NCBI RefSeq assembly: GCF_001021165.1
Contig: NZ_AZAY01000023.1
Span: forward strand, 62,001-126,000
Origin: Marinitoga sp. 1197
GTDB taxonomy: Bacteria > Thermotogota > Thermotogae > Petrotogales > Petrotogaceae
DNA: 64,000 nucleotides
Direction of reading: 5' to 3'
Positions within the stretch are counted from its first letter, which is position 1; the number at the start of each line of letters is the position of its first letter. This document shows positions 1 through 64,000 of this stretch, one piece after another. The position numbers were made by a program, and so were the translations under genes. The notes below the pieces were generated by a model. That model had not been told where the DNA came from. It saw only the letters and a list, made by a program, of their open reading frames with translations, and made no database searches.

Positions 1-668
1 TTTCCAGACACCTCTTCTGTATTTTTTATAAATTCATAATTATCCGTTATATAATGTAACCCATTTCTAACCAGCATTAAAGAGGCAAGAAAATATACAA
101 TAAATCGTAAGCGTTCATGATTTGCGATTACATATAGTTCCTTTATTGTGAATCTATCTTTGTTTTTTAACTCTTCTACGGCTTCTTCAACAGTAAAACT
201 CTCTTTTAATATTTCCAATTTTTGTTGTATTTGTAGATAATCATACATATATAATTCCAGTTGTTTATGGATTTTATCTTTATCAAAACGTGAAGTTTTG
301 ATTTTTACTGATTTTTTCGTTGTATTTTTTCCAAAATCTTTTTGTAAAATTTGCATAGTTTCTTTTATTTTTTCATAATCTTCAATTATATTGTATAAAG
401 TATTTCTTTCTCGTGTGAATTCTTTGTTTTCATCAGAACGTGGAAGTAGTTCTTTTGATTTTAATAATGTAAGATAAGATGCTATTCTCAGAAATTCGCC
501 GATATCATCAAGATTATCATAATTTTTTTCAATATATTCATTGAATATACTGGCTATTTTTGATACAGATAATAATCTTACAGGGATTTTTTTATCTTTA
601 ATCAGTTGAACAAGCGTTTCAAAAGGACCTGAAAATATATCTAATTCAATGTTTAAATCGGAAAACAT
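1..668 (-). CDS. scpA: Segregation and condensation protein A, partial (C-terminus beyond window)
   Basis: ScpA is the kleisin subunit that bridges SMC and ScpB in the chromosome condensation complex. The translation begins MFSDLNIELDIFSGPFETL, which matches the ScpA N-terminal pattern GPL(D/E)xLLxLI. It continues with FLRIASYLTLLKSKELLP, the conserved 'FL..A..L...KS..LLP' segment. About 222 codons are visible and the reading frame runs off position 1, so the C-terminal winged-helix part is missing here. The start is ATG at 668, preceded by GGTGGTGAT. It lies 5 nt after the trpS stop, so the two genes are probably co-transcribed on the minus strand. Confidence 0.88.
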   Translation of the reverse strand, partial: MFSDLNIELDIFSGPFETLVQLIKDKKIPVRLLSVSKIASIFNEYIEKNYDNLDDIGEFLRIASYLTLLKSKELLPRSDENKEFTRERNTLYNIIEDYEKIKETMQILQKDFGKNTTKKSVKIKTSRFDKDKIHKQLELYMYDYLQIQQKLEILKESFTVEEAVEELKNKDRFTIKELYVIANHERLRFIVYFLASLMLVRNGLHYITDNYEFIKNTEEVSG

Positions 669-673
669 TTAAA

Positions 674-1651
674 TCACCACCTGAGATTCATAGCCTCCCG
701 CACTTCGGCAAGCGTTTTTTGGGCAATATTTGAAGCTTTTTTATTTCCTTCATGTATAACGTTTAAAACATCTTTATCTGATATTTTACTATATTTTTCC
801 CATATAGGTTTTAATCTTTCTTCCATATTTTTTAGTAGTAATTTTTTACATTGAACACAACCAATATCGGCGGTTTTACAACCATTTGCTACCCAATTTA
901 ATTCTTGATTTTTATGCGTAAAAGCTTTATGATAATCCCATACTGGACATTTTTCTGGATTTCCAGGATCAGTTCTTCTCATTCTCGCTGGATCTGTCAT
1001 CATTGGCATAATTTTCTTTTTTAAACTTTCTGAATTTTCATCTATCATTATAATATTCCCATAACTTTTTGACATTTTCCTTCCATCTGTTCCAGGAAGT
1101 TTAGGAATCCTTGTAACAAGTGGTTTTGGTTCCGGGAATATTTCTTTGTATAGATTATTAAATCGTCTTGCAATTTCACGGCTTAATTCAATGTGATATA
1201 CCTGATCTTCACCTACAGGGACACCAGTTGCTTTATAAATCAGAATATCTGCAGTTTGCAATACAGGATAAGTTAAAAATCCTGCAGTTGAAAGATCTCT
1301 GTTTTCTAAATTTTCTTTTAAATCTTTGTATGTTGGAATTCTTTCCAATCTACTTACAGAAACTAACATATTAAATAATAAATATAGTTCAGCATGTTCT
1401 TTAATTGCAGATTGAACAAAAATAACAGACTTTTTTGGGTCTATATCAGCAGCTAAATATCCTCTAACTATATCAAGTGTTGATTGATATATAATGTGAC
1501 TCTCTTCTTTATGAGTAGTTAAAGCGTGCCAGTCAGCAACGAAAAAGAATGTTTCATTACCTTCATCCTGCAATTTTTTCCAATCTTCCAAAACTAACAC
1601 ATGTCCAAGATGCAATTTTCCAGTTGCACGCATACCACTTAATATTCTCAT
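674..1651 (-). CDS. trpS: Tryptophanyl-tRNA synthetase with [4Fe-4S] motif
   Basis: Class I tryptophan-tRNA ligase, 325 aa. The HIGH-type signature HLGH is at residues 14-17 and KMSKS at 192-196. Cysteines at 235, 258, 265 and 268 give the spacing C-x22-C-x6-C-x2-C. This is the arrangement known to bind a [4Fe-4S] cluster in Thermotoga maritima TrpRS near the anticodon-recognition region. Most bacterial TrpRS lack it. The gene is the first of a minus-strand unit with scpA. An AGGAGG-like site lies just upstream of the ATG. Identity is certain; cluster binding is inferred from the exact cysteine spacing. Confidence 0.97.
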   Translation of the reverse strand: MRILSGMRATGKLHLGHVLVLEDWKKLQDEGNETFFFVADWHALTTHKEESHIIYQSTLDIVRGYLAADIDPKKSVIFVQSAIKEHAELYLLFNMLVSVSRLERIPTYKDLKENLENRDLSTAGFLTYPVLQTADILIYKATGVPVGEDQVYHIELSREIARRFNNLYKEIFPEPKPLVTRIPKLPGTDGRKMSKSYGNIIMIDENSESLKKKIMPMMTDPARMRRTDPGNPEKCPVWDYHKAFTHKNQELNWVANGCKTADIGCVQCKKLLLKNMEERLKPIWEKYSKISDKDVLNVIHEGNKKASNIAQKTLAEVREAMNLRW

Positions 1652-1684
1652 ACAACTCCTCCTTTTTCATGAATACTCCTTTAA

Positions 1685-1713
1685 TTTTACCACATTTTGT
1701 GGTATTATATAAT
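1685..1713 (+). promoter_or_regulatory. Promoter of 1746 gene with embedded palindrome
   Basis: A candidate -35 TTTTAC (1685-1690) and -10 TATAAT (1708-1713) are separated by 17 nt. The spacer contains the inverted repeat TACCACA-TTT-TGTGGTA (1688-1704). The region lies between the divergent trpS and the 1746 gene, so the palindrome could be an operator or a hairpin affecting either direction. The regulator is unknown. Confidence 0.5.
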
Positions 1714-1745
1714 AAGAAAATATAAAATTTCAAGGAGGAATTCAA

Positions 1746-2351
1746 ATGGCGGAAGGACAACAAAAGAGGAACTCATCTAATTTTATTATTTTTGCTTTAA
1801 TATTCATAGTTGGTATAGGTATTTTTAATTATTTTATGGCTAAAAATGCAAGGATAGATTTTGATATAATTAACAATGATAATTATTATTACATTCAGGA
1901 TAATGGAAATGTTATTATGTTATCAAAAGTAACGGTTCAGGCTAAAGATGAAAAATCATATAATAAGTTATTAGAAAGTTATAAAAAACCAGATTCTGAA
2001 AAAAGAAAGGTATATGAAGATTTCATTTCTAATTTGACAAAAAAAACTGGAAGAATGTTTGAATTAATCAGTGTTCAATCAACAGTATCGGTTAGTGATG
2101 GTTATAAAATTAATGTTATAGAAAAATCTGAAATTAAAGGATTTATTCAAAAAAAAGATAATAATAAATATGAATTTTCTTTAGATGATCAGAAAATAAA
2201 TTTAAATAGTGCAACATTATATATATATAAACCGGAAAATTGGGATTTTATCAAAGTTATACCAAATCCAACAGAAATTACGGAAAATTACTTATTATGG
2301 AAAAATACAGGTGAAATAGAATTTCCTGAAGTGACATTAGAAAGGAAGTAA
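1746..2351 (+). CDS. Membrane-anchored protein of unknown function
   Basis: I do not recognise this 201-residue protein. It has a short basic, Gln/Ser-rich N-terminus and one clear transmembrane segment at about residues 14-31. The remaining ~165 residues are polar and of mixed alpha/beta character, predicted to face outside. There is no lipobox, so it is probably anchored by the uncleaved N-terminal helix. The start is ATG at 1746 with an AGGAGGA site 7-8 nt upstream. The next gene starts 2 nt after its stop, so the two form an operon and may act together at the membrane. Confidence 0.75.
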   Translation: MAEGQQKRNSSNFIIFALIFIVGIGIFNYFMAKNARIDFDIINNDNYYYIQDNGNVIMLSKVTVQAKDEKSYNKLLESYKKPDSEKRKVYEDFISNLTKKTGRMFELISVQSTVSVSDGYKINVIEKSEIKGFIQKKDNNKYEFSLDDQKINLNSATLYIYKPENWDFIKVIPNPTEITENYLLWKNTGEIEFPEVTLERK

Positions 2352-2353
2352 AT

Positions 2354-3028
2354 ATGGTAACATTAATAATTTTTATTTGGTTAATAATTTTGTCAGTCGT
2401 TTCTTTGATAAATTTATCGTTAATAATATCGTTATGGAGAAAATTTAATAATTTTTCTATTTCGATTGATTCATCAATTGAAGATCAATCTAATACTTTA
2501 TTGGCAAGGTTTCAAAAAATAACTTCTTCGAGGTTACGAGCACTTGATAATAAAATAGAAATATTGGATCAGTTGATAAAAGATGCAGATGAAGCTTATA
2601 TGAAATCATTTTCCATGCTTACGGATCTGGAAAAGAAGAATGATGAATTGATGAGAATTAAAGCTGTAGAAAGAATAAAAAAGGGAAAATCACATTTTTC
2701 GAGTTTGGATTCTAAAAAAGTAGAAATGCCAGATATTGAAGATAAAAAAAGAGTCAACGATGAATATTATAATCTTCAAAATACATTTAGAGAACCTTAT
2801 ACAGCACAAACAGATCAAATAGAAGAAAATATTGGAAACCAACAAAATGAAGAAATGTTGATAAAACAATTAGCCAAGAATAAGGAATTGAAAGAAAACT
2901 CATTAAAAGATAAAATTATAGAATATTATAATAGAGGAATGAGTATAAATGAAATAGCAAAAATGCTGGATAAAGGTTCTGGAGAGGTAAAATTAATAAT
3001 AGATTTATACAATAGAAATACGTTGTAA
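2354..3028 (+). CDS. Membrane-anchored coiled-coil protein with C-terminal helix-turn-helix-like segment
   Basis: This 224-residue protein has an N-terminal transmembrane helix (about residues 2-27). A long charged stretch follows with heptad-like pattern (about 40-110), then a low-complexity polar linker. The last ~45 residues contain YYNRGMSINEIAKMLDKGSG, which resembles a helix-turn-helix of the kind in DUF6115-type membrane proteins of Firmicutes and Thermotogae. No catalytic motif is visible. It is co-transcribed with the upstream gene (2-nt gap). A DNA-binding or protein-docking role for the C-terminus is inference only. Confidence 0.7.
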   Translation: MVTLIIFIWLIILSVVSLINLSLIISLWRKFNNFSISIDSSIEDQSNTLLARFQKITSSRLRALDNKIEILDQLIKDADEAYMKSFSMLTDLEKKNDELMRIKAVERIKKGKSHFSSLDSKKVEMPDIEDKKRVNDEYYNLQNTFREPYTAQTDQIEENIGNQQNEEMLIKQLAKNKELKENSLKDKIIEYYNRGMSINEIAKMLDKGSGEVKLIIDLYNRNTL

Positions 3029-3029
3029 T

Positions 3030-3088
3030 AAAAAGAAATAAAAACAAGTGACGCTTTGCGTCAGCACATAGTATTAATTATTTTAATA
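3030..3088. repeat. 59-nt intergenic repeat, copy A
   Basis: This segment is identical at 57 of 59 positions to 6876-6934. It contains the hairpin TGACGC-TTT-GCGTCA. Read on the minus strand, the hairpin is followed by CTTGTTTTTATTT, so it looks like an intrinsic terminator for minus-strand transcripts. Its first 25 nt also match the start of the adh terminator at 6965-6989. It directly abuts the 341-bp fold-back element. Confidence 0.8.
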
Positions 3089-3090
3089 GG

Positions 3091-3431
3091 ACGTCTAAAA
3101 AGTCTAAAATGAAATGAAGGCTCGAAGATTGTCCTTAACACACCTACGGTGGGTTATTGGATTAAAAATTGGATTTTGATAAAAAAACCTTTGAGCTATT
3201 GCTCTCTTACAGCGGGTAATTGGAAAAAATAATTTTTATTATATAATTATAAATCCTTTTCCCTTAGATTTTTTATACCTAAAAAATCTAAGCGTAAATG
3301 GAAGCCGTCAAAATTACATGGATGTAATGCCACGAAACAATACACGATGTATTGTTTGAGCGACGGCTGAGAATGAATAATTTTAAGGATTAGCAATCGA
3401 GCTGCCTCAGTGAATTTGACTTTTTAGACGT
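3091..3431. repeat. 341-bp fold-back element with 14-bp terminal inverted repeats
   Basis: The ends are the perfect inverted repeat ACGTCTAAAAAGTC (3091-3104) and GACTTTTTAGACGT (3418-3431). Further pairing continues inward: CTCGA 3121-3125 with TCGAG 3397-3401, and TCCTTAA 3132-3138 with TTAAGGA 3383-3389. Inside are local hairpins: CACC/GGTG 3141-3151, GAGC/GCTC 3193-3204, a 13-bp arm pair 3263-3275 and 3280-3292, and AGCCGTC 3303-3309 with GACGGCT 3362-3368. That last stem encloses two more hairpins (3313-3328 and 3335-3357). No ORF is present. It is either a MITE-like mobile element or the gene of a structured non-coding RNA. No clear target-site duplication is visible. Confidence 0.75.
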
Positions 3432-3774
3432 TGTATTGTAAAATTTAAATAATAGAGTTATAATTTTTTTGTGATTATATATTTTTCTTTTTTTTAAATT
3501 AATTTTGAAAATACTCTTAAAAATGAAATTCAAATACGTATAATTTTTATTTTTAATATTTTTATACCTTTAACTTGCTTTTCAAAGAAAAGCTACAAAA
3601 GGTCTTTAAAGTATCTTACGCCTGATTTCGTTTTTTATCTTTTTAATGATAATTTTTTGACAAAGTCAAAAATGACTTTTGTTTTCTTATTTTATATGAT
3701 TATTTTTGTGAAAAAATGAGTTTTTCTTATTTTTTGTGTAATTTTCGGGGATCAAGCCGACTATATCTCTAATT
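3432..3774. other. Gene-free AT-rich stretch with two hairpins
   Basis: No ORF with a ribosome binding site is seen. The stretch is mostly T-rich low-complexity DNA. It holds a hairpin GCTTTTC-AAA-GAAAAGC (3577-3593) and an imperfect hairpin CAAAGTCA/TGACTTTTG (3661-3681). The second is followed on the plus strand by a T-rich run and could be a weak intrinsic terminator. Confidence 0.5.
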
Positions 3775-4923
3775 CTATTTATGATATATCTCATCTAAAA
3801 TACCAATCTCTTTTGCTAATTTCAATGTGTTTTGAACGTATATCCCTCTTATTTGTATAAAATTTTCATATTTTTGTAGATGCTCTATCAAATTTTCTGT
3901 CGTTGCTGTTTCAAAATTTAGACTTTCTAATAATTTTTTTATTTCATTATATTTTTCTTGATAAAAGAAATATTTTTTATACATAATATCTATATTTTTT
4001 TTATAATAATATTCTTCTCTTTTTTCATTAAATTTTGGAGAGTTTAAACGATTTATTTCTTCTATATTTCCAAAACTAATATATATCGAAAGATTATAAT
4101 CATTACTTTTAAGTGAATAATCAAAAGATAAATTTATTCCTGATAATCTAAATAAACTTAGTCGAATACCATAATCATATGTTTCAAAATTTGTGTCTAA
4201 ATAGAAATTTACAACATTTGAAAAATTATTAATATACAACCTTTCAGCATTTAATTTATATTCCAATCTAGATATTTCAAGATTAAGAGATTCATTACTT
4301 ATATTTGTATTTAAATTTATCCCTTTTAATATCTCCAGAAACTCTGGATCTTCACATAAATTTAAATATTTTATAGAAGTATCTATTCCTATCATATTCT
4401 TTAAATCTAATTCCATTTCTTCTATTGTAATTTTTTTAAAATATATTCTATTTTCCAATTCATTTATTATTTGAACATACTCCTCAGAATTTTCTTTCTT
4501 TTTTAAAATATCATTAACTTTTAAATATAGCTCAAGTAATTCTTTCTCATTATAAATCATAGAATACAAATTTAAAATTCGATATATAATCTCATTTTCT
4601 TTTTGTCTTTTACTCAAAGAAATATATTCTTTTTCAAGATTATATTTAAACACTTTTGAATTTTCTATAATAATTGAAGAAAGGGAAATAGTTGTTGATA
4701 AATTAATAAAATTATTATTAAGAGTTAAAGATATTTTAGGTTGAATAACCTCTTTCAATAAATTAACTGTATTTAAATTATTTAATTTATTATCTACTAT
4801 TTTTATTTCATCTGAGTTATTTATTCCAGGCAAGACAATATTACCAAATACATATTCTTTTTCAAATCCAAATACAAAAGAGGTCAAAAAAATCATTATC
4901 AAAAAAGTTACTTTTTTCATCAT
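3775..4923 (-). CDS. TolC-like outer-membrane channel protein (putative)
   Basis: About 382 residues. It has a Sec signal peptide (MMKKVTFLIM..., cleavage near the end of FGFEK). The layout then resembles the outer-membrane efflux protein family: long charged helices (about 85-160 and 300-380) separated by short amphipathic beta-strand segments such as ISLTLNNNF and VVNFYLDTNF. No sequence-specific TolC motif is certain, so the call rests on architecture. ATG at 4923 (followed by a second ATG) has GGAG 6 nt upstream and is preferred over an upstream ATG at 4944, which lies inside the preceding gene. The gap to that gene is 1 nt, so the two are translationally linked. Confidence 0.55.
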   Translation of the reverse strand: MMKKVTFLIMIFLTSFVFGFEKEYVFGNIVLPGINNSDEIKIVDNKLNNLNTVNLLKEVIQPKISLTLNNNFINLSTTISLSSIIIENSKVFKYNLEKEYISLSKRQKENEIIYRILNLYSMIYNEKELLELYLKVNDILKKKENSEEYVQIINELENRIYFKKITIEEMELDLKNMIGIDTSIKYLNLCEDPEFLEILKGINLNTNISNESLNLEISRLEYKLNAERLYINNFSNVVNFYLDTNFETYDYGIRLSLFRLSGINLSFDYSLKSNDYNLSIYISFGNIEEINRLNSPKFNEKREEYYYKKNIDIMYKKYFFYQEKYNEIKKLLESLNFETATTENLIEHLQKYENFIQIRGIYVQNTLKLAKEIGILDEIYHK

Positions 4924-4924
4924 A

Positions 4925-5848
4925 TTATTCTCCTTTATAATCATAAATATTTACTAAAATACTTCCATCATTCAAACCAGTTAATCCAACAATATTTTCT
5001 GGTATATCATATATAACATCCTTTATATTCCACTTTTCGATATCAAATATCACTAATTTTTCATTACTATATATTGCAATATCCTTTTCGTTCAAAAAAG
5101 TTACGAAATATGGTTCATTCATTATTATTTCTGGATATAATTTGTCAAACTCTATTTTTTTTATCGTTTTATCTTTGCTGTTATAATATTCAATGTATAT
5201 ACCTTCTGTAAAAATCACATCTCCTTTTGTATTTACATCTAGTTTGGGATTTCCAATCACATTTTTTATCAAAGTATCTTTTTTACTCTTTATATCTAAA
5301 ATATGAAGTTCAACATTACTGGTATTTTTATTTTCCAAGACATATACTAAAAAATTGTTACTGCGGTTTATATTATACAAATTTGGAGACGAAAGGTTTA
5401 AATATGTTTTTATTAAATTTAATTTTTTATCTGATATCATGTAATTGAAAATTTTCAACTCTATTTTTTCTTTGTTTTCATAATTATTGTAAAAAACAAT
5501 AATTGAATCATTATTTATTGCAAATGGAAAGTTAGGTATATAAGAAGGAATTGGTAAATCTTCAATTTCAAAAGCTTTCCATTTATTTAGATTATTTAAG
5601 TTTGCAATATAAAATTTTCTTTTTCCTGTATTATCAAAGGCTAAAATAGTACCATCTTTGCCAATTTTTAAATTATCAATTTTAAAATAATTTCCCAATT
5701 CGAATAAATAAATGTATTTTAATTTATAATTTTCTATTTTTATTGTTTTAACAATGTTATTTGCGCTAGGAATTAAAATATTATAATCAGCAAATACTGA
5801 AATAAATATCATAAGTACAATAGATACTAATACATTTTTCTTTTTCAT
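4925..5848 (-). CDS. Exported beta-propeller-like protein, unknown function
   Basis: A 307-residue protein with a signal peptide (MKKKNVLVSIVLMIFISVFA). The body is built of short repeated beta-strand units with Asp/Asn turns (for example FKIDNLKIGKDGTILAFDNTG and LKIFNYMISDKKL), as in a WD/Kelch-like propeller. No enzyme motif is seen. It is expressed with the TolC-like gene directly downstream. A joint role at the cell envelope, perhaps in export or the outer sheath, is inference. The ATG at 5848 has an AGGAGG-like site and follows a strong hairpin. Confidence 0.65.
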   Translation of the reverse strand: MKKKNVLVSIVLMIFISVFADYNILIPSANNIVKTIKIENYKLKYIYLFELGNYFKIDNLKIGKDGTILAFDNTGKRKFYIANLNNLNKWKAFEIEDLPIPSYIPNFPFAINNDSIIVFYNNYENKEKIELKIFNYMISDKKLNLIKTYLNLSSPNLYNINRSNNFLVYVLENKNTSNVELHILDIKSKKDTLIKNVIGNPKLDVNTKGDVIFTEGIYIEYYNSKDKTIKKIEFDKLYPEIIMNEPYFVTFLNEKDIAIYSNEKLVIFDIEKWNIKDVIYDIPENIVGLTGLNDGSILVNIYDYKGE

Positions 5849-5865
5849 TTTTTCCTCCTATCTTA

Positions 5866-5894
5866 ATTCACCCTAAATATCCTTTAGGGTGAAT
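5866..5894 (-). terminator. Intercistronic hairpin
   Basis: Perfect 12-bp arms ATTCACCCTAAA/TTTAGGGTGAAT surround a 5-nt loop, between the 166-residue exported gene and the propeller gene. No U-tract follows on the minus strand, so it may stabilise or separate mRNA segments rather than terminate. Confidence 0.55.
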
Positions 5895-5899
5895 ATGTA

Positions 5900-6400
5900 T
5901 TATAATCCTTTTAATTCAGTTTTAGTAGTTTCACTAATTATTGTTTTATAAAATAATTTATATTCAGTTCTATCTGTAACTTCTATTTTGCCATCATCAT
6001 AAATATTTATTGTTTCAATCCAATACTTATAATAGTACCTCGTATATGTTGTTTTTTTGTATAAATACCAACCATAATATGGTGGAATTGAAATATTATA
6101 TGTTCTAGTTATTTTTATTACATCAGATTTTTTGGTCCCTAACCCTAATTTTCCTAAAATGCTAATATCAATTGACCAACTCCATGAATTTGTCAAACTT
6201 ACAGAATAGGAAAAATTTTCTGATATTGAACTTCTATTTTCTTCTCCAGTTACATACTCCCATGCTGTTTCTCCCAACTTTGAACTGTTCAAATAGGAAT
6301 AATGATATTCATCTTCACTACCTATAATAGTAGCAGCACTTAAGCTTGTTACAAATAACACAATTAATATGATGAAAATATACCACCTTTTCACTACCAT
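5900..6400 (-). CDS. Small exported aromatic-rich protein, unknown function
   Basis: A 166-residue protein with a cleavable signal peptide (residues 1-22, ending SLSAA). The mature part is rich in Ser, Thr, Tyr and Trp. It contains an alternating polar/hydrophobic run NFSYSVSLTNSWSWSIDISI, then IPPYYGWYLY and a Tyr-rich strand region around residues 105-130. Such amphipathic Ser/Thr-rich strands occur in beta-pore formers and surface adhesins, but I cannot assign a family. It is the first gene of the minus-strand group that continues into the propeller and TolC-like genes. The ATG has GGAGGG upstream. Confidence 0.65.
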   Translation of the reverse strand: MVVKRWYIFIILIVLFVTSLSAATIIGSEDEYHYSYLNSSKLGETAWEYVTGEENRSSISENFSYSVSLTNSWSWSIDISILGKLGLGTKKSDVIKITRTYNISIPPYYGWYLYKKTTYTRYYYKYWIETINIYDDGKIEVTDRTEYKLFYKTIISETTKTELKGL

Positions 6401-6875
6401 CCCTCCAATACTTTTTGATTAATAAAACTGGCGCCAGCAGAAAATACTAATTTATTTATCATTTTATCAAAAAAAAAAAAAAAAAGTAAATAAACTCGTG
6501 GTAAAATTTCCGCAAATTTTATATTTCTAAAATTCAATAAATTTACAGTATTAATATATCATTTGATATATTAATATAGTTAATTTTTTGTTTTATATAG
6601 TTTAATAAAAACATGGATAAAGATGGATATTGAACAAATTTTTTACCTTAAAGTGATTATTGGCAGAAAAATTTATAATACCTTTAAATGGTAAAATAAA
6701 AATGTATTTGTCAAGTAAACAGTTGTTCTTTCTAAAAATTACTTGAAAATTTTTATTAAACTCTTCATTATTACACTATTTAAAACAAAAAGATTTATTA
6801 TTTCTAGATATTTATTATAATTCAGATGATATAAATGTTGTATTTGTTTTTTATCAAGTAAAATTATAAAGAACC
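6401..6875. other. Gene-free AT-rich stretch with 17-A run
   Basis: No credible ORF or RNA gene. Notable are the 10-bp palindrome CTGGCGCCAG (6428-6437) just upstream of the small exported gene, and an uninterrupted run of 17 A residues (6469-6485), a likely slippage tract. The promoter of the 6400 gene must lie here, but no clear -35/-10 pair was identified. Confidence 0.5.
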
Positions 6876-6934
6876 AAAAAGAAATAAAAACAACAGACGC
6901 TTTGCGTCAGCACATAGTATTAATTATTTTAATA
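6876..6934. repeat. 59-nt intergenic repeat, copy B
   Basis: Differs from copy A (3030-3088) at only 2 of 59 positions. Like A it holds a GACGC-TTT-GCGTC hairpin that, read on the minus strand, is followed by a T-rich run. It lies just beyond the adh terminator, whose 5' half has the same sequence, which suggests duplication of this terminator region. Confidence 0.8.
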
Positions 6935-6964
6935 ATAAAGTAAGAAATTATATATAAAAAGTAT

Positions 6965-7013
6965 AAAAAGAAATAAAAACAAGTGACGCAAAGCGTCACT
7001 TGTTTTTTAAAGC
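6965..7013 (-). terminator. adh terminator (bidirectional form)
   Basis: The stem AACAAGTGACGC/GCGTCACTTGTT has a 3-nt loop, with T-rich runs on both sides. The adh stop codon TGA (6996-6998) is inside the stem. Confidence 0.85.
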
Positions 7014-8168
7014 TATAGTATAAATTTCTCTAATTTCTTTTTCTTCTAATTTTTTCAATTTTCCCATAGGACTACTTTGAATAGCATTTTCTACCAATCT
7101 TTCAATATCCTTTTCTGTCGCTCCAATTTCCTTTAAAGATATTGGTTGTCCTATTCTTTTATACCATTCTTTTAACGCTTGAATACCTAAATTAGCATCT
7201 ATAGCAGCATTTCCTGTGTCAATATTGAATATTTCTTTTGCGAATCTATCAAACTTCTCAATATATTCATTTTTTACGTATTCTAGCCATGCTGGAAATA
7301 TTATAGCTAAACCTTCCCCATGAGCTATATCAAATAATGCAGATACTGAATGTTCTAAAGTATGACTTGCCCAATCTCCACCATTAGAACCCGCTCGTAA
7401 TAATCCATTTAATGCTAAAGTTGCACTCCAGGCAAGATTTGAACGAGCATTATAGTCTTTAGGATTTTCTAATAAAATTTCTGTGTTTTTTATTACAGTT
7501 CTAATAATTCCTTCTGCAATTTGATCTTGAATTTCAGTATCTTTAGTTCCATCAAAATAATATTCCATTACATGACTTATTGCATCTACCGCACCATTAA
7601 TGGTTTGTTTTTCTGGCAAAGAATATTGTGCTGTTGGATCTATAATGGATACTTTTGGATATAATTCTTTCGATGAAGTTGCCCATTTTTGTTTGGTTTC
7701 TTCTTTTGTTATTACAGAATTACCATTCATTTCAGAACCAGTAGCTGATAATGTTAAAACGCTAAATAAAGGCAAAGCTTTTTTTATGATATATTTTTTT
7801 GAATATGCATCCCATATATCACCATCATAATAAAAGCCACCAGCTATAGCTTTTGCAGAATCTATTACACTACCACCACCAACTGCAAGTATTCCATCAA
7901 CATTGTGTTCTTTTGCGAATTTTATACCCTCATATACCTTAGATAATCTTGGATTAGGCTTTACTCCAGAAACTTCAATCCATTCAATATTATATTCTTT
8001 TAAAGAATTTATAACCTGATCATAAACACCGTTTCTTTTTATTGAACCACTTCCATAATGCAATAAAATTTTATTGAGACCAAATTTTTTAATTTCCTCG
8101 CCAATTTTGCTTATAGTATTTTCTCCAAAAATTATTTTTGTAGGATTATAAAAAACAAAATTTTTCAT
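6996..8168 (-). CDS. bdhA: Iron-containing alcohol dehydrogenase (butanol dehydrogenase type)
   Basis: A 390-residue group III metal-dependent alcohol dehydrogenase that reduces aldehydes with NAD(P)H, cytosolic. The nucleotide-binding motif GGGSVIDSAKAIA is near residue 98. Metal ligands lie in GAVDAISHVMEYYFD and in HTLEHSVSALFDIAHGEG, which supply the usual Asp and three His. Length and sequence fit the BdhA/YqhD group found in Thermotoga. It stands alone, with its own extended -10 promoter and a strong terminator. Its likely role is disposal of reducing power during fermentation; the substrate cannot be told from sequence. Confidence 0.92.
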   Translation of the reverse strand: MKNFVFYNPTKIIFGENTISKIGEEIKKFGLNKILLHYGSGSIKRNGVYDQVINSLKEYNIEWIEVSGVKPNPRLSKVYEGIKFAKEHNVDGILAVGGGSVIDSAKAIAGGFYYDGDIWDAYSKKYIIKKALPLFSVLTLSATGSEMNGNSVITKEETKQKWATSSKELYPKVSIIDPTAQYSLPEKQTINGAVDAISHVMEYYFDGTKDTEIQDQIAEGIIRTVIKNTEILLENPKDYNARSNLAWSATLALNGLLRAGSNGGDWASHTLEHSVSALFDIAHGEGLAIIFPAWLEYVKNEYIEKFDRFAKEIFNIDTGNAAIDANLGIQALKEWYKRIGQPISLKEIGATEKDIERLVENAIQSSPMGKLKKLEEKEIREIYTIALKNK

Positions 8169-8205
8169 ACAATCACCTCCATGTTTTATTCGTATAACTA
8201 ATTAT

Positions 8206-8214
8206 ATTATATCA
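8206..8214 (-). promoter_or_regulatory. Extended -10 promoter of adh
   Basis: Read on the minus strand the sequence is TGATATAAT, an extended -10, about 40 nt upstream of the adh ATG. Confidence 0.55.
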
Positions 8215-8287
8215 CAAAATTTTATAATTTCTACATTTTTTGTAAGAAATAAAACGTTGGAGTTTGTAGAAATATAGTTGATAGTAT

Positions 8288-9175
8288 TTAACTTTTTTGA
8301 ATAGTCCAATTATTTAATATTATTCTAAAATTCCATTTTTTTTCTTCAAAAGGCTGAAAAGTGAGAAATTTTTGGTATTTTTTTGCAATTTCTAGAGAAT
8401 CATAAAAACCATTGGATGGTTCTAAAGCACAATTAAACTGATTTTTGAAACCACATTCATTTTTCCATATACCTAAATAGGGAACTTCGGGGAATTCTAT
8501 AGTATATAATAATTTGTTGTTATTTAGAGTTAAACCAGCAGATGTAACTTTATCTATTAAATAGAATTTTTCAGTATTTTTAGAGCTTTTTGGTAAAAAT
8601 TTATTTAATCTATAATTATTGTATTCAGGGTAAGAACATATGTTTTCCACGTTACCAAGAAATTTGCTTTTATGTACATTTATAACTTTTTTAACGTTTA
8701 ATATTATTTCGCTATTTTCATCGATAGCGATTAAACCGTGAAATGTCCAAAATCCTCTAAATATATTATTAGATAAATTTTTTACAGAATAAGCCAAAAA
8801 AATTTTATTTTTTTCTAAGTGGATTGTTCGTTTGAAAATATAATTAAATTTGGGGCTTATTACTTCACAATGAATATTATTATTTTTTTTATAACAGTTC
8901 CATGGAATAGACCATAATTCTCCATGATCTGGTAAAATTTCGCCGAAATATTCTTCAAATGGATATTTCCCTTTATCTACGTTTGGAAACATTTCATCGA
9001 TTCCTGAAGTATCATAATTTTCAAAAGGATCTCCGTATTTAGGTAATTTATATTCAGTAGTTCTAAATAAAACTTCAAAACTCTGTGGTTTATAAAAAAT
9101 AGAAGCAATTTTAGCTCCTAAATCAGGAAATAGTTTCAAACTAATAAAATTGTTTTCTAAACAGATAATCCTCAC
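8288..9175 (-). CDS. Aldose 1-epimerase-like (galactose mutarotase fold) protein
   Basis: The protein is about 295 residues when started at GTG 9175 (MRIICLENNFISLKLFPDLG), which has GGAGATGAT just upstream. An upstream ATG at 9217 would lie inside a terminator hairpin and is rejected. The body matches the galactose-mutarotase-like beta-sandwich: LFPDLGAKIASI near the N-terminus, GIDEMFPNV, the HGELW segment with a conserved His, and ALEPSNGFYDS near the C-terminus. It probably interconverts sugar anomers or binds a sugar in the cytosol. The exact substrate is unknown, and a DUF4432-type non-canonical epimerase is an alternative. Confidence 0.75.
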   Translation of the reverse strand: MRIICLENNFISLKLFPDLGAKIASIFYKPQSFEVLFRTTEYKLPKYGDPFENYDTSGIDEMFPNVDKGKYPFEEYFGEILPDHGELWSIPWNCYKKNNNIHCEVISPKFNYIFKRTIHLEKNKIFLAYSVKNLSNNIFRGFWTFHGLIAIDENSEIILNVKKVINVHKSKFLGNVENICSYPEYNNYRLNKFLPKSSKNTEKFYLIDKVTSAGLTLNNNKLLYTIEFPEVPYLGIWKNECGFKNQFNCALEPSNGFYDSLEIAKKYQKFLTFQPFEEKKWNFRIILNNWTIQKS

Positions 9176-9197
9176 GATATCATCTCCGAAATTGAAT

Positions 9198-9224
9198 AAA
9201 AGCGATGCGTAAAGCATCGCTTTT
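9198..9224 (-). terminator. Terminator after metS-like gene
   Basis: The stem GCGATGC/GCATCGC (9202-9208 and 9214-9220) is flanked by A/T runs. On the minus strand it ends the NSS transporter unit with a TTTTATT run. Confidence 0.85.
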
Positions 9225-9225
9225 A

Positions 9226-9327
9226 TTATTTTTTATTTGCTTTTGCTGCAATATTTAAAGACCATGCTAAACCACCAAATAATACAACTCCAGCAAAAAT
9301 CATAAAGAATATAGCGCTTCCAGACAT
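9226..9327 (-). CDS. metS: MetS-type small subunit of NSS transporter (33 aa)
   Basis: A single-span protein, MSGSAIFFMIFAGVVLFGGL followed by AWSLNIAAKANKK. It matches the putative methionine/alanine importer small-subunit family (MetS), known from the Corynebacterium MetPS system as an essential partner of the large NSS transporter. It lies 12 nt downstream of the NSS gene on the same strand and is followed by a terminator. A strong GGGGGCT ribosome site precedes the ATG. The length (33 codons) and the conserved FxxFAGxxLFGGLxW pattern are typical. Its small size makes it easy to miss in annotation. Confidence 0.85.
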   Translation of the reverse strand: MSGSAIFFMIFAGVVLFGGLAWSLNIAAKANKK

Positions 9328-9339
9328 ATTTTAGCCCCC

Positions 9340-10854
9340 TTATTCTTCTTCAATAGTAATTTTCGTCACTTTTTCACTATATTTATCATCTTTTGAAGGT
9401 AATTTTGAGAATATAAATGCTATTATTGGTACAATTAGGAAAATAATAAAGCCAACAGTTAGTGCCCATGATTCATAACCACCATATGGATTTTTAATTT
9501 CATCTGCTATATTTAACCCTAATATAGCAATTAATACAATAGGGATAATGTATTTTAAAGAAATATCAAACCATTTGCCAATTTTTATTTCAGATACTGA
9601 ATTTATATATTCTCTCAGATTTTCTGCTCCTAATACCCAACCAATAATGATGGATTCTAAAATACCAACAACCAATAATGCGTATGTACCCATGAAATGA
9701 TCTATAATATCTAACCAATACAAACCACCCTGAGTTGCAAATAAAAGACCAAAAATAAAGCCTAATATTGAGAATCCGATTAAAAATGATTTTTTATTAA
9801 CTTTGAATTTATCTCCAGCAGCAGCTTCTATAGCTTCTACTAAAGAGAAGGCAGAATCAATTCCTAATGTTAATAACATTATGAAGAAAGCTAAACCTAT
9901 AATCGATTGAACTATAACTCCACCGGGAATCAATGATATTGCCTGTGGATAAACAACAAATGCCAACCCAACTCCACCACTAACAACTTTGTCTACAGGT
10001 ACGCTCATTTGTTGAGCCATATAACCTAAAACAGAGAATACAGCGATACCGGCTAAAAATGATGTAGCAGAATTACCAAGGGCAGTAATAATAGCATTAT
10101 TTGCAACATCATTCTTTTTATCATTGTAACTTCCGTATGCTATCATAATACCAAATGCAACACTTAATGAGAAGAAAATTTGCCCAAAAGCATTAGCCCA
10201 AACTCTTGGATCGCCTAATTTTGAAAAGTTTGGTTCAAATAAGAAATTTAAACCTGTAGCTGCTCCTGGTAATGTAACGCCTCTAATTCCTAAAAGTAAT
10301 AATAAAATTACTGGTAATGGAACTGTCCACATAACTGTTTTTCCAACAGATTCTGTACCTTTTCTTAATATTAAATATATCCATAACCATGAAATAAGAA
10401 GTCCGATAACAATAGGCCATCTCAATCCGCCGAGTTGCCCTGGGCCATCGGTTAATTTTAAGAAATCACCGAAAAAAAATCCCTTTGGATCATCTTTCCA
10501 CGCAGTTCCTAATGAAAAATATAAATAGTTAAATATCCATGCCATAATTACATTATAATAAAAAGTAATTATAGCTCCAGTAATTACTGCCCACCAACCA
10601 ATTGCTTCAGCACTTTTATTTATTTTCCCTAAAGCCTTTGGAGCACTACTTTGAAGGCCCTGACCTATTCCGAATTCAGCCATCAAAATTGGAATACCGG
10701 CTAAAAATAAAGCAACGAAATATGGAATATAAAAAGCTCCGCCACCATTTGAATAAGCCATGTAAGGGAATCTCCATGCATTACCTAATCCAGCAGCTGA
10801 CCCGATGGCAGCTAAAACAAACGCCCACCTTGAACCCCACTTTTGTCTTGCCAC
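9340..10854 (-). CDS. metP: Sodium-dependent amino acid transporter, NSS family
   Basis: A 504-residue polytopic membrane protein with 11-12 predicted helices. The N-terminal signature WGSRWAFVLAAIGSAAGLGN, then WRFPY, is the canonical Na+/substrate site of the neurotransmitter:sodium symporter family. It is followed by GGGAF and by GIDSAFSLVEA, the TM8-type region. With the small MetS-like gene directly downstream, import of methionine or alanine is the best guess. A good promoter lies upstream (10977-11005). The specificity-based symbol is tentative; NSS family membership is secure. Confidence 0.92.
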   Translation of the reverse strand: MARQKWGSRWAFVLAAIGSAAGLGNAWRFPYMAYSNGGGAFYIPYFVALFLAGIPILMAEFGIGQGLQSSAPKALGKINKSAEAIGWWAVITGAIITFYYNVIMAWIFNYLYFSLGTAWKDDPKGFFFGDFLKLTDGPGQLGGLRWPIVIGLLISWLWIYLILRKGTESVGKTVMWTVPLPVILLLLLGIRGVTLPGAATGLNFLFEPNFSKLGDPRVWANAFGQIFFSLSVAFGIMIAYGSYNDKKNDVANNAIITALGNSATSFLAGIAVFSVLGYMAQQMSVPVDKVVSGGVGLAFVVYPQAISLIPGGVIVQSIIGLAFFIMLLTLGIDSAFSLVEAIEAAAGDKFKVNKKSFLIGFSILGFIFGLLFATQGGLYWLDIIDHFMGTYALLVVGILESIIIGWVLGAENLREYINSVSEIKIGKWFDISLKYIIPIVLIAILGLNIADEIKNPYGGYESWALTVGFIIFLIVPIIAFIFSKLPSKDDKYSEKVTKITIEEE

Positions 10855-10976
10855 AAAACCACTCCTTCCATATTAAAATAAAAAAAATAATATTGCATTT
10901 ATATATATTTTATTACTATTTATAGTTTTAAATAACAAAAAGCATGAAAAATATTTCATATATGTTAATCAATTAT

Positions 10977-11005
10977 ATAATACCATAATTTGACTGTAAA
11001 GTCAA
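10977..11005 (-). promoter_or_regulatory. Promoter of NSS transporter operon
   Basis: On the minus strand TTGACT (-35, 11005-11000) and TATTAT (-10, 10982-10977) are 17 nt apart, with an upstream TGG forming an extended -10. The -35 is one arm of the inverted repeat TTGACT-GTAA-AGTCAA (10990-11005), a possible operator. Confidence 0.7.
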
Positions 11006-11049
11006 TATCTGGCATAAAAAAAAGTGTTTTTATAGCAAGAAAAATTAAC

Positions 11050-11078
11050 TTGACATAATATGAATTTTATGATATAAT
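11050..11078 (+). promoter_or_regulatory. Consensus sigma-70 promoter of lysO
   Basis: TTGACA (11050-11055) and TATAAT (11073-11078) match consensus perfectly with a 17-nt spacer. The predicted transcription start is near 11085, immediately before the leader hairpin. Confidence 0.9.
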
Positions 11079-11085
11079 TATCATT

Positions 11086-11115
11086 GGCAACCTTGAAATT
11101 GGGTTGCCGTTTTTT
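11086..11115 (+). terminator. Leader attenuator of lysO
   Basis: GGCAACC (11086-11092) pairs with GGTTGCC (11102-11108) and is followed by GTTTTTT, giving an intrinsic terminator in the 5' leader before the first gene. The loop sequence CCTTGAAATTG can instead pair with CAATTTAAGG (11116-11125), which includes the ribosome binding site. Two mutually exclusive folds are therefore possible. Confidence 0.7.
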
Positions 11116-11132
11116 CAATTTAAGGAGATGAT

Positions 11133-11405
11133 ATGATGCTATGGATAATATTAATATCTTTTTTGGTTGGTATGTTTTTAGGGATGAAAGGAAAGTTATT
11201 GTTTATAAAAAGATATAAACCAGTTACCTATATTACAGTTCTATTGTTATTTTTTATGGGGTTTGAAATAGGTTCAGATCAAGATTTAATATCAAAATTA
11301 TCAGAAATAGGATATTTATCATTATATATAGCTTTATTTTCAATTGCTGGAAGTATGATTTTAACAACAATATATGAAAAATTTTTTAGGGGGAATAGTA
11401 AATGA
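11133..11405 (+). CDS. lysO1: LysO-type lysine exporter, N-terminal half
   Basis: A 90-residue membrane protein with three predicted helices. It has the N-terminal features of the LysO (YbjE/DUF340) family, including GMFLGMKGK near residue 12 and FFMGFEIGSDQDL near residue 45. In E. coli LysO is one ~300-residue polypeptide that exports lysine. Here the N-terminal domain is separate, and its stop overlaps the start of the second half by 4 nt (ATGA), which suggests a stoichiometric two-subunit transporter. It has AAGGAG upstream and is controlled by the leader at 11086-11115. Confidence 0.8.
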   Translation: MMLWIILISFLVGMFLGMKGKLLFIKRYKPVTYITVLLLFFMGFEIGSDQDLISKLSEIGYLSLYIALFSIAGSMILTTIYEKFFRGNSK

Positions 11406-11974
11406 TTTTATTACTTAGTTCTGTTATTATGGGTATTTTAAGTGGATACTTTTTTAAATTTAGTATTCCAGGAAATTTAATAACTGTGTTATTAATGTTG
11501 CTTGTTTTTACTGTTGGTGTTGATATTGGATCTGAAGAAAATATTTTATTTAAAATAAAAAAGAGTTTGAAAACTATATTTATTCAATCATTTTTAATAA
11601 TTGTTGGTAGCCTTTTTTTTGGAGGTTTAGTTTCTTTGTTTACTAATTTAACATTTAAAGAAGCAGCAGGTGCTTCAGCTGGTTTGGGATGGTATTCTTT
11701 ATCTGGAATAATGATAAGTTCCTTACACTCCCCATTTTTGGGAGCCGTATCTTTTACTACAAATGTTATAAGAGAAGTGTTAGGGATTATTTTAATTCCG
11801 ATTTATTCAAAATTTTCACAATTAGGAGCTATTTCTATAGGTGGTGCAACAACTATGGATACGTTACTGGGGGTAGTTTCTAAAAGTACCAATAAAGAAA
11901 ATACATTAATAGGATTCGGACAAGGAGTAGTTTTATCAGTTGCGATACCTATACTTATCTCTTTAATTTTTTAG
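11402..11974 (+). CDS. lysO2: LysO-type lysine exporter, C-terminal half
   Basis: A 190-residue membrane protein corresponding to the rest of LysO. It contains the second FTVGVDIGSEENI repeat (same pattern as in the partner), AAGASAGLGWYSLSG, and VIREVLGIILIP followed by SIGGATTMDTLL, which are strongly conserved in LysO. It should form the transport pathway with the upstream subunit. It overlaps that gene by 4 nt. It ends 10 nt before the convergent galK stop, and no terminator is visible between them. Confidence 0.88.
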   Translation: MILLLSSVIMGILSGYFFKFSIPGNLITVLLMLLVFTVGVDIGSEENILFKIKKSLKTIFIQSFLIIVGSLFFGGLVSLFTNLTFKEAAGASAGLGWYSLSGIMISSLHSPFLGAVSFTTNVIREVLGIILIPIYSKFSQLGAISIGGATTMDTLLGVVSKSTNKENTLIGFGQGVVLSVAIPILISLIF

Positions 11975-11984
11975 AATATATTAT

Positions 11985-13034
11985 TTATTCAATTTTATCA
12001 ACACCATTTGAACTTTCTACCTTAAAATAATGGAGTTTTATGTTAAATTTTTTTTCATATTGATAGGATAAATCATTAATATAGTATTCGATTTTATTCT
12101 TTTTAGAAAGAATCAAAACAGAACCGCCAAACCCCCCGCCAACAATTCGAGCTCCGCATATTTTATTTTTTAAATATTCAACGATAAAATCTATTTCTTC
12201 ACAGGAGACTTCGTATAAATTTTTTAAACTTTCATGGGATTCAAATAAATATTCTCCTATAATTTCAATATTCCCCATTTTTAGAGCATCTACAGTTTTT
12301 AATACTCTATTATTTTCGTCAAGAATATGTTTTGCTCTTTTATATAAAATATTATCCAGAAAATATAGATCATCATATGACACATCTTTAAAAGTTTTTT
12401 TGTTTAATTTTTCAAGTACCAGATTACATTGCTTTTTTCTAATATTGTATTCTGTGTTTCCTAATTCATGTTTCACCCCGGAATTTATAATATAAAAATT
12501 ATAATCTTTTAAATTTAAGGGGATATATTCATATTTTTTTGTGAATGTATCTATTAGTAAAGCATTTTTTTCTTTTGAGAGAGCAGAAGCATATTGATCC
12601 ATAATACCGCAATTTAAACCAATATATTGATTTTCAACTTTCCATGAAATTTTTGCTATCTCTTCTTTTGTTAAATTTAAATTAAATATGTCATTAATGG
12701 CATATGCAGAAACAATTTCCAGAGCAGCAGAACTGGAAAGCCCTGCACCAATTGGTAATGTTGAATCAATATGAAATTTCATAGGAGGTATATCAGAATA
12801 CTTTTTTTTGATTTCTAGTATAATACCAATAATATAATCTGCCCAAGTATTAGTTTTTCTTAATTCGTTTATGGATATTTCTTGATTTAAATTTTTTGAA
12901 TGAAATAAAAATTTATCTGATTTTTTTATATCTAAAAAAATATATTTATTTATTGCAAAAGGTAATACATATCCATCATTATAATCAGTATGTTCTCCTA
13001 TTATATTAATTCTTCCTGGAGCTTTATATTTCAT
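11985..13034 (-). CDS. galK: Galactokinase
   Basis: A 349-residue GHMP kinase that phosphorylates galactose at C1 (Leloir pathway). The galactokinase signature GRINIIGEHTDYNDGYVLPF is at residues 6-25. The ATP-binding loop is GAGLSSSAALE near residue 98, and the third GHMP motif is ARIVGGGFGGSVL near residue 297. It is the last gene of the seven-gene galactoside operon. Its ATG overlaps the galT stop by 4 nt. The full set of motifs leaves no doubt about the family. Confidence 0.97.
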   Translation of the reverse strand: MKYKAPGRINIIGEHTDYNDGYVLPFAINKYIFLDIKKSDKFLFHSKNLNQEISINELRKTNTWADYIIGIILEIKKKYSDIPPMKFHIDSTLPIGAGLSSSAALEIVSAYAINDIFNLNLTKEEIAKISWKVENQYIGLNCGIMDQYASALSKEKNALLIDTFTKKYEYIPLNLKDYNFYIINSGVKHELGNTEYNIRKKQCNLVLEKLNKKTFKDVSYDDLYFLDNILYKRAKHILDENNRVLKTVDALKMGNIEIIGEYLFESHESLKNLYEVSCEEIDFIVEYLKNKICGARIVGGGFGGSVLILSKKNKIEYYINDLSYQYEKKFNIKLHYFKVESSNGVDKIE

Positions 13035-13990
13035 TTTATCTCCACCTTTATATTTTTCAATTGTTCTGCCGCCTTTTCAGGATCAACAGGGTTTATAAAA
13101 GCCCATGTTCCACTTTCTACACTGGCAATCCATTTTATTAAATTCGGACCTCTCATTGGAGAGATAAATTCTACATGGAAATGAAAGAAATGTGTACTCT
13201 TGTTTATATTAAAAGGTTTTTGAAAAAACATCATCATATAAGGAAATGGAGTATCAAATAATTTATTATATTTATTTGTAATAACTTTTAGAACAAGGGC
13301 GAATTCTTTCTTTTCTTTGTTTGATAATTCATAAATTGTTTCAATATGTCTTTTTGGATAAATGTGTACTTCATATGGATAACGAGCGTAAAAAGGAACT
13401 AAGGCAATAAAATTTTCTGTGTCATATATGATTCTTTCATTTATTTTAATTTCTTCTTTGATAATTTCACATATAGTACAGGTTTTCTTTTCAACATACC
13501 ATTTTTCCATGGATTGCATTTTTGCTTTTATTCTTGGAGGCAAAAAAGGAAATGCATATAATTGTCCGTGAGGGTGTGGCAAAGTAGCTCCAACTTCTTT
13601 CCCTTTGTTTTCAAAAATAAATATATATTTTATAAAGTCATATTTTGAAAGTGTTAAAGTTCTATCAGCCCACATATTTATTAATTTTTCAATTTGTTTT
13701 ATTGACATTTTGGATAACTCAGAATTATGTTCTTTGGTATATACAATAACTTCACAAAAACCTTGAGATTTCTCTTTAATTAAAACTTTACTTTTATTTT
13801 CAATTTCCGGTGCATCTTTTTTTAATGCCGGAAATCTATTTTCAAAACTTACTAAATCATATTCAGCAGGTAACTCTAATACCCCAGGACAAATTGGGCA
13901 GCTATTTTCAGGAAGATTTGGCCTTTTTTGCCGTGAGGAGGATATCATTACCCATTCATCAGTAATGGGATTATATCTTCTTTCAAACAT
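13031..13990 (-). CDS. galT: Galactose-1-phosphate uridylyltransferase
   Basis: About 319 residues from ATG 13990 (MFERRYNPITDEWVMISSSR). The HIT-type active site GATLPHPHGQ carries the nucleophilic His of the His-Pro-His triad. Cys pairs CPIC (residues ~32-35) and CTIC probably bind zinc. A second conserved segment is FHFHVEF. It transfers UMP between UDP-glucose and galactose-1-phosphate. The upstream in-frame ATG at 14035 would overlap galA by more than 50 nt and is rejected. The chosen start overlaps the galA stop by 8 nt. Confidence 0.95.
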   Translation of the reverse strand: MFERRYNPITDEWVMISSSRQKRPNLPENSCPICPGVLELPAEYDLVSFENRFPALKKDAPEIENKSKVLIKEKSQGFCEVIVYTKEHNSELSKMSIKQIEKLINMWADRTLTLSKYDFIKYIFIFENKGKEVGATLPHPHGQLYAFPFLPPRIKAKMQSMEKWYVEKKTCTICEIIKEEIKINERIIYDTENFIALVPFYARYPYEVHIYPKRHIETIYELSNKEKKEFALVLKVITNKYNKLFDTPFPYMMMFFQKPFNINKSTHFFHFHVEFISPMRGPNLIKWIASVESGTWAFINPVDPEKAAEQLKNIKVEIK

Positions 13991-15629
13991 TATTATCACT
14001 CTTTTCGCTGTAATAATAGAATAATCTTTTATCATTTTTTAATTCTATAGTTTTTTCCAATTCTGGATATTCTATATCTGAAAAAATTTTATATTCAATA
14101 TTGTTTAAATTTATCTTTATATTTATTCTTCCATAAAATGGTAAGTAAGATATTATTTCGTATTCGTTATTAATATTCATTAATCCTTTAACACTATATG
14201 TTCCATTTCTAAACTTTAAGGTTTTGAAATATATATCTTTTTTTAATTCTTTTGATAAATTATCACATTGTATAGTCATATTATTTAAAAAACTTGATAC
14301 ATAAGCATGCATTTCAACTATTTTACTATTTAATCCGGAGTTTTTTGTGTTTAATAATAAACAACCTGGATTATTCCACCACCATTTTTCATTCATGAAA
14401 AATTTAGAAATTGTATTTTTTAACGAATAAACATAGGGGGATACAAAGTCATAATCATCAATATTACAATGTGGCGATGTTCCTATTTCCATTCCATCTA
14501 CATAATTAAATGAAGGCAATAAGGGAGCTTTACAGCCTAAAATAAAATTATCTTTTAAACTTTCTTTTATAATTTTCATACCAATATGATAGGCTTCAAT
14601 AGGAGTAACATTTAAATATCTTTTTCCTGGAGTAGCTCCAGAGAATAAAAAATCAATTTTAAAATATTGTATTCCATTATTTTTTAAATACAAAAATGTT
14701 TTCTTGATATATTCTTGTGCATCAGGGTGAGTTGTATCTAAAGCGTATATTTTTTTGTTAAAATAAATATAAGCCACTTTTGGTAAATTATTTTCATCTT
14801 TTATTAACCATTCTTTGTGTTTTTTGAAAATTTCTGATGTCTCTGATATGCTAAATGGCGCTAACCATAAACCTGTAATATATCCGTATTTATTAATAGT
14901 TTTAGATATTTCGGAAATTTTTGGAAATGAATCTTTAGGTATCCAATCTCCAATATCTTTTTGCCATGAATCATCTAATTGAAAAACATCATATTTAAAA
15001 TCTTTTGATAATTCAAGATTTTTTAAAATATTATTCCATTTAAATTTTTTTAAATATAAATATTTCGAGGACCATACAACAGGCTTCCATTTGGAAAATT
15101 TAATATTGTTTTCAGCTTTTACATAATCTGCATAAATTTCCAGAAGTTTTTCTAAAGGCATATTTTCTAAATAAATAAAGGATTCAATATTTGTAAAATC
15201 TTCAAAAATTTTATCAAAATAATCAAGATATCCGATAACTTCGTTGTTTTTAATAATGAAAAATGGGTGTGCAAATTTTGAAGTCAAAAATCCATATAAA
15301 GCATTTTTTTTACCTAAAAAATAATCAGAAACAATACTTTCCTTAATTAATTCTGAAAAGATATGATTACAACATTCTGACCTTTTCATATGAGATGTAT
15401 AATATTTATCTGTATCAATAACTTTTGAACTTCCCGAACTTTGCCAGTTATTTATAAATAAAAATCTGTCGCCAATATCTCTAAAAATTTCAATTCGACC
15501 AGGTTTTCCCTTTATTTTTCCTCTAACAATAAATCCTTCGGGGATTTTTTCTATATAAAATCTAAGTATATAATTGTTATTTTTAATCTCTAAAAAATGA
15601 TCGATATATTTTATATTAAATATATTCAT
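13983..15629 (-). CDS. galA: Alpha-galactosidase, GH36
   Basis: About 548 residues from ATG 15629, close to the ~552 of Thermotoga maritima GalA. Catalytic motifs: FQLDDSWQKDIGDW near the start of the barrel, and YFKIDFLF with the nucleophile Asp. The general acid lies downstream in DGMEIGTSPHCNIDDYDF. No signal peptide, so it cleaves alpha-galactosides after import by the adjacent ABC system. A longer reading frame up to 15752 exists but its extra N-terminus lies inside the permease gene. GGTGG precedes the chosen ATG. It sits between the permeases and galT in the same operon. Confidence 0.93.
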   Translation of the reverse strand: MNIFNIKYIDHFLEIKNNNYILRFYIEKIPEGFIVRGKIKGKPGRIEIFRDIGDRFLFINNWQSSGSSKVIDTDKYYTSHMKRSECCNHIFSELIKESIVSDYFLGKKNALYGFLTSKFAHPFFIIKNNEVIGYLDYFDKIFEDFTNIESFIYLENMPLEKLLEIYADYVKAENNIKFSKWKPVVWSSKYLYLKKFKWNNILKNLELSKDFKYDVFQLDDSWQKDIGDWIPKDSFPKISEISKTINKYGYITGLWLAPFSISETSEIFKKHKEWLIKDENNLPKVAYIYFNKKIYALDTTHPDAQEYIKKTFLYLKNNGIQYFKIDFLFSGATPGKRYLNVTPIEAYHIGMKIIKESLKDNFILGCKAPLLPSFNYVDGMEIGTSPHCNIDDYDFVSPYVYSLKNTISKFFMNEKWWWNNPGCLLLNTKNSGLNSKIVEMHAYVSSFLNNMTIQCDNLSKELKKDIYFKTLKFRNGTYSVKGLMNINNEYEIISYLPFYGRINIKINLNNIEYKIFSDIEYPELEKTIELKNDKRLFYYYSEKSDNNV

Positions 15630-15637
15630 AAAACCAC

Positions 15638-16456
15638 CTATCCTTTTACTGACCCGGCTAAAAGACCTTTTATAAAATATTTTCCAAGTGCAATATATAC
15701 AATAAGTGTTGGTAAGGCAGCAATTAAAGCACCTGCCATCTGTATGTTCCATTCAACAACCTGACTTCCTGCTAAGTTAACAAGAGCTACGGTTATAGGT
15801 TGCTTGGCAGGATTACTGGTAACTGTTACTGCAAATAGAAATTCATTCCATATATTTGTAAATTGCCAGATAGCAACGACAACAAAACCTGGTAGTGAGA
15901 TTGGCAATAAAATTTTTGTATAAACATCATATAGGTTTGCACCATCAATAGAAGCGGCTTCTATTAATTCATCAGGGACTTCTTCATAATAATTTTTAAA
16001 CATAAGTGTTGTGATTGGTATACCATAAATTACATGTATTATAATTAACGCAGGAATTGTGCCATATAGCCCAATTTTCTGAAAAAATTGTATTAAAGGA
16101 AATAAAACACTTTGATAAGGGATAAACATACCGAATAAGATAAGTGCAAAAATGAGATTTGAAAATTTAAATTTTAATTTAGAAAGAGCAAATCCATTTA
16201 TAGACCCTAAAAAAGCTGATATAATTGTTGCCGGTATTGTTAAATAAAAACTATTTTTCATATTTGGAGCTAATTTCTTAAATGCACCAATAAATCCGTC
16301 AAAAGAAAAATGTTTTGGGAAATTCCACATAGTAGCGATGGAAATTTCACTTAATGGTTTAAAACTTGTTATTAAAGTGACATAAAATGGCGTAATAAAA
16401 AATAAAGATACTAATATCAATATTATATATGAAATAGATATTTTAATTTTTGTCAT
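15638..16456 (-). CDS. Sugar ABC transporter permease, MalG type
   Basis: A 272-residue inner-membrane protein with six predicted helices. The ABC permease EAA motif is EAASIDGANLYDVYTKILLP (about residues 166-185), which docks the ATPase. It begins with a short cytoplasmic segment and ends with a basic tail (ALGKYFIKGLLAGSVKG), as usual for MalG-type CUT1 permeases. Its ATG overlaps the partner permease by 4 nt, and galA follows 8 nt later. With the binding protein at 17437 it should import galactosides. No ATPase gene is present in the operon. Confidence 0.93.
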   Translation of the reverse strand: MTKIKISISYIILILVSLFFITPFYVTLITSFKPLSEISIATMWNFPKHFSFDGFIGAFKKLAPNMKNSFYLTIPATIISAFLGSINGFALSKLKFKFSNLIFALILFGMFIPYQSVLFPLIQFFQKIGLYGTIPALIIIHVIYGIPITTLMFKNYYEEVPDELIEAASIDGANLYDVYTKILLPISLPGFVVVAIWQFTNIWNEFLFAVTVTSNPAKQPITVALVNLAGSQVVEWNIQMAGALIAALPTLIVYIALGKYFIKGLLAGSVKG

Positions 16457-17382
16457 GAACTCACGCCCCTTCTAAGGGAATAATAAAGGTATGGAATAAT
16501 AATTATTGCAACCATTAATAACATAATAACAGATATAGCAGAACCCATAGCATATTTATTAGATCTAAATGTCAATTCAAACATATAAATAGCTGGAACA
16601 TCTGTGACATTATTTGGACCGCTACCTGTCATGGCATATATTAAATCGAAAATTTTTAAAGATACATGTCCTAGAACAATCATAGCACTTAATGTAATTG
16701 GTTTTAACAAAGGCATTTTTATTTTCCAGAATATATAATTTTCATTTGCTCCATCAACCCTTGCTGCTTCCAGTATTTCTTCTGGAATAGCTTTTAAACC
16801 TGCTAAATACATGGCCATAATATAACCGGACATTTGCCATATTGCTGCAATAATAACAGGTATTAAAGCAAAATTAAAGTGATAAATACTTTCGGAACTG
16901 GTATACCACAACCATTGCAAATTTTCTAATCCGAAAATTTTTAATAATAAATTTATTCCCTGCGGGTCTTTTGGAATATTTCCAGGAGCGAATATCCAGC
17001 TCCATACTGTTCCTGTAACAACAAAAGCTATAGCCATAGGAAATAAAAATAAATTTTGAAAAAATCTTGAACCTTTAATTCCTTTATCAATCATATTAGC
17101 CAGGAACAGTCCAAGACTTATGGAACCAAAAATAAAAAAGAGTGTAAAGTATAAAGTATTCCATAAATCTGTTTGAAAACGTTCATCCATAAAAATTCTT
17201 TGATAATTTCTAAATCCAACAAATTTATATATTCCCCTTAATAAACTACCAAAACTATTCCAATTGGAAAAAGACGTTCTTATTGTCAAAAAAATAAAAT
17301 AATATACAAATATACCTATTAATATTAATGATGGAAGTATAATAAAAAAGCCAATTTTAGATTTTCTTCTTTGAATGCTCAT
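16453..17382 (-). CDS. Sugar ABC transporter permease, MalF type
   Basis: A 309-residue CUT1-family permease with six predicted helices. The EAA loop is EAARVDGANENYIFWKIKMP at about residues 203-222. It forms a heterodimer with the MalG-type permease whose gene overlaps it by 4 nt. A hairpin (17404-17430) separates it from the highly expressed binding-protein gene and may set the ratio of permease to binding protein. The start ATG has AAGGTGGT upstream. Confidence 0.93.
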   Translation of the reverse strand: MSIQRRKSKIGFFIILPSLILIGIFVYYFIFLTIRTSFSNWNSFGSLLRGIYKFVGFRNYQRIFMDERFQTDLWNTLYFTLFFIFGSISLGLFLANMIDKGIKGSRFFQNLFLFPMAIAFVVTGTVWSWIFAPGNIPKDPQGINLLLKIFGLENLQWLWYTSSESIYHFNFALIPVIIAAIWQMSGYIMAMYLAGLKAIPEEILEAARVDGANENYIFWKIKMPLLKPITLSAMIVLGHVSLKIFDLIYAMTGSGPNNVTDVPAIYMFELTFRSNKYAMGSAISVIMLLMVAIIIIPYLYYSLRRGVSS

Positions 17383-17403
17383 ATTTTCACCACCTTATTT
17401 TAT

Positions 17404-17430
17404 AAAACCCGGTTCTAAGAACCGGGTTTT
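17404..17430 (-). terminator. Hairpin between binding protein and permease genes
   Basis: Perfect 11-bp arms AAAACCCGGTT/AACCGGGTTTT surround a 5-nt loop. On the minus strand it is followed by TTTTATAAAA. Probably a partial terminator or 3'-end-stabilising hairpin in the operon. Confidence 0.8.
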
Positions 17431-17436
17431 ACATTA

Positions 17437-18687
17437 TTACTCAGTTACATAACCTTCATCTTCAGCAGCCCACATTATATCTCTTAATGTATTGGAAATA
17501 TTTTTCTTTACAAGGAATCTATTAAGAGCATCATTTAAACCTGTAACAAAACCTTCTGGAGCAGCAGACCCATGAATAATTGAAGGTACAACAGATACAG
17601 TAGCGAAATCATTCATTGACCATGTCAAATATACATCATATTTAGATTTATCTGCATCAATTCTTGCAGGGATAGATCCTTTTATAGGATTGAAAATATC
17701 CTGAGCTTCTTTTGTAGAGATGAATTTTAACCATTTTAATGCGTTTTCCCTATGAGGTGCATTTTTAGGTAACCCAAATGTATCAGAAATAAACATAAAT
17801 GCATTAGATGTTCCAGGAAGAGCAAACCAACCAAAATCGACACCAGGAGTCCAACCTAAAGTTTTAAAATAACCTTCTTCCCAATCGCCCATTACATTAA
17901 ATAAAGCTTTTCCTTCAAAAACCAGCCTTCCAGCATCCTGCCAGGTTAATGCAGAGTGATCTCTATTAAAGAAAGGTATTAATCTTTCTAAAAGAACAAG
18001 AGACATTTCCATTTCAGGCGAATTAAATGAAGTTTTTCCTTCAAATAATCCCTTATAACTTTCTGGACCATAAAGTGATAACATAATATTTTCAAATAAA
18101 TGTGTTGTAGTCCATTTGTTTTTATCACCTAAAGCTAAAGGAATATATCCAGCAGCTTGAGCTCTTTTTAAAGCATCAAAAAATTCAGCCCATGTTGTTG
18201 GTTCCTTTGTTAATCCTAATTTTTTGAATATTTTTTTGTTATAAAATACTACATTCCCTCTATGTACATTTACGGGTATAGAATAAACTTCACCTTGATA
18301 GCTGACTATTTTCATAACATCTTTAGGGAACTTATCATATACTCCCCATTCTTTTAAATAATTTGTCAATGGTTCCATTAATCCAGGAATTACATAAGTA
18401 TCAGTCAATTCCATACCAGCATGAACCTGGAAAGAATCTGGAGGATTTCCTCCAAGCATACGTGTTTTCAAAACGGCTTTTGCATTTGTTCCTGCACCAC
18501 CAGCTACAGCGGCATTAATAATATTGATATCTGGATAATACTGATTAAATCTTGCAAATAAGGCCATTAAACCTTCTTCTTCACCACCACCAGTCCACCA
18601 ACTGAAAATTTCCAAATCATTTGATGCAGCAAAAACACTAGATACAACTAATAAAAGTGCTAATATACCCAAAACAAACTTTTTCAT
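17437..18687 (-). CDS. Galactoside ABC transporter substrate-binding protein
   Basis: A 416-residue extracellular solute-binding protein, family 1. It has a Sec signal peptide (MKKFVLGILALLLVVSSVFA) and the mature start SNDLEIFSWWTGGGEEEG typical of CUT1 sugar binders. There is no lipobox cysteine, so it may be held by the retained signal helix or be periplasmic. The neighbouring permeases, alpha-galactosidase, galT and galK indicate galactosides (melibiose/raffinose type or galactomannan fragments) as ligand; this is inference from context. It lies 26 nt downstream of its LacI regulator. Confidence 0.93.
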   Translation of the reverse strand: MKKFVLGILALLLVVSSVFAASNDLEIFSWWTGGGEEEGLMALFARFNQYYPDINIINAAVAGGAGTNAKAVLKTRMLGGNPPDSFQVHAGMELTDTYVIPGLMEPLTNYLKEWGVYDKFPKDVMKIVSYQGEVYSIPVNVHRGNVVFYNKKIFKKLGLTKEPTTWAEFFDALKRAQAAGYIPLALGDKNKWTTTHLFENIMLSLYGPESYKGLFEGKTSFNSPEMEMSLVLLERLIPFFNRDHSALTWQDAGRLVFEGKALFNVMGDWEEGYFKTLGWTPGVDFGWFALPGTSNAFMFISDTFGLPKNAPHRENALKWLKFISTKEAQDIFNPIKGSIPARIDADKSKYDVYLTWSMNDFATVSVVPSIIHGSAAPEGFVTGLNDALNRFLVKKNISNTLRDIMWAAEDEGYVTE

Positions 18688-18713
18688 AAATACACCCCCT
18701 GTTTTTAAGATAT

Positions 18714-19709
18714 CTATGTAGTTTTCCTCTGTATTAATTCAACATCAAGAATTATTTTTTCCCCTTTTTTTGTTTTGTTATTTATTTTATTTAAAAGCAT
18801 ATGAAAAGATTTATAGCCTAATTCAAATTTTGGTATTCGAATGGTTGTTAAATCAATAATTGATGAATATATTATGTCATCGTATCCAACTATCTTTATG
18901 TCATCTGGTATATTGAAACCTTTTTCTCTTAAGGCTTTTAGAGCACCAAAAGCTAAAATATCATTGAAACAAAATATGGAATCAAAAAAGATTTTTTTAT
19001 TTATAATTTCAATTGTTTTTTTATAAGCTGCATTTACATCTTCATCAATCTCAAAAATTAGCTTTTCATTTATTGTTAACTTAAATTCCTCAAAGGCTTT
19101 TTTATAACCCAAAAATCTAGAATAAGATACAAAATTATGATTTTTCACACTTAAAAAAATAATATTTTTCCCACCACTTTCGATAAGATGTTTTGTAGCA
19201 ATATACCCTCCTTTTACATCATCTGCATAAATTTCATCAGCGTCAATACTTTCAAAATGATCGCCTAATATTACATAAGGTATTCCCAGTCGCATAATAT
19301 CTTTAAATTTTCTATTTGCGCCTCTTACTGGACTTAGGATTATGCCATCTACTCTTTTTTCTGCCATTATTTTTAAAGCTTTTTTTTCAACATTATAATC
19401 TTTTTCAACATCCATTAAAATTAAACTATAATTATTTTCTTTTGTAGCTTTTTCTATTCCTTTTAAAACTTCAACAAAAAAAGGATTAGTTATATCTTTG
19501 AAAAGAACACCAATTGTTTTTGTTTTTTTATTGCGCAAAGAACTGGCAGTTACATTTTTAACATATCCTAACTCTTTTGCTATTTTTAATATATTTTTTT
19601 TTGTTTTTTCATTTATATCAGGTTTATTATTTAAAGCTCGTGAAACTGTATTTATAGAAACTCCTGCAATATTTGCAATATCTTTAATTGTAATTTCTTT
19701 TTTTTTCAT
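18714..19709 (-). CDS. LacI-family regulator of the galactoside operon
   Basis: About 331 residues from ATG 19709. A helix-turn-helix ITIKDIANIAGVSINTVSRA is at the N-terminus, with the hinge helix region SSLRNKKTKTIG. A periplasmic-binding-protein-like sugar-sensing domain follows. It is the first gene of the operon and presumably autoregulatory, because a perfect palindrome overlaps its promoter. The inducer is likely galactose or a galactoside (inference from neighbours). A GTG at 19718 is part of the ribosome binding site GGGGTGAT and is not used as start. Confidence 0.92.
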   Translation of the reverse strand: MKKKEITIKDIANIAGVSINTVSRALNNKPDINEKTKKNILKIAKELGYVKNVTASSLRNKKTKTIGVLFKDITNPFFVEVLKGIEKATKENNYSLILMDVEKDYNVEKKALKIMAEKRVDGIILSPVRGANRKFKDIMRLGIPYVILGDHFESIDADEIYADDVKGGYIATKHLIESGGKNIIFLSVKNHNFVSYSRFLGYKKAFEEFKLTINEKLIFEIDEDVNAAYKKTIEIINKKIFFDSIFCFNDILAFGALKALREKGFNIPDDIKIVGYDDIIYSSIIDLTTIRIPKFELGYKSFHMLLNKINNKTKKGEKIILDVELIQRKTT

Positions 19710-19740
19710 ATTTATCACCCCGAAAATTTATTACCCCAAT

Positions 19741-19772
19741 TATCGGTAACGTTACCGATAACGTTACCGATA
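19741..19772. promoter_or_regulatory. Tandem LacI-type operator of galactoside operon
   Basis: The perfect 20-bp palindrome TATCGGTAACGTTACCGATA (19741-19760) is followed by a further GTTACCG half-site, centred 12 bp on (19763-19769). It covers the predicted start of transcription, so bound regulator would block RNA polymerase. Confidence 0.88.
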
Positions 19773-19802
19773 ATATTAAAACATATTTAACATAGAAATC
19801 AA
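19773..19802 (-). promoter_or_regulatory. Promoter of galactoside operon
   Basis: On the minus strand TTGATT (-35, 19802-19797) and TAATAT (-10, 19778-19773) are 18 nt apart. The start would fall inside the operator. Confidence 0.5.
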
Positions 19803-19912
19803 AAACAGATTATCCCTTATTAAACTTGATTATAATATAAGATAACTATTTATAGTTTTTTATTAATATAAATTAAACATTTTTAATTTATATTTCTTCC
19901 TGATTTAAATTA

Positions 19913-19921
19913 TGGTATAAT
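19913..19921 (+). promoter_or_regulatory. Extended -10 promoter of azlCD
   Basis: TGGTATAAT matches the extended -10 consensus 28 nt upstream of the azlC ATG. The -35 is weak. Confidence 0.6.
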
Positions 19922-19948
19922 AAAAAAAATATTTAGGAGTCGTTTAAC

Positions 19949-20629
19949 ATGAAAGAATTTATTAGAGGATTAAAAGATGGAATTCCCATTTCTATAGGTT
20001 ATATTACAATAGCAATTGCTTTTGGAATTTTAGTAAAGACATATAATTATCCACGATATGTTGGATGGCTTATGTCTTTAATGGTATTTGCCGGTGCTAG
20101 TCAATTTGTTGCAGTTGAAATGTTAAAAAATGCTTCTATTTTTGAAATTGTTATAACAACTTTTTTTCTTAATCTAAGACATATATTAATGTCTTCTACT
20201 ATTGCTACAAAATCTGAAAAAAATAAATATTTCTATTTTCTTTCTTTGGGTATCACTGATGAAACATTTTCTATAGCTTATTTTAATAATAAAAATAGAA
20301 TTACCTTTAATTACTTTTTTGGATTAATATCAATATCATATCTGGGTTGGAATTTTGGTACTTTAATAGGGTTATTATTTTCATCAACATTTAATACTAC
20401 GCTAAAAAATAGTATGGGAATAGCATTATATGCAATGTTTTTGAGTATTTTAATTCCAAATATAAAAAAATCATATTATGAATTTTTAAGCGTTATAATT
20501 TCTATCATTATTTATATAATTGTAAGAAATTATCTTCCGAAATATTTTAGTATAATTATTGTATCTGTTATTATATCCTTTATCTTTGCATATTTTGAAA
20601 AACACATAGGGAATGATATTAATGAATAA
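19949..20629 (+). CDS. azlC: Branched-chain amino acid exporter, AzlC
   Basis: A 226-residue membrane protein of the AzlC (LIV-E) family, the large subunit of a branched-chain amino acid exporter. Typical segments: GIPISIGYITIAIAFGILVK near the start, VFAGASQFVAVEML, and FFLNLRHILMSSTIA. It is paired with the AzlD gene, which overlaps its end, as in other azlCD operons. No regulator gene is adjacent. Export of amino acids or related compounds is family knowledge; the substrate here is untested. Confidence 0.93.
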   Translation: MKEFIRGLKDGIPISIGYITIAIAFGILVKTYNYPRYVGWLMSLMVFAGASQFVAVEMLKNASIFEIVITTFFLNLRHILMSSTIATKSEKNKYFYFLSLGITDETFSIAYFNNKNRITFNYFFGLISISYLGWNFGTLIGLLFSSTFNTTLKNSMGIALYAMFLSILIPNIKKSYYEFLSVIISIIIYIIVRNYLPKYFSIIIVSVIISFIFAYFEKHIGNDINE

Positions 20630-20915
20630 ATATATTATAACTATTATATTAATGAGTATTGTTACTTTGATTCCCAGAATTGTTCCTTTTTTTATTGCTG
20701 AGAAATTGACTTCTAATTCTTTTTTAAAAAAATTTTTTAAATATATCCCGTACACAATTTTAGGGATGTTAATTATTCCCGATATTTTTTATTCTACAGG
20801 AAATATTTTTTCTGGTATTATTGGTTTTATCACTGCACTTATACTATCTTTTTTAAACATGAATTCAATAATTGTAATATTTATCACCGTCTTAGTTGTT
20901 TATCTTATTCAATAA
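20622..20915 (+). CDS. azlD: Branched-chain amino acid exporter small subunit, AzlD
   Basis: About 97 residues and three predicted helices. The AzlD signature ITIILMSIVTLIPRIVPFFI is at the N-terminus and KYIPYTILGMLIIPDI in the middle. It is the required partner of AzlC. ATG 20622 lies 9 nt after AGGGA and is preferred over ATG 20613, which is too close to that site. The gene overlaps azlC by 8 nt and ends at a strong terminator. Confidence 0.9.
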   Translation: MNKYIITIILMSIVTLIPRIVPFFIAEKLTSNSFLKKFFKYIPYTILGMLIIPDIFYSTGNIFSGIIGFITALILSFLNMNSIIVIFITVLVVYLIQ

Positions 20916-20930
20916 TATTAATTAAATAAT

Positions 20931-20965
20931 AAAAAAGCCTTTCAAAAATTCTGAAAGGCTTTTTT
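20931..20965. terminator. azlCD terminator (bidirectional)
   Basis: AAAAAAGCCTTTCA/TGAAAGGCTTTTTT form a 14-bp stem with a 7-nt loop. A- and T-runs on each side allow it to serve the convergent 21039 gene as well. Confidence 0.92.
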
Positions 20966-21038
20966 ACTTTGATTTTTATATTATCCTAATGTTTTCCATT
21001 ATGTCTTTTAATTATGTTATTTTACAAAATATTATGAA

Positions 21039-23237
21039 TTAATTTTGTTTTATAGTAATAGCAAAAATATGCATGGTTGGTTTCTTGGGAAGATAAATAT
21101 ATTTGATTTTTTTATTCTTTAATAAAAACTTGTTTAAATAAATTTTAGGATTCAAATTTTCTTTTATACCAATACCATTATATCTATATTTTGTATCAAT
21201 AACGATATTTTCATTAAAAATAGGTTGCTGGCACCAATCAGAAAAACTAAGTATTTCTTCTTGAAGTGTTCCATCAGTATATTCAATAATAAGTTTTGCT
21301 TGGTAATTTCCGTGATCAGATGATCCTAAAATATATAAAGTATTTCCAATTATATTTTTTAGTTCTAATTTTTGCCCAACTGCTATTAAATTATCTAAAC
21401 CTTGGATTTTTATTTTAAATAGTATGTTGTTATATTTTAATATATTATTAGATAAATATTTTTCAATTTCCTCTGCAGGATATTTAGCACCGAAAACTCC
21501 ATCTGGATTGTCAAAGTTTCCTTCTTTCCTTTCTGAAAATTCTACAATACCATTATTATTAAAAATATTATCTAAATTTGCAATATAATAGTTATCCTTC
21601 TTTATAAAATCTATTTTTATATTTAATAAGTCTTTTTTATATGAAATATCATCACTATTATATGAAATAATTCTATATTCATTATTTAAAATCTCAAAAA
21701 ATTCATTTTTTACTTTAACAACAAATTTGAATTTTTTTGGAATAATCAATATTTGATCCAGATATAACGTTTCTTTAGGAGTTATCGAAATTGTTAATTT
21801 ACCTTTTTCAAGTTCAATAGGAATAAAAATTTTATTATTTACTATTATTTTATTTTTACCGGAATATATTTTTATTTTTGAATCAGGAATTTTTCCTATT
21901 AAATATATATAATAGTTTCCTGAAATATTTATATATGTTTTCAAGGCTATTTTTTCATTGGTTTTAATCTGTATATTATTTGTATTTTCTAATTCAAATG
22001 AATAAATTCCATAATCCATTTTTTCAGCTTCTAAAAGCAAAGAATTTCCATTGTCTATAGTTTTTGAAAAATAAAATTTTTCAAAAGTTTTTGGTAATTC
22101 ATTCAATCTTTCTAAAGAAATTAGATATGACACAGTTGATTCTGCACCAGCATTTTGATTAATATAAACAGAATGCATGCCATCGAATCCTTCTCCGTTT
22201 TTGCCGGTAAAAGGAGAGTTTAAATGGTTATTCCCATTATAAAAAGAACCAAATAAAAATGCTTTAACAGCATAAATATCTTCTTTTGTCACAAGATATA
22301 GTTTTGATAAAGTAGAAATTATTGTTTCTAACCCATAAGATAAATATGGATATTTTTTTATATAATCTTTTATTTCATATACAGGTCCAATTGAAAGTAG
22401 TAAATCATAAAAATCGACATATTTTTTTACAGAATTTAAATATTTTATATTTTTTGTAATTTTATAAACTTCAATGAGAGCCTCACCCTGTCTTGATCCC
22501 CATGTATGCCATAAATAACGATTATTATCAGAACTTTCGTTATAAGAGCCGCTAAAAGGTCCATTTGATATTTGTGTTTTTAATATTGAATCAGCTATGT
22601 TGATTATATAATTTAAGTCACTATTGTTTGGGTACTGATTATAGTAAGCGGATAATCCTAATAAAAAAATTGAAGACACATCGGAACTTTTATTTAATAA
22701 ATAATTAGAATCCAGTTTTTTTAATAAAAAAGATTTGGCCTTTTTAGCAGAATTTATCAATTTTTTATTAAATAAATCATCAGGAAATACATTTATAGCA
22801 TTACTCAAAGCCCAAAAAGCCCTTGCAGCCCACCAACTTCCTGATTTTTTACTTGTTATTCCATATTTGTTTATATTTCCATTTTTTAAAATGAAATTGT
22901 AGAAATCACCATCAAAATCTTGCATAGAGATGACAAAATTTAAAGCTTCTTTAGCTCTTTGATAATAAAAATCATTTTTATTTGTTTTGTAAAGATCTGT
23001 ATAAAGTATAGCAACTCTTGCAACATCATCTACACAGGTAACGCCTTCACCGATAGCTTCTTTATGTACATATTTTTGACCATATTTATCGGCGTATATC
23101 CAATATCCAACTACATTTTTATCGTTTATCTTAAAGGTATCTCTTAAAAATTCGAGATGTGAGAAATTTAATTCAATTGAAAATAAATTTAAAGAGAAAA
23201 ATACGATAAAAAAAAGAATTATGTATTTATTTTTCAT
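21039..23237 (-). CDS. Large exported protein with helical-barrel (six-hairpin-like) domain, unknown substrate
   Basis: About 732 residues with a signal peptide (MKNKYIILFFIVFFSLNLFS). Residues ~20-380 have paired helices typical of (alpha/alpha)6 glycosidases and lyases: GVTCVDDVARVAILYTDLY, WWAARAFWALSNAI and WGSRQGEALIEVYKI. Residues ~390-730 look like beta-sandwich modules. I cannot name a CAZy family. It is the last gene of the GH4 operon, so degradation of an external uronic-acid-containing or related polysaccharide is plausible. A terminator-like hairpin separates it from the upstream gene. ATG 23237 with GGAGGG upstream is chosen over GTG 23243. Confidence 0.7.
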   Translation of the reverse strand: MKNKYIILFFIVFFSLNLFSIELNFSHLEFLRDTFKINDKNVVGYWIYADKYGQKYVHKEAIGEGVTCVDDVARVAILYTDLYKTNKNDFYYQRAKEALNFVISMQDFDGDFYNFILKNGNINKYGITSKKSGSWWAARAFWALSNAINVFPDDLFNKKLINSAKKAKSFLLKKLDSNYLLNKSSDVSSIFLLGLSAYYNQYPNNSDLNYIINIADSILKTQISNGPFSGSYNESSDNNRYLWHTWGSRQGEALIEVYKITKNIKYLNSVKKYVDFYDLLLSIGPVYEIKDYIKKYPYLSYGLETIISTLSKLYLVTKEDIYAVKAFLFGSFYNGNNHLNSPFTGKNGEGFDGMHSVYINQNAGAESTVSYLISLERLNELPKTFEKFYFSKTIDNGNSLLLEAEKMDYGIYSFELENTNNIQIKTNEKIALKTYINISGNYYIYLIGKIPDSKIKIYSGKNKIIVNNKIFIPIELEKGKLTISITPKETLYLDQILIIPKKFKFVVKVKNEFFEILNNEYRIISYNSDDISYKKDLLNIKIDFIKKDNYYIANLDNIFNNNGIVEFSERKEGNFDNPDGVFGAKYPAEEIEKYLSNNILKYNNILFKIKIQGLDNLIAVGQKLELKNIIGNTLYILGSSDHGNYQAKLIIEYTDGTLQEEILSFSDWCQQPIFNENIVIDTKYRYNGIGIKENLNPKIYLNKFLLKNKKIKYIYLPKKPTMHIFAITIKQN

Positions 23238-23252
23238 ATTCACCCTCCAAAA

Positions 23253-23273
23253 AAGGGCACGTTAAGTGCCCTT
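23253..23273 (-). terminator. Terminator between the two exported polysaccharide genes
   Basis: AAGGGCAC/GTGCCCTT with a 5-nt loop. On the minus strand TTTTTT follows. Probably a partial terminator that lowers expression of the 21039 gene. Confidence 0.8.
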
Positions 23274-23276
23274 ATA

Positions 23277-24626
23277 TTATTTTTCGATTACATGAATTCC
23301 TTGAATTTCAGCAGAACGTTTTTCTAAAAAGTTAATAGCTTCTGTTGTATCACGAGATTGGAAAATAGAATAATACCTATTATACTTTACAACATCTCCA
23401 GCTTTAAATTTAGCCATCCAGTATTTTCCAACATTTTCTTCAGAATACGGTGGAAAAACACCTTTAGTTGCTTTATAATTATCCATTTCACCTGGTAACC
23501 ATCTGAAAATACCATCTCTGAATTCTCTACTTTCATAGAACCAAAAATCATGGAAAACAAAGTCTTTTAAATTGGAATATACAACAGGTTTTTCTGGTAA
23601 TATTTCTGCTGCACCAATTCCATATTTTGGTGAGAAATTAGCCCTCCAATTTTCCTCAGAAACAAAAGCATATGTTGCTCCCCACCATAAAGGTTTCATG
23701 GAATCAATAGCAGAAAATTCAATATATGGTTTTCCGTTTACGTATTTTATAGCATTTCTTTGTGACCAATAATCTAAAGGCGTTCCATTTATTTGTTCAG
23801 CCCATACCATTCTTCTAAATAATGGAAGAATATGTAAAGCGTTATCATCAACGCTTGTGATAGGTGATGTAGCCATGACCTGCAATTTCATTATGTCAAC
23901 ATAGTTTGTAAAAGAAAATGTATTTTCAACTAATACATCACCAGTTTTAAAAATATATGTTACCATATGTTGATTTAATCCTGGTAGCAATCGGGAATAT
24001 AAATCAGAAATAACTGTTACTGCAATAGGACCAGCATCCAAAACTCTAACTTTTTCAATAGATAGGCCAGATGAAGTCATTTCTACATGTTTTCCTAATT
24101 TTCCATTGATATAGAAAGTGCTTCCAGACCAGCCAGCTATTCTTGCAGTTCCTAATTCGTTATATATATTTCCTTTTATATCTTTATATCTAACGAAGTT
24201 TGCCAAACCATATTTATTTATTTTTATATCAAAGTCTTTTGAAGTGATTAAATATTCATCGTTATTTTTTTCAATAGAAAAATAAGGATTGAAATTCATT
24301 AAATCCATATTTGAGTCATCTGAAATGATGATTTTAGCAGTTTTTTTAAACGTGAATAACAATACATCGTCAGAAGATATACGTTTGTTGCCGTCTATAT
24401 CATCGATTTGATAAGGTAAATAATTTCCGTTTTCATCAACAACTCTGATAGAATACCAATTAGCTTCGAAATCTTCACCAACAATATCAAGCATTTTTGA
24501 AAAAGAAATTTTATAAGGTACTTCCATCCATGTCATTTGATTAGCACGTACTTCAATGACCTTTTCTTCTGCCATTACAAAAATAGTCAAAATAACAACT
24601 AAAGTCAAAAATACAAATTTTTTCAT
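23277..24626 (-). CDS. Exported protein of polysaccharide locus (DUF4861-like), unknown function
   Basis: A 449-residue protein with a signal peptide (MKKFVFLTLVVILTIFVMA). The mature part is all-beta in appearance, with WYSIRVVDENGNYLPYQIDD, a galactose-mutarotase-like pattern found in DUF4861-type proteins, and later many Trp/Tyr residues (WWGATYAFVSEENW) that suggest sugar stacking. No catalytic residues can be named. It lies 12 nt downstream of GH4 and upstream of the large exported protein, so all three probably act on the same glycan. Family assignment is tentative. Confidence 0.65.
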   Translation of the reverse strand: MKKFVFLTLVVILTIFVMAEEKVIEVRANQMTWMEVPYKISFSKMLDIVGEDFEANWYSIRVVDENGNYLPYQIDDIDGNKRISSDDVLLFTFKKTAKIIISDDSNMDLMNFNPYFSIEKNNDEYLITSKDFDIKINKYGLANFVRYKDIKGNIYNELGTARIAGWSGSTFYINGKLGKHVEMTSSGLSIEKVRVLDAGPIAVTVISDLYSRLLPGLNQHMVTYIFKTGDVLVENTFSFTNYVDIMKLQVMATSPITSVDDNALHILPLFRRMVWAEQINGTPLDYWSQRNAIKYVNGKPYIEFSAIDSMKPLWWGATYAFVSEENWRANFSPKYGIGAAEILPEKPVVYSNLKDFVFHDFWFYESREFRDGIFRWLPGEMDNYKATKGVFPPYSEENVGKYWMAKFKAGDVVKYNRYYSIFQSRDTTEAINFLEKRSAEIQGIHVIEK

Positions 24627-24638
24627 AATATACCCCCT

Positions 24639-26075
24639 TTAATATTTGTAATGTTCTTTCATTTTTTTATTTTCAGGAAGACAAATAATTTCTTTTAAAA
24701 CATCTTTTACTTGTTCATAAGAATGAGTCCTTCTATCTCGAATTAAAAATTCTTCAAGAAGTTTAATATCACCAGTTAAAAATGCTTCAAGAGCCATCTC
24801 CATTCGTATCATTCTAGGATAAAGATAATAATATAAAATTCTTTTATTTAACTTAGGAAAAATTTTTTCAGGATGAATTCCATTTTTATTTACCTTAACT
24901 GGAACTTCAACAGCGACATTTTTGGGGATATTTTCAATAATGTTTGAGTTCATTATATTTAACACAAGGCGAACTTCCTTATTATTTACAATAGCATTTA
25001 TAAAAGGAATATGTTGTTCTTTGCTTAAAGAATTTGGATTCAATATATTTTTCATTTCTTCTTTAAAATGCGATTGTAATTTATATCTTTTTAAAGAGAT
25101 TTCTAATAATTTTGAAAAATCTTTTTCCGGATTTTCTGTAACTAACCTTGATAAGTATTTAATAGTTTTTGTTACTTCTTCAAGCATGTTTTGATACCAT
25201 TTCCAGCCTAATTCTGAATCAGCACCACCCCAAGGTATACCATACCATTTTTTCTTATCTTCAAAAGTGTAATGATATTTCCAAGAACTATTCCTAACAG
25301 TATCACCAATTGGAAATAAACCATAAAAGTTATACATATCAATGGCTGCCGGACTCAACTGATCATTAAACGGATGTTCTGGATTATATTGGTAGTTTTC
25401 TTCTATCCATTTTTCCAATAAAGGATAAGCATTTTTCCCATTATATTCAAATTTATTTAACCATATAGCATGATTAAAGCCAGCGACTTGCCATGATACT
25501 TTATTTTTATCGATATTCAAATTTTTAATAATATCTTCAATACCATAGTGGCCATGGCATATCCCTATTATTTTTATAGAAGACTCTCTTGAAATTAGTG
25601 TAGTTATTTCAAAAACAGGATTAGCACCTTGTATTAACCAAGCATTGGGTGAAAATCTTTCCATAAGTTTTGCAACAGTAAGAGCAAAACTTAACTGGTT
25701 GTAGTTAGAGATTGTAAAATAATCAGAAACCATATTAAATTCTTGAGAATCAATACCTCTATAATACCCATATTTTTCACTAATACTTCTAACTTTTTCT
25801 AAATATTTGTGTCCACCAACCATTGCTGTATTAATGACAAAATCTGAATTTTTAATTGCTTCTTCTAAAATAGAAGTCTTTTTAAAATTAATAGATGCAT
25901 TCAATTTATTAGCAATTTCATTTGCTAATAAATATATAGCATTTAATCTTTCTTCATCAATATCCATTAAAGTTATTTTACTATTTGACAACTCATTTGT
26001 TTTACATATATCACTTATAAGTTTCATTGAAAAAACAGCACTTCCAGCCCCGATTATACTAATATTCACACTCAT
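24639..26075 (-). CDS. GH4 glycosidase, alpha-glucuronidase/galacturonidase-like
   Basis: About 478 residues. Family GH4 enzymes need NAD+ and Mn2+ and cleave by oxidation-elimination. The N-terminal Rossmann motif ISIIGAGSAVFSMKLISD, the catalytic-site ligand region QGANPVFEIT, and the metal-binding Cys-His in GICHGHYG are present. The tetrad CHGH is closest to the CHGN signature reported for alpha-glucuronidase-type GH4, not CHEV (alpha-glucosidase) or CHSV (alpha-galactosidase). It has no signal peptide. The chosen ATG (26075) follows GAGGTGAG; an upstream GTG is part of that site. It heads the operon with two exported proteins. Confidence 0.88.
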   Translation of the reverse strand: MSVNISIIGAGSAVFSMKLISDICKTNELSNSKITLMDIDEERLNAIYLLANEIANKLNASINFKKTSILEEAIKNSDFVINTAMVGGHKYLEKVRSISEKYGYYRGIDSQEFNMVSDYFTISNYNQLSFALTVAKLMERFSPNAWLIQGANPVFEITTLISRESSIKIIGICHGHYGIEDIIKNLNIDKNKVSWQVAGFNHAIWLNKFEYNGKNAYPLLEKWIEENYQYNPEHPFNDQLSPAAIDMYNFYGLFPIGDTVRNSSWKYHYTFEDKKKWYGIPWGGADSELGWKWYQNMLEEVTKTIKYLSRLVTENPEKDFSKLLEISLKRYKLQSHFKEEMKNILNPNSLSKEQHIPFINAIVNNKEVRLVLNIMNSNIIENIPKNVAVEVPVKVNKNGIHPEKIFPKLNKRILYYYLYPRMIRMEMALEAFLTGDIKLLEEFLIRDRRTHSYEQVKDVLKEIICLPENKKMKEHYKY

Positions 26076-26113
26076 AAAACTCACCTCAAAATGAAGATAT
26101 CCGTATTTCTATT

Positions 26114-26132
26114 TTAGTTAAGCGCTTACACA
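26114..26132. promoter_or_regulatory. LacI-type operator 1 (GH4 side)
   Basis: TTAGTTAAGCGCTTACACA, with AAGCGCTT as the palindromic core. It lies immediately downstream of a minus-strand -10, so it covers the GH4 operon transcription start. Confidence 0.85.
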
Positions 26133-26137
26133 TTTGC

Positions 26138-26143
26138 ATTATA
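26138..26143 (-). promoter_or_regulatory. -10 of GH4 operon promoter
   Basis: Minus-strand TATAAT, about 63 nt upstream of the GH4 ATG and directly before operator 1. The -35 is not clear. Confidence 0.55.
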
Positions 26144-26378
26144 TAATATAAATTCATTTATTCAAAACATATTTTAAGCTGAATATTAGTTTTTAGAAGA
26201 TATTATAATTAAAAATCGTTTATTACGATAGAATTTCTTTTATTTTTATAAATTATAAAAATAATAAAAAATTACAATGAAAAATTAGAATTCCTTTGAT
26301 AATAATACGTAAGATACTATAAAAAACTATAATCAATATTAACTAGTCATTTTCAAATTTTTGTATTTTAATTATCTA

Positions 26379-26387
26379 TGATATTAT
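26379..26387 (+). promoter_or_regulatory. Extended -10 promoter of LacI/ABC/GH130 operon
   Basis: TGATATTAT is an extended -10 whose predicted start (about 26394) is inside operator 2. TTGTAT at 26361-26366 is a possible -35 with a short 15-nt spacer. Confidence 0.55.
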
Positions 26388-26391
26388 ATTA

Positions 26392-26410
26392 TTAGTTAAG
26401 CGCTTACACA
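26392..26410. promoter_or_regulatory. LacI-type operator 2 (regulator side)
   Basis: Exact copy of operator 1, ending 13 nt before the regulator ATG. Binding would give autorepression. Confidence 0.85.
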
Positions 26411-26423
26411 ACGAGGTGATAAT

Positions 26424-27413
26424 ATGGCAACAATAGAAGATGTTGCAAAGTTGGCTGGAACATCAATTGCAACAGTTTCTCGTGTATTAAACAATAAAGG
26501 AAAATTTTCAGAAAAAACAAAAATAAAGGTTTTAAAAGCTGTTGAAGAACTTAATTACAAACCTTCGAGTCAAGCAAAACATTTAGCAAAGGTAAAATAT
26601 GGTTTTAAAATAGGAGTTTTAATTAGTAATAGAATAAAAAATATATTAGAAAAAAGAAAAAATGAATATGGTGAAATGGATTTTTATTCTACAGTGTTAA
26701 AAGGAATATACGATGGAGCAAAAGAAAATAAAGCTGAAATAAGATTAATGACTTTTGATGAATTTATAAATCAAAAAAAAATATGCGATGGTATACTGAT
26801 TTTGGGTTCAGATAAAATTCCATTTGAGATTTTAGATTGCAAGATACATAAAGTTTTGATTGATAATTATATTATGGGTAAAAAAATAAATGCAATAATT
26901 TCAAATGGTTTTGATGGAGCATATTATGTTATAGATAAGATGATAAAAAGAGGGTATAAAAAAATTGTACATGTACACGGATCTTTAGAATTTTATGGTT
27001 TTAGGAGAAGGTTTGAAGGATATGAATTGGCAATGAAAAATAGTAATTTACTGCCTATAACTTATGAAGTTGCAGAAACTCAAAATTCTATAAATTATAT
27101 TATAGATTTAATCTTATCAAAAAATCCAGAAATAATTTTCACATCAAATGATCCAATTGCTGTAATGATTATAAATATTTTGAAAAAAAAGAAAATTAGA
27201 ATACCTGAGGACATACAAATAATAGGGTTTGATGATATTGTATTTTCCTCAACAGTTGAACCATCATTATCTACAGTAAAAGTTTTTAAGTATGAAATGG
27301 GAAATGTTGCATTGGAAAGAGTTATTGAACTTATTAATGGTAAAAATTTACATCCGTACGTAACTTCATTATTTACCGAATTTATAGAAAGAAAATCTAC
27401 AAAGGGGGTTTGA
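26424..27413 (+). CDS. LacI-family regulator of the GH4/GH130 locus
   Basis: A 329-residue regulator. The helix-turn-helix is ATIEDVAKLAGTSIATVSRV at residues 2-21, followed by a hinge and a sugar-sensing domain (conserved GFDDIVFSSTVEPSLSTV near the C-terminus). It very likely binds the two identical 19-bp operators in the divergent region and controls both operons, including itself. The ligand is presumably a product of the GH4 or GH130 pathway. The ATG has GAGGTGAT upstream, and the stop overlaps the ribosome site of the binding-protein gene. Confidence 0.92.
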   Translation: MATIEDVAKLAGTSIATVSRVLNNKGKFSEKTKIKVLKAVEELNYKPSSQAKHLAKVKYGFKIGVLISNRIKNILEKRKNEYGEMDFYSTVLKGIYDGAKENKAEIRLMTFDEFINQKKICDGILILGSDKIPFEILDCKIHKVLIDNYIMGKKINAIISNGFDGAYYVIDKMIKRGYKKIVHVHGSLEFYGFRRRFEGYELAMKNSNLLPITYEVAETQNSINYIIDLILSKNPEIIFTSNDPIAVMIINILKKKKIRIPEDIQIIGFDDIVFSSTVEPSLSTVKVFKYEMGNVALERVIELINGKNLHPYVTSLFTEFIERKSTKGV

Positions 27414-27415
27414 AA

Positions 27416-28666
27416 ATGAAAAAGTTATTATTCGTTTTATTCTTAACATTAATTATTATGTCATTTGCAAAAACAAAAATAGTATTTTGGACAGCGCCTA
27501 ATCCTAATCAAGAAGCATATTGGAAAAAGTTAGTTTCAGAGTATGAAAAATTAAATCCGGATATAGATATAGAATGGACTACTATTCCAGCAGCTGGAAG
27601 CTCTGAAGAAGCAATTTTAAGTGCTATAGCTTCGGGAAGAACACCTGATATATGTACTAATATTTTTTCTGGTTTTGCAGCACAATTAATTGAATTAGAT
27701 CAACTGGTTGAATTAAGTAAATTACCTGGTTTTGATGAGGTAGTTTCACAAAGAAAAATGAATGATATTATAAAAGGTTGGAAATTTATGGGTAAAAGTT
27801 ATGTTTTACCTATATATTCAAATCCTATATTAATGTGGTGGCGAAAGGATATATTACAGGAATATGGATTTAAAAAACCTCCTAGAACGTATTCTGAAAT
27901 TTATGAACTTTCAAAAAAATTTGTTGTTCCAAAAGAAAAATATACTATGAGAGTAGTTGCAGGGAGAAATTGGTGGGATAGATGGTTTGATTATATTACT
28001 TATTATTATGCTGCAAGTGAAGGAAAACCTTATATAGATTTAAAAAAGTATCGTGCAGTATATAATAACGACGCGGGGATAAAAGTAGCTAAGTTTTTTG
28101 AAACAATGTTTAAAAATAAATGGACAGCTGTTGATTTAGGTAATGCTCCTTTATATAACGGTGTGATAATTGGAAGTTTAAAAGGTCCATGGGAAATACC
28201 ATATGCAGAAAATCAGTTCCCAGAAATAATAAAAAATATTACTATAACTCCACCAGTAGTTCCAGATAATTATCCAAATGACAAACCTATTTACACTTTT
28301 GCAGATACTAAAGGATTAGTTATATTTAAAAGTTCCAAACATCAAAAAGAAGCATGGGATTTTGTAAAATGGGTATATTCTAATCCGGAAAATGATAAAT
28401 TATGGTTAGAAATGACAAAGATGCCACCTGCAAGGTCAGATTTGCTAAAGAATCCACTTTTTAAAGATTTTTTTGATAAAAATCCTTTAGCTGCTGAGTA
28501 TGCAAAATATGTTGGATATGCAATACCTCCAGCTTTAATTTCGAAAACAGTAGATGTGCAGGATGAAATGACTTATAGTTTAATAGAACCTATTATGTAT
28601 GGAAAAGCAAATGCAGAAGATGCTGTAAAAAATTCTGTGAAAAAAATTAATAGAATAATATGGTGA
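27416..28666 (+). CDS. Sugar ABC transporter substrate-binding protein
   Basis: About 416 residues with a Sec signal peptide (MKKLLFVLFLTLIIMSFA). The mature protein begins KTKIVFWTAPNPNQEAYWKK, the usual first strand of family 1 extracellular solute-binding proteins. Trp-rich regions (NPILMWWRKD, GRNWWDRWFDY) suggest oligosaccharide stacking. ATG 27416 is preferred over an upstream TTG at 27410. The ligand is unknown; GH130 and GH4 nearby suggest manno- or uronic-acid-containing oligosaccharides. Permeases follow after 4 nt. Confidence 0.92.
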   Translation: MKKLLFVLFLTLIIMSFAKTKIVFWTAPNPNQEAYWKKLVSEYEKLNPDIDIEWTTIPAAGSSEEAILSAIASGRTPDICTNIFSGFAAQLIELDQLVELSKLPGFDEVVSQRKMNDIIKGWKFMGKSYVLPIYSNPILMWWRKDILQEYGFKKPPRTYSEIYELSKKFVVPKEKYTMRVVAGRNWWDRWFDYITYYYAASEGKPYIDLKKYRAVYNNDAGIKVAKFFETMFKNKWTAVDLGNAPLYNGVIIGSLKGPWEIPYAENQFPEIIKNITITPPVVPDNYPNDKPIYTFADTKGLVIFKSSKHQKEAWDFVKWVYSNPENDKLWLEMTKMPPARSDLLKNPLFKDFFDKNPLAAEYAKYVGYAIPPALISKTVDVQDEMTYSLIEPIMYGKANAEDAVKNSVKKINRIIW

Positions 28667-28670
28667 TTAT

Positions 28671-29549
28671 ATGACAAAAAATATAAGAAAAAGAGAAGCC
28701 CGAAAGGGGCTTCTTATATCCTCAACATACCTTGTATATGCGGCTATTTTTTGGGGATATCCATTTGTATGGCTTGTAATTTTAGCTTTTTCCAGATGGC
28801 GATATGTAGGCTCCCCCAGATTTGCAGGTTTTAGAAATTTTTTAAGAGTATTATATGATCCTATATTCTGGAAAGCTTTTTTTAATGTATTAAATTTTTT
28901 AATGTATTATATTCCCATTGTATTAATTTTTTCTTTATTGTTTGCATTGGCTTTGAGTAAAATAAAATATGGGAAAACATTTGTAGCCTTATCCTTTTTA
29001 GTAGCAAATATATCTTCTGGTGTAGCTTATTCAATAATGTTTTCTAAATTGTTTGCTGAAAATGGTCCTTTAAATCAGATAATCTATAAATTATTCAATA
29101 CAACTATTCCATGGTTTACAAGTCCTCAATTAGCAATGTTTTCCATTTCATTAATTGTTGTATGGAAATTTATAGGTTATTATGGTTTGATATTATATGC
29201 TGGTATAATAAGTATTCCAAACAATATATATGAAGCTGCAGAATTAGATGGAGCAAATAAATATGTTAAATTTTTTAAAATAACATTGCCACTGTTAAAT
29301 CCCTCAATAGTTATGGTTTTAGTTTTTGCAATATCATTATCTTTTGGGATATTTACTGAACCATATATGATTACAGGTGGTGGTCCCATGAGAAGTACTT
29401 TAATGCCAATGATGGTAATGTATACATCAGCCTTTCAAAAGTTGGATCCAACATATGCAGCAACAATGTCTATATTTACTGCTATATTTAGTTTTGTCAT
29501 TATCTGGATAACAAGAAAATTATTGGAAAGAGAAGTTGATATAGTATGA
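28671..29549 (+). CDS. Sugar ABC transporter permease, MalF type
   Basis: A 292-residue CUT1 permease with six predicted helices. The EAA motif is EAAELDGANKYVKFFKITLP (about residues 186-205). Unusually, a GC-rich hairpin (28694-28714) is embedded in codons ~9-15. In the other two importer operons of this window the equivalent hairpin lies between genes. The gene starts 4 nt after the binding-protein stop and overlaps the next permease by 4 nt. Confidence 0.92.
   Translation: MTKNIRKREARKGLLISSTYLVYAAIFWGYPFVWLVILAFSRWRYVGSPRFAGFRNFLRVLYDPIFWKAFFNVLNFLMYYIPIVLIFSLLFALALSKIKYGKTFVALSFLVANISSGVAYSIMFSKLFAENGPLNQIIYKLFNTTIPWFTSPQLAMFSISLIVVWKFIGYYGLILYAGIISIPNNIYEAAELDGANKYVKFFKITLPLLNPSIVMVLVFAISLSFGIFTEPYMITGGGPMRSTLMPMMVMYTSAFQKLDPTYAATMSIFTAIFSFVIIWITRKLLEREVDIV
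28694..28714 (+). terminator. Intragenic hairpin at start of permease gene
   Basis: AGAAGCCC/GGGCTTCT with a GAAAG loop, within the first 15 codons of the permease. No U-run follows, so an mRNA-processing or stabilising role is more likely than termination. Confidence 0.6.
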
Positions 29550-30364
29550 AAAAAATACGTGTTATAATTTTTCATATAATAATGTTTTCATTGTCATTAT
29601 TATGGCTATATCCATATATCTGGCTATTTATGTCCTCTCTAAAGCCTTCAAATGAAATATATACAAGATTTTGGCCAACGCATTTTACATTAGAGCATTT
29701 TAAATTTATATTAGAAAGTGCAAAAAAAATGCAAAGACCTTTTATACGTGCGTTTTTTAATAGTTTGTTTATTTCATTAACTGTAACTATTTCTGTTGTG
29801 TTAACATCAGCAATAATTTCTTATGCATTAGCTAAGCTAAGATTTAGAGGTAGAGATAAAATATTTGATTTTCTAATTTTTCAAATGGTATTTCCCGGAT
29901 TTATGTTTACTATTCCACTTTATATTTTGATAAGAAATTTAGGATTATTGAATACTTATTCTGCTCTTATATTACCAAGTTTAATGAGCGGATGGGGAAT
30001 TTTTATGTTAACACAGAGTTATAGAAGTACTCCAAATGATTATATTGAGGCTGCAAAAATGGATGGCGCTACTGATTTATGGATAATTTTTAAAATAATG
30101 ATGCCTTTAAATAAATCAGCACTTTCTATAATTTCATTATTTACATTTATAGGTATATGGGATAATTTTATGTGGCCATTAATTGTAATGAAGGATTATA
30201 ATAAAATGCCATTGTCTGTTTTATTGGCAAGTTTTAATCATGAATATGGTGCATATATTGGTCCAATATTAGCAGGTTCTGTTATACAAACTATTCCTAT
30301 GGTCATTCTGTTTTTAATATTTAGAAAATACTTCTTACAAGGAATTTCAATTACATTAAAGTGA
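29546..30364 (+). CDS. Sugar ABC transporter permease, MalG type
   Basis: A 272-residue CUT1 permease with six predicted helices. The EAA motif is EAAKMDGATDLWIIFKIMMP (about residues 169-188), with the usual C-terminal basic tail (FRKYFLQGISITLK). It overlaps the MalF-type gene by 4 nt and is followed 10 nt later by the GH130 gene. No ATPase is encoded in this operon, so it must use one encoded elsewhere, as is common for CUT1 systems sharing MsmK/MalK-like subunits. Confidence 0.92.
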   Translation: MKKIRVIIFHIIMFSLSLLWLYPYIWLFMSSLKPSNEIYTRFWPTHFTLEHFKFILESAKKMQRPFIRAFFNSLFISLTVTISVVLTSAIISYALAKLRFRGRDKIFDFLIFQMVFPGFMFTIPLYILIRNLGLLNTYSALILPSLMSGWGIFMLTQSYRSTPNDYIEAAKMDGATDLWIIFKIMMPLNKSALSIISLFTFIGIWDNFMWPLIVMKDYNKMPLSVLLASFNHEYGAYIGPILAGSVIQTIPMVILFLIFRKYFLQGISITLK

Positions 30365-30374
30365 GGTGTTTTAA

Positions 30375-31259
30375 TTGGAACTAAAATTAAAAAGGCATCC
30401 ATTAAATCCGTTATTTTCACCAAACCCAAATCATTTGTGGGAATCAAGATTTGTATTTAATCCAGCAGTAGTATATGACGGAGATTTGTTTCATATGCTA
30501 TACAGAGCACAAGGTGAAGATATGGTATCAAGGATAGGATATGCTGTTAGTACAGATGGAATACATTTTAACAGAATGGAAAAACCCGTATTTGAACCTG
30601 AAGATATAAGTGAGATGTATGGTGTTGAAGATCCGAGGTTAACTTATATTGATGGGAAATATTATATGTGTTACACAGCATATTCACCCACTAATATAAG
30701 TGTTGCTTTAGCATCAACAACAAATTTCTTTAATTGGGAAAGATATGGAATTGTTTTGCCAGAATCTCCAAATAAAGATGCTGGAATTTTATCAGAGAAA
30801 ATAAATGATAAATATGTAATGTTTCACAGATTGGAACCAGACATTTGGTTAGCTTTCTCAGATGATTTAGTTCATTGGGGTGATTATATAAGTATTGCTA
30901 AACCCAGAGAAGGTTATTGGGATGATTTAAAAATAGGTATAGCTGGGCCACCATTAAAAACAGAATACGGATGGTTGTTGCTTTATCATGGGGTTCAAAA
31001 AGCTCCACGAAATATTTATAGATTAGGATTTATGTTGTTAGATCTGGAAGATCCAACAAAAGTTTTAAAGAGAAGTGAAAAACCTATATTAGAGCCAGAA
31101 GAACCATGGGAAAAGTTTGGTGGAGTACCTATGGTAGTATTTTCTGATGCAATGGTAGAATATAATGATCAATATTATATTTATTACGGGGCTGCTGATA
31201 ATTATATTGCATTAGCCACTATAACAAAAGAAGAAGTTTATAAATGGATTAAAGAATAA
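30375..31259 (+). CDS. GH130 glycoside phosphorylase/mannosidase
   Basis: A 294-residue five-bladed propeller enzyme of family GH130, which phosphorolyses (or hydrolyses) beta-mannosides in the cytosol. Characteristic segments: NPAVVYDGDLFHMLYRA, YGVEDPRLTYIDGKYYM with the catalytic Asp, and WDDLKIGIAGPPLKTEYGWL. The start is TTG at 30375, with GAGGTG upstream; no ATG is close by. It is the last gene of the importer operon, so it should process the imported sugar. Mannoside specificity is inferred from the family. Confidence 0.9.
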   Translation: MELKLKRHPLNPLFSPNPNHLWESRFVFNPAVVYDGDLFHMLYRAQGEDMVSRIGYAVSTDGIHFNRMEKPVFEPEDISEMYGVEDPRLTYIDGKYYMCYTAYSPTNISVALASTTNFFNWERYGIVLPESPNKDAGILSEKINDKYVMFHRLEPDIWLAFSDDLVHWGDYISIAKPREGYWDDLKIGIAGPPLKTEYGWLLLYHGVQKAPRNIYRLGFMLLDLEDPTKVLKRSEKPILEPEEPWEKFGGVPMVVFSDAMVEYNDQYYIYYGAADNYIALATITKEEVYKWIKE

Positions 31260-31276
31260 GGCCCATAATGGGCCTT
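31258..31276. terminator. Terminator of GH130 operon
   Basis: AAGGCCCAT/ATGGGCCTT, a 9-bp stem overlapping the last two bases of the GH130 stop codon. Little U-run; it lies between convergent genes. Confidence 0.7.
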
Positions 31277-31279
31277 ATA

Positions 31280-31645
31280 TTAATGATTATGAAATTTTTC
31301 TTTTACTTCATATTCTCTATCAAATAGCTTTTGTTCTTTTAAATCATTTATAATTTCTTCAACAGTTCCATCAGCACCTCTAATTACATGAATTCCGAGT
31401 TGTTCGAAAAATGTAATTGCTCTTCCTCCAATCCCTCTGGCTATAAGAAGACTAATACCTTCTTTATGCAAGTAATTTGGTATATCCCCAGGTCCATGTT
31501 CTTCTAAAGGATTTTTTATTATACTTAATTTGTACTCACCATTTTCCTTGAGAATAATAAAGGCAAAGTATGGTGCATGTCCAAAATGTTCGCTGATTTT
31601 AGAATTTTTTCCATCATCGTTTAATACAGGAATCGCTATTTTCAT
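31280..31645 (-). CDS. NifX/NifB-like (dinitrogenase FeMo-cofactor family) protein
   Basis: About 121 residues from ATG 31645 (MKIAIPVLNDDGKNSKISEH). It belongs to the small NifX/NafY/C-terminal NifB family of RNase-H-like proteins that bind metal-sulphur cofactors. In Thermotogota such proteins (TM1290 type) occur without nitrogenase. The conserved EHFGHAPYFAF and ARGIGGRAITFF segments are visible. An in-frame upstream ATG (31687) lacks a ribosome site, whereas GGAGGGA precedes the chosen one. It is a single gene, possibly for iron-sulphur or molybdenum handling; function unproven. Confidence 0.85.
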   Translation of the reverse strand: MKIAIPVLNDDGKNSKISEHFGHAPYFAFIILKENGEYKLSIIKNPLEEHGPGDIPNYLHKEGISLLIARGIGGRAITFFEQLGIHVIRGADGTVEEIINDLKEQKLFDREYEVKEKFHNH

Positions 31646-31737
31646 TATTTCCCTCCTTGACATATATGTTTTAAATATATATTTCAATTAATATTATAAA
31701 CTGATTTTTTTATTTTTATATGAGAATAAAATAACAA

Positions 31738-32295
31738 TTATATTTCAATTTCTTTTACATAACGAGCAATTATATCTATTTCATAATTAACAAATTCATT
31801 TATTTTCAAATATCGTAGGTTTGTATTTTTATATGTATGTTCTATTACCTGTATTTCAAACGAATCCAGATCTTTTTTTGCAATCGTTAAACTAATACCA
31901 TTAATTGTAATAGCTCCTTTGTTAGCAATAGCCCATTTTTCTGTTGGGATTTTAAATTTCATCCAGTATGTATTTGAAGATTTTTTAATACCTAAAAATT
32001 TGATTATTCCATCAACATGCCCGGTAACAATATGCCCACCAAGAAAATCAGTTAATCGCAAAGCCCTTTCGAGATTAACTATTTTATTATTGTAATATTT
32101 TAAATTTGTTTTTATATATGTTTCCTCGCCTATTGAAAAATAAAGTTTATTATTATCAATTCTTTCTACAGTTAAGCAAACACCGTTAATAGCAATGCTT
32201 TCGCCTAATTGAACATCTTTAAAGGGATTATCTATAATAACTGATTTATTTGCAATGCGAATTTTTGCTAGTTGTTGTATTATTCCTGTAAACAA
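31738..32295 (-). CDS. ribE: Riboflavin synthase, alpha subunit
   Basis: About 185 residues from TTG 32295 (MFTGIIQQLAKI), which has GGGAG 8 nt upstream. A start at 32310 is less likely, because MFTGII is the conserved N-terminus. The two lumazine-binding domain copies are evident: IAINGVCLTVERID and later ITINGISLTIAKKD. It dismutates 6,7-dimethyl-8-ribityllumazine to riboflavin. It overlaps the ribD end by 16 nt and is the last gene of the riboflavin operon. Confidence 0.95.
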   Translation of the reverse strand: MFTGIIQQLAKIRIANKSVIIDNPFKDVQLGESIAINGVCLTVERIDNNKLYFSIGEETYIKTNLKYYNNKIVNLERALRLTDFLGGHIVTGHVDGIIKFLGIKKSSNTYWMKFKIPTEKWAIANKGAITINGISLTIAKKDLDSFEIQVIEHTYKNTNLRYLKINEFVNYEIDIIARYVKEIEI

Positions 32296-33341
32296 GGTAT
32301 CAACTCCCAATATATATTATTATCAATTTTTTTACTTTTAACAGGTTTGAATTTTATAGAATCTTTTATATTATTAATTTTTAATTTATTGAAAGGAGAA
32401 ATGCCGTTACCAATAATCTTAGGAGAATAAAAAACATGAATTTTATCGACAAGATTATTTTTTAAAAATAAGGATAGAATTGTCGCACCACCTTCAACTA
32501 AAATGCTGTCTATTCCTTTTTCATATAAAATATTCAATATCTTATTTATATTTGTTTCATTTATTATCTCCGTATTTTTATGTTTTGGAGCAACTTTAAG
32601 AATAGAAAAAATTATATTTTCTCCTTTTTCAGTAAAAATATTTAAATTTTTATTATAAAAAATTCCTTCTTTATCTAAAATAATTCTTATCGGTTTTCTT
32701 CCGTTTTTTATTCTGCAGGTTAATTTTGGATTATCATATATTAATGTATTGGCTCCAACCAAAATTGCTGAATAATAATTCCGCAATTTATGAACTAATT
32801 TTCTTGATTTTTCATTGGATATCCATTTTGAATCAAAATTTTTCGAAGCGATAAAGCCATCCATAGTCATTGCGAATTTTAGGGCAATAAAAGGCCTTTT
32901 TTTATTAACGTAAGTAATAAAAATCTCATTTAATTCTTTTATTTCATTTTCTAAAATACTGAATTTTACATTTATTCCATTTTCTTTTAAAATTTTTACT
33001 CCATTTCCGTTGACTAATGGATTAGGATCTAACATCCCTATATAAACTTCTTTGAAGCCTTCTTTTGCCAATCTGTTTGCACAAGGTGGGGTTTTTCCAA
33101 AATGAGAACATGGTTCTAAAGTTACATACATTGTAGCTCCTTTTATATCAATCTTTTTTTCTTTAGCATTATCAATAGCTACAATTTCCGCATGTCTTCC
33201 ACCATAGTATTCATGATAACCTTTTGATATAACTTTTCCATTTTTTACTATAATAGCTCCAACTAAAGGATTTGGGTTTACTTTTCCAATTCCTTTTTTA
33301 GCCTCTTTTATTGCTAATTTCATAAAATATTCATGATTCAT
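32280..33341 (-). CDS. ribD: Riboflavin-specific deaminase/reductase
   Basis: A 353-residue bifunctional enzyme. The N-terminal cytidine-deaminase-like domain has the zinc motif GGRHAEIVAI and LEPCSHFGKTPPCANRL. The C-terminal reductase domain (about residue 145 onward, KRPFIALKFAMTMDGFIASK) has VLVEGGATILSLFL-type ending (here ILVEGG). It converts the pyrimidine intermediate from GTP in two steps. It sits between ribH and ribE; the gap to ribH is 4 nt. Confidence 0.96.
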   Translation of the reverse strand: MNHEYFMKLAIKEAKKGIGKVNPNPLVGAIIVKNGKVISKGYHEYYGGRHAEIVAIDNAKEKKIDIKGATMYVTLEPCSHFGKTPPCANRLAKEGFKEVYIGMLDPNPLVNGNGVKILKENGINVKFSILENEIKELNEIFITYVNKKRPFIALKFAMTMDGFIASKNFDSKWISNEKSRKLVHKLRNYYSAILVGANTLIYDNPKLTCRIKNGRKPIRIILDKEGIFYNKNLNIFTEKGENIIFSILKVAPKHKNTEIINETNINKILNILYEKGIDSILVEGGATILSLFLKNNLVDKIHVFYSPKIIGNGISPFNKLKINNIKDSIKFKPVKSKKIDNNIYWELIPCLQE

Positions 33342-33345
33342 AAAA

Positions 33346-33810
33346 TCACTCTTTCAAGATTTTATTCAGATTAGCCATTTCTAATGCTGCCATTGCAGCT
33401 TCAAATCCCTTATTTCCTGCTTTAGCACCTGATCTATCTATGCTTTGTTCAAGCGTTTCTGAGGTTACTATTCCAAAAGTAATTGGTACATCAGACATCA
33501 AATTCAATTGAGCAATTCCTTTTGAAACTTCATTAGATACAACTTCAAAATGATATGTTTCACCTCTAATTACCACACCTAAAGCTATAATTGCATCGTA
33601 ATTCTTTTTTATTAATTTTTTTACTACAAAAGGAATTTCAAAAGCACCTGGAACTTTAAAAATATCGATATTATTTTCTTCTACATTATGCCTTTTTAAA
33701 GCGTCCAGAGATCCATCTAATAATTTTTCAGAGAAAAATGAATTGAATCTTGAAACTACAATGCCAAATTTCAAATTCTTTCCATCAAAGATTCCTTCTA
33801 TAACCTTCAT
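33346..33810 (-). CDS. ribH: 6,7-dimethyl-8-ribityllumazine synthase
   Basis: A 154-residue lumazine synthase that forms the icosahedral or pentameric enzyme of riboflavin synthesis. Motifs include FGIVVSRFNSFFSEKLLDG, VPGAFEIPFVVKKL and VIRGETYHFEVV with the catalytic His. The last residues are basic/acidic helix, as usual. The gene directly follows ribBA, with the stop and ATG adjacent. Confidence 0.97.
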   Translation of the reverse strand: MKVIEGIFDGKNLKFGIVVSRFNSFFSEKLLDGSLDALKRHNVEENNIDIFKVPGAFEIPFVVKKLIKKNYDAIIALGVVIRGETYHFEVVSNEVSKGIAQLNLMSDVPITFGIVTSETLEQSIDRSGAKAGNKGFEAAMAALEMANLNKILKE

Positions 33811-34995
33811 TTATATTTCCTCCTTTATTTTAATTTTATGATTCATTTTTAACTTTTTAATTTTTAAGTAAAACTTGTTTTCTGGAGTAATTTCTCCAAT
33901 ATGCGTATCCATATTTTTTACATTAATTCCGTATTTTTTTAATTGTTTAACTTTATCTGGATTATTTGTCATTAAAATAATATTTTTAATATTTAATGAT
34001 TTTAATATTTGAGCAGCTATAGCATAATCTCTATTATCGGCTGGCATTCCAATTTTTAAATTAGCTTCTACTGTATCCAAACCATTATCTTGTAATTTAT
34101 ATGCTTTTATTTTATTAGTAATACCAATATCTCTTCCTTCCTGTCTTAAATATATTATTAATCCACTACCTATATTATTTATTTTTTGCATGGCTAAATG
34201 TAATTGGCTACCACAATCGCATTTTTTTGAATTTAATACGTCGCCAGTTACACATTCTGAATGAATTCTAACTAATAAAGGGTTATTATTTAAATTGCCT
34301 TTATATATTGCAAAATGTTCTTTTTTATCAAAATTATTTTCAAAACCAATAATTTTAAAGTTTCCAAATTTTGTAGGTAGTTTGGCTTCTGTAATAGGTT
34401 TAACATATAAGTTGTTTTTTACTGTTTCAATAACTATATCTTCTACAGAAATTATAGGTATTTTGAATTTTTTAGATAATGATTTTATGTAATTAAAGTT
34501 ATGGGAGTTTCCATTTTCATCTAAAATTTCGATTAAAGCTGCGAAAGGTTTAAATCCTAATAGTTTCATTAATTCAACGGAACTTTCAGTATGTCCTTTT
34601 CTTTTATTAATACCGATGCTTCCTAAAAGTTGAACATGACCAGGATATTTATAGTCATTTATAGTAGTGTTTTCTGTAATAGATTTTATAGTCTTTGCAC
34701 GCTCATATGAAGAAATTCCTGTTACATTTTTTTTATGATCAATAGTTATGAAATAATTTGTATTTAATGCATCCATATTGTTAGATGGAAGTTTAAAAAA
34801 ACCTTTTTGGATAAGATAAATTTCTTCAGCTGCTAAGCATAATAATCCCTTTCCTTGAGATACCATGAAATTAATAATATCGCTATTTGCTAATTCTGCT
34901 GGAAAAATAAAGTCAGCTTCTATTTCTTTTTTTTCATCCCAAATAATTATTGGTTTGCTTGATTCGAAAGTTTTAATTATATTTTTTTTATCCAT
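33811..34995 (-). CDS. ribBA: Bifunctional DHBP synthase / GTP cyclohydrolase II
   Basis: About 394 residues from ATG 34995 with GGGAGGAG upstream. The N-terminal RibB part forms 3,4-dihydroxy-2-butanone-4-phosphate (IEADFIFPAELANSD and KRKGHTESSVELMKLLG). The C-terminal RibA part opens GTP (ARIHSECVTGD-type segment, here VRIHSECVTGDVLNSKKCDC, with the zinc cysteines). The longer frame to 35097 runs into the riboswitch terminator and is not used. It is the first riboflavin gene and is controlled by the FMN riboswitch. Confidence 0.96.
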   Translation of the reverse strand: MDKKNIIKTFESSKPIIIWDEKKEIEADFIFPAELANSDIINFMVSQGKGLLCLAAEEIYLIQKGFFKLPSNNMDALNTNYFITIDHKKNVTGISSYERAKTIKSITENTTINDYKYPGHVQLLGSIGINKRKGHTESSVELMKLLGFKPFAALIEILDENGNSHNFNYIKSLSKKFKIPIISVEDIVIETVKNNLYVKPITEAKLPTKFGNFKIIGFENNFDKKEHFAIYKGNLNNNPLLVRIHSECVTGDVLNSKKCDCGSQLHLAMQKINNIGSGLIIYLRQEGRDIGITNKIKAYKLQDNGLDTVEANLKIGMPADNRDYAIAAQILKSLNIKNIILMTNNPDKVKQLKKYGINVKNMDTHIGEITPENKFYLKIKKLKMNHKIKIKEEI

Positions 34996-35012
34996 AAATT
35001 CTCCTCCCAATA

Positions 35013-35040
35013 ACAAAATTGCCCTGGATTTCTCCAGGGC
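35013..35040 (-). terminator. Riboswitch expression-platform terminator
   Basis: GCCCTGG/CCAGGGC (35021-35040) is followed on the minus strand by AATTTTGTT. It lies between the FMN aptamer and the ribBA ATG, as expected for transcription-control riboswitches. Confidence 0.88.
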
Positions 35041-35125
35041 ATGATTTTTTATTACTATTGGCATATATATCAATAGAGATATCACTGTAATATACAAATA
35101 ATAAATCTAAGTATATGCCTTTGTT

Positions 35126-35246
35126 CTCCTCCCATCCAGACTTTAACTGTCGGCTCTGGAATTTCACCAGATCAACCTTAATAGCATTTATTAAGGCTCG
35201 CGGGCTTTCACCGCCGGTCGGGAATTTCACCCTGCCCCGGAGAATA
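35126..35246 (-). ncRNA. FMN riboswitch (RFN element)
   Basis: On the minus strand the conserved RFN blocks appear in order: CGGGGCAGGGTGAAATTCCC, ACCGGCGGTGAAAGCCCGCG, GATCTGGTGAAATTCCAGAG, CCGACAGTTAAAGTCTGGAT, then GGGAGGAG. The variable stem (around 35184-35196) is CTTAATA/TATTAAG-like. It binds FMN and turns off the riboflavin operon through the downstream terminator. Confidence 0.97.
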
Positions 35247-35260
35247 TTCACTTCTTATGG

Positions 35261-35289
35261 ATTATATCATATAATTATGAAAAAAACAA
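35261..35289 (-). promoter_or_regulatory. Promoter of riboflavin operon
   Basis: On the minus strand TTGTTT (-35, 35289-35284) and TATAAT (-10, 35266-35261) are 17 nt apart. The start near 35254 is just before the aptamer. The -35 overlaps the T-run of the upstream GH65 terminator. Confidence 0.7.
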
Positions 35290-35307
35290 CCTCATGTGAG
35301 GTTGTTT
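35284..35307 (-). terminator. GH65 gene terminator containing the stop codon
   Basis: AAACAACCTCA/TGAGGTTGTTT is followed by a T-run on the minus strand. The GH65 stop codon (35292-35294) is inside the stem. Confidence 0.88.
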
Positions 35308-37523
35308 AATGTTGCAGTAAGGGAGGGCAGTTCTTTTATATCAAATGAATTTTGGGTGATTTTAATATTTAATAATTTGTTTTTATAAATAATGTTAAAT
35401 TCTAGACTTTTCCAATGTTCAGGTATCCAGGGATTAAAAGTAATTTGTTCCTTATTATCAATATACATTCCACCAAACCCATAAATTATAGATTGCCAGG
35501 TTCCACCAGCGCTTGCAGCATGTAATCCAAAGGCTGTATTTCCTTGATTATTTTCCAAATCGACTAAAGCTGTTCTCATAAAATATTCATAGGCTTTAGA
35601 GTGATTACCTATTGCCAATCCCATTATTGCATACATACTGGGGCTTAAAGAGGATTTATGCATGGTTCTTTTTTCATAATATTCAAAATTTACCTTTTTT
35701 GTTTCAAAATCAAAATCTTCTGGTAACAAATGCATTAGCATTAGAACATCAGCTTGCTTAATTAACTGGTATTTATTTAAATTAGATAAATCGATACCTT
35801 CAGGCCATTCTGGCATATTTTTCTCATTGTATTTACTAATTGTGAAATCTTCAAGTTTAAAATAATTTTCGAATTGTTCAATTAAGTGAGAAGATTTATT
35901 CCATGGAATATATAATTTTTCAGCTACATCTTTCCATATTCTTAACTCACTGTTTGTCAAATTTATTTTTTTTATTATTTTTAAATAATTTTCTGGAAAT
36001 TTTTGTTTTAGTATATTTAAATATTCAAAAGCTTTTTCTATATTCCATTTAGCCAAATAATTCGTGTAAAAATTATTATTAACATGTTCGTGAAATTCAT
36101 CTGGCCCAATAACATTATTAATTTCATATCTATCTTTTTCATTATTATATTCAGCTCTTGAAGCCCAAAATCTTGCTGTCTCAAAAAAAATTTCTGCACC
36201 ATAATTTACAAAAAATTCCCAATCATCAGTAGCTCTAAGATATTCTCTTATTGCGTAAGCAATGTCAGCTGTTATATGATATTCTATATCACCAGTCCAT
36301 ATTCGCACTTTGTTCCCATAATAATCCTCACCCCATTTTGGAGTCTCTTCCTGTCCGTTATCAGCAGATTCCCATGGATATTGGGCACCTCTATATCCAT
36401 TTTTCAAGGCATTTTCTCTTGCTTTATCAAGAGTGTGATATCTATACATTAAAAATGATTTGGCTGCTTTTGGATATTCATATATATAAAATGGGAGCAT
36501 GTATATTTCAGTGTCCCAAAAAACATGACCTTTATACCCTTCACCGTGCAATCCTTTAGCTCCAATACTAACCAATTCATCTTCAGGATTTGCGAGAGAA
36601 AGTAACGAAAAAATATTGTATCGTAAGGATTTATCAGCCTTTTCATCACCAACAATTTTTATATCAGCAATTTTCCATAATTCTTTAAATTTTTCATAAT
36701 GATTTTTAAGTAGATTTTCAAAACCAATTTTTTTTGCTTTATTAATTTCTTTAATATTTTTATTAAATAAATCATTATGTCTTTTGGAGTCCAAAATGCT
36801 TGTATAAATGTTTATAGTATGACTTTCACCAACTTTTAAGTCAATATCAATAGATTGAGAAATAAAGTCGATGAAATTTCTTGAAGTTTTTGTAAAAGTG
36901 CTTTTTGTTTCTATGGTTGATAATATTCCAATTTTATTTTTTTCGTCTTTTGTCCATGCTTCTACATATATATAATCCTCTGATAAGATATGATTGTTTA
37001 GATAGTAGTGCTTCACGCGGTCTTTAGGGTGTTTTGTTGAATTATAAGTTCTACCATCGATAAATGTTTCTATTGTTATTCTGTCGCTAAAATTTTCTGA
37101 AGTTATAGTATAAGTCATTAAAGCTAAATTTTTTTTATCCATACTTAAAAATCTGTAACCTTCAATTTTCATTATTCTTCCTTTTTTATCTTTTAATCTC
37201 ATTTTTTTGTATAAAATTCCTTGTTTCATATCCAGTATCCTTTTAAATTCTAATATATTGCACTCAAATGGATTTAAATATTCATATTTTATATAAAGTC
37301 TTAATCCCCAGAAATAAGGGAAATTAACTAATTCCTTGACAGATGCTTCTGATTTATCAAAAATACCTGCAACATAAGTTCCAGGAGTTTCATTATAAAA
37401 TAGATCTTCGTAAGTGCCTCTAACACCCAAGTAACCATTAGACAGTGTAAAAATAGTTTCTTTTACAGGAGAAATTTCAAAAATATTTTCTTCAAGTAGC
37501 CATTTTTTTTCAGATAAAATCAT
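35292..37523 (-). CDS. GH65 disaccharide phosphorylase
   Basis: A 743-residue family GH65 enzyme, which phosphorolyses alpha-linked glucobioses (maltose, trehalose, kojibiose, nigerose) to beta-glucose-1-phosphate plus glucose. Barrel motifs: KGLHGEGYKGHVFWDTEIYM (about 340-360) and YPWESADNGQEETP. The general acid Glu is in VIGPDEFHEHVNNNFYTNYL. A C-terminal beta-sandwich ends with the terminator-embedded stop. It overlaps pgmB by 4 nt, which supports beta-glucose-1-phosphate as product. The linkage preference (kojibiose-like or maltose-like) cannot be fixed by eye. Confidence 0.93.
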   Translation of the reverse strand: MILSEKKWLLEENIFEISPVKETIFTLSNGYLGVRGTYEDLFYNETPGTYVAGIFDKSEASVKELVNFPYFWGLRLYIKYEYLNPFECNILEFKRILDMKQGILYKKMRLKDKKGRIMKIEGYRFLSMDKKNLALMTYTITSENFSDRITIETFIDGRTYNSTKHPKDRVKHYYLNNHILSEDYIYVEAWTKDEKNKIGILSTIETKSTFTKTSRNFIDFISQSIDIDLKVGESHTINIYTSILDSKRHNDLFNKNIKEINKAKKIGFENLLKNHYEKFKELWKIADIKIVGDEKADKSLRYNIFSLLSLANPEDELVSIGAKGLHGEGYKGHVFWDTEIYMLPFYIYEYPKAAKSFLMYRYHTLDKARENALKNGYRGAQYPWESADNGQEETPKWGEDYYGNKVRIWTGDIEYHITADIAYAIREYLRATDDWEFFVNYGAEIFFETARFWASRAEYNNEKDRYEINNVIGPDEFHEHVNNNFYTNYLAKWNIEKAFEYLNILKQKFPENYLKIIKKINLTNSELRIWKDVAEKLYIPWNKSSHLIEQFENYFKLEDFTISKYNEKNMPEWPEGIDLSNLNKYQLIKQADVLMLMHLLPEDFDFETKKVNFEYYEKRTMHKSSLSPSMYAIMGLAIGNHSKAYEYFMRTALVDLENNQGNTAFGLHAASAGGTWQSIIYGFGGMYIDNKEQITFNPWIPEHWKSLEFNIIYKNKLLNIKITQNSFDIKELPSLTATLNNLT

Positions 37524-38179
37524 ATTTTTGCCTCCTGTAATAAAATATTTAGTTTTTCAATATTTAATTCATTTAATGATTTTACAACTAGATTTGCATG
37601 TGACAATTCTATTTCATTCCCATGTCGGGCTATTCCAATAGTAACCATTCCAGCATTTATTCCAGCATTTATTCCTTCAATAGCATCTTCAATTACTATG
37701 CAATTTTGAAATTTAGTATTTAATCTTTTAGAAGCTATTAAAAAAATTTCCGGATCAGGTTTTCCGTGTTTAAAATCATATCCTGTTATAACATCATCAA
37801 ATAAATTATAAATATTTAATGACTGTAAAATTTTTTTTGTATTTTTACTTGAAGAGGCAACGGCGATTTTTATAGAATTTTTCTTTAATAAGTTTATTAA
37901 ATATAAAGCATCATCAAATATTTTTGGCGGATGATTTTCAATGAGATTTAAAAAATATTTTTGTTTTTCTTCGGCCATACTATTTAAAACTTCATCATTT
38001 TCATTTGATGCAATTGATGCTATACCTTTTATTCTCGGTTTTCCATCGACCTTTTCTTTGTAAATATTAAAGTTGAATTCATATCCATGATTTTTAAACA
38101 TTTTTTCCCATGCTTTGTAATGTAAAGGAACTGTATCTGTAATTACACCATCCATATCAAAGATAACAGCTTCTAACAT
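37520..38179 (-). CDS. pgmB: Beta-phosphoglucomutase
   Basis: A 219-residue HAD-family enzyme that converts beta-glucose-1-phosphate to glucose-6-phosphate. The nucleophile motif is FDMDGVITDTVPLHYKAWEK with Asp8 and Asp10. The cap domain carries the DGKPRIKGI loop (here KVDGKPRIKGIAS). VASSSKNTKKIL and IVIEDAIEGINAGINAGM complete the HAD signature. Its gene overlaps GH65 by 4 nt, so the pair feeds disaccharide carbon into glycolysis. Confidence 0.95.
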   Translation of the reverse strand: MLEAVIFDMDGVITDTVPLHYKAWEKMFKNHGYEFNFNIYKEKVDGKPRIKGIASIASNENDEVLNSMAEEKQKYFLNLIENHPPKIFDDALYLINLLKKNSIKIAVASSSKNTKKILQSLNIYNLFDDVITGYDFKHGKPDPEIFLIASKRLNTKFQNCIVIEDAIEGINAGINAGMVTIGIARHGNEIELSHANLVVKSLNELNIEKLNILLQEAKI

Positions 38180-38189
38180 ATTATTCCTC

Positions 38190-39077
38190 CTAACCTTTTA
38201 TTGCAGCTGCTTTTCCTGATTCTACAAATTGATTTTGGAAAGATAAAAAGATAATTATCATAGGTATTGTCATTAAAATAGATGCTGCCATCATATATTG
38301 CCAAAAAGTATAATAAGATGTTTTGAAAAAGTTTAATCCCATAGTTAATGTATACATCGTTTTATCAGAGGTAATTATTAGTGGCCACATAAAATCGTTC
38401 CAGGCGCCTAAAAAAGTATAAATTGCAAGTGCAGTCATAGCAGGTTTGGCATTTGGCAATACTATAGTAAAAAATGTTTTAATAATTCCTGCTCCATCAA
38501 TTCTTGCAGCTTCTTCTAATTCTCTTGGAAAATTTAAAAAAAATTGCCTCATTAAAAATAATCCAAATACACCTGTTAATTTAGGTAATATTAAACCTGT
38601 ATAGGTGTTTACCAGGCCAAATTTAACCATTAAATTATATTGAGGAATCATTACAACCTGAAAGGGCACCATCATTGTTGCCAGAAATAAAGAAAACCAG
38701 AAATTTTTTAGTGGAAATTTTAAACGCGCAAAAGCATATCCTCCAAGAGTATCTAAAATTAAGTGACCAAATGTCAAAGCAACAGCGTAAAAAATAGTAT
38801 TTAATATCCATCGACTATATAAAGGGACTACTTCAAAAATTTTTTTATAATTTTCAAATGTAGCATTAGTTCCGAATACTTGAGGCGGAATTTTAAAAAG
38901 ATTTATTTTTGGAGGCCATTGCATAATATCAATACCAAATCTTTCACCGGTATCTGGATTTATTCCGTTTAAAGGGGTTATAGAAATTAAAAATGCCCAA
39001 AAAAAAGGAAATAAAGAAATTAAAGCGTATATTATTAATACAGTGTAGGAGATAATTTTTGCATATTTATAACTCAT
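38190..39077 (-). CDS. Sugar ABC transporter permease, MalG type
   Basis: A 295-residue CUT1 permease with six predicted helices. The EAA motif is EAARIDGAGIIKTFFTIVLP (about residues 188-207). It carries a ~30-residue periplasmic insertion after helix 1 (PLNGINPDTGERFGIDIMQW). It is in one operon with the MalF-type permease (9 nt upstream) and pgmB/GH65, so it should import the disaccharide those enzymes use. Confidence 0.93.
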   Translation of the reverse strand: MSYKYAKIISYTVLIIYALISLFPFFWAFLISITPLNGINPDTGERFGIDIMQWPPKINLFKIPPQVFGTNATFENYKKIFEVVPLYSRWILNTIFYAVALTFGHLILDTLGGYAFARLKFPLKNFWFSLFLATMMVPFQVVMIPQYNLMVKFGLVNTYTGLILPKLTGVFGLFLMRQFFLNFPRELEEAARIDGAGIIKTFFTIVLPNAKPAMTALAIYTFLGAWNDFMWPLIITSDKTMYTLTMGLNFFKTSYYTFWQYMMAASILMTIPMIIIFLSFQNQFVESGKAAAIKG

Positions 39078-39086
39078 AATTTCACC

Positions 39087-40244
39087 TCAATATTCTTCTC
39101 GAATGAACTTTCTCTGTAAGAAAGTTATTGTTAAAATAATTGAAAATAATATTAATGCCAATGCAGAAGCATAACCCATATTTCCATATTCAAATGCATT
39201 TTTATAAATATAATAAGATATAGTTATATTTCTCATGTTTTTTATCAAAAAATAGATTTGATCAAAAACTTGCATCGTTCCAATTGTTCCCATTATCATT
39301 ACAAATAATATTTGTGGGCGCAACATGGGAATAGTTATTTTCCAAAAAATTTTAGATGAGGAAGCGCCGTCAATTCTTGCGGCCTCATATATTGAGACAG
39401 GGATATCCTGTAAACCAGCTAAAAAAGTAATCATAAAATAACCTGCAGTGGTCCAGATATTCATAACCATAATAGCTGGTAATGCTGTATTTGGATTTTC
39501 CAACCATGCAATAGGCTGAAATCCGAATAAAGACAAAAATCTATTTAAAATTCCCGGACGCGAATATAACATCCAGAAAATCATTGATATCGCAGCTGAA
39601 GAAGTAATTGATGGTATGAAAAATGTTGCTTTGAAAAATTTTACACCTTTTATTTTAGAATTTGCTGCTACGGCTAAAACTATTGCTAATAATGTTTGAA
39701 CTGGAACAACTATAATAGAATAAAAAAAAGCATTAAATAAAGATATTTTAAAATATTGGTCTTTGAACATACGTTTAAAATTTTCAAAACCCAAAAAATT
39801 TGGAATATATTTTTTAAACGAAGATGCACCTTTATCCAGATAAATAGACATGAATTGAGAAATTTTCATTTCTTTATTTAACTTACCAGAAATAAAGTCA
39901 TTTAATAACTTATTAGTATTAAAATATTTTTTTATTATTTCTTCTTTTTTTTCATCCAAATTTATTCCAACGTCAGATTTTATATATGTCATCAAATCAA
40001 AATTATTTTTAATTTCATTAATATTTTTTATCTCATTTTGGAACATTCCTAAATGAAATTCTAAAGTTTCCTGGGGATTAAATAGAACTTCCAAATTTCT
40101 TGCATTTAATGGATTGTAATCAGTAAAGCTATAATAAAATGCTGCAAATATCGGATATATTGTAAAAATTATTATTGATAGAATAATAGGCGAAGCAAAT
40201 AAATAACCGATTAAAGCTTCTTTTGTTTTCCATTGAACTTTCAT
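39087..40244 (-). CDS. Sugar ABC transporter permease, MalF type, with long periplasmic loop
   Basis: About 385 residues, longer than the usual ~300. After helix 1 there is a ~110-residue charged, mostly helical insertion (about residues 40-150, including GINLDEKKEEIIKKYFN and FLGFENFKRMF). It is comparable in position to the P2 loop of E. coli MalF that contacts the binding protein. The EAA motif EAARIDGASSSKIFWKITIP is near residue 285. ATG 40244 has GGTGAT upstream; an earlier ATG at 40259 overlaps that site. Confidence 0.9.
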   Translation of the reverse strand: MKVQWKTKEALIGYLFASPIILSIIIFTIYPIFAAFYYSFTDYNPLNARNLEVLFNPQETLEFHLGMFQNEIKNINEIKNNFDLMTYIKSDVGINLDEKKEEIIKKYFNTNKLLNDFISGKLNKEMKISQFMSIYLDKGASSFKKYIPNFLGFENFKRMFKDQYFKISLFNAFFYSIIVVPVQTLLAIVLAVAANSKIKGVKFFKATFFIPSITSSAAISMIFWMLYSRPGILNRFLSLFGFQPIAWLENPNTALPAIMVMNIWTTAGYFMITFLAGLQDIPVSIYEAARIDGASSSKIFWKITIPMLRPQILFVMIMGTIGTMQVFDQIYFLIKNMRNITISYYIYKNAFEYGNMGYASALALILFSIILTITFLQRKFIREEY

Positions 40245-40266
40245 AATAAATATCACCATCCTTTAA

Positions 40267-40294
40267 ATTTAAAGGGGGATATCCCCCTTTAAAT
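40267..40294 (-). terminator. Hairpin between binding protein and permease genes
   Basis: A perfect 28-bp palindrome with arms ATTTAAAGGGGGAT, touching the binding-protein stop codon. No long U-run follows, so it probably gives partial termination or mRNA stabilisation. Confidence 0.8.
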
Positions 40295-41508
40295 CATTGA
40301 CCACTAATCCATTGAGGATAATTCTTTTTAATCTGATTTAGAGCCTCATCTAATGTTATTTTATTGTAGAATAAATCTTTTAATCTAGAATTAATTTGAT
40401 CATTAGCAACAGAAAAAATCCCTGTAGGTGTTGGAACACTCCATGGATGAGCATATTCTGCACCTTTATAAAAAGGTATTTTCATAGGGTCTGTATCTTT
40501 AGAAGCTAAATCTTTTCTGGATGCAAGAACACCAGCTTTTTCAACAAAAATTTCTTGACCTCTTGTAACCAGAAATTTTAGTACTTCCCATGCTTCTTTT
40601 TTATGTTTTGATTCTTTATTTATAGACCATGAAACTGTATAAACCATAGTTGATTTTTTTATTAATGAAGGCATTTCAACAATACCCATTTTTTTATATA
40701 CATCAGGGTAAGATCCCTTTAAGAATCCCAATGTCCATGGTCCCGACATTCCCATAGCAACTTTTTCTTTTCCCAATGCTTCTCCAATCCAACCTGCTCC
40801 AACAGCTTGTGGCTCAAAAGCAACACCGTACTTTGTTACAAGGTCAATATAAAACTTGATTCCAAATCTGGAAGAAGGTTCATTTAGAGTAGTATTTAAA
40901 TTTTCGTCTACCAATCTACCATTAGCCCCTAAAATAAAAGGAATAACTCTGTTAAAATCTGCAGCTAAAACTAAAGGTGTTTTAAAACCTTTTCTTTTTA
41001 ACTGTAAAGCTTTATCCAATAAATCAAACCATGTATCATTATTAGTAGGATATGATACCCCATATTTATCAAAAATTTCTTTGTTAAAGTATAGAGCTAA
41101 AGTTGAGAAATCTTTTGCAATACCATAAATTCTGTTATTGAATTTAAATGCATCAACTAATGTAGAGAAATAATCATTTAAATCAAACTTGTCTTTTTTT
41201 ATATATAAGTCTAACGGTAATAAAACGTTTTTGGAAGCAAATTCTTGAAAAAAGTAAACATCAACATAAAAAATATCAGGAGCAGTTCCGGCAGATAAAC
41301 GTGTCTTTAAAGTTTCCAAATAATTTCCAGGAATTGGTTCCCAAACTACCTGGATATTGCTATGTGTTGAATTGAATTCTTTAACCCCCGCCTTAATAGC
41401 TGCTTCTTCATCAGGATTTCCAGGCCATCCTGAAATTTTAATAGTTGTTACTGCAAATAACGATGATACAATGAAAAATACCAATAATAAAGATAATACC
41501 TTTTTCAT
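40294..41508 (-). CDS. Disaccharide ABC transporter substrate-binding protein
   Basis: A 404-residue family 1 extracellular solute-binding protein. It has a signal peptide (MKKVLSLLLVFFIVSSLFA) and the first strand VTTIKISGWPGNPDEEAAIK. The GTAPDIFYVDVYFFQEFA and ISGPWTLGFLKG-like (here MGMSGPWTLGF) segments are typical of MalE-type binders. The nearby GH65 phosphorylase and beta-phosphoglucomutase point to an alpha-glucobiose ligand. A LacI-type operator lies just upstream (41531-41546). The start has AAGGAGG. Confidence 0.92.
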   Translation of the reverse strand: MKKVLSLLLVFFIVSSLFAVTTIKISGWPGNPDEEAAIKAGVKEFNSTHSNIQVVWEPIPGNYLETLKTRLSAGTAPDIFYVDVYFFQEFASKNVLLPLDLYIKKDKFDLNDYFSTLVDAFKFNNRIYGIAKDFSTLALYFNKEIFDKYGVSYPTNNDTWFDLLDKALQLKRKGFKTPLVLAADFNRVIPFILGANGRLVDENLNTTLNEPSSRFGIKFYIDLVTKYGVAFEPQAVGAGWIGEALGKEKVAMGMSGPWTLGFLKGSYPDVYKKMGIVEMPSLIKKSTMVYTVSWSINKESKHKKEAWEVLKFLVTRGQEIFVEKAGVLASRKDLASKDTDPMKIPFYKGAEYAHPWSVPTPTGIFSVANDQINSRLKDLFYNKITLDEALNQIKKNYPQWISGQ

Positions 41509-41530
41509 GAAAAAACCTCCTTTTAAAGTA

Positions 41531-41546
41531 ATGAAATCGATTACAT
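41531..41546. promoter_or_regulatory. LacI-type operator upstream of binding-protein gene
   Basis: ATGAAATCGATTACAT differs at one position from the perfect palindrome at 42547-42562. It lies between the regulator stop and the binding-protein ATG and would control a second promoter. Confidence 0.8.
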
Positions 41547-41564
41547 TTTTTTATAAACTAAAGT

Positions 41565-42533
41565 TCATTTTAAGAACCTTAGTGTACTTTCCCTTTTTGA
41601 TATTTCAACAGGAATAATAATACTTTTCACTTCTTTTCTTAAAGATAAATCATGAAGCATTTTTGCTGCGTTATATCCTACTTTATATATATTTTGATTA
41701 ATAGAAGTAATTTTTAATATTTTTGATGATGGTAAGTCATCAAATCCGATTAAAGGTAAATAATATTTTTTTTCATTCATATAATCATATACACCATAAG
41801 CCATTAAATCAGAACCACAAAAGATACCATCAAAATTTTTAAAATTTGCTTTTTTTATTATTTCATAACCAGATTTTCTGCTGAAATCACCGTATATTAT
41901 ATCGATATTCACATCAAAGTCTTTTTTCGCTTTTAATACTCCGTTTAAACGTTGATAAGTTACGGCTGGCCCTAAGTTACCGCTAATGTATAAGATATTT
42001 TTGCATCCAACTTCTTTTAAATGTTTAATTCCTAAGTATCCACCTAATTCATTATCTGGATCAACAAAATGAAAATTATTTTTATTGTTGCGTCCTATTA
42101 CAACGAAAGGAAATTTAATTGAATTAAAAAACTCAACTCTTTCATCATCATCTTCTAAATCTGTTATAAAAAAACCACCTACTAAATTGCTTCTAATTAA
42201 TTTTTTATACTGATCAATACAATGTTTATCAGAATGAGAATCAACAATTAATTTTAAACTATTATGAAAAAAATACTCTAAAATACCATTTAAAAAAGGA
42301 TTAGTATATGAATCATTTTTTGGCATTTCTGTTCTCAACATTAATATGCCAAATAAATTTGATGATCTTTTTCTTAATGATTTTGCACTGTAATCTGGTT
42401 CATAACCATATTTTTTTATAACTTTTAGTACCTTCATTTTTGTTTCTTCTCTAACTTTTTGAGAATTATTTATTACTCTTGAAACTGTTGCTACAGAAAC
42501 TCCAGCCAAAGAAGCTATGTCTTTTATGTTCAT
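41565..42533 (-). CDS. LacI-family regulator of the GH65 operon
   Basis: About 322 residues from ATG 42533. The helix-turn-helix is NIKDIASLAGVSVATVSRVI, and the hinge SAKSLRKRSSNLFGIL. A sugar-binding domain follows (PLIGFDDLPSSKILKITSIN). The longer frame to 42602 would overlap its own operator and lacks a ribosome site; GAGGTGAT precedes the chosen start. It probably binds the ATCGAT-centred palindromes at 42546-42563 and 41531-41546 and responds to the imported disaccharide or a product. Confidence 0.92.
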   Translation of the reverse strand: MNIKDIASLAGVSVATVSRVINNSQKVREETKMKVLKVIKKYGYEPDYSAKSLRKRSSNLFGILMLRTEMPKNDSYTNPFLNGILEYFFHNSLKLIVDSHSDKHCIDQYKKLIRSNLVGGFFITDLEDDDERVEFFNSIKFPFVVIGRNNKNNFHFVDPDNELGGYLGIKHLKEVGCKNILYISGNLGPAVTYQRLNGVLKAKKDFDVNIDIIYGDFSRKSGYEIIKKANFKNFDGIFCGSDLMAYGVYDYMNEKKYYLPLIGFDDLPSSKILKITSINQNIYKVGYNAAKMLHDLSLRKEVKSIIIPVEISKRESTLRFLK

Positions 42534-42545
42534 ATTATCACCTCG

Positions 42546-42563
42546 TATGTAATCGATTACATA
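42546..42563. promoter_or_regulatory. LacI-type operator of regulator gene
   Basis: Perfect 18-bp palindrome TATGTAATCGATTACATA, at the predicted transcription start, 8 nt downstream of the -10 on the minus strand. Confidence 0.88.
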
Positions 42564-42566
42564 AAT

Positions 42567-42572
42567 ATTATA
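42567..42572 (-). promoter_or_regulatory. -10 of regulator promoter
   Basis: Minus-strand TATAAT directly upstream of the palindrome. The -35 is not clear. Confidence 0.55.
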
Positions 42573-42680
42573 ACAAAAAAATAATAAAATCCAAATCACC
42601 ATATTTTATATTTGTTGGTTATGACAAATAATTAAATTTTATTAGCAATAATTAATTAAAAAAATTTAAAAAAAACTAAA

Positions 42681-42707
42681 AAAAACACCCTTCAAGGGTG
42701 TTTTTTT
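42681..42707 (-). terminator. Terminator of 42710 gene
   Basis: AAAAACACCC/GGGTGTTTTT with a 5-nt loop. Runs of A and T on both flanks make it usable in both directions. Confidence 0.85.
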
Positions 42708-42709
42708 AA

Positions 42710-43375
42710 TTACTTTACAGGTGTGTTTTTAAATGCTTCTTCTAAAACTTTATTTAGATTTTCATAAAATTCTTTTCCCTGTTCTCCCAATTGTTCGATT
42801 AAGTAAGATTGCTGTTGTAATAATGAAAATGCGGTTTTTGGATTATATATTAACACAGAATGATATTCTATTCTTCCTGCTTTCATCACATAATATTTTG
42901 CAACAACTTCGGCGCCAGTTTGAATAGTTTTTGCAAAATTCGAACTAACATTTTTAAATACATTATTAGTTACAGATATTACCTTATTATTGTCTGTTCC
43001 TGTAGTTGTATTTTGTAATACACCCTGAGCTCTTTGTTGAAAATCAGTTACAACAGAATTTAAATATCTTGATAATTGTTCTCGTGCATCCTGTTCTGCT
43101 TGATTATACATGACTGATCCCATACCTGGGGCGCCTTCTGAAATCCCATCAAAATATAAAAGAAATCCTTCTTTTTTAAGTTGTTTTAATTCAGGTCCTT
43201 TACCGGCTTTTTTAAATTCAATAACGGCCTCTTTAGGAATTTCTGCAATTTTTACGCCATCAATATCAAGCGGTTTAAAAGGATATGTTAAAGTGTGATA
43301 TAAAAAAATACCTCCAAGTAGTAAAGCTAATACTCCTAATCCCACTCCAGTCCATAATACAATGTTGTTATCCAT
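42710..43375 (-). CDS. Membrane-anchored protein with LPP20-like region, unknown function
   Basis: A 221-residue protein with one N-terminal transmembrane helix (about residues 7-27) and no lipobox. The outer part contains QAEQDAREQLSRYLNSVVTD, an alanine-rich helix pattern like that in LPP20-type envelope proteins. A Thr/Asn-rich stretch and KYYVMKAGRIEYHSVLIYNP, resembling the second half of that fold, follow. The family link is tentative. It stands alone with its own promoter (TTGTAT and TATAAT on the minus strand around 43455-43428) and terminator. Confidence 0.7.
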   Translation of the reverse strand: MDNNIVLWTGVGLGVLALLLGGIFLYHTLTYPFKPLDIDGVKIAEIPKEAVIEFKKAGKGPELKQLKKEGFLLYFDGISEGAPGMGSVMYNQAEQDAREQLSRYLNSVVTDFQQRAQGVLQNTTTGTDNNKVISVTNNVFKNVSSNFAKTIQTGAEVVAKYYVMKAGRIEYHSVLIYNPKTAFSLLQQQSYLIEQLGEQGKEFYENLNKVLEEAFKNTPVK

Positions 43376-43427
43376 AAAATCCCCTCCTTCAAAAATTTTA
43401 TTTATTATGTTAATTGTTCACCATTAA

Positions 43428-43455
43428 ATTATATCATAAATAATGTGAAATACAA
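43428..43455 (-). promoter_or_regulatory. Promoter of 42710 gene
   Basis: Minus strand: TTGTAT (43455-43450), 16-nt spacer, TATAAT (43433-43428) with an upstream TGA giving an extended -10. Confidence 0.65.
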
Positions 43456-43464
43456 TTGAATTTA

Positions 43465-43493
43465 TTGATTTTTTAAAAAAAATGATATATAAT
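43465..43493 (+). promoter_or_regulatory. Promoter of MFS transporter
   Basis: TTGATT (43465-43470) and TATAAT (43488-43493) with a 17-nt spacer. Confidence 0.75.
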
Positions 43494-43534
43494 AATTCGT
43501 AAAGCTAAATAAATTCGAATTGTGAGGTGTTGAT

Positions 43535-44674
43535 GTGGAAAAAAGTTTAAAAAGATATTTAATTTTTAATTCTATTCCGGCATTTTCCTTTATTATAATA
43601 TTGATTTCACCCATGTTTGCTAATAAAATTGGATTAAATATATATGAAACTAGTTTAATATTTTCTATAGTGTATGGAGTTCAAGCCATATTAACTTTTA
43701 TATTAGGGCATTATTTTGAGAAGAAATCTCCAAATTATGGATTAGCTTTTGGAAGACTATTATTTGCCTTTGGAAGTGCATTGTTATCTTTTGCATATAA
43801 CCCCTATACATATTTAATAGCTCAGATTATAATAGGAAGTATAGATATTTTTTGGCCACTTGTGAGCATGTATGAAAGAGCTATTATTCCACCGGATAAA
43901 AGAAATACTTTTTATTTTTTGTTACCATTGATTTCAGAAAGTGTAAAAATAATTTTATTTATACCATTAATACTATTTATGAAACCAGATGAGACTTCTA
44001 TAATATTTTATAAAAGTGTGTTTTTAACAGTGTCTATTTTAAATATAATATATGCGATAGCTATTTTGAAATTATTACCTTATGTTAAAAGCGGGAGTGA
44101 TTTACACAAAGAACATGTTCATATACACAAACCAAATTTAAGAAAGTATATCACGGTTTTGTTAAATCAGATAATATTTTTTGCAAATTTTGGTTTTGGG
44201 AGTTATTTAATAATATCATATTATGTGAAAGAGAACCTGAATGGTGATGCAAAAATAATGTTAATATATGAAGTTGTTTTTTCAGTGACTGTTGTATCTT
44301 CGTTTATATGGAAAAAGTATATAAAGTATAATGTAGAAAATACGTTAATTTTTGGTACATTTATAATGTCTTTATTTTATTTGCTATTATTATTTAAAGG
44401 TTGGATGTTTTTTTATATATCACATGTTTTTTTGGGAATAGGATTTATATTATGGATTTCATCTAAAGAACCATTAAAACAGGAATATGCACCTATTAAT
44501 TTTGGGAGATATGAGGGATTTTTCAATGGTATTCAGTTGTTTTCAAAAATATTTACGCCAATTCTTGCTGGTTATATAGCTTATAAATTTTCGTATGAAA
44601 TTGTTTTTTTAATATCTTTTATTGTATTATTTTTAAATTCTATAATAACATATGTAGGATTAAAAGAAGCATAA
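43535..44674 (+). CDS. Major facilitator superfamily transporter
   Basis: A 379-residue protein with about 12 predicted helices and MFS architecture. It includes a motif-A-like segment between helices 2 and 3 (GHYFEKKSPNYGLAFGRLLF) and a His-rich central loop (DLHKEHVHIHKP, about residues 189-200). The start is GTG with GAGGTG upstream. It is a single gene with a promoter upstream and a terminator whose loop contains its stop codon. The substrate is unknown; the central histidines might hint at metal sensitivity but prove nothing. Confidence 0.85.
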   Translation: MEKSLKRYLIFNSIPAFSFIIILISPMFANKIGLNIYETSLIFSIVYGVQAILTFILGHYFEKKSPNYGLAFGRLLFAFGSALLSFAYNPYTYLIAQIIIGSIDIFWPLVSMYERAIIPPDKRNTFYFLLPLISESVKIILFIPLILFMKPDETSIIFYKSVFLTVSILNIIYAIAILKLLPYVKSGSDLHKEHVHIHKPNLRKYITVLLNQIIFFANFGFGSYLIISYYVKENLNGDAKIMLIYEVVFSVTVVSSFIWKKYIKYNVENTLIFGTFIMSLFYLLLLFKGWMFFYISHVFLGIGFILWISSKEPLKQEYAPINFGRYEGFFNGIQLFSKIFTPILAGYIAYKFSYEIVFLISFIVLFLNSIITYVGLKEA

Positions 44675-44684
44675 TGCTTCTTTT
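44662..44684 (+). terminator. MFS gene terminator with stop codon in loop
   Basis: AAAAGAAGCA/TGCTTCTTTT encloses TAA-containing loop bases (stop 44672-44674). A T-run follows. Confidence 0.88.
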
Positions 44685-44727
44685 TTATTTTTTATAAAAA
44701 GAGTATAATAATAATGGAGGGGATAAT

Positions 44728-45384
44728 ATGAAAAAAATATTTTTTAATTTTTTTGTATTGTTTTTTGTTGTATTAACGTTTTCTCAAAATATAAGTTTTA
44801 AAAATTTTAATACATATTATATCGAACATAAGATAGGATGGAATTTTGATATTTCTTATGATGGATCAATTTTATATTATTTAGAATTTAAAAATGAAGA
44901 AATACAAACAGATATGACTTTTATTACAGAATATAAGGACGTATTGATTTCCGGAGAAAAAAAAGGATATATATATTATTTAAAAGTTGTTGCTAAGAAT
45001 ATTGATAGAAATATTTTAGGTGAAAGCAAAATAGCAACTTTAGTGGTTTTTGATAATGAAGAAGAACCATTAAGGATTATAGGTGCAAAGGTTGTTAAAA
45101 CAGAAGAAAAAAAGTACATACACTTTGTTTTAAGAAATGTTTCGAGTAAAACTATTAGAGAATTTAAAATGCGTTATTGGGGTATTGATTATTCAGGAAA
45201 AGCAGTTAGAATTAATAGAAAAAGTTATTTAAAATATGAAGAAAAAAATATTGAAATAAAGCCTTTTGATTTTTATAATGTTGATATTGAAATTCAAGAT
45301 GCAGAGTTACTTAGATTTGTTAAAGGAAAAATCTGGGAAATAATTTTTGATGATGATTCAGAATGGAAAAGAATAATAGAATAA
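44728..45384 (+). CDS. Exported protein, unknown function
   Basis: A 218-residue protein with a signal peptide (MKKIFFNFFVLFFVVLTFSQ). The mature part reads as an Ig-like beta-sandwich: repeated strands such as ISYDGSILYYLEFKNEE, KKYIHFVLRNVSSKTIREFK and DFYNVDIEIQDAELL, where the middle one resembles domains describing 'change in tension' between backbone and side chain. No family can be named. A TATAAT (44704-44709) lies close upstream and a strong terminator follows, so it is a single-gene unit. Confidence 0.65.
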   Translation: MKKIFFNFFVLFFVVLTFSQNISFKNFNTYYIEHKIGWNFDISYDGSILYYLEFKNEEIQTDMTFITEYKDVLISGEKKGYIYYLKVVAKNIDRNILGESKIATLVVFDNEEEPLRIIGAKVVKTEEKKYIHFVLRNVSSKTIREFKMRYWGIDYSGKAVRINRKSYLKYEEKNIEIKPFDFYNVDIEIQDAELLRFVKGKIWEIIFDDDSEWKRIIE

Positions 45385-45386
45385 AC

Positions 45387-45422
45387 AAAAACAGTCTCTT
45401 GCTTTTTGCAAGAGACTGTTTT
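45387..45422. terminator. Terminator after 44728 gene
   Basis: AACAGTCTCTTGC/GCAAGAGACTGTT with a T-rich loop, between convergent genes. Flanked by A-run and T-run. Confidence 0.9.
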
Positions 45423-45441
45423 AAATAGGGTTTAAAATGGT

Positions 45442-46596
45442 TCATAATATGCGTAATAGATCAATATACTCTTTTTGTTTTTTCTTATACTCTTCGAATC
45501 TATTTATTTTAGAATGTTCGTCAAAATAATCAAAAATATTTTTTTCTAATATTGTAACATCATATTTAGACTTTAACTCCAAAAGTATTTTTTTAACTTT
45601 CGACTTAAAATCTTCGTACCCTATCATTTCATATAGGTATATCGAATATTTTTTCAAATCTTCAAATTCAAGTTTATTCTGCCCCTTAATCATCAACCAC
45701 TCTAAAATAAATCTTTTTAAATTTTTTTCAACATAAAAAATAAAATTTTTACTTGGAACATATGGTGGTTCATGAATAATAGTAATATCCTTTTCCGGGC
45801 TATAATATGTTTTAAATATAGGATCTTTTGGCTTTATTCCAACATACTCATATCCATTTTCATATATTAATCGTGATGCTAATAATAATGCAAAATCTTC
45901 TCCACGAGGTATTTCTAAAGGGTAAAACATTTTTTGAGCAAATTCTTTTCGTATTATCATATTACCACCAAATCCAAATATAGCTTCTTTTAAATCATTA
46001 GTTTTAGATAATCTAATAATATCTTTATCCATAGATTCATTTTTTCTCCAACTTTTTAAAATATCTTTTCCTAAAATTCTTATTGTTCCATTTTTTTCAT
46101 AGGGAGCAGTTATTAAATATTTATCAGGGTTTTTTGTCAAAATTTCTTTAGCTTTTATAATATAATTTTTTCTTAATAATTCATCATCATCTATTTGTAT
46201 AATAATATCTTCATTATTCATAGTAGGGAATATAAAACCAAGATTCCTTATTTCAGAATATCCTTTTGTTGAAAAGAAATTTGAGTTGTATTTTTCTCTG
46301 TACTTTTTTATGTCTGTATTTGTATATAAATAATATTTAAATTTCAATTTTTTTAATATTTTTTCTGTTTTTTCTTTGATTTCATTATCGTGAGAAGTAT
46401 TTTCATGTGCTGCTATTGAAAAAATATAAACATTTAATTCATCATTTTCATCTATATTTAAATTATTAATGCTTTTTATTGTTTTATACAATGTATTTTT
46501 TTGTTCAAATTCATTTAATGGTGTTGGATGATCAAAGTTATCTACAAGATTTTCATTTACTCTTATATAAGTATTTATAACGATAGCAAATTTCAT
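45442..46596 (-). CDS. Glycosyltransferase-like protein, GT-A (GT2) fold
   Basis: A 384-residue soluble protein. The N-terminus FAIVINTYIRVNEN and the metal-binding DxD-type motif IIIQIDDDELLRKNY (about residues 131-145) fit a family 2 glycosyltransferase. GFGGNMIIRKEFA and PRGEDFALLLASR resemble the acceptor-side segments, including the ED catalytic-base motif. The C-terminal ~100 residues are helical and charged. No membrane helix. The sugar donor and acceptor are unknown; the neighbours give no clue. Confidence 0.78.
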   Translation of the reverse strand: MKFAIVINTYIRVNENLVDNFDHPTPLNEFEQKNTLYKTIKSINNLNIDENDELNVYIFSIAAHENTSHDNEIKEKTEKILKKLKFKYYLYTNTDIKKYREKYNSNFFSTKGYSEIRNLGFIFPTMNNEDIIIQIDDDELLRKNYIIKAKEILTKNPDKYLITAPYEKNGTIRILGKDILKSWRKNESMDKDIIRLSKTNDLKEAIFGFGGNMIIRKEFAQKMFYPLEIPRGEDFALLLASRLIYENGYEYVGIKPKDPIFKTYYSPEKDITIIHEPPYVPSKNFIFYVEKNLKRFILEWLMIKGQNKLEFEDLKKYSIYLYEMIGYEDFKSKVKKILLELKSKYDVTILEKNIFDYFDEHSKINRFEEYKKKQKEYIDLLRIL

Positions 46597-46730
46597 ATCT
46601 ATCCTTCTTTCTATATAATTTTATATAAAAAAATTTCCCTACAAAAAGAGCGAAGAAATATAAATATGCAAATTTTTTATAATCAAATAATTTCTCAAAT
46701 TTCAAAATTTAATAAACAAAAAAAACTTAA

Positions 46731-46757
46731 TTACGAAACCCTTTAAGGGCTTCGTAA
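46731..46757 (-). terminator. tgt terminator
   Basis: An imperfect TTACGAA-CCCT/AGGG-TTCGTAA stem, followed on the minus strand by AAGTTTTTTTT. Confidence 0.85.
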
Positions 46758-46759
46758 TA

Positions 46760-48500
<1,741 letters not shown>

Positions 48501-48580
48501 ATTTTTCACCTCCTCGAAATCTTTTTCATGTATTAATTATATCAGATAATTTTTAAAATAGTAAATTTAAGATAATTTTG

Positions 48581-48589
48581 TGATAAAAT
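48581..48589 (+). promoter_or_regulatory. Extended -10 promoter of punA operon
   Basis: TGATAAAAT, 36 nt upstream of the punA ATG. It may drive the whole punA-nrnA-antiporter run. Confidence 0.5.
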
Positions 48590-48624
48590 CTAAGTAAAGA
48601 GAAATGTGCAAAGGAGGAATTTAA

Positions 48625-49437
48625 ATGTATGCTAAAATTAAAGAGGCGGCAGAATATATTAATTCTAAAACGGATATTAAACCGTTATTAGGTCTTATTT
48701 TAGGGTCTGGTCTTGGATATATAGCGGATGAGATAGAAGATCCGATTGTTATTGATTACAAAAATATTCCATATTTTCCACGATCCACTGTTGTTGGACA
48801 TGCCGGGCAAATGGTTATTGGTATGTTGGAAGGGAAACCAGTTGTTGCTTTAAAAGGGAGATTTCATGCATATGAGGGACATAGTTTAAAGAAATTAATA
48901 TTTCCAATTTATGTTTTTAAAGAGTTGGGAGTAGATGGTTTGATTTTAACAAATGCAGCTGGTGGAGTAAATAGAACATTAAATCCAGGAGATATAGTAG
49001 CAAATATTGATTTTATTAACTTTGCGATGAAAAATCCATTAATTGGTCCAAATATTGAAGAATTTGGTCCGAGATTTCCTTCAATGGTATCACCAATAGA
49101 TAAAAAATGGTTAAAGAAAATTAAGTATAAAGCGGAGGAAAAGAGGATAAAGATTGAAGAAGGTACGTATTGTTGGATGTTAGGGCCTTCGTATGAAACA
49201 CCTGCGGAAATTAAAATGCTGGAAAAATTTGAAGGAGATTTAGTTGGTATGTCAACAATGCCAGAAATAATAGCCGCTAATCATTGCGGTATAAGAGCTG
49301 TAGCTTTTTCAGCAGTAACTAATATGGCTGCAGGTATATTGCCTCAGCCACTTAATCACAAAGAGGTTATGGAGGTTGCTGAAAGAATAAAACATAAATT
49401 TGCAAAAGTTGTAAAAATAGCGATAAAAACATTTTGA
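48625..49437 (+). CDS. punA: Purine nucleoside phosphorylase
   Basis: A 270-residue trimeric-type purine nucleoside phosphorylase (inosine/guanosine phosphorylase), which cleaves ribonucleosides with phosphate. Motifs: LILGSGLGYIADEI (phosphate loop), VVGHAGQMVIG, LKGRFHAYEGHSL, ILTNAAGGVNRTLNPGDIV, and LVGMSTMPEIIAANHCG with the base-binding site. It is followed 9 nt later by nrnA, suggesting a nucleotide-salvage pair. AGGAGGAAT precedes the ATG. Confidence 0.96.
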   Translation: MYAKIKEAAEYINSKTDIKPLLGLILGSGLGYIADEIEDPIVIDYKNIPYFPRSTVVGHAGQMVIGMLEGKPVVALKGRFHAYEGHSLKKLIFPIYVFKELGVDGLILTNAAGGVNRTLNPGDIVANIDFINFAMKNPLIGPNIEEFGPRFPSMVSPIDKKWLKKIKYKAEEKRIKIEEGTYCWMLGPSYETPAEIKMLEKFEGDLVGMSTMPEIIAANHCGIRAVAFSAVTNMAAGILPQPLNHKEVMEVAERIKHKFAKVVKIAIKTF

Positions 49438-49446
49438 GGTGATAGA

Positions 49447-50424
49447 ATGATTAGAACAATAGAAGCTATAATAGGTGAAATAAATAAAGTGAAAAATATT
49501 ATAGTTGTTGGTCATATTATGCCAGATGGAGACGATATAAGTTCTGTTTTGTCTTTAACTATGGGATTGGAAAAGTTAAATAAAAATGTTCGAGCAGTAA
49601 TTGATGACCATATTCCAGGTTATCTTGAAGAATTTCCTTTTGTAAAAGATAAAATAAAATCATATGATTGTATTAATAAATTTCCAGCTGAATTAATAAT
49701 TTCTGTTGATGCATCATCACCGGATAGAATTGGCAGAGTGTATGAGCATTTTAAATATGCTAGAAGTATAGTTATAGACCATCATGCAACTAATACATAT
49801 TTTGGAAATATAAATTGGGTCGATACTTATGGAGCAACTGCTCAAATGATTTTAAGATTAAATAAGATGTTAGAAATTGAATATGATAAGGATATATCTA
49901 CGGTTAATCTTTTAGGAATTGCAACTGATACTGGCTTTTTTAGATATTCCAATACTGATGCAACAGTGTTTGAAGATGTTGCCTGGCTTGTTGGAAAAGG
50001 TGGAGATATTGGGTTAATAAGCAATATGATTTTAGAAAATAAACCATTGGAAAATTTAAAATTATATAAAGATTTTCTTGACGTTATGAAATTAGAAAAA
50101 GATAATACAATTGTGTATTCTCATATTACTCTTGATATGTTGAGTAAATACAATATTTTGCCTAAAGATGCCCCTTCATTTGTTGGAGAATTAAGAGCGA
50201 TTAAAGGTGTTGAAGTTGCCGTTACATTTTTAGAAGCAGAAAAGAATGTTTATCACGTAAGTATGAGGTCGAAAAATTGGTTTGATGTTTCAAAAGTAGC
50301 GGTGCATTTTGGCGGTGGAGGTCATCCAAGAGCTGCAGGATTTAGTAAAGAAACACATGACCTTGAAAAATTGGAAAAAGAAGTTATAGAAACTATAAAA
50401 ATTTTGATGGAGAGTTATAAATGA
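49447..50424 (+). CDS. nrnA: DHH-family nanoRNase/phosphoesterase, NrnA-like
   Basis: A 325-residue DHH-DHHA1 protein. Motif I GHIMPDGDDISS carries the metal-binding Asp residues, motif II SVDASSPDR, motif III VIDHHATNTYFG, motif IV ATDTGFFRYSNT. The DHHA1 glycine-rich loop is HFGGGGHPRAAGF near the C-terminus. NrnA-type enzymes degrade oligoribonucleotides of 2-5 nt and 3'-phosphoadenosine 5'-phosphate. Its stop overlaps the next ATG by 4 nt, linking it to the antiporter genes, which is unusual. Confidence 0.92.
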   Translation: MIRTIEAIIGEINKVKNIIVVGHIMPDGDDISSVLSLTMGLEKLNKNVRAVIDDHIPGYLEEFPFVKDKIKSYDCINKFPAELIISVDASSPDRIGRVYEHFKYARSIVIDHHATNTYFGNINWVDTYGATAQMILRLNKMLEIEYDKDISTVNLLGIATDTGFFRYSNTDATVFEDVAWLVGKGGDIGLISNMILENKPLENLKLYKDFLDVMKLEKDNTIVYSHITLDMLSKYNILPKDAPSFVGELRAIKGVEVAVTFLEAEKNVYHVSMRSKNWFDVSKVAVHFGGGGHPRAAGFSKETHDLEKLEKEVIETIKILMESYK

Positions 50425-50843
50425 TATACTTGTTTATTATGTTTTTATGGTTAGGTTTTATAGGAGTATTAAATGATATGACAATTTTTTTAGGGATAAT
50501 AATATCAATTTTAGTAGTAAAAATTTCAGAATTTTTTTTAAAATCTGAAATTTATGGTTTTGTTGAACTTTTTATTTCTGCGATAGGTAGAATTTTAGAT
50601 ATGTATAAGATGACCTTTAAATCTTTAAAATATTTAGTCAAAAAAAGTTATTGTGGATTAGTTCCGATTAATGTTGAAAATAAGACTGATTCAGAAAAAG
50701 CCGCAATAGCAAATTGTATTACATTGACACCAGGAACTATGTTTATTTTAGAAGAAAATAATCAACTTATTATACATAAATTTGATGAAACTCCAGTAGA
50801 GGCACATTCTTATGAGGATGTTTGGAAGGGTGAATTATTTTGA
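50421..50843 (+). CDS. mnhE: Na+/H+ antiporter subunit E (MrpE/MbhA type)
   Basis: A 140-residue membrane protein. Two N-terminal helices come first, then the typical MnhE cytoplasmic domain: YKMTFKSLKYLVKKSYCGLV, ANCITLTPGTMFILEENNQL (the conserved S/T-TPGT motif), and HKFDE. It is the first subunit of the seven-gene antiporter module and overlaps nrnA and mnhF by 4 nt each. MrpE is needed for assembly in Mrp complexes. Confidence 0.93.
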   Translation: MIYLFIMFLWLGFIGVLNDMTIFLGIIISILVVKISEFFLKSEIYGFVELFISAIGRILDMYKMTFKSLKYLVKKSYCGLVPINVENKTDSEKAAIANCITLTPGTMFILEENNQLIIHKFDETPVEAHSYEDVWKGELF

Positions 50844-51094
50844 TATATTTAATATTGGATTTATTGGTAATTGTATCCCTGGTTTTAATGATTGTTAAAT
50901 TAATTCTCGGTCCTACTGCCTGGGACCGAGTTTTGGCATTTTCTTCTATGTCTTCAAAAATTTCTATTATTTCTTTAATATATGCTATAAATAAAGGTTT
51001 TTTTGTTATGATAGATATTATTATAATTTTTTTAGTTTTAAACTTATGGGGAGTAGTTATTATTTCTCGTTTTTTAGAAAGAGGGAGAAAGTGA
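50840..51094 (+). CDS. mnhF: Na+/H+ antiporter subunit F (MrpF/MbhB type)
   Basis: An 84-residue protein with three predicted helices. The conserved LILGPTAWDRVLAFSSMSSK motif (family G-P-t-x-x-D-R) is at residues ~22-41, followed by AINKGFFVMIDIIIIFLVL. It overlaps mnhE by 4 nt and mnhG by 1 nt. It belongs to the membrane core of Mrp-type complexes. Confidence 0.93.
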   Translation: MIYLILDLLVIVSLVLMIVKLILGPTAWDRVLAFSSMSSKISIISLIYAINKGFFVMIDIIIIFLVLNLWGVVIISRFLERGRK

Positions 51095-51375
51095 TGTTTG
51101 CTAACACTCTTCTTGTTTTAGGTGGAATTTTGATATTTTTAGGAAGTATAGGTATGTTAACCCAAAAGGATTTATATACCAGAATACAATTTGGCGGTAT
51201 AGCTGATACTGTAGGTACATTTACTGTTTTAATTGGATTGGCATTAAAAACACAAAATGAGATATTCAGATTTATTATAATAGGATTATTGGTTTTATTA
51301 ATAGGGCCGGTTTTATCACATGCAATTGCTCATAGTGCAGCATATAATAAAATAAGGGTGAAAGACAATGAGTGA
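51094..51375 (+). CDS. mnhG: Na+/H+ antiporter subunit G (MrpG/MbhC type)
   Basis: About 93 residues from ATG 51094 (TGATG overlap with mnhF). Three predicted helices. Conserved segments FLGSIGMLTQKDLYTRIQFG and ADTVGTFTVLIGLAL match the MnhG family (G-x-x-R-x-P-D-x-Y-x-R-x-h pattern, here with Lys/Gln changes). The frame can be opened upstream to 51046 but that part is mnhF sequence in another frame. Confidence 0.93.
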   Translation: MFANTLLVLGGILIFLGSIGMLTQKDLYTRIQFGGIADTVGTFTVLIGLALKTQNEIFRFIIIGLLVLLIGPVLSHAIAHSAAYNKIRVKDNE

Positions 51376-52117
51376 AATTATAGAAAGTATTTTCTTGATT
51401 TCTGCAGTAATATTAACAATTCTGATGTTTTTTGTAAAAAGATATATTAATGCTATTTTAATATATGCAGCTTTTGGAACAATATTATCAGGAATATTTT
51501 TTATTTTTAATGCACCAGATGTCGCAGCGGTTCAAATGACGATAGGATCGGCATTTATAATTTTTGTTTATATTATTGCTGTAAAAACAAGATCAAAAAT
51601 AAAAGTTGGTTATATTGAAATACCGTATTTATTTGAAAAGCAGGGTAAAAAATTAAAAGGTTTTGAAAAAGAATTATTGGATATTTTTTCGGAAAACTCT
51701 TTTTTTGAAATTGATTATATACCAATAGAAAAGGAAAAGATTAATTATTATATTTATAAAGACGAATTTGATATTATTGTTGGGGGGATAATAATTGAAA
51801 ATAAAAAAAATGGTGATTTTTTATATTCTAAAGAATATTTACCAACAAAATTATTTAAATATGATGGTGTAATAGATAAAGAGTTTGAATGTGTTATTTT
51901 AAATAGGACAAAGAAGCAGAAAATTATAGATTATTTACGTTTGAAAGAATATTTTAGAAACAATTCTTATTTGAAAACGGAAGAATTTATAAGTACAGGG
52001 TATGTGTTGATTTTTTCTAAAAATAATAAAGCTTTAAGAGATGATTTTAACAGATTTTTAAAAACCTTTTTGAAATCGAAAGAATATGAAACTATAATCC
52101 GGAGGAATATAGGATGA
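51368..52117 (+). CDS. MbhD-type (DUF4040) antiporter subunit fused to solute-binding-protein-like domain
   Basis: A 249-residue protein with two parts. Residues 1-75 are three helices of the MbhD/MrpA-C family (DUF4040), including FFIFNAPDVAAVQMTIGSAF. Residues ~78-249 are soluble and resemble the small lobe-type periplasmic binding protein fold (SBP family 3): VGYIEIPYLFEKQGKKLKGF, FDIIVGGIIIEN, LYSKEYLPTKLF, and a C-terminal DDFNRFLKTFLKSKEYETII. MbhD proteins elsewhere end after the helices. By the positive-inside rule (VKR after helix 1, TRSKIK after helix 3) the extra domain would be cytoplasmic. It overlaps mnhG and the next gene by 4-8 nt. A ligand-sensing role is inference. Confidence 0.8.
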   Translation: MSEIIESIFLISAVILTILMFFVKRYINAILIYAAFGTILSGIFFIFNAPDVAAVQMTIGSAFIIFVYIIAVKTRSKIKVGYIEIPYLFEKQGKKLKGFEKELLDIFSENSFFEIDYIPIEKEKINYYIYKDEFDIIVGGIIIENKKNGDFLYSKEYLPTKLFKYDGVIDKEFECVILNRTKKQKIIDYLRLKEYFRNNSYLKTEEFISTGYVLIFSKNNKALRDDFNRFLKTFLKSKEYETIIRRNIG

Positions 52118-52797
52118 AAAAAATAATAATTTCATTAATAGCAATATTAATTCTTTTTTTTATTTTATATGAAGAGACGCCGAGAGAATTTGTAAAAAAT
52201 CCTAACTATAATATTAATATTTTATCAGAAAATGGATCTTTAAACATGGTATCTGCTATTGTATTAGATTATAGATTTTATGATACTTTTTTTGAAATTT
52301 TAGTTTTTACAGTAACAATAATTGGAATATCTTATTTTATGAAATTTTTTCAACCGGCTAAAACGCAATTTTCTGAACCATCTGTTGTTTTAAAGGTATT
52401 TGCTCCAGTGATGTTTCCAATTACTCTATTATTGGGGTTTTATAATACATTAACAGGACATTTATATCCTGGTGGTGGTTTTAATTCTGGGATTATACTT
52501 GGAACGGGAGTCCTTTCTTTGACACTTATAAAAAAATATGAAGATATAGAAGATATATTTGAAAAATCAAAAATAGAAGAAATCAAAGTTTTAATGCCTT
52601 TATTTATAATAGTGTATGGAGTGGTAGGAAAAATATTTTTCGGAGAGTATTTTATCAATTTTTTTCCAAAATTTCAACCAGGTAGTATTTTTAGTGGTGG
52701 AAGTGCCATTATGCTGAATTCGTTTATAGCTTTTGAAGTTTTTGGAGGTTCATGGACCATTCTTTATCAATTTATAAAGCACAGGGGGTTGCTTTAA
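52114..52797 (+). CDS. mnhB: MbhE-MrpB fused antiporter subunit
   Basis: A 227-residue protein in two parts. The N-terminal ~95 residues with two helices match MbhE (MrpA C-terminal end): NMVSAIVLDYRFYDTFFEIL is its conserved core. The C-terminal ~125 residues are the MnhB domain with GFYNTLTGHLYPGGGFNSGI, the hallmark GhxxPGGGF motif, and GGSAIMLNSFIAFEVFGG. In archaea MbhE and MbhF are often separate genes. It overlaps its neighbours by 4 nt and 1 nt, so it is translationally coupled. Confidence 0.9.
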   Translation: MKKIIISLIAILILFFILYEETPREFVKNPNYNINILSENGSLNMVSAIVLDYRFYDTFFEILVFTVTIIGISYFMKFFQPAKTQFSEPSVVLKVFAPVMFPITLLLGFYNTLTGHLYPGGGFNSGIILGTGVLSLTLIKKYEDIEDIFEKSKIEEIKVLMPLFIIVYGVVGKIFFGEYFINFFPKFQPGSIFSGGSAIMLNSFIAFEVFGGSWTILYQFIKHRGLL

Positions 52798-53132
52798 TGA
52801 GGATATATTTTATATATGCTTATATAGTTTTGTTTTTGGGACTATTAGGTATAATTATAAAAAAGGATTTAATAATGAAATTATTTTTTTTGAGTATATT
52901 TCAATCAGGAGTTTTATTATTCTTTATTTTTCTGGGATATGATGAAAATATTCCTATTATAATGTCTAATATTATACTTAAAAATGCTGATCCATTGATA
53001 CACTCATTTTTGTTAACTGTAATTGTTATAGGCTTTGCAACAATATCACTATCTTTAGTATATATAATGATTTTAGCAGAAAATTTCAAAACTCATAATG
53101 TAGATATAATTGAAGAGGAGTTAGAAAAATAA
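52797..53132 (+). CDS. mnhC: Na+/H+ antiporter subunit C (MrpC/MbhG type)
   Basis: About 111 residues from ATG 52797 (TAATG overlap with mnhB). Three helices, NuoK-like. GIIIKKDLIMKLFFLSIFQS and NADPLIHSFLLTVIVIGFAT correspond to the conserved MnhC parts (D/N-P-l-x-q-A-L-x-L-T-A-I-V-I pattern, here with HSFLLTVIVI). The frame extends to 52752 but the extra residues lie in mnhB in another frame. Confidence 0.92.
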   Translation: MRIYFIYAYIVLFLGLLGIIIKKDLIMKLFFLSIFQSGVLLFFIFLGYDENIPIIMSNIILKNADPLIHSFLLTVIVIGFATISLSLVYIMILAENFKTHNVDIIEEELEK

Positions 53133-54559
53133 TGGCAATATTATTAATAATATTTCCTATTTCTTTGGGAATTTTAGCTTATCTTTTTAAAGAGCATCAT
53201 AAGAAGATTGGATATATTACTTATATAATTTTATTAACCTTAAATACATATTTAACTTTTTTTGGTAAAGAAGAAAGAATATTTCCAGGTGGATGGAATC
53301 GATTAAAAGGAATAGAAATATATTTTCCAAAAGAAATGTATGTAGTAGCCTTCTTTTTTAATATTATGATGTTTATTATTTATTGGCGTTCTGCACGAAG
53401 ACATAACAATATTTTTACCGCTTTGTGGTTGATAATAAATGGAACATTAATAGGAATTTTAACTTCTGAGGATTTTTTTAATACATATGTTCATCTTGAG
53501 CTGATATCAATATCTTCATTTTTATTAATTGGAATTGGAAGGACTGAAAAAAGAATTTGGGCAAGTTTAAAATACATGTTTTTAAGCTATATTGGTTTAA
53601 GCTTTTATCTTTTAGGAGTAGGATTAATTTATGCGAAAACTGGAAGTTTAAATTTGCATATAGCATTTTCTAAAGAACCTAACCCGTTAGCGGTATCTTT
53701 TATTATTACTGGTTTATTGGTAAAAAGTGGTATGTTATTTTTATCAGCATGGCTTCCTATTGTATATTCAGAATCATCTTCTGAGGTTTCGGCAATTTTA
53801 TCTGGTTATATATCACCTATTGGAACCTATGTTTTGTATTCTTTTTCCTTATATGAAGGTTTTTATAATGAAGCAAAAGGAATTTTCCTTATATATGGTT
53901 TTATATCATTAATATTGGGTGGAATTTTGGCCTTTTTTGAAAATGATTCGAAAAGAATATTGGCCTATTCCACAATTTCTCAAATGGGATTAGCAATAAT
54001 AATTATTGCTGTAAAAAAAGAATTATTTATTTTATTTTTTATATTACAAATGTTGTATAAGGCTTTAGCTTTTTATAATATTGGTCGAATTTATGAGAAA
54101 ACAAAATGTAGAGATATATATTTATTAAAAAATATAAAAGGTTACAATACAAATAAGATATTGGCAATGCTTAGTGTTTTCGGATTATCCGGGATTTTTC
54201 CAGCGCATACATTTTTTATTAAAGAAAGTATTGAATTGCAAGGAGGGCTTAAAACTTTATTGTATATTTCGGCATTTATAACAGCTTCTTATTCAATTAA
54301 ATTAATAGCCTCATTAAAATTAACTAAAAAGTTCTATTATTTTAGTCTTTTAATTACAACTCTGCCAATACTTAATTTTTTATCATTACATTTTAGTTTA
54401 AAAGATATGAGTATTTCAATATCGGCATTTGTAACAGCATTAATTCTTTCAAGAATAAAGACAAAACCAATATTGGTTAAGCTTAATTATCTTGAAAATG
54501 CATTAATCTTACAGATTTTTTCTATAATAATAGGGTATTATATAATAAAAGTAATATAA
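53132..54559 (+). CDS. mnhD: Antiporter subunit D (MrpD/MbhH, NuoN-like)
   Basis: A 475-residue protein with about 13-14 predicted helices, homologous to the proton-pumping NuoL/M/N subunits. The key Glu is in FNTYVHLELISISSFLLIGI and the key Lys in ITGLLVKSGMLFLSAWLP, with HxxE-type charges further on (RILAYSTISQMGLAI). It is the only large antiporter-type subunit in the module. No separate MrpA N-terminal module is encoded nearby. It starts directly at the mnhC stop (1-nt overlap). Confidence 0.93.
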   Translation: MAILLIIFPISLGILAYLFKEHHKKIGYITYIILLTLNTYLTFFGKEERIFPGGWNRLKGIEIYFPKEMYVVAFFFNIMMFIIYWRSARRHNNIFTALWLIINGTLIGILTSEDFFNTYVHLELISISSFLLIGIGRTEKRIWASLKYMFLSYIGLSFYLLGVGLIYAKTGSLNLHIAFSKEPNPLAVSFIITGLLVKSGMLFLSAWLPIVYSESSSEVSAILSGYISPIGTYVLYSFSLYEGFYNEAKGIFLIYGFISLILGGILAFFENDSKRILAYSTISQMGLAIIIIAVKKELFILFFILQMLYKALAFYNIGRIYEKTKCRDIYLLKNIKGYNTNKILAMLSVFGLSGIFPAHTFFIKESIELQGGLKTLLYISAFITASYSIKLIASLKLTKKFYYFSLLITTLPILNFLSLHFSLKDMSISISAFVTALILSRIKTKPILVKLNYLENALILQIFSIIIGYYIIKVI

Positions 54560-54592
54560 AAATATTGAGATAAAAATGAGAGGAGGAGGTTT

Positions 54593-56449
54593 ATGAAAAA
54601 AGTCGTAATTTCTTTACTGTTTATTATTTTTTTCTATTCTTTTTCGTTTGCTGCGTTAATGAAATCTGTTGATGGTAATACTGTTAAAGTAGAGGTTTTA
54701 GAAATAAAAGATGGAAATATCAAGGTAAAACTTTTTAATCAAATATATACAGTTCAGGAAAGTAATGTATTGTATATATCTTTTGATGAAAAAACCACAG
54801 CTGATTATGGAATTATTATAGATGATAAAGTCTTTTCTGGTAAACTGACATCATATGCATCAACAACTGCAAACATTCAGATGAATATAGGTGAATTTAT
54901 ATTAAATGATGTTTCTAAATTGAAGTTTGTTAATTTTGCCAATTCTGAAGTTCCAGATATAAAATGGTTTAGAGAAAAACAACCTCAAAATTTTGATATA
55001 ACATTAGGTGATGATTATACAGAAATAAAAGGTAATATTTTTGAAGCAAAAGAAAATCAATTGTTTTTAAATATACCTATTTTGGGGCAGGGTGTATTGG
55101 ATTTGAGTGTAATAAAAAGCATTTCATATCCAAAGTATGATTTTAAAGAACCATATATTCTAAAATTATATAATGGTTATGAATTTAAATATGTAAATTT
55201 TTTGAAAAAGGTTAATGACTATTATTTCTTTGATTTAGGGTATGGTACATTAAGTTTGTTTAATTCATCAATTTTTGGCTTTTCTGGTGGTATGAAGACT
55301 CCGACTACTAAATATACATATTTTATATTAAAAAATGGAATGAAATTTTTTGGAGATATTACTGGTAGTGACGAAGAAAACTTAAATGTTACAAGTATAT
55401 TTGGAGAACATAAAATATCAAAAAGTTCCGTTTTAACATATGCTAAAATACCTGATGAAAAAATAATGCTTGTCGTTTCTAAAGACGAGATTTTATATGG
55501 AAATTATGAACGTGAGAATAGAAAAATATCTTTAAATCCAGAAAATATTGGTAAAATAGATATTATATTAGTTAATTCTAATAAAGAAAAAGAAAGTATT
55601 GTAAGTACTCCAATGAAAAATTGGGAATTGAAAACAAATGTAATAAATAAATCTCTGGCTTTGAGTAAATATAATTTATTAGCTTATGGAAATGACAAAA
55701 TGGTGATGATAGTTTCTGCAGTAAATAATGAAGGTTTTGGTAATTATAACCATGATTCAAAGGTTACAGCATTATCGTTTGATGATGAAAGTCAATTACT
55801 GTATTCAGGAGATGAAAAGGGGATATTGAATGTTTATAATTTAATTACTAAAAAAATTGATTATATGTTTGATTTTAAAAGTAAAATTACATATTTAATA
55901 TCAAAAAATAATATATTATATGTAGCTCTCGAAAACGGGAAATTATATACAATTACAGGGGTTGAAAGTAAATTATTGATTGATATGAATGATGAGATAA
56001 CGAGAGTAAGTGTGAATGATAGAGCAATATATATATCTATGAAAAATGGAAAAATTTCAAAAATTGATAAATTTAACGGAAAAACAATTTGGAATATGAA
56101 ATTTGATAATTCTATAACAGATATTTTATTATTAAAAAATGATAAATATTTAGTAGCAGCACAATATAATGGGAAAATATCAATTTTAAATATCGAAAAT
56201 GGAAATGTTTTAACCTCATTTCAATCATTTGAAGGTGTATATAGTATTTTACCATCTTTATTGAAAAATTATTTTATAGTATCAGGAAAAAATGGAGAAA
56301 TAGAAGTATGGAATAGTATAAATTTAAATAAAGTTTCAAAATTTAATATTGGAAAAGATATAATTTATACGTTATTAGATTCAACAGGTGATGTTATATT
56401 CTTATTAAAAAATAATTCTGTTGTATCTATGAAAATATTTGAATATTAA
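54593..56449 (+). CDS. Large exported protein with C-terminal beta-propeller, unknown function
   Basis: A 618-residue protein with a signal peptide (MKKVVISLLFIIFFYSFSFA). Residues ~25-330 contain several similar ~60-residue beta units, each 'dGn.vkgev..i.dg.l.v..' (for example VDGNTVKVEVLEIKDGNIKV and NGMKFFGDITGSDEENLNVT), like bacterial SH3/LSm-type repeats. Residues ~345-615 form a WD40/PQQ-like propeller (DSKVTALSFDDESQLLYSGD, KNDKYLVAAQYNGKISILNI). No catalytic site is visible. It is probably an envelope scaffold or adhesion protein, following the antiporter genes by chance or co-transcription (33-nt gap). Confidence 0.7.
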   Translation: MKKVVISLLFIIFFYSFSFAALMKSVDGNTVKVEVLEIKDGNIKVKLFNQIYTVQESNVLYISFDEKTTADYGIIIDDKVFSGKLTSYASTTANIQMNIGEFILNDVSKLKFVNFANSEVPDIKWFREKQPQNFDITLGDDYTEIKGNIFEAKENQLFLNIPILGQGVLDLSVIKSISYPKYDFKEPYILKLYNGYEFKYVNFLKKVNDYYFFDLGYGTLSLFNSSIFGFSGGMKTPTTKYTYFILKNGMKFFGDITGSDEENLNVTSIFGEHKISKSSVLTYAKIPDEKIMLVVSKDEILYGNYERENRKISLNPENIGKIDIILVNSNKEKESIVSTPMKNWELKTNVINKSLALSKYNLLAYGNDKMVMIVSAVNNEGFGNYNHDSKVTALSFDDESQLLYSGDEKGILNVYNLITKKIDYMFDFKSKITYLISKNNILYVALENGKLYTITGVESKLLIDMNDEITRVSVNDRAIYISMKNGKISKIDKFNGKTIWNMKFDNSITDILLLKNDKYLVAAQYNGKISILNIENGNVLTSFQSFEGVYSILPSLLKNYFIVSGKNGEIEVWNSINLNKVSKFNIGKDIIYTLLDSTGDVIFLLKNNSVVSMKIFEY

Positions 56450-56477
56450 AAAGTGTTTATAAAAAGTGTTTAAATAT

Positions 56478-56505
56478 AAAAATGGCTGAATTATCAGCCA
56501 TTTTT
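56478..56505. terminator. Bidirectional terminator after 54593 gene
   Basis: AAAAATGGCTGA/TCAGCCATTTTT with a 3-4-nt loop, between convergent genes. Confidence 0.9.
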
Positions 56506-56516
56506 ATATTAATAAA

Positions 56517-56903
56517 TTATTTATTATACCCTTCTTTTTTTAAAAAATTAGTTTCTTTGTAAAGTACATATAGCATTAAAAAGGAGAATAAGTATATTGA
56601 AATTTTAAAATCAGGGATATCATTACCGCTCGTATAAACTGCAAGCCATCCAAAAATATATTTTAATAGTTCATATGTACCAATTAACAAGGATATAATT
56701 CCACTAACTATAATATGAGCAGAGAAATGATACCAGACGTTTTTTATATCCTCCCATAATCCAATAAAAGCAATAAGTGATACTATGATATAAGATACAA
56801 ATATGAAATTATCATATTTAAAATTAATTATAGCCATAAATATGGATAAAATTCCAATAAAAATTAAAATATTTTTCTTAAAATTATTTTTTTTATTTTT
56901 CAT
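56517..56903 (-). CDS. Small four-helix membrane protein of feo operon, unknown function
   Basis: A 128-residue protein with four predicted transmembrane segments (about 12-30, 33-49, 60-83, 102-117) and basic termini. No conserved motif is recognisable. Its ATG overlaps the feoB stop by 4 nt, so it is translated with the iron transporter and may assist it, but that is inference from position. Confidence 0.6.
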   Translation of the reverse strand: MKNKKNNFKKNILIFIGILSIFMAIINFKYDNFIFVSYIIVSLIAFIGLWEDIKNVWYHFSAHIIVSGIISLLIGTYELLKYIFGWLAVYTSGNDIPDFKISIYLFSFLMLYVLYKETNFLKKEGYNK

Positions 56904-58849
56904 AGGAATATTCCTCCTATCACATAAACTATATTGGCTATTATATAAGCTACAATTAATGTATAAATTAATTCAAAGAAAACCCATTTCCAACCATTAG
57001 TTTCTTGTTTTATTACACTTAATGTAGCAAAACATGGAATGTAAGCTAAAACAAAGAAAATTAGAGCTAATGCTGACTGAGGAGATAATATTGTTTGCAA
57101 TGCATAATTCATACCCTCTTCACCAACATTTAAAATAGTCATATAAGAAGAAGCTACAACTTCCTTTGCAACTGCTCCAAAAATCAAAGAAATATTTGTT
57201 TGCCAATTCCATCCAAGATTTTGAGTTATGGGTTCAAAAAATTTTCCCAGATAAGCAGCATAAGAATTTGCAATATCATTATTGTTTGGAAAATAAGATA
57301 AAAGCCATATAAAAATAGTTGCTATTAATATAATCCCTCCAGCCTTCTCTAAGAAATGCTTTCCTCTATTCCAGGAATATAAGATTAAATTTCTAAAAGT
57401 AGGCATTCTAAACCTTGGTAACTCTATTGTAAAGGGAACATCTTCTCCTTTTATGAAAAATATTTGAAGTATCTTTGCAGATAATAATACTAAAATTATA
57501 CTTGATATGTATACGAAAAGTAATATAGTAGCAGCGTTTTTTTCAAAAAAGGCACTTATTAATAATATATAAACAGGTAATCTTGCAGAACAGGAGGCAA
57601 AAGGTATACTTAATATTAAAGCCATTCTTTCCTTTTTATTGGCTATAGTTTTTGTTGACATTATTGCAGGAACACTACATCCAAACCCAAGTATAATAGA
57701 CATGAAAGAACGACCACTGAGACCAAATTTTCTAACTAATTTATCAACTAAAAAAGCTGCTCTGGGTAAATACCCTGATTCTTCTAAAAAACCCATAAAA
57801 AAGAATAATACAAATAATTGAGGAACAAAAATTAAAACGCCACCTACTCCCCCTATTATTCCATCAACAATTAATGAATTTAACCATGGTATAGGAATTT
57901 TTCCATTTATTGAATTTCCTAAATTGCTAAATAATATATCAATCAAATCTGAAAGAGGGCTGGCAATATTAAAGGTTAACGAAAAAACAAAATATAAAGC
58001 AACGATATATATTAATAGTCCTAATATTTTATGTGTCATTACATGGTCAAGAATATCTCTCATTGCCCAGTTTCTACCTTGTTCAATCACAGAACTTTTT
58101 ATAACAGTTGAAATAAACTTAAATTTCCAATCCATATATTCAGATTTTAATTTATTAATATCAAACTTTGAATTTATTTCCTTAATCAATTCTTCCGGAT
58201 AATATAAATTTTTATTTCCAAATTCTAAATAATATATTGATAGCCACCTTTTGTCATATGATTTTAAAAAATCAAATTTTTCTAATTCTTTCGAAAAAAA
58301 ATTTATAAAAGAATTTATTGAATTTGTATATGCAAATTTTTTTAGTGGAATATTTTTATTTTCTGCTGTTTTATGAATGGCTTCTAATAGTTGATCTATC
58401 CCAATATTTTTTTTTGCAGAGGTTAAAACAACAGGTATATTTAGAGTTTTTTCAATAAAAGAGGGATTTATAACTTTGCCTTTTGAATATGCTTCATCAA
58501 TAGAATTAATTGCTAAAATTACAGGAAGATTCATTTCTAAAATTTGTATTAAAAGATACATAGATCTTTCTAAATTAAGAGAGTCAGCAACGACGACAAC
58601 TGCATCTGGAGATTCATTTATCAAATAATCTCTTGCAACCTTTTCATCATCGCTTTGAGCAGATAAAGTATAGATTCCAGGTAAATCTACAAGTTTAAAA
58701 TGATGATTTTTATATTTAAATGAACCAACTTTTTTTTCAACAGTTACTCCAGGCCAATTTGCAATATATTGTCTACTTCCAGTTATAATGTTAAATATAG
58801 AGGTTTTACCAACATTTGGATTTCCGATTATAGCAATTTCAAAAGTCAT
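56900..58849 (-). CDS. feoB: Ferrous iron transporter FeoB
   Basis: A 649-residue Fe(II) transporter with an N-terminal G domain: G1 GNPNVGKTSIFNIITG (residues 8-23), G2 NWPGVTVEK, G3 DLPGIY, G4 NSID, then a GDI-like helical region. The membrane part has two Gate motifs (RAAFLVDKLVRKFGLSGRSF with GFGCSVPAIMSTKTI, and GKHFLEKAGGIILI). GAVAKEVVASSY is conserved near the C-terminus. It follows feoC-like and feoA genes and imports ferrous iron across the inner membrane. The family is certain. Confidence 0.97.
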   Translation of the reverse strand: MTFEIAIIGNPNVGKTSIFNIITGSRQYIANWPGVTVEKKVGSFKYKNHHFKLVDLPGIYTLSAQSDDEKVARDYLINESPDAVVVVADSLNLERSMYLLIQILEMNLPVILAINSIDEAYSKGKVINPSFIEKTLNIPVVLTSAKKNIGIDQLLEAIHKTAENKNIPLKKFAYTNSINSFINFFSKELEKFDFLKSYDKRWLSIYYLEFGNKNLYYPEELIKEINSKFDINKLKSEYMDWKFKFISTVIKSSVIEQGRNWAMRDILDHVMTHKILGLLIYIVALYFVFSLTFNIASPLSDLIDILFSNLGNSINGKIPIPWLNSLIVDGIIGGVGGVLIFVPQLFVLFFFMGFLEESGYLPRAAFLVDKLVRKFGLSGRSFMSIILGFGCSVPAIMSTKTIANKKERMALILSIPFASCSARLPVYILLISAFFEKNAATILLFVYISSIILVLLSAKILQIFFIKGEDVPFTIELPRFRMPTFRNLILYSWNRGKHFLEKAGGIILIATIFIWLLSYFPNNNDIANSYAAYLGKFFEPITQNLGWNWQTNISLIFGAVAKEVVASSYMTILNVGEEGMNYALQTILSPQSALALIFFVLAYIPCFATLSVIKQETNGWKWVFFELIYTLIVAYIIANIVYVIGGIFL

Positions 58850-58852
58850 GTT

Positions 58853-59071
58853 TTACCCTCCACAATTTTTTTTATCACAAAATTTATTTATTGGACAATC
58901 ACTGCATTTTAAATTTAATGAATCAAATGTATTTATTTTTATGCCGCTAGATATTAAAAAGGGGAATAAAATTTCCAACTCTTGATTATTTAAATTGAAT
59001 TTCCTTTTAATTTCATCTATAGAAATATTTTCGTTTGTGTTTTTCAAAAATGTTAGAACTTGATCTATCAT
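58853..59071 (-). CDS. feoC: FeoC-like winged-helix protein with four cysteines
   Basis: A 72-residue protein. The N-terminal ~50 residues look like a small winged helix (ISIDEIKRKFNLNNQELEIL). The C-terminus CSDCPINKFCDKKNC has cysteines spaced C-x2-C-x5-C-x4-C, similar to FeoC proteins that bind a [4Fe-4S] or similar cluster. It lies between feoA and feoB (15-nt and 3-nt gaps), the usual FeoC-like position for regulating FeoB. The product is short but the context is strong. Confidence 0.85.
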   Translation of the reverse strand: MIDQVLTFLKNTNENISIDEIKRKFNLNNQELEILFPFLISSGIKINTFDSLNLKCSDCPINKFCDKKNCGG

Positions 59072-59086
59072 ATGCTCACCACTCTT

Positions 59087-59539
59087 TTATTCTTTTTTTA
59101 AAAGAATTTTTTTTGCACGACCTTTACCAAAGATTATTTGTTTTCCATTTATGGTTATTGTTACTTTACCACGATGATTATTAAGTACATTAATTTGCTT
59201 TCCAACATATAAATTTAAACTTTCCATATCCTTTTTGAAAAAGATTCCGCCTTTAATGAAAAAAATTTCATATTGTCCAGGTGAAGCTTCATCTAAAGAA
59301 AATATTTCATTTGTAACTTCTACAAAAATTTTTTGAGCTTCATTTTTCCTTATCATGATTTTATTATCATCTATTTTAAATACCATTGGATCGCCAAAAG
59401 GAGATTCGTGTATATATATTATTTTTTTTCCAGGGATTAAACCCATGGCGATAAATCTTTCTTTAACATTTTCATCAAATTCCAATCTTACAATTATGCC
59501 ATCCATTCCTATTTTTAAACTACTTAATGGTATAATCAC
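59087..59539 (-). CDS. feoA: Ferrous iron transport protein A, two-domain
   Basis: A 150-residue cytosolic protein. Residues 1-75 are a FeoA SH3-like domain (PLSSLKIGMDGIIVRLEFDE, ERFIAMGLIPGKKI, FGDPMVFKIDDNKIMIRK). Residues 76-150 look like a second, diverged copy (LDEASPGQYEIFFIKGGIFF, IFGKGRAKKI). Most FeoA are ~75-80 residues, so this is a tandem form. It leads the feoA-feoC-feoB operon. A minus-strand TATAAT is at 59584-59579. Confidence 0.9.
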   Translation of the reverse strand: MIIPLSSLKIGMDGIIVRLEFDENVKERFIAMGLIPGKKIIYIHESPFGDPMVFKIDDNKIMIRKNEAQKIFVEVTNEIFSLDEASPGQYEIFFIKGGIFFKKDMESLNLYVGKQINVLNNHRGKVTITINGKQIIFGKGRAKKILLKKE

Positions 59540-59578
59540 ATTAGTTTCCTCCTGAAATAAGTGATATTTTTCGTTTAT

Positions 59579-59584
59579 ATTATA
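59579..59584 (-). promoter_or_regulatory. -10 of feo operon promoter
   Basis: Minus-strand TATAAT about 40 nt upstream of feoA. An inverted repeat AGAATTA-CT-TAATTCT (59625-59640) lies ~45 bp further upstream and could be an iron-regulator site, though it is not a recognisable Fur or DtxR box. Confidence 0.45.
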
Positions 59585-59720
59585 TCCGATTTCTGTTAAA
59601 ATCTTACAGCACGAAATAAAATAGAGAATTACTTAATTCTATATATAAAATAAATCTAAACTTTTAATATAAAATAATTAACAACAATAAATTAAAAAAT
59701 TAAATATATATTATTATATT

Positions 59721-60017
59721 TTACAAAGTTTTATTTATATACTCTATAACATCTTCTAATTCTTTTAATTTTATTTCTATTTCTTTTGAATTATCCGAAT
59801 ATGCAGCTTCTCTTACACAAGTTTCGAGATGTTCTTTTAAAATTTGTGAATTAGCTTTTTTTAATAAAGATATAGAAGCCAAAATTTGTTTTGATATATC
59901 AATACAATATCTGTTATCTTCTATCATCTTTATAACAGCTTCAACCTGTCCTCTCGCAGTTTTTAATACATTTAAAGTTTTTTTGTGTTTCATATGATGA
60001 TGTGTATATTTATCCAT
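59721..60017 (-). CDS. CsoR/RcnR-family metal-sensing repressor
   Basis: A 98-residue all-helical repressor of the CsoR family. Copper-type ligands Cys38, His63 and Cys67 are in place (DNRYCID, KEHLETCV), fitting the C-H-C set of CsoR. The family core LNVLKTARGQVEAVIKMIED is at residues 15-34. The N-terminus has a His-rich run (THHHMKH). It lies upstream of the feo operon but 181 nt away; no copper transport gene is in view, so its target is unknown. AGGAGAA precedes the ATG. Confidence 0.93.
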   Translation of the reverse strand: MDKYTHHHMKHKKTLNVLKTARGQVEAVIKMIEDNRYCIDISKQILASISLLKKANSQILKEHLETCVREAAYSDNSKEIEIKLKELEDVIEYINKTL

Positions 60018-60113
60018 TTTTTCTCCTCCCTGCTCTATATTTTCTTCTCATATATAATTATATACTATTTTTATTTATTTTGTGTGTTGCCAAATAAAAA
60101 ATTTGTGGTATGA

Positions 60114-60119
60114 TATTAT
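60114..60119 (+). promoter_or_regulatory. Extended -10 of O-antigen-ligase-like operon
   Basis: TGATATTAT (60111-60119) is an extended -10, 30 nt upstream of the gene start. Confidence 0.5.
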
Positions 60120-60148
60120 AGAAAGAAAAAATTCGAGGGAGGGTGAAT

Positions 60149-62779
60149 ATGAAAGAATTATCAAAATATCCTAAAGACATAATTGCAATGGGACTATTTT
60201 TTTTGTTATTACCTTTTTTAATGGTTCCAAATTGGGTATACGAGTATTCAACACAGAAGCATCTTGTTTTTTCATTATTCTTCACAATAATGTTTTTTAT
60301 TTATTACTATAAAATTCAAAAAGAAAAATATGAAATAGAATATTCATTAAATCATGTATATTTTTCTTTATTTGGTATAGCGACTTTGTTTTCTTTAATA
60401 AGTGTTATTATTCAGAATAAATATTATTTTAGATATTCATTTGAAGTATCATTATATACTTTAATTATTGTTTTTGTTTCTTATATATTAACTAATAGAT
60501 TTGGGAAAGATTATAAATATATTGAGGATGCTTTGTTTATTTTTTTAATTACAGGATTTATAATTGGATTTGATGGTCTTCTAAATAAATTTTTTGGATT
60601 TGACATCTTTTTTGGTAAATATGGTGATCCATCTCAAAGAATTACTTTAAGAACAACAATTGGAAATCCAAATTTTGTATCCGATTATATGGGGCAAATG
60701 ATACCAATAGGTATATATTTTGCATTATCTAGAAATTCTGATATATTAAAAAAAATTTTTTCCATAATATCTGTTTTTATAATGTTCTGGGTATTATTAT
60801 TTGCACAGACACGTTCAATTTATTTATCTTTTTTTCTGGGAATGATGATTTTTGCAATTTTTTTTACTCTTAGTATTTTAAAAAATAAAGATGAAGAAAA
60901 AGTTAAATATATAACATCTAAGCGATTCATCGTACCTTTGCTGTCAGTTTTTTTGTCAATATTATTTTTGTTTATAATGTTTAACATTCCTTCACCATTT
61001 AATAAAAGTGGAGAAGTGGTAGCATCAAAAAGAATTGGGGCAATGGCATCAGTATCTTCATGGGATGAAAGAACCTTATCCTGGTTAGCTGCTGTTGAAC
61101 AATGGCAGGATAAAAATCATATAGAAAATAGATTTATAGGTGGGGGAATAGCTACTTACCCTGTTTATGCTGTTAGATATATGGCAGATATTCAGTCAAG
61201 AGATCCTGAAAAATTTTACTATGCTTGGAATAATTTTAAAAGAGCTCATAATGATTATCTACAGGTTTTAGGTGAAACAGGTCTTTTTGGATTTATACCA
61301 ATAATTTTGTTATTATTCGGGTTAATAACAGTTTTTATGAAAAGAGTTTTTAAAATAGAAGACTTTGACAAAATTTTATTATTTAATTTATTTGCGTGGA
61401 GTTTAACTATAGTTGCAATACATTCATTTACAGAATTTCCAATGCATCTTCATCCAAATATAATGTCTGCATTATTCATTACATCGGTGGCACTTTCCAG
61501 GCAATTTGGAGAAACAAGAAAAATAAGAATTTCAAAACAAGGATTGAAAGTTTTATTATTAGTTTTTTTTGTTATAGGTATAATTGTATCTTATTTAAAA
61601 ATTCAGTCAACAGCAGCTGAGGTTTATTTTAAAATAGGAAATACTGAATATATGAAAATTGATGCATATGAAAATGTAGTAAAAAAACAAATACCAGATG
61701 TTTTAAGACAAATAGATAAAAAGATACAGGAATATAAAAGTTATAAAGTTACAAATCCTTTGGATTTACAAAAAATATCAATGGAAATAAAAAATTTAGA
61801 GGAGCAAAAACAAAAATATATATCTGCTAAAACAGAGTATGAAAATAAGGCTTTTGAGTCATATAAAAAGGCTAAAAAATACTTTTTGAAATCATTAAAA
61901 TCAAATTCTGCTTTTGGAAAATCTGGATTTTATCTGGCCCAATTATTAGCTAAAGCTCCATATAGATTAATGGAAATAGATTATAATAATCTTGAAAAAT
62001 ATATGAGAATGGAAACTCCAGATTATAATTTTATATTAAATAAATTTGAAGGATCAATAGATTTAATGCCATTTAATAGATATCAAATAAGGGATACTAT
62101 AATGAAACTCTATGAGTTGTTAAAGGATAATAATAATAAACAATTATTACAGGCTTTAGCTTATATTCAGATAGTACAAGATGAAATTGATCAATTAGAA
62201 AGCGATTATACATCTTTTAATGAAAAAAATGCATATAGGTTAATTGCTAAATTAAATGTTTTAATATTTCAAAATTTAAGCAATATAGAAAAATTTTTTA
62301 AGACAGAAGAAGATATTGTTGAAGAAATAAATAGATTAAAAGAAAAGTATTATAATGATTTTATTCATTGGTATAATAAAACTATTGAAATATTACCGGG
62401 AGGCTGGAATAGATTCCCGGAATGGGAAGATGTATATACTGAGTACATGAGAATAATGTTTAATTTTAATCAATACTTGGGATATGAAACAGTTGTAGAC
62501 AATATAATAAAGATATCAAAAAAGGAAGGAAAAGCTGATTATTATATGGCAAAGAAATTTAGAGGAATACCAGATAATTCATTTAAATTTTTTGAAGATT
62601 TATATTTTTATTTAAAATCAAATAAAAAGGAAGATTTGGCTTTAAAATTATCAAAAGCTGTATCCAAAAATTATGAAAATGTATATAGTTTTTATGTGGA
62701 ATATCTAAAAAAATATCCTGATTATAGATATAAAAGTAGAGTAGAAAATTTCATAAAAACATATGAATTTTTAAAATGA
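60149..62779 (+). CDS. O-antigen ligase/polymerase-like membrane protein with TPR-like C-terminal domain
   Basis: About 876 residues. The N-terminal ~475 residues have 10-12 predicted helices. They carry the Wzy_C-type signature near residue 370 (FKRAHNDYLQVLGETGLFGF), shared by O-antigen ligases (WaaL) and related polysaccharide/glycan transferases. The C-terminal ~400 residues are charged, repeat-like helices (AEVYFKIGNTEYMKI, FESYKKAKKYFLKSLKSNS), suggesting TPR-like protein contacts outside the membrane. Substrate unknown; lipopolysaccharide is doubtful in this phylum, so a surface glycan or glycoprotein is more likely. ATG 60149 with GGAGGG is chosen over GTG 60143. Confidence 0.82.
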   Translation: MKELSKYPKDIIAMGLFFLLLPFLMVPNWVYEYSTQKHLVFSLFFTIMFFIYYYKIQKEKYEIEYSLNHVYFSLFGIATLFSLISVIIQNKYYFRYSFEVSLYTLIIVFVSYILTNRFGKDYKYIEDALFIFLITGFIIGFDGLLNKFFGFDIFFGKYGDPSQRITLRTTIGNPNFVSDYMGQMIPIGIYFALSRNSDILKKIFSIISVFIMFWVLLFAQTRSIYLSFFLGMMIFAIFFTLSILKNKDEEKVKYITSKRFIVPLLSVFLSILFLFIMFNIPSPFNKSGEVVASKRIGAMASVSSWDERTLSWLAAVEQWQDKNHIENRFIGGGIATYPVYAVRYMADIQSRDPEKFYYAWNNFKRAHNDYLQVLGETGLFGFIPIILLLFGLITVFMKRVFKIEDFDKILLFNLFAWSLTIVAIHSFTEFPMHLHPNIMSALFITSVALSRQFGETRKIRISKQGLKVLLLVFFVIGIIVSYLKIQSTAAEVYFKIGNTEYMKIDAYENVVKKQIPDVLRQIDKKIQEYKSYKVTNPLDLQKISMEIKNLEEQKQKYISAKTEYENKAFESYKKAKKYFLKSLKSNSAFGKSGFYLAQLLAKAPYRLMEIDYNNLEKYMRMETPDYNFILNKFEGSIDLMPFNRYQIRDTIMKLYELLKDNNNKQLLQALAYIQIVQDEIDQLESDYTSFNEKNAYRLIAKLNVLIFQNLSNIEKFFKTEEDIVEEINRLKEKYYNDFIHWYNKTIEILPGGWNRFPEWEDVYTEYMRIMFNFNQYLGYETVVDNIIKISKKEGKADYYMAKKFRGIPDNSFKFFEDLYFYLKSNKKEDLALKLSKAVSKNYENVYSFYVEYLKKYPDYRYKSRVENFIKTYEFLK

Positions 62780-63024
62780 GAATAGCAATAATTTTATTAA
62801 CCATAGTTATTATTTTAAATTCTATAACATTTTATTTTTATTTAAAAATAAAAAATATCGAATCAGTTAATTCACAGTATTCGATATATGATGTGTATAT
62901 GAAGACAAGATTTTATGATAAACTTATAATATTTATGTTAAACCATAATAATATTCAAGAAGTAGAATTAAATGGACTTATATTTAAGAGAGAAGGAAAT
63001 AAAATTATTGTTAAGGAGGAATAA
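62776..63024 (+). CDS. Small single-span membrane protein, unknown function
   Basis: An 82-residue protein with one transmembrane segment (residues ~2-24) and a charged ~55-residue tail. No motif is recognised. Its ATG overlaps the stop of the ligase-like gene by 4 nt, so the two are translationally coupled and may interact. The end lies 1 nt before the DegV ATG. Confidence 0.6.
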   Translation: MRIAIILLTIVIILNSITFYFYLKIKNIESVNSQYSIYDVYMKTRFYDKLIIFMLNHNNIQEVELNGLIFKREGNKIIVKEE

Positions 63025-63025
63025 A

Positions 63026-63904
63026 ATGAAAAGAGCTATAATCATAGATTCTGGATGTTCCCCAACGCAAGAATGGATAAAAAAATATAATTTGAAATTT
63101 ATGGGGATGAAAGTATATGTTGACGGCGGAGAATATACTGATGGAATAAGTTTAAATCATGACAAATTTTATGATTTAGTAAAAAATGCTAAAGAAATTC
63201 ATACTGCACAACCATCTTTAAAAGAAATAATGAACATCTATGAAAAATTAATGGAAGAGGGATACGAAGAAATAGTTGATATACATTTTTCATCTAAAAT
63301 GTCTGGATTATATAATACTGCGCAAATGGCAAGAAATATGCTTGCTAATATTAATCTTAAAATTATTGATACTAAAATGGTATCAATAGGAGCATCTTTG
63401 GTAGCAAGAAGAATTGTTGAATTATTAGTAGATGAAAAAATTCCTTCTGAAAAAATTGAAGATTTAATACCAAAAATTATTAATAACACTTTTATGGAAT
63501 TTTCAGTTCCAACTCTAAAATATCTTATAAAAAATGGAAGAATAGGAAAAGCAGCAGGTATGGCTGGTACACTATTGAAAATTTTGCCTGTATTAACAGT
63601 TGAGGATGGGGAAATAACCCCTTTAACAAAAGTAAGAGGAATAAATAAAGTTTTCAAAGTGATGGCTGATAATGCCTTTGAATTTATAAAAGAAAGACCA
63701 TATAATATAAAAATTTATAAAGTGCATGGATTTGAGTCAAATTTAGAACAGGAAAATAAAGTTTTTAATATGTTTATGGAAAAATTTGAAAAATTAAATT
63801 ATAAATATGAATTAATTGAGGGGAGAATCTGGCCAACAGTTGCATGTCATAGTGGTCCAGAGGTTTTTGGATTGGGTGTTTATGGGGAGGAAAATCCTTT
63901 ATAA
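63026..63904 (+). CDS. DegV-family fatty-acid-binding protein
   Basis: About 292 residues from ATG 63026 (KRAIIIDSGCSPTQEWIKKY), preceded by AGGAGG. DegV/FakB proteins bind fatty acids and present them to a kinase. Conserved parts: SGCSPTQEW at the start (D/S-x-x-x-D/C pattern), HTAQPSLKEIMNIYEKLM (Thr-x-Gln/Ser-x-Pro motif), and HFSSKMSGLYNTAQMA with the lipid-head-binding Ser, then LKYLIKNGRIGKAAG, and the HSGPEVFGLGVYG C-terminal motif. The upstream in-frame start at 62972 overlaps the small membrane gene and is not used. It overlaps the next gene by 1 nt. Confidence 0.92.
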   Translation: MKRAIIIDSGCSPTQEWIKKYNLKFMGMKVYVDGGEYTDGISLNHDKFYDLVKNAKEIHTAQPSLKEIMNIYEKLMEEGYEEIVDIHFSSKMSGLYNTAQMARNMLANINLKIIDTKMVSIGASLVARRIVELLVDEKIPSEKIEDLIPKIINNTFMEFSVPTLKYLIKNGRIGKAAGMAGTLLKILPVLTVEDGEITPLTKVRGINKVFKVMADNAFEFIKERPYNIKIYKVHGFESNLEQENKVFNMFMEKFEKLNYKYELIEGRIWPTVACHSGPEVFGLGVYGEENPL

Positions 63905-64000
63905 TGTTTCTTGAGGATTTTTTTAAAGAACTCGAAAAATACTTAAAAAGAGGATTGAATAAAGAAATTTCGTGGAATACTTTTTTCCCGGAAATATACA
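63904..64000 (+). CDS. Start of a gene cut by the window edge
   Basis: An ATG at 63904 overlaps the DegV stop (TAATG). It opens a frame reading MFLEDFFKELEKYLKRGLNK and on to the window end, about 32 codons. This helical charged N-terminus resembles the extended N-termini of Thermotogota RecG helicases, which often lie next to degV-type genes, but the visible part is too short to be sure. Confidence 0.45.
   Translation, partial: MFLEDFFKELEKYLKRGLNKEISWNTFFPEIY

What the first reader, a model, noticed from the sequence alone, without database searches (positions are those of the whole stretch)
3091..3431. 341-bp fold-back element with perfect 14-bp terminal inverted repeats and nested hairpins
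The ends pair perfectly and pairing continues inward in order, with at least six further hairpins and a multi-branch junction (AGCCGTC/GACGGCT enclosing two hairpins). This is far more base pairing than expected for AT-rich spacer DNA and no ORF is present. It abuts a minus-strand terminator-like repeat, so a structured minus-strand RNA ending at ~3030 is possible. Alternatively it is a MITE-like non-autonomous element. Either would be undescribed as far as I can tell.
Basis: seen in the sequence. Interest (0 to 1): 0.6.

Follow-up and report, generated by a model that had tools for sequence, protein, structure and literature searches.

The report
Jumping DNA carrying structured RNA
The 349-bp fold-back is one copy of a small mobile DNA family, spread by an insertion-sequence transposase, whose interior encodes a conserved folded RNA (Rfam's TwoAYGGAY type) that probably binds the regulator CsrA; finding this RNA as a transposable, high-copy element in Marinitoga appears to be new.

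Summary
It is an over-long copy of a dispersed family: about 40 close copies in the host genome, 94 matches with a covariance model, and tens in other Marinitoga genomes. Typical copies are about 200 bp. The ends match those of an insertion sequence with a DDE transposase in the same genus. Sister copies have 8-9 bp target-site duplications, and orthologous sites are empty in relatives. The interior is also a real RNA: 47 of 56 pairs show compensatory changes across 76 copies, and the + strand folds better in 76 of 76. Two apical hairpins keep a CA(N)GGA(U)G loop while their stems change. Sister copies score above Rfam's cut-off for TwoAYGGAY RNA (RF01731, function unknown, proposed in print to bind CsrA). 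A distant family of the class carries many copies of the same core. The window copy is atypical: about 157 bp of other repeat sequence replaces one helix arm, the second loop is CACGAU, there is no clear TSD, and it does not match RF01731 itself. Mobility and RNA conservation are shown; CsrA binding is inferred.

The parts
3087..3435 (+). whole element (long form, 349 bp)
   Evidence: ends set by comparison with 34 other complete copies in the host genome
3087..3104 (+). left terminal inverted repeat TAGGACGTCTAAAAAGTC
   Evidence: first 19 bp match the MITE consensus left end at 17/19; IS ends of the genus match that consensus at 14-18/19
3418..3435 (+). right terminal inverted repeat GACTTTTTAGACGTTGTA
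   Evidence: perfect 14-bp pairing 3091-3104 with 3418-3431
3303..3309 (+). 5' strand of junction-closing helix AGCCGTC
   Evidence: helix 7 of A3: 94% of cells paired, 5 of 6 pairs with changes on both sides
3362..3368 (+). 3' strand of junction-closing helix GACGGCT
   Evidence: as above
3313..3328 (+). apical hairpin 1, AUUACAUGGAUGUAAU, loop AUGGAU (AYGGAY / CsrA-type ANGGAX)
   Evidence: GGA kept in 75 of 76 copies while the stem changes
3335..3357 (+). apical hairpin 2, AAACAATACACGATGTATTGTTT; loop CACGAU, which lacks the GGA found in most relatives
   Evidence: GGA in 65 of 76 copies; this loop is shared by the sub-group of this copy
3138..3294 (+). insert of about 157 bp replacing the 5' arm of the middle helix; built of other dispersed repeats and hairpins
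   Evidence: absent from the ~200-bp copies; pieces recur on their own elsewhere in the genome
3416..3444 (+). outward promoter-like site across the right end (TTGACT-17-TAAAAT)
   Evidence: consensus match only; no + strand gene follows here

Best explanation
It is a non-autonomous transposable element (MITE) of Marinitoga that carries a conserved structured RNA of the TwoAYGGAY kind. Shown by sequence comparison: the family is dispersed with 8-9 bp duplications at AT-rich intergenic targets and shares its ends (TAGNNTGTCYAAAAAGTC) with an IS that has a DDE_Tnp_1 transposase; the plus strand encodes a long imperfect hairpin topped by a junction with two hairpins whose loops are held at CA(N)GGA(U)G. 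Inferred: that this IS transposase moved the copies in trans; that transcripts of some copies bind the CsrA dimer through the two loops and act as decoys in trans. The window copy is an elongated, probably decayed member with one good loop.
For: Copies: about 40 by BLAST in the host genome, 94 by model R1; 34, 26, 41 and 8 in G002-G005. TSD: 16 of 34 copies have a perfect 8-mer (one-base shift allowed) against 0.8 expected. Empty orthologous sites for E22 and E15 in relatives G004-G006. Partner IS: PF01609 transposase beside a matching TIR. RNA: in A3, 92.9% of cells pair against 69.9% shuffled and 39-50% slid; 47 of 56 pairs with double changes. In the MAFFT alignment not fitted to a model, G-U 49 cells against A-C 9; plus strand more stable in 76 of 76. 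Loops: GGA in 75/76 and 65/76. RF01731 above the gathering score for sister copies and for L226 from another family, and in G000 and G002-G004. CsrA target: SELEX RUACARGGAUGU (PMC7652899); high-affinity hexaloop ANGGAX (PMC4005645); CsrA binding already proposed for TwoAYGGAY (PMC4333381). csrA is present in every genome with the element and in the own genome follows a FliW-like gene (by eye).
Against: No expression data. The window copy has no clear TSD and no RF01731 match, and its second loop lacks GGA. csrA is in 78 of 103 genomes of the class, so co-occurrence is weak evidence. The hairpin 1 stem (8 pairs in most copies) is longer than most SELEX hairpins (four pairs or fewer, PMC7652899). 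No intact autonomous IS was seen in the host assembly, only fragments, mostly at contig ends.
Confidence: 0.62

Rival explanations
1. A plain MITE: the fold is only a by-product of inverted repeats, kept complementary by template switching or repair of hairpin DNA, with no RNA function.
For: TIRs, TSDs and dispersed copies; all copies are fold-backs.
Against: Palindrome repair does not explain loops held at CA(N)GGA(U)G, G-U over A-C 49:9 and the plus strand more stable in 76/76, mismatched G.A pairs kept on one strand, or the same core in another family of the class.
Confidence: 0.13
2. The structure works as single-stranded or cruciform DNA in transposition or replication.
For: The terminal helix varies between subfamilies as transposon ends would; G.A tandems are also stable in DNA (general knowledge).
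Against: DDE elements with TIRs and duplications use duplex ends (general knowledge); G-U over A-C favours RNA; match to an RNA family with CsrA-type loops.
Confidence: 0.1
3. A cis-acting leader or terminator controlling neighbour genes (Rfam types RF01731 as cis-reg), perhaps with outward hybrid promoters at the ends.
For: In 27 of 35 copies the nearest gene on the left reads away from the element, so the copy lies upstream of it; the right arm is T-rich in 73 of 76; outward promoter-like site.
Against: That left gene is antisense to the structured strand; the right-hand neighbour is sense in only 19 of 34; no terminator pattern was found in two copies tested. Gene calls were crude.
Confidence: 0.15

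Closest known systems
TwoAYGGAY RNA, Rfam RF01731 (Weinberg et al. 2010, PMC2864571; CsrA link proposed in PMC4333381)
   Same: two apical hairpins with AYGGAY loops on a shared junction, a long outer stem, tandem G.A pairs; sister copies score above the gathering cut-off
   Different: reported from Clostridiales, gamma-Proteobacteria and human gut (PMC2864571), not as a transposable element in the papers read; the window copy has a 157-bp insert and one altered loop and does not match the model
Bacterial MITEs (review PMC10969869; e.g. Correia, ERIC, QMITE)
   Same: TIRs, short TSDs, no ORF, AT-rich intergenic targets, partner IS, stable folded transcript
   Different: here the interior is a covarying RNA conserved across subfamilies whose ends differ; the review's text has no mention of CsrA, Thermotog- or compensatory change
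CsrB/CsrC/RsmX/Y/Z CsrA decoy RNAs
   Same: GGA hairpin loops of the high-affinity form
   Different: two sites per RNA rather than many (CsrB has 22 GGA, PMC7652899); dispersed mobile copies; binding not tested
IStrons (IS plus group I intron, PMC4227781)
   Same: a structured RNA joined to DNA-transposon ends
   Different: no intron or ribozyme family match here, no transposase inside

Membership tests
MITE (non-autonomous IS derivative) | terminal inverted repeats and no coding capacity | tested here: met
   perfect 14-bp TIR; no ORF of 80 aa or more; reading frames not conserved among copies
MITE (non-autonomous IS derivative) | target-site duplication | tested here: met
   met by the family: 16/34 perfect 8-mers vs 0.8 expected. 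The window copy has no clear TSD
MITE (non-autonomous IS derivative) | several dispersed copies, with empty orthologous sites | tested here: met
MITE (non-autonomous IS derivative) | partner transposase with the same ends | tested here: met
   PF01609 protein next to TAGCCTGTCCAAAAAGTC in the same genome; matching ends in G005, G006
TwoAYGGAY RNA (RF01731) | score above the Rfam gathering cut-off (43 bits) | tested here: not met
   window copy itself: no match at gathering score or up to E 10. Relatives: 43.1-52.2 bits, including short own-genome copy L046 at 44.5 in sensitive mode
TwoAYGGAY RNA (RF01731) | two AYGGAY hairpin loops | tested here: inconclusive
   family: GGA in 75/76 and 65/76; window copy has AUGGAU in hairpin 1 but CACGAU in hairpin 2
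CsrA-binding RNA | ANGGAX loop on a stem | tested here: met
   definition from PMC4005645
CsrA-binding RNA | csrA gene in the host | tested here: met
CsrA-binding RNA | measured binding and expression | not testable with these tools
   needs EMSA and RNA-seq
named IS family (IS4/IS5/IS982) | NCBIfam score above cut-off | tested here: not met
   best 39.4 bits against 130, on partial proteins; only the Pfam DDE domain passes

The most novel reading that the evidence does not exclude
A mobile RNA decoy: a CsrA-binding RNA module kept and spread by DNA transposition, attached to different transposon ends in different subfamilies, so that CsrA control is altered by copy number. This would be a selfish or domesticated 'transposable sponge'.
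Probability: 0.33. Interest if true: 0.82.

Novelty: new variant of a known kind. Interest (0 to 1): 0.57.

Why it matters
TwoAYGGAY RNA was described in 2010 and I found no established function for it. A genus with up to about 90 copies in one genome, its own csrA gene and recent transposition gives a place to test it. It would also be a case where a DNA transposon family is conserved for its RNA, with exchangeable ends, and would extend CsrA-binding RNAs beyond the Gammaproteobacteria.

Tried and rejected
Protein coding: the frames are interrupted differently in each copy. Other Rfam families at this place in the window: none. Plasmids: no match; viral contigs: no exact core match. Simple promoter signal at the element ends: no consistent -10 position in the flanks. 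A leader of the left-hand gene was considered, but the strand relation does not fit. Co-occurrence with csrA was tested and is too common in the class to discriminate.

Full report
Observation. The fold-back is real. The 14-bp ends pair without error, and the junction and hairpins are as described. Folding is far better than shuffled DNA (z about -8 on either strand). The edges shared with sister copies are 3087 and 3435, giving 349 bp. The element sits between a plus-strand gene ending at 3028 and a minus-strand gene ending at 3775.

Host. The upstream gene product has its only genome contigs relative in Marinitoga lauensis, so the window is most likely from Marinitoga, a thermophile of the Thermotogota. 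The host assembly has 51 contigs.

A dispersed element. BLAST finds about 40 loci in the host genome. Most are about 200 bp; eight complete ones are 275-412 bp, this one among them. The flanks of sister copies carry 8-9 bp direct repeats, for example ATTATATAT, TTTAATACT and TTAATATAC. Of 34 copies, 16 have a perfect 8-mer when one base of shift is allowed; shuffled pairing gives 0.8. For copies E22 and E15 the orthologous gaps in related genomes lack the element. This copy has no convincing duplication, so it is old, or arose by recombination.

The partner. Transposase fragments with a Pfam DDE_Tnp_1 domain lie at contig ends C50 and C1 of the host, with relatives in G001, G003, G005 and G006. 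They are next to TAGNNTGTCYAAAAAGTC-like ends, which match the MITE left end at up to 18 of 19 bases. In a related order a full-length relative has two reading frames for the transposase and, by eye, a 9-bp duplication AATCTTAAT. The transposase fragments fall below every NCBIfam IS cut-off, so no IS family is named. That this enzyme moves the element is an inference from the shared ends.

A conserved RNA inside. RNAalifold on 27 short copies already showed compensatory changes. A covariance model found 94 copies in the host and tens more in G002-G004, in many subfamilies with different end sequences. On 76 aligned copies, 92.9% of pair cells are standard pairs. Re-dealing partners gives 69.9% and sliding gives 39-50%. 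47 of 56 pairs show changes on both sides. This alignment is fitted to the model, which leans towards the structure, but the stems differ so widely that fitting alone is an unlikely cause. The MAFFT alignment, not fitted, has 49 G-U against 9 A-C cells, and the plus strand is the more stable in all 76 copies. Both facts point to a plus-strand RNA.

The loops. While stems change, both apical loops stay CA(N)GGA(U)G: GGA in 75 of 76 for hairpin 1 and 65 of 76 for hairpin 2, with N variable or missing. This is the CsrA target form: SELEX consensus RUACARGGAUGU (PMC7652899), best form a hexaloop ANGGAX directly on a stem (PMC4005645). Reading the sequences also shows tandem G.A pairs (CGAA/UGAG) in the outer stem, at the junction and, in some subfamilies, in hairpin 2.

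Known family. Searched with sensitive settings, sister copies score above the gathering threshold of RF01731 TwoAYGGAY (43.1-52.2 bits; alignments; genome search). That family was found computationally in gut, Clostridiales and gamma-Proteobacteria (PMC2864571) and has been proposed as a CsrA-binding RNA on motif grounds in PMC4333381, which also notes its tandem G.A pairs. My CsrA reading was reached before seeing that paper, but from the same kind of evidence, so it is not independent proof. The window copy itself does not match RF01731, though it matches model R1 at 81.8 bits.

Breadth. Model R2 also finds the core in three genomes of another family of the class, with 23 matches in G046, keeping both GGA hairpins. 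No other genome of the class passes the threshold in that search, whose filters lose weak matches; an earlier search with R1 had four weak matches in G010. csrA is present in all ten genomes with the element, but also in 78 of 103 overall.

Placement. In 27 of 35 copies the nearest gene on the left reads away from the element, often starting 20-60 bp from it (crude gene calls). The structured strand is therefore usually not that gene's leader. The right-hand neighbour is in the sense direction in 19 of 34, near chance. This favours a trans role or none over a cis leader, without settling it. Many copies sit inside other copies.

The window copy. About 157 bp (3138-3294) made of other dispersed repeats replaces the 5' arm of the middle helix. 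The same kind of replacement occurs in another subfamily (first half of E30), so it is a recurrent long form. One loop is AUGGAU, the other CACGAU.

Judgement. MITE-type mobility of the family: about 0.93. Selected plus-strand RNA core related to TwoAYGGAY: about 0.88. CsrA binding: about 0.5. Decoy action in trans: about 0.35. It is a new variant of known kinds. The paper searches covered an open-access library only and found no report of this combination.

Noticed in passing
window 35120-35248 (-): FMN riboswitch, 127.5 bits.
   Followed up: no
window 3138-3294; own genome C12:1308, C39:723, C20:56805, C31:4678, C29:8914: A second dispersed repeat (CACACCTACGGTGGGTTATTGG..., ACACGCTACCGCGGGTATTGG) forms part of the long-form insert and also lies alone or next to other copies.
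   Followed up: partly
own genome C48:185177, C1:30144, C23:178058; window 3264-3291: The hairpin TTAGATTTTTTAT..TAAAAAATCTAA recurs on its own in the genome.
   Followed up: no
L165, L169, L177, L186-L193 flanks: Copies are often inserted inside other copies, some apparently replacing the apex of the host copy without a clear duplication.
   Followed up: partly
L234:424-587, L235:1-166: G046 has a second repeat type with GGA hairpins (GGCACAGGACGTGCC, AACAGGATGTT) beside the first.
   Followed up: no
L206:513-1734: In G004 a 328-aa protein that looks like two fused FliW-like units lies directly before csrA; judged by eye from the repeated sequence.
   Followed up: no
35 complete copies in the host genome: Strong orientation bias: left end toward the start of a divergent gene in 27 of 35; the cause is unexplained.
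   Followed up: partly
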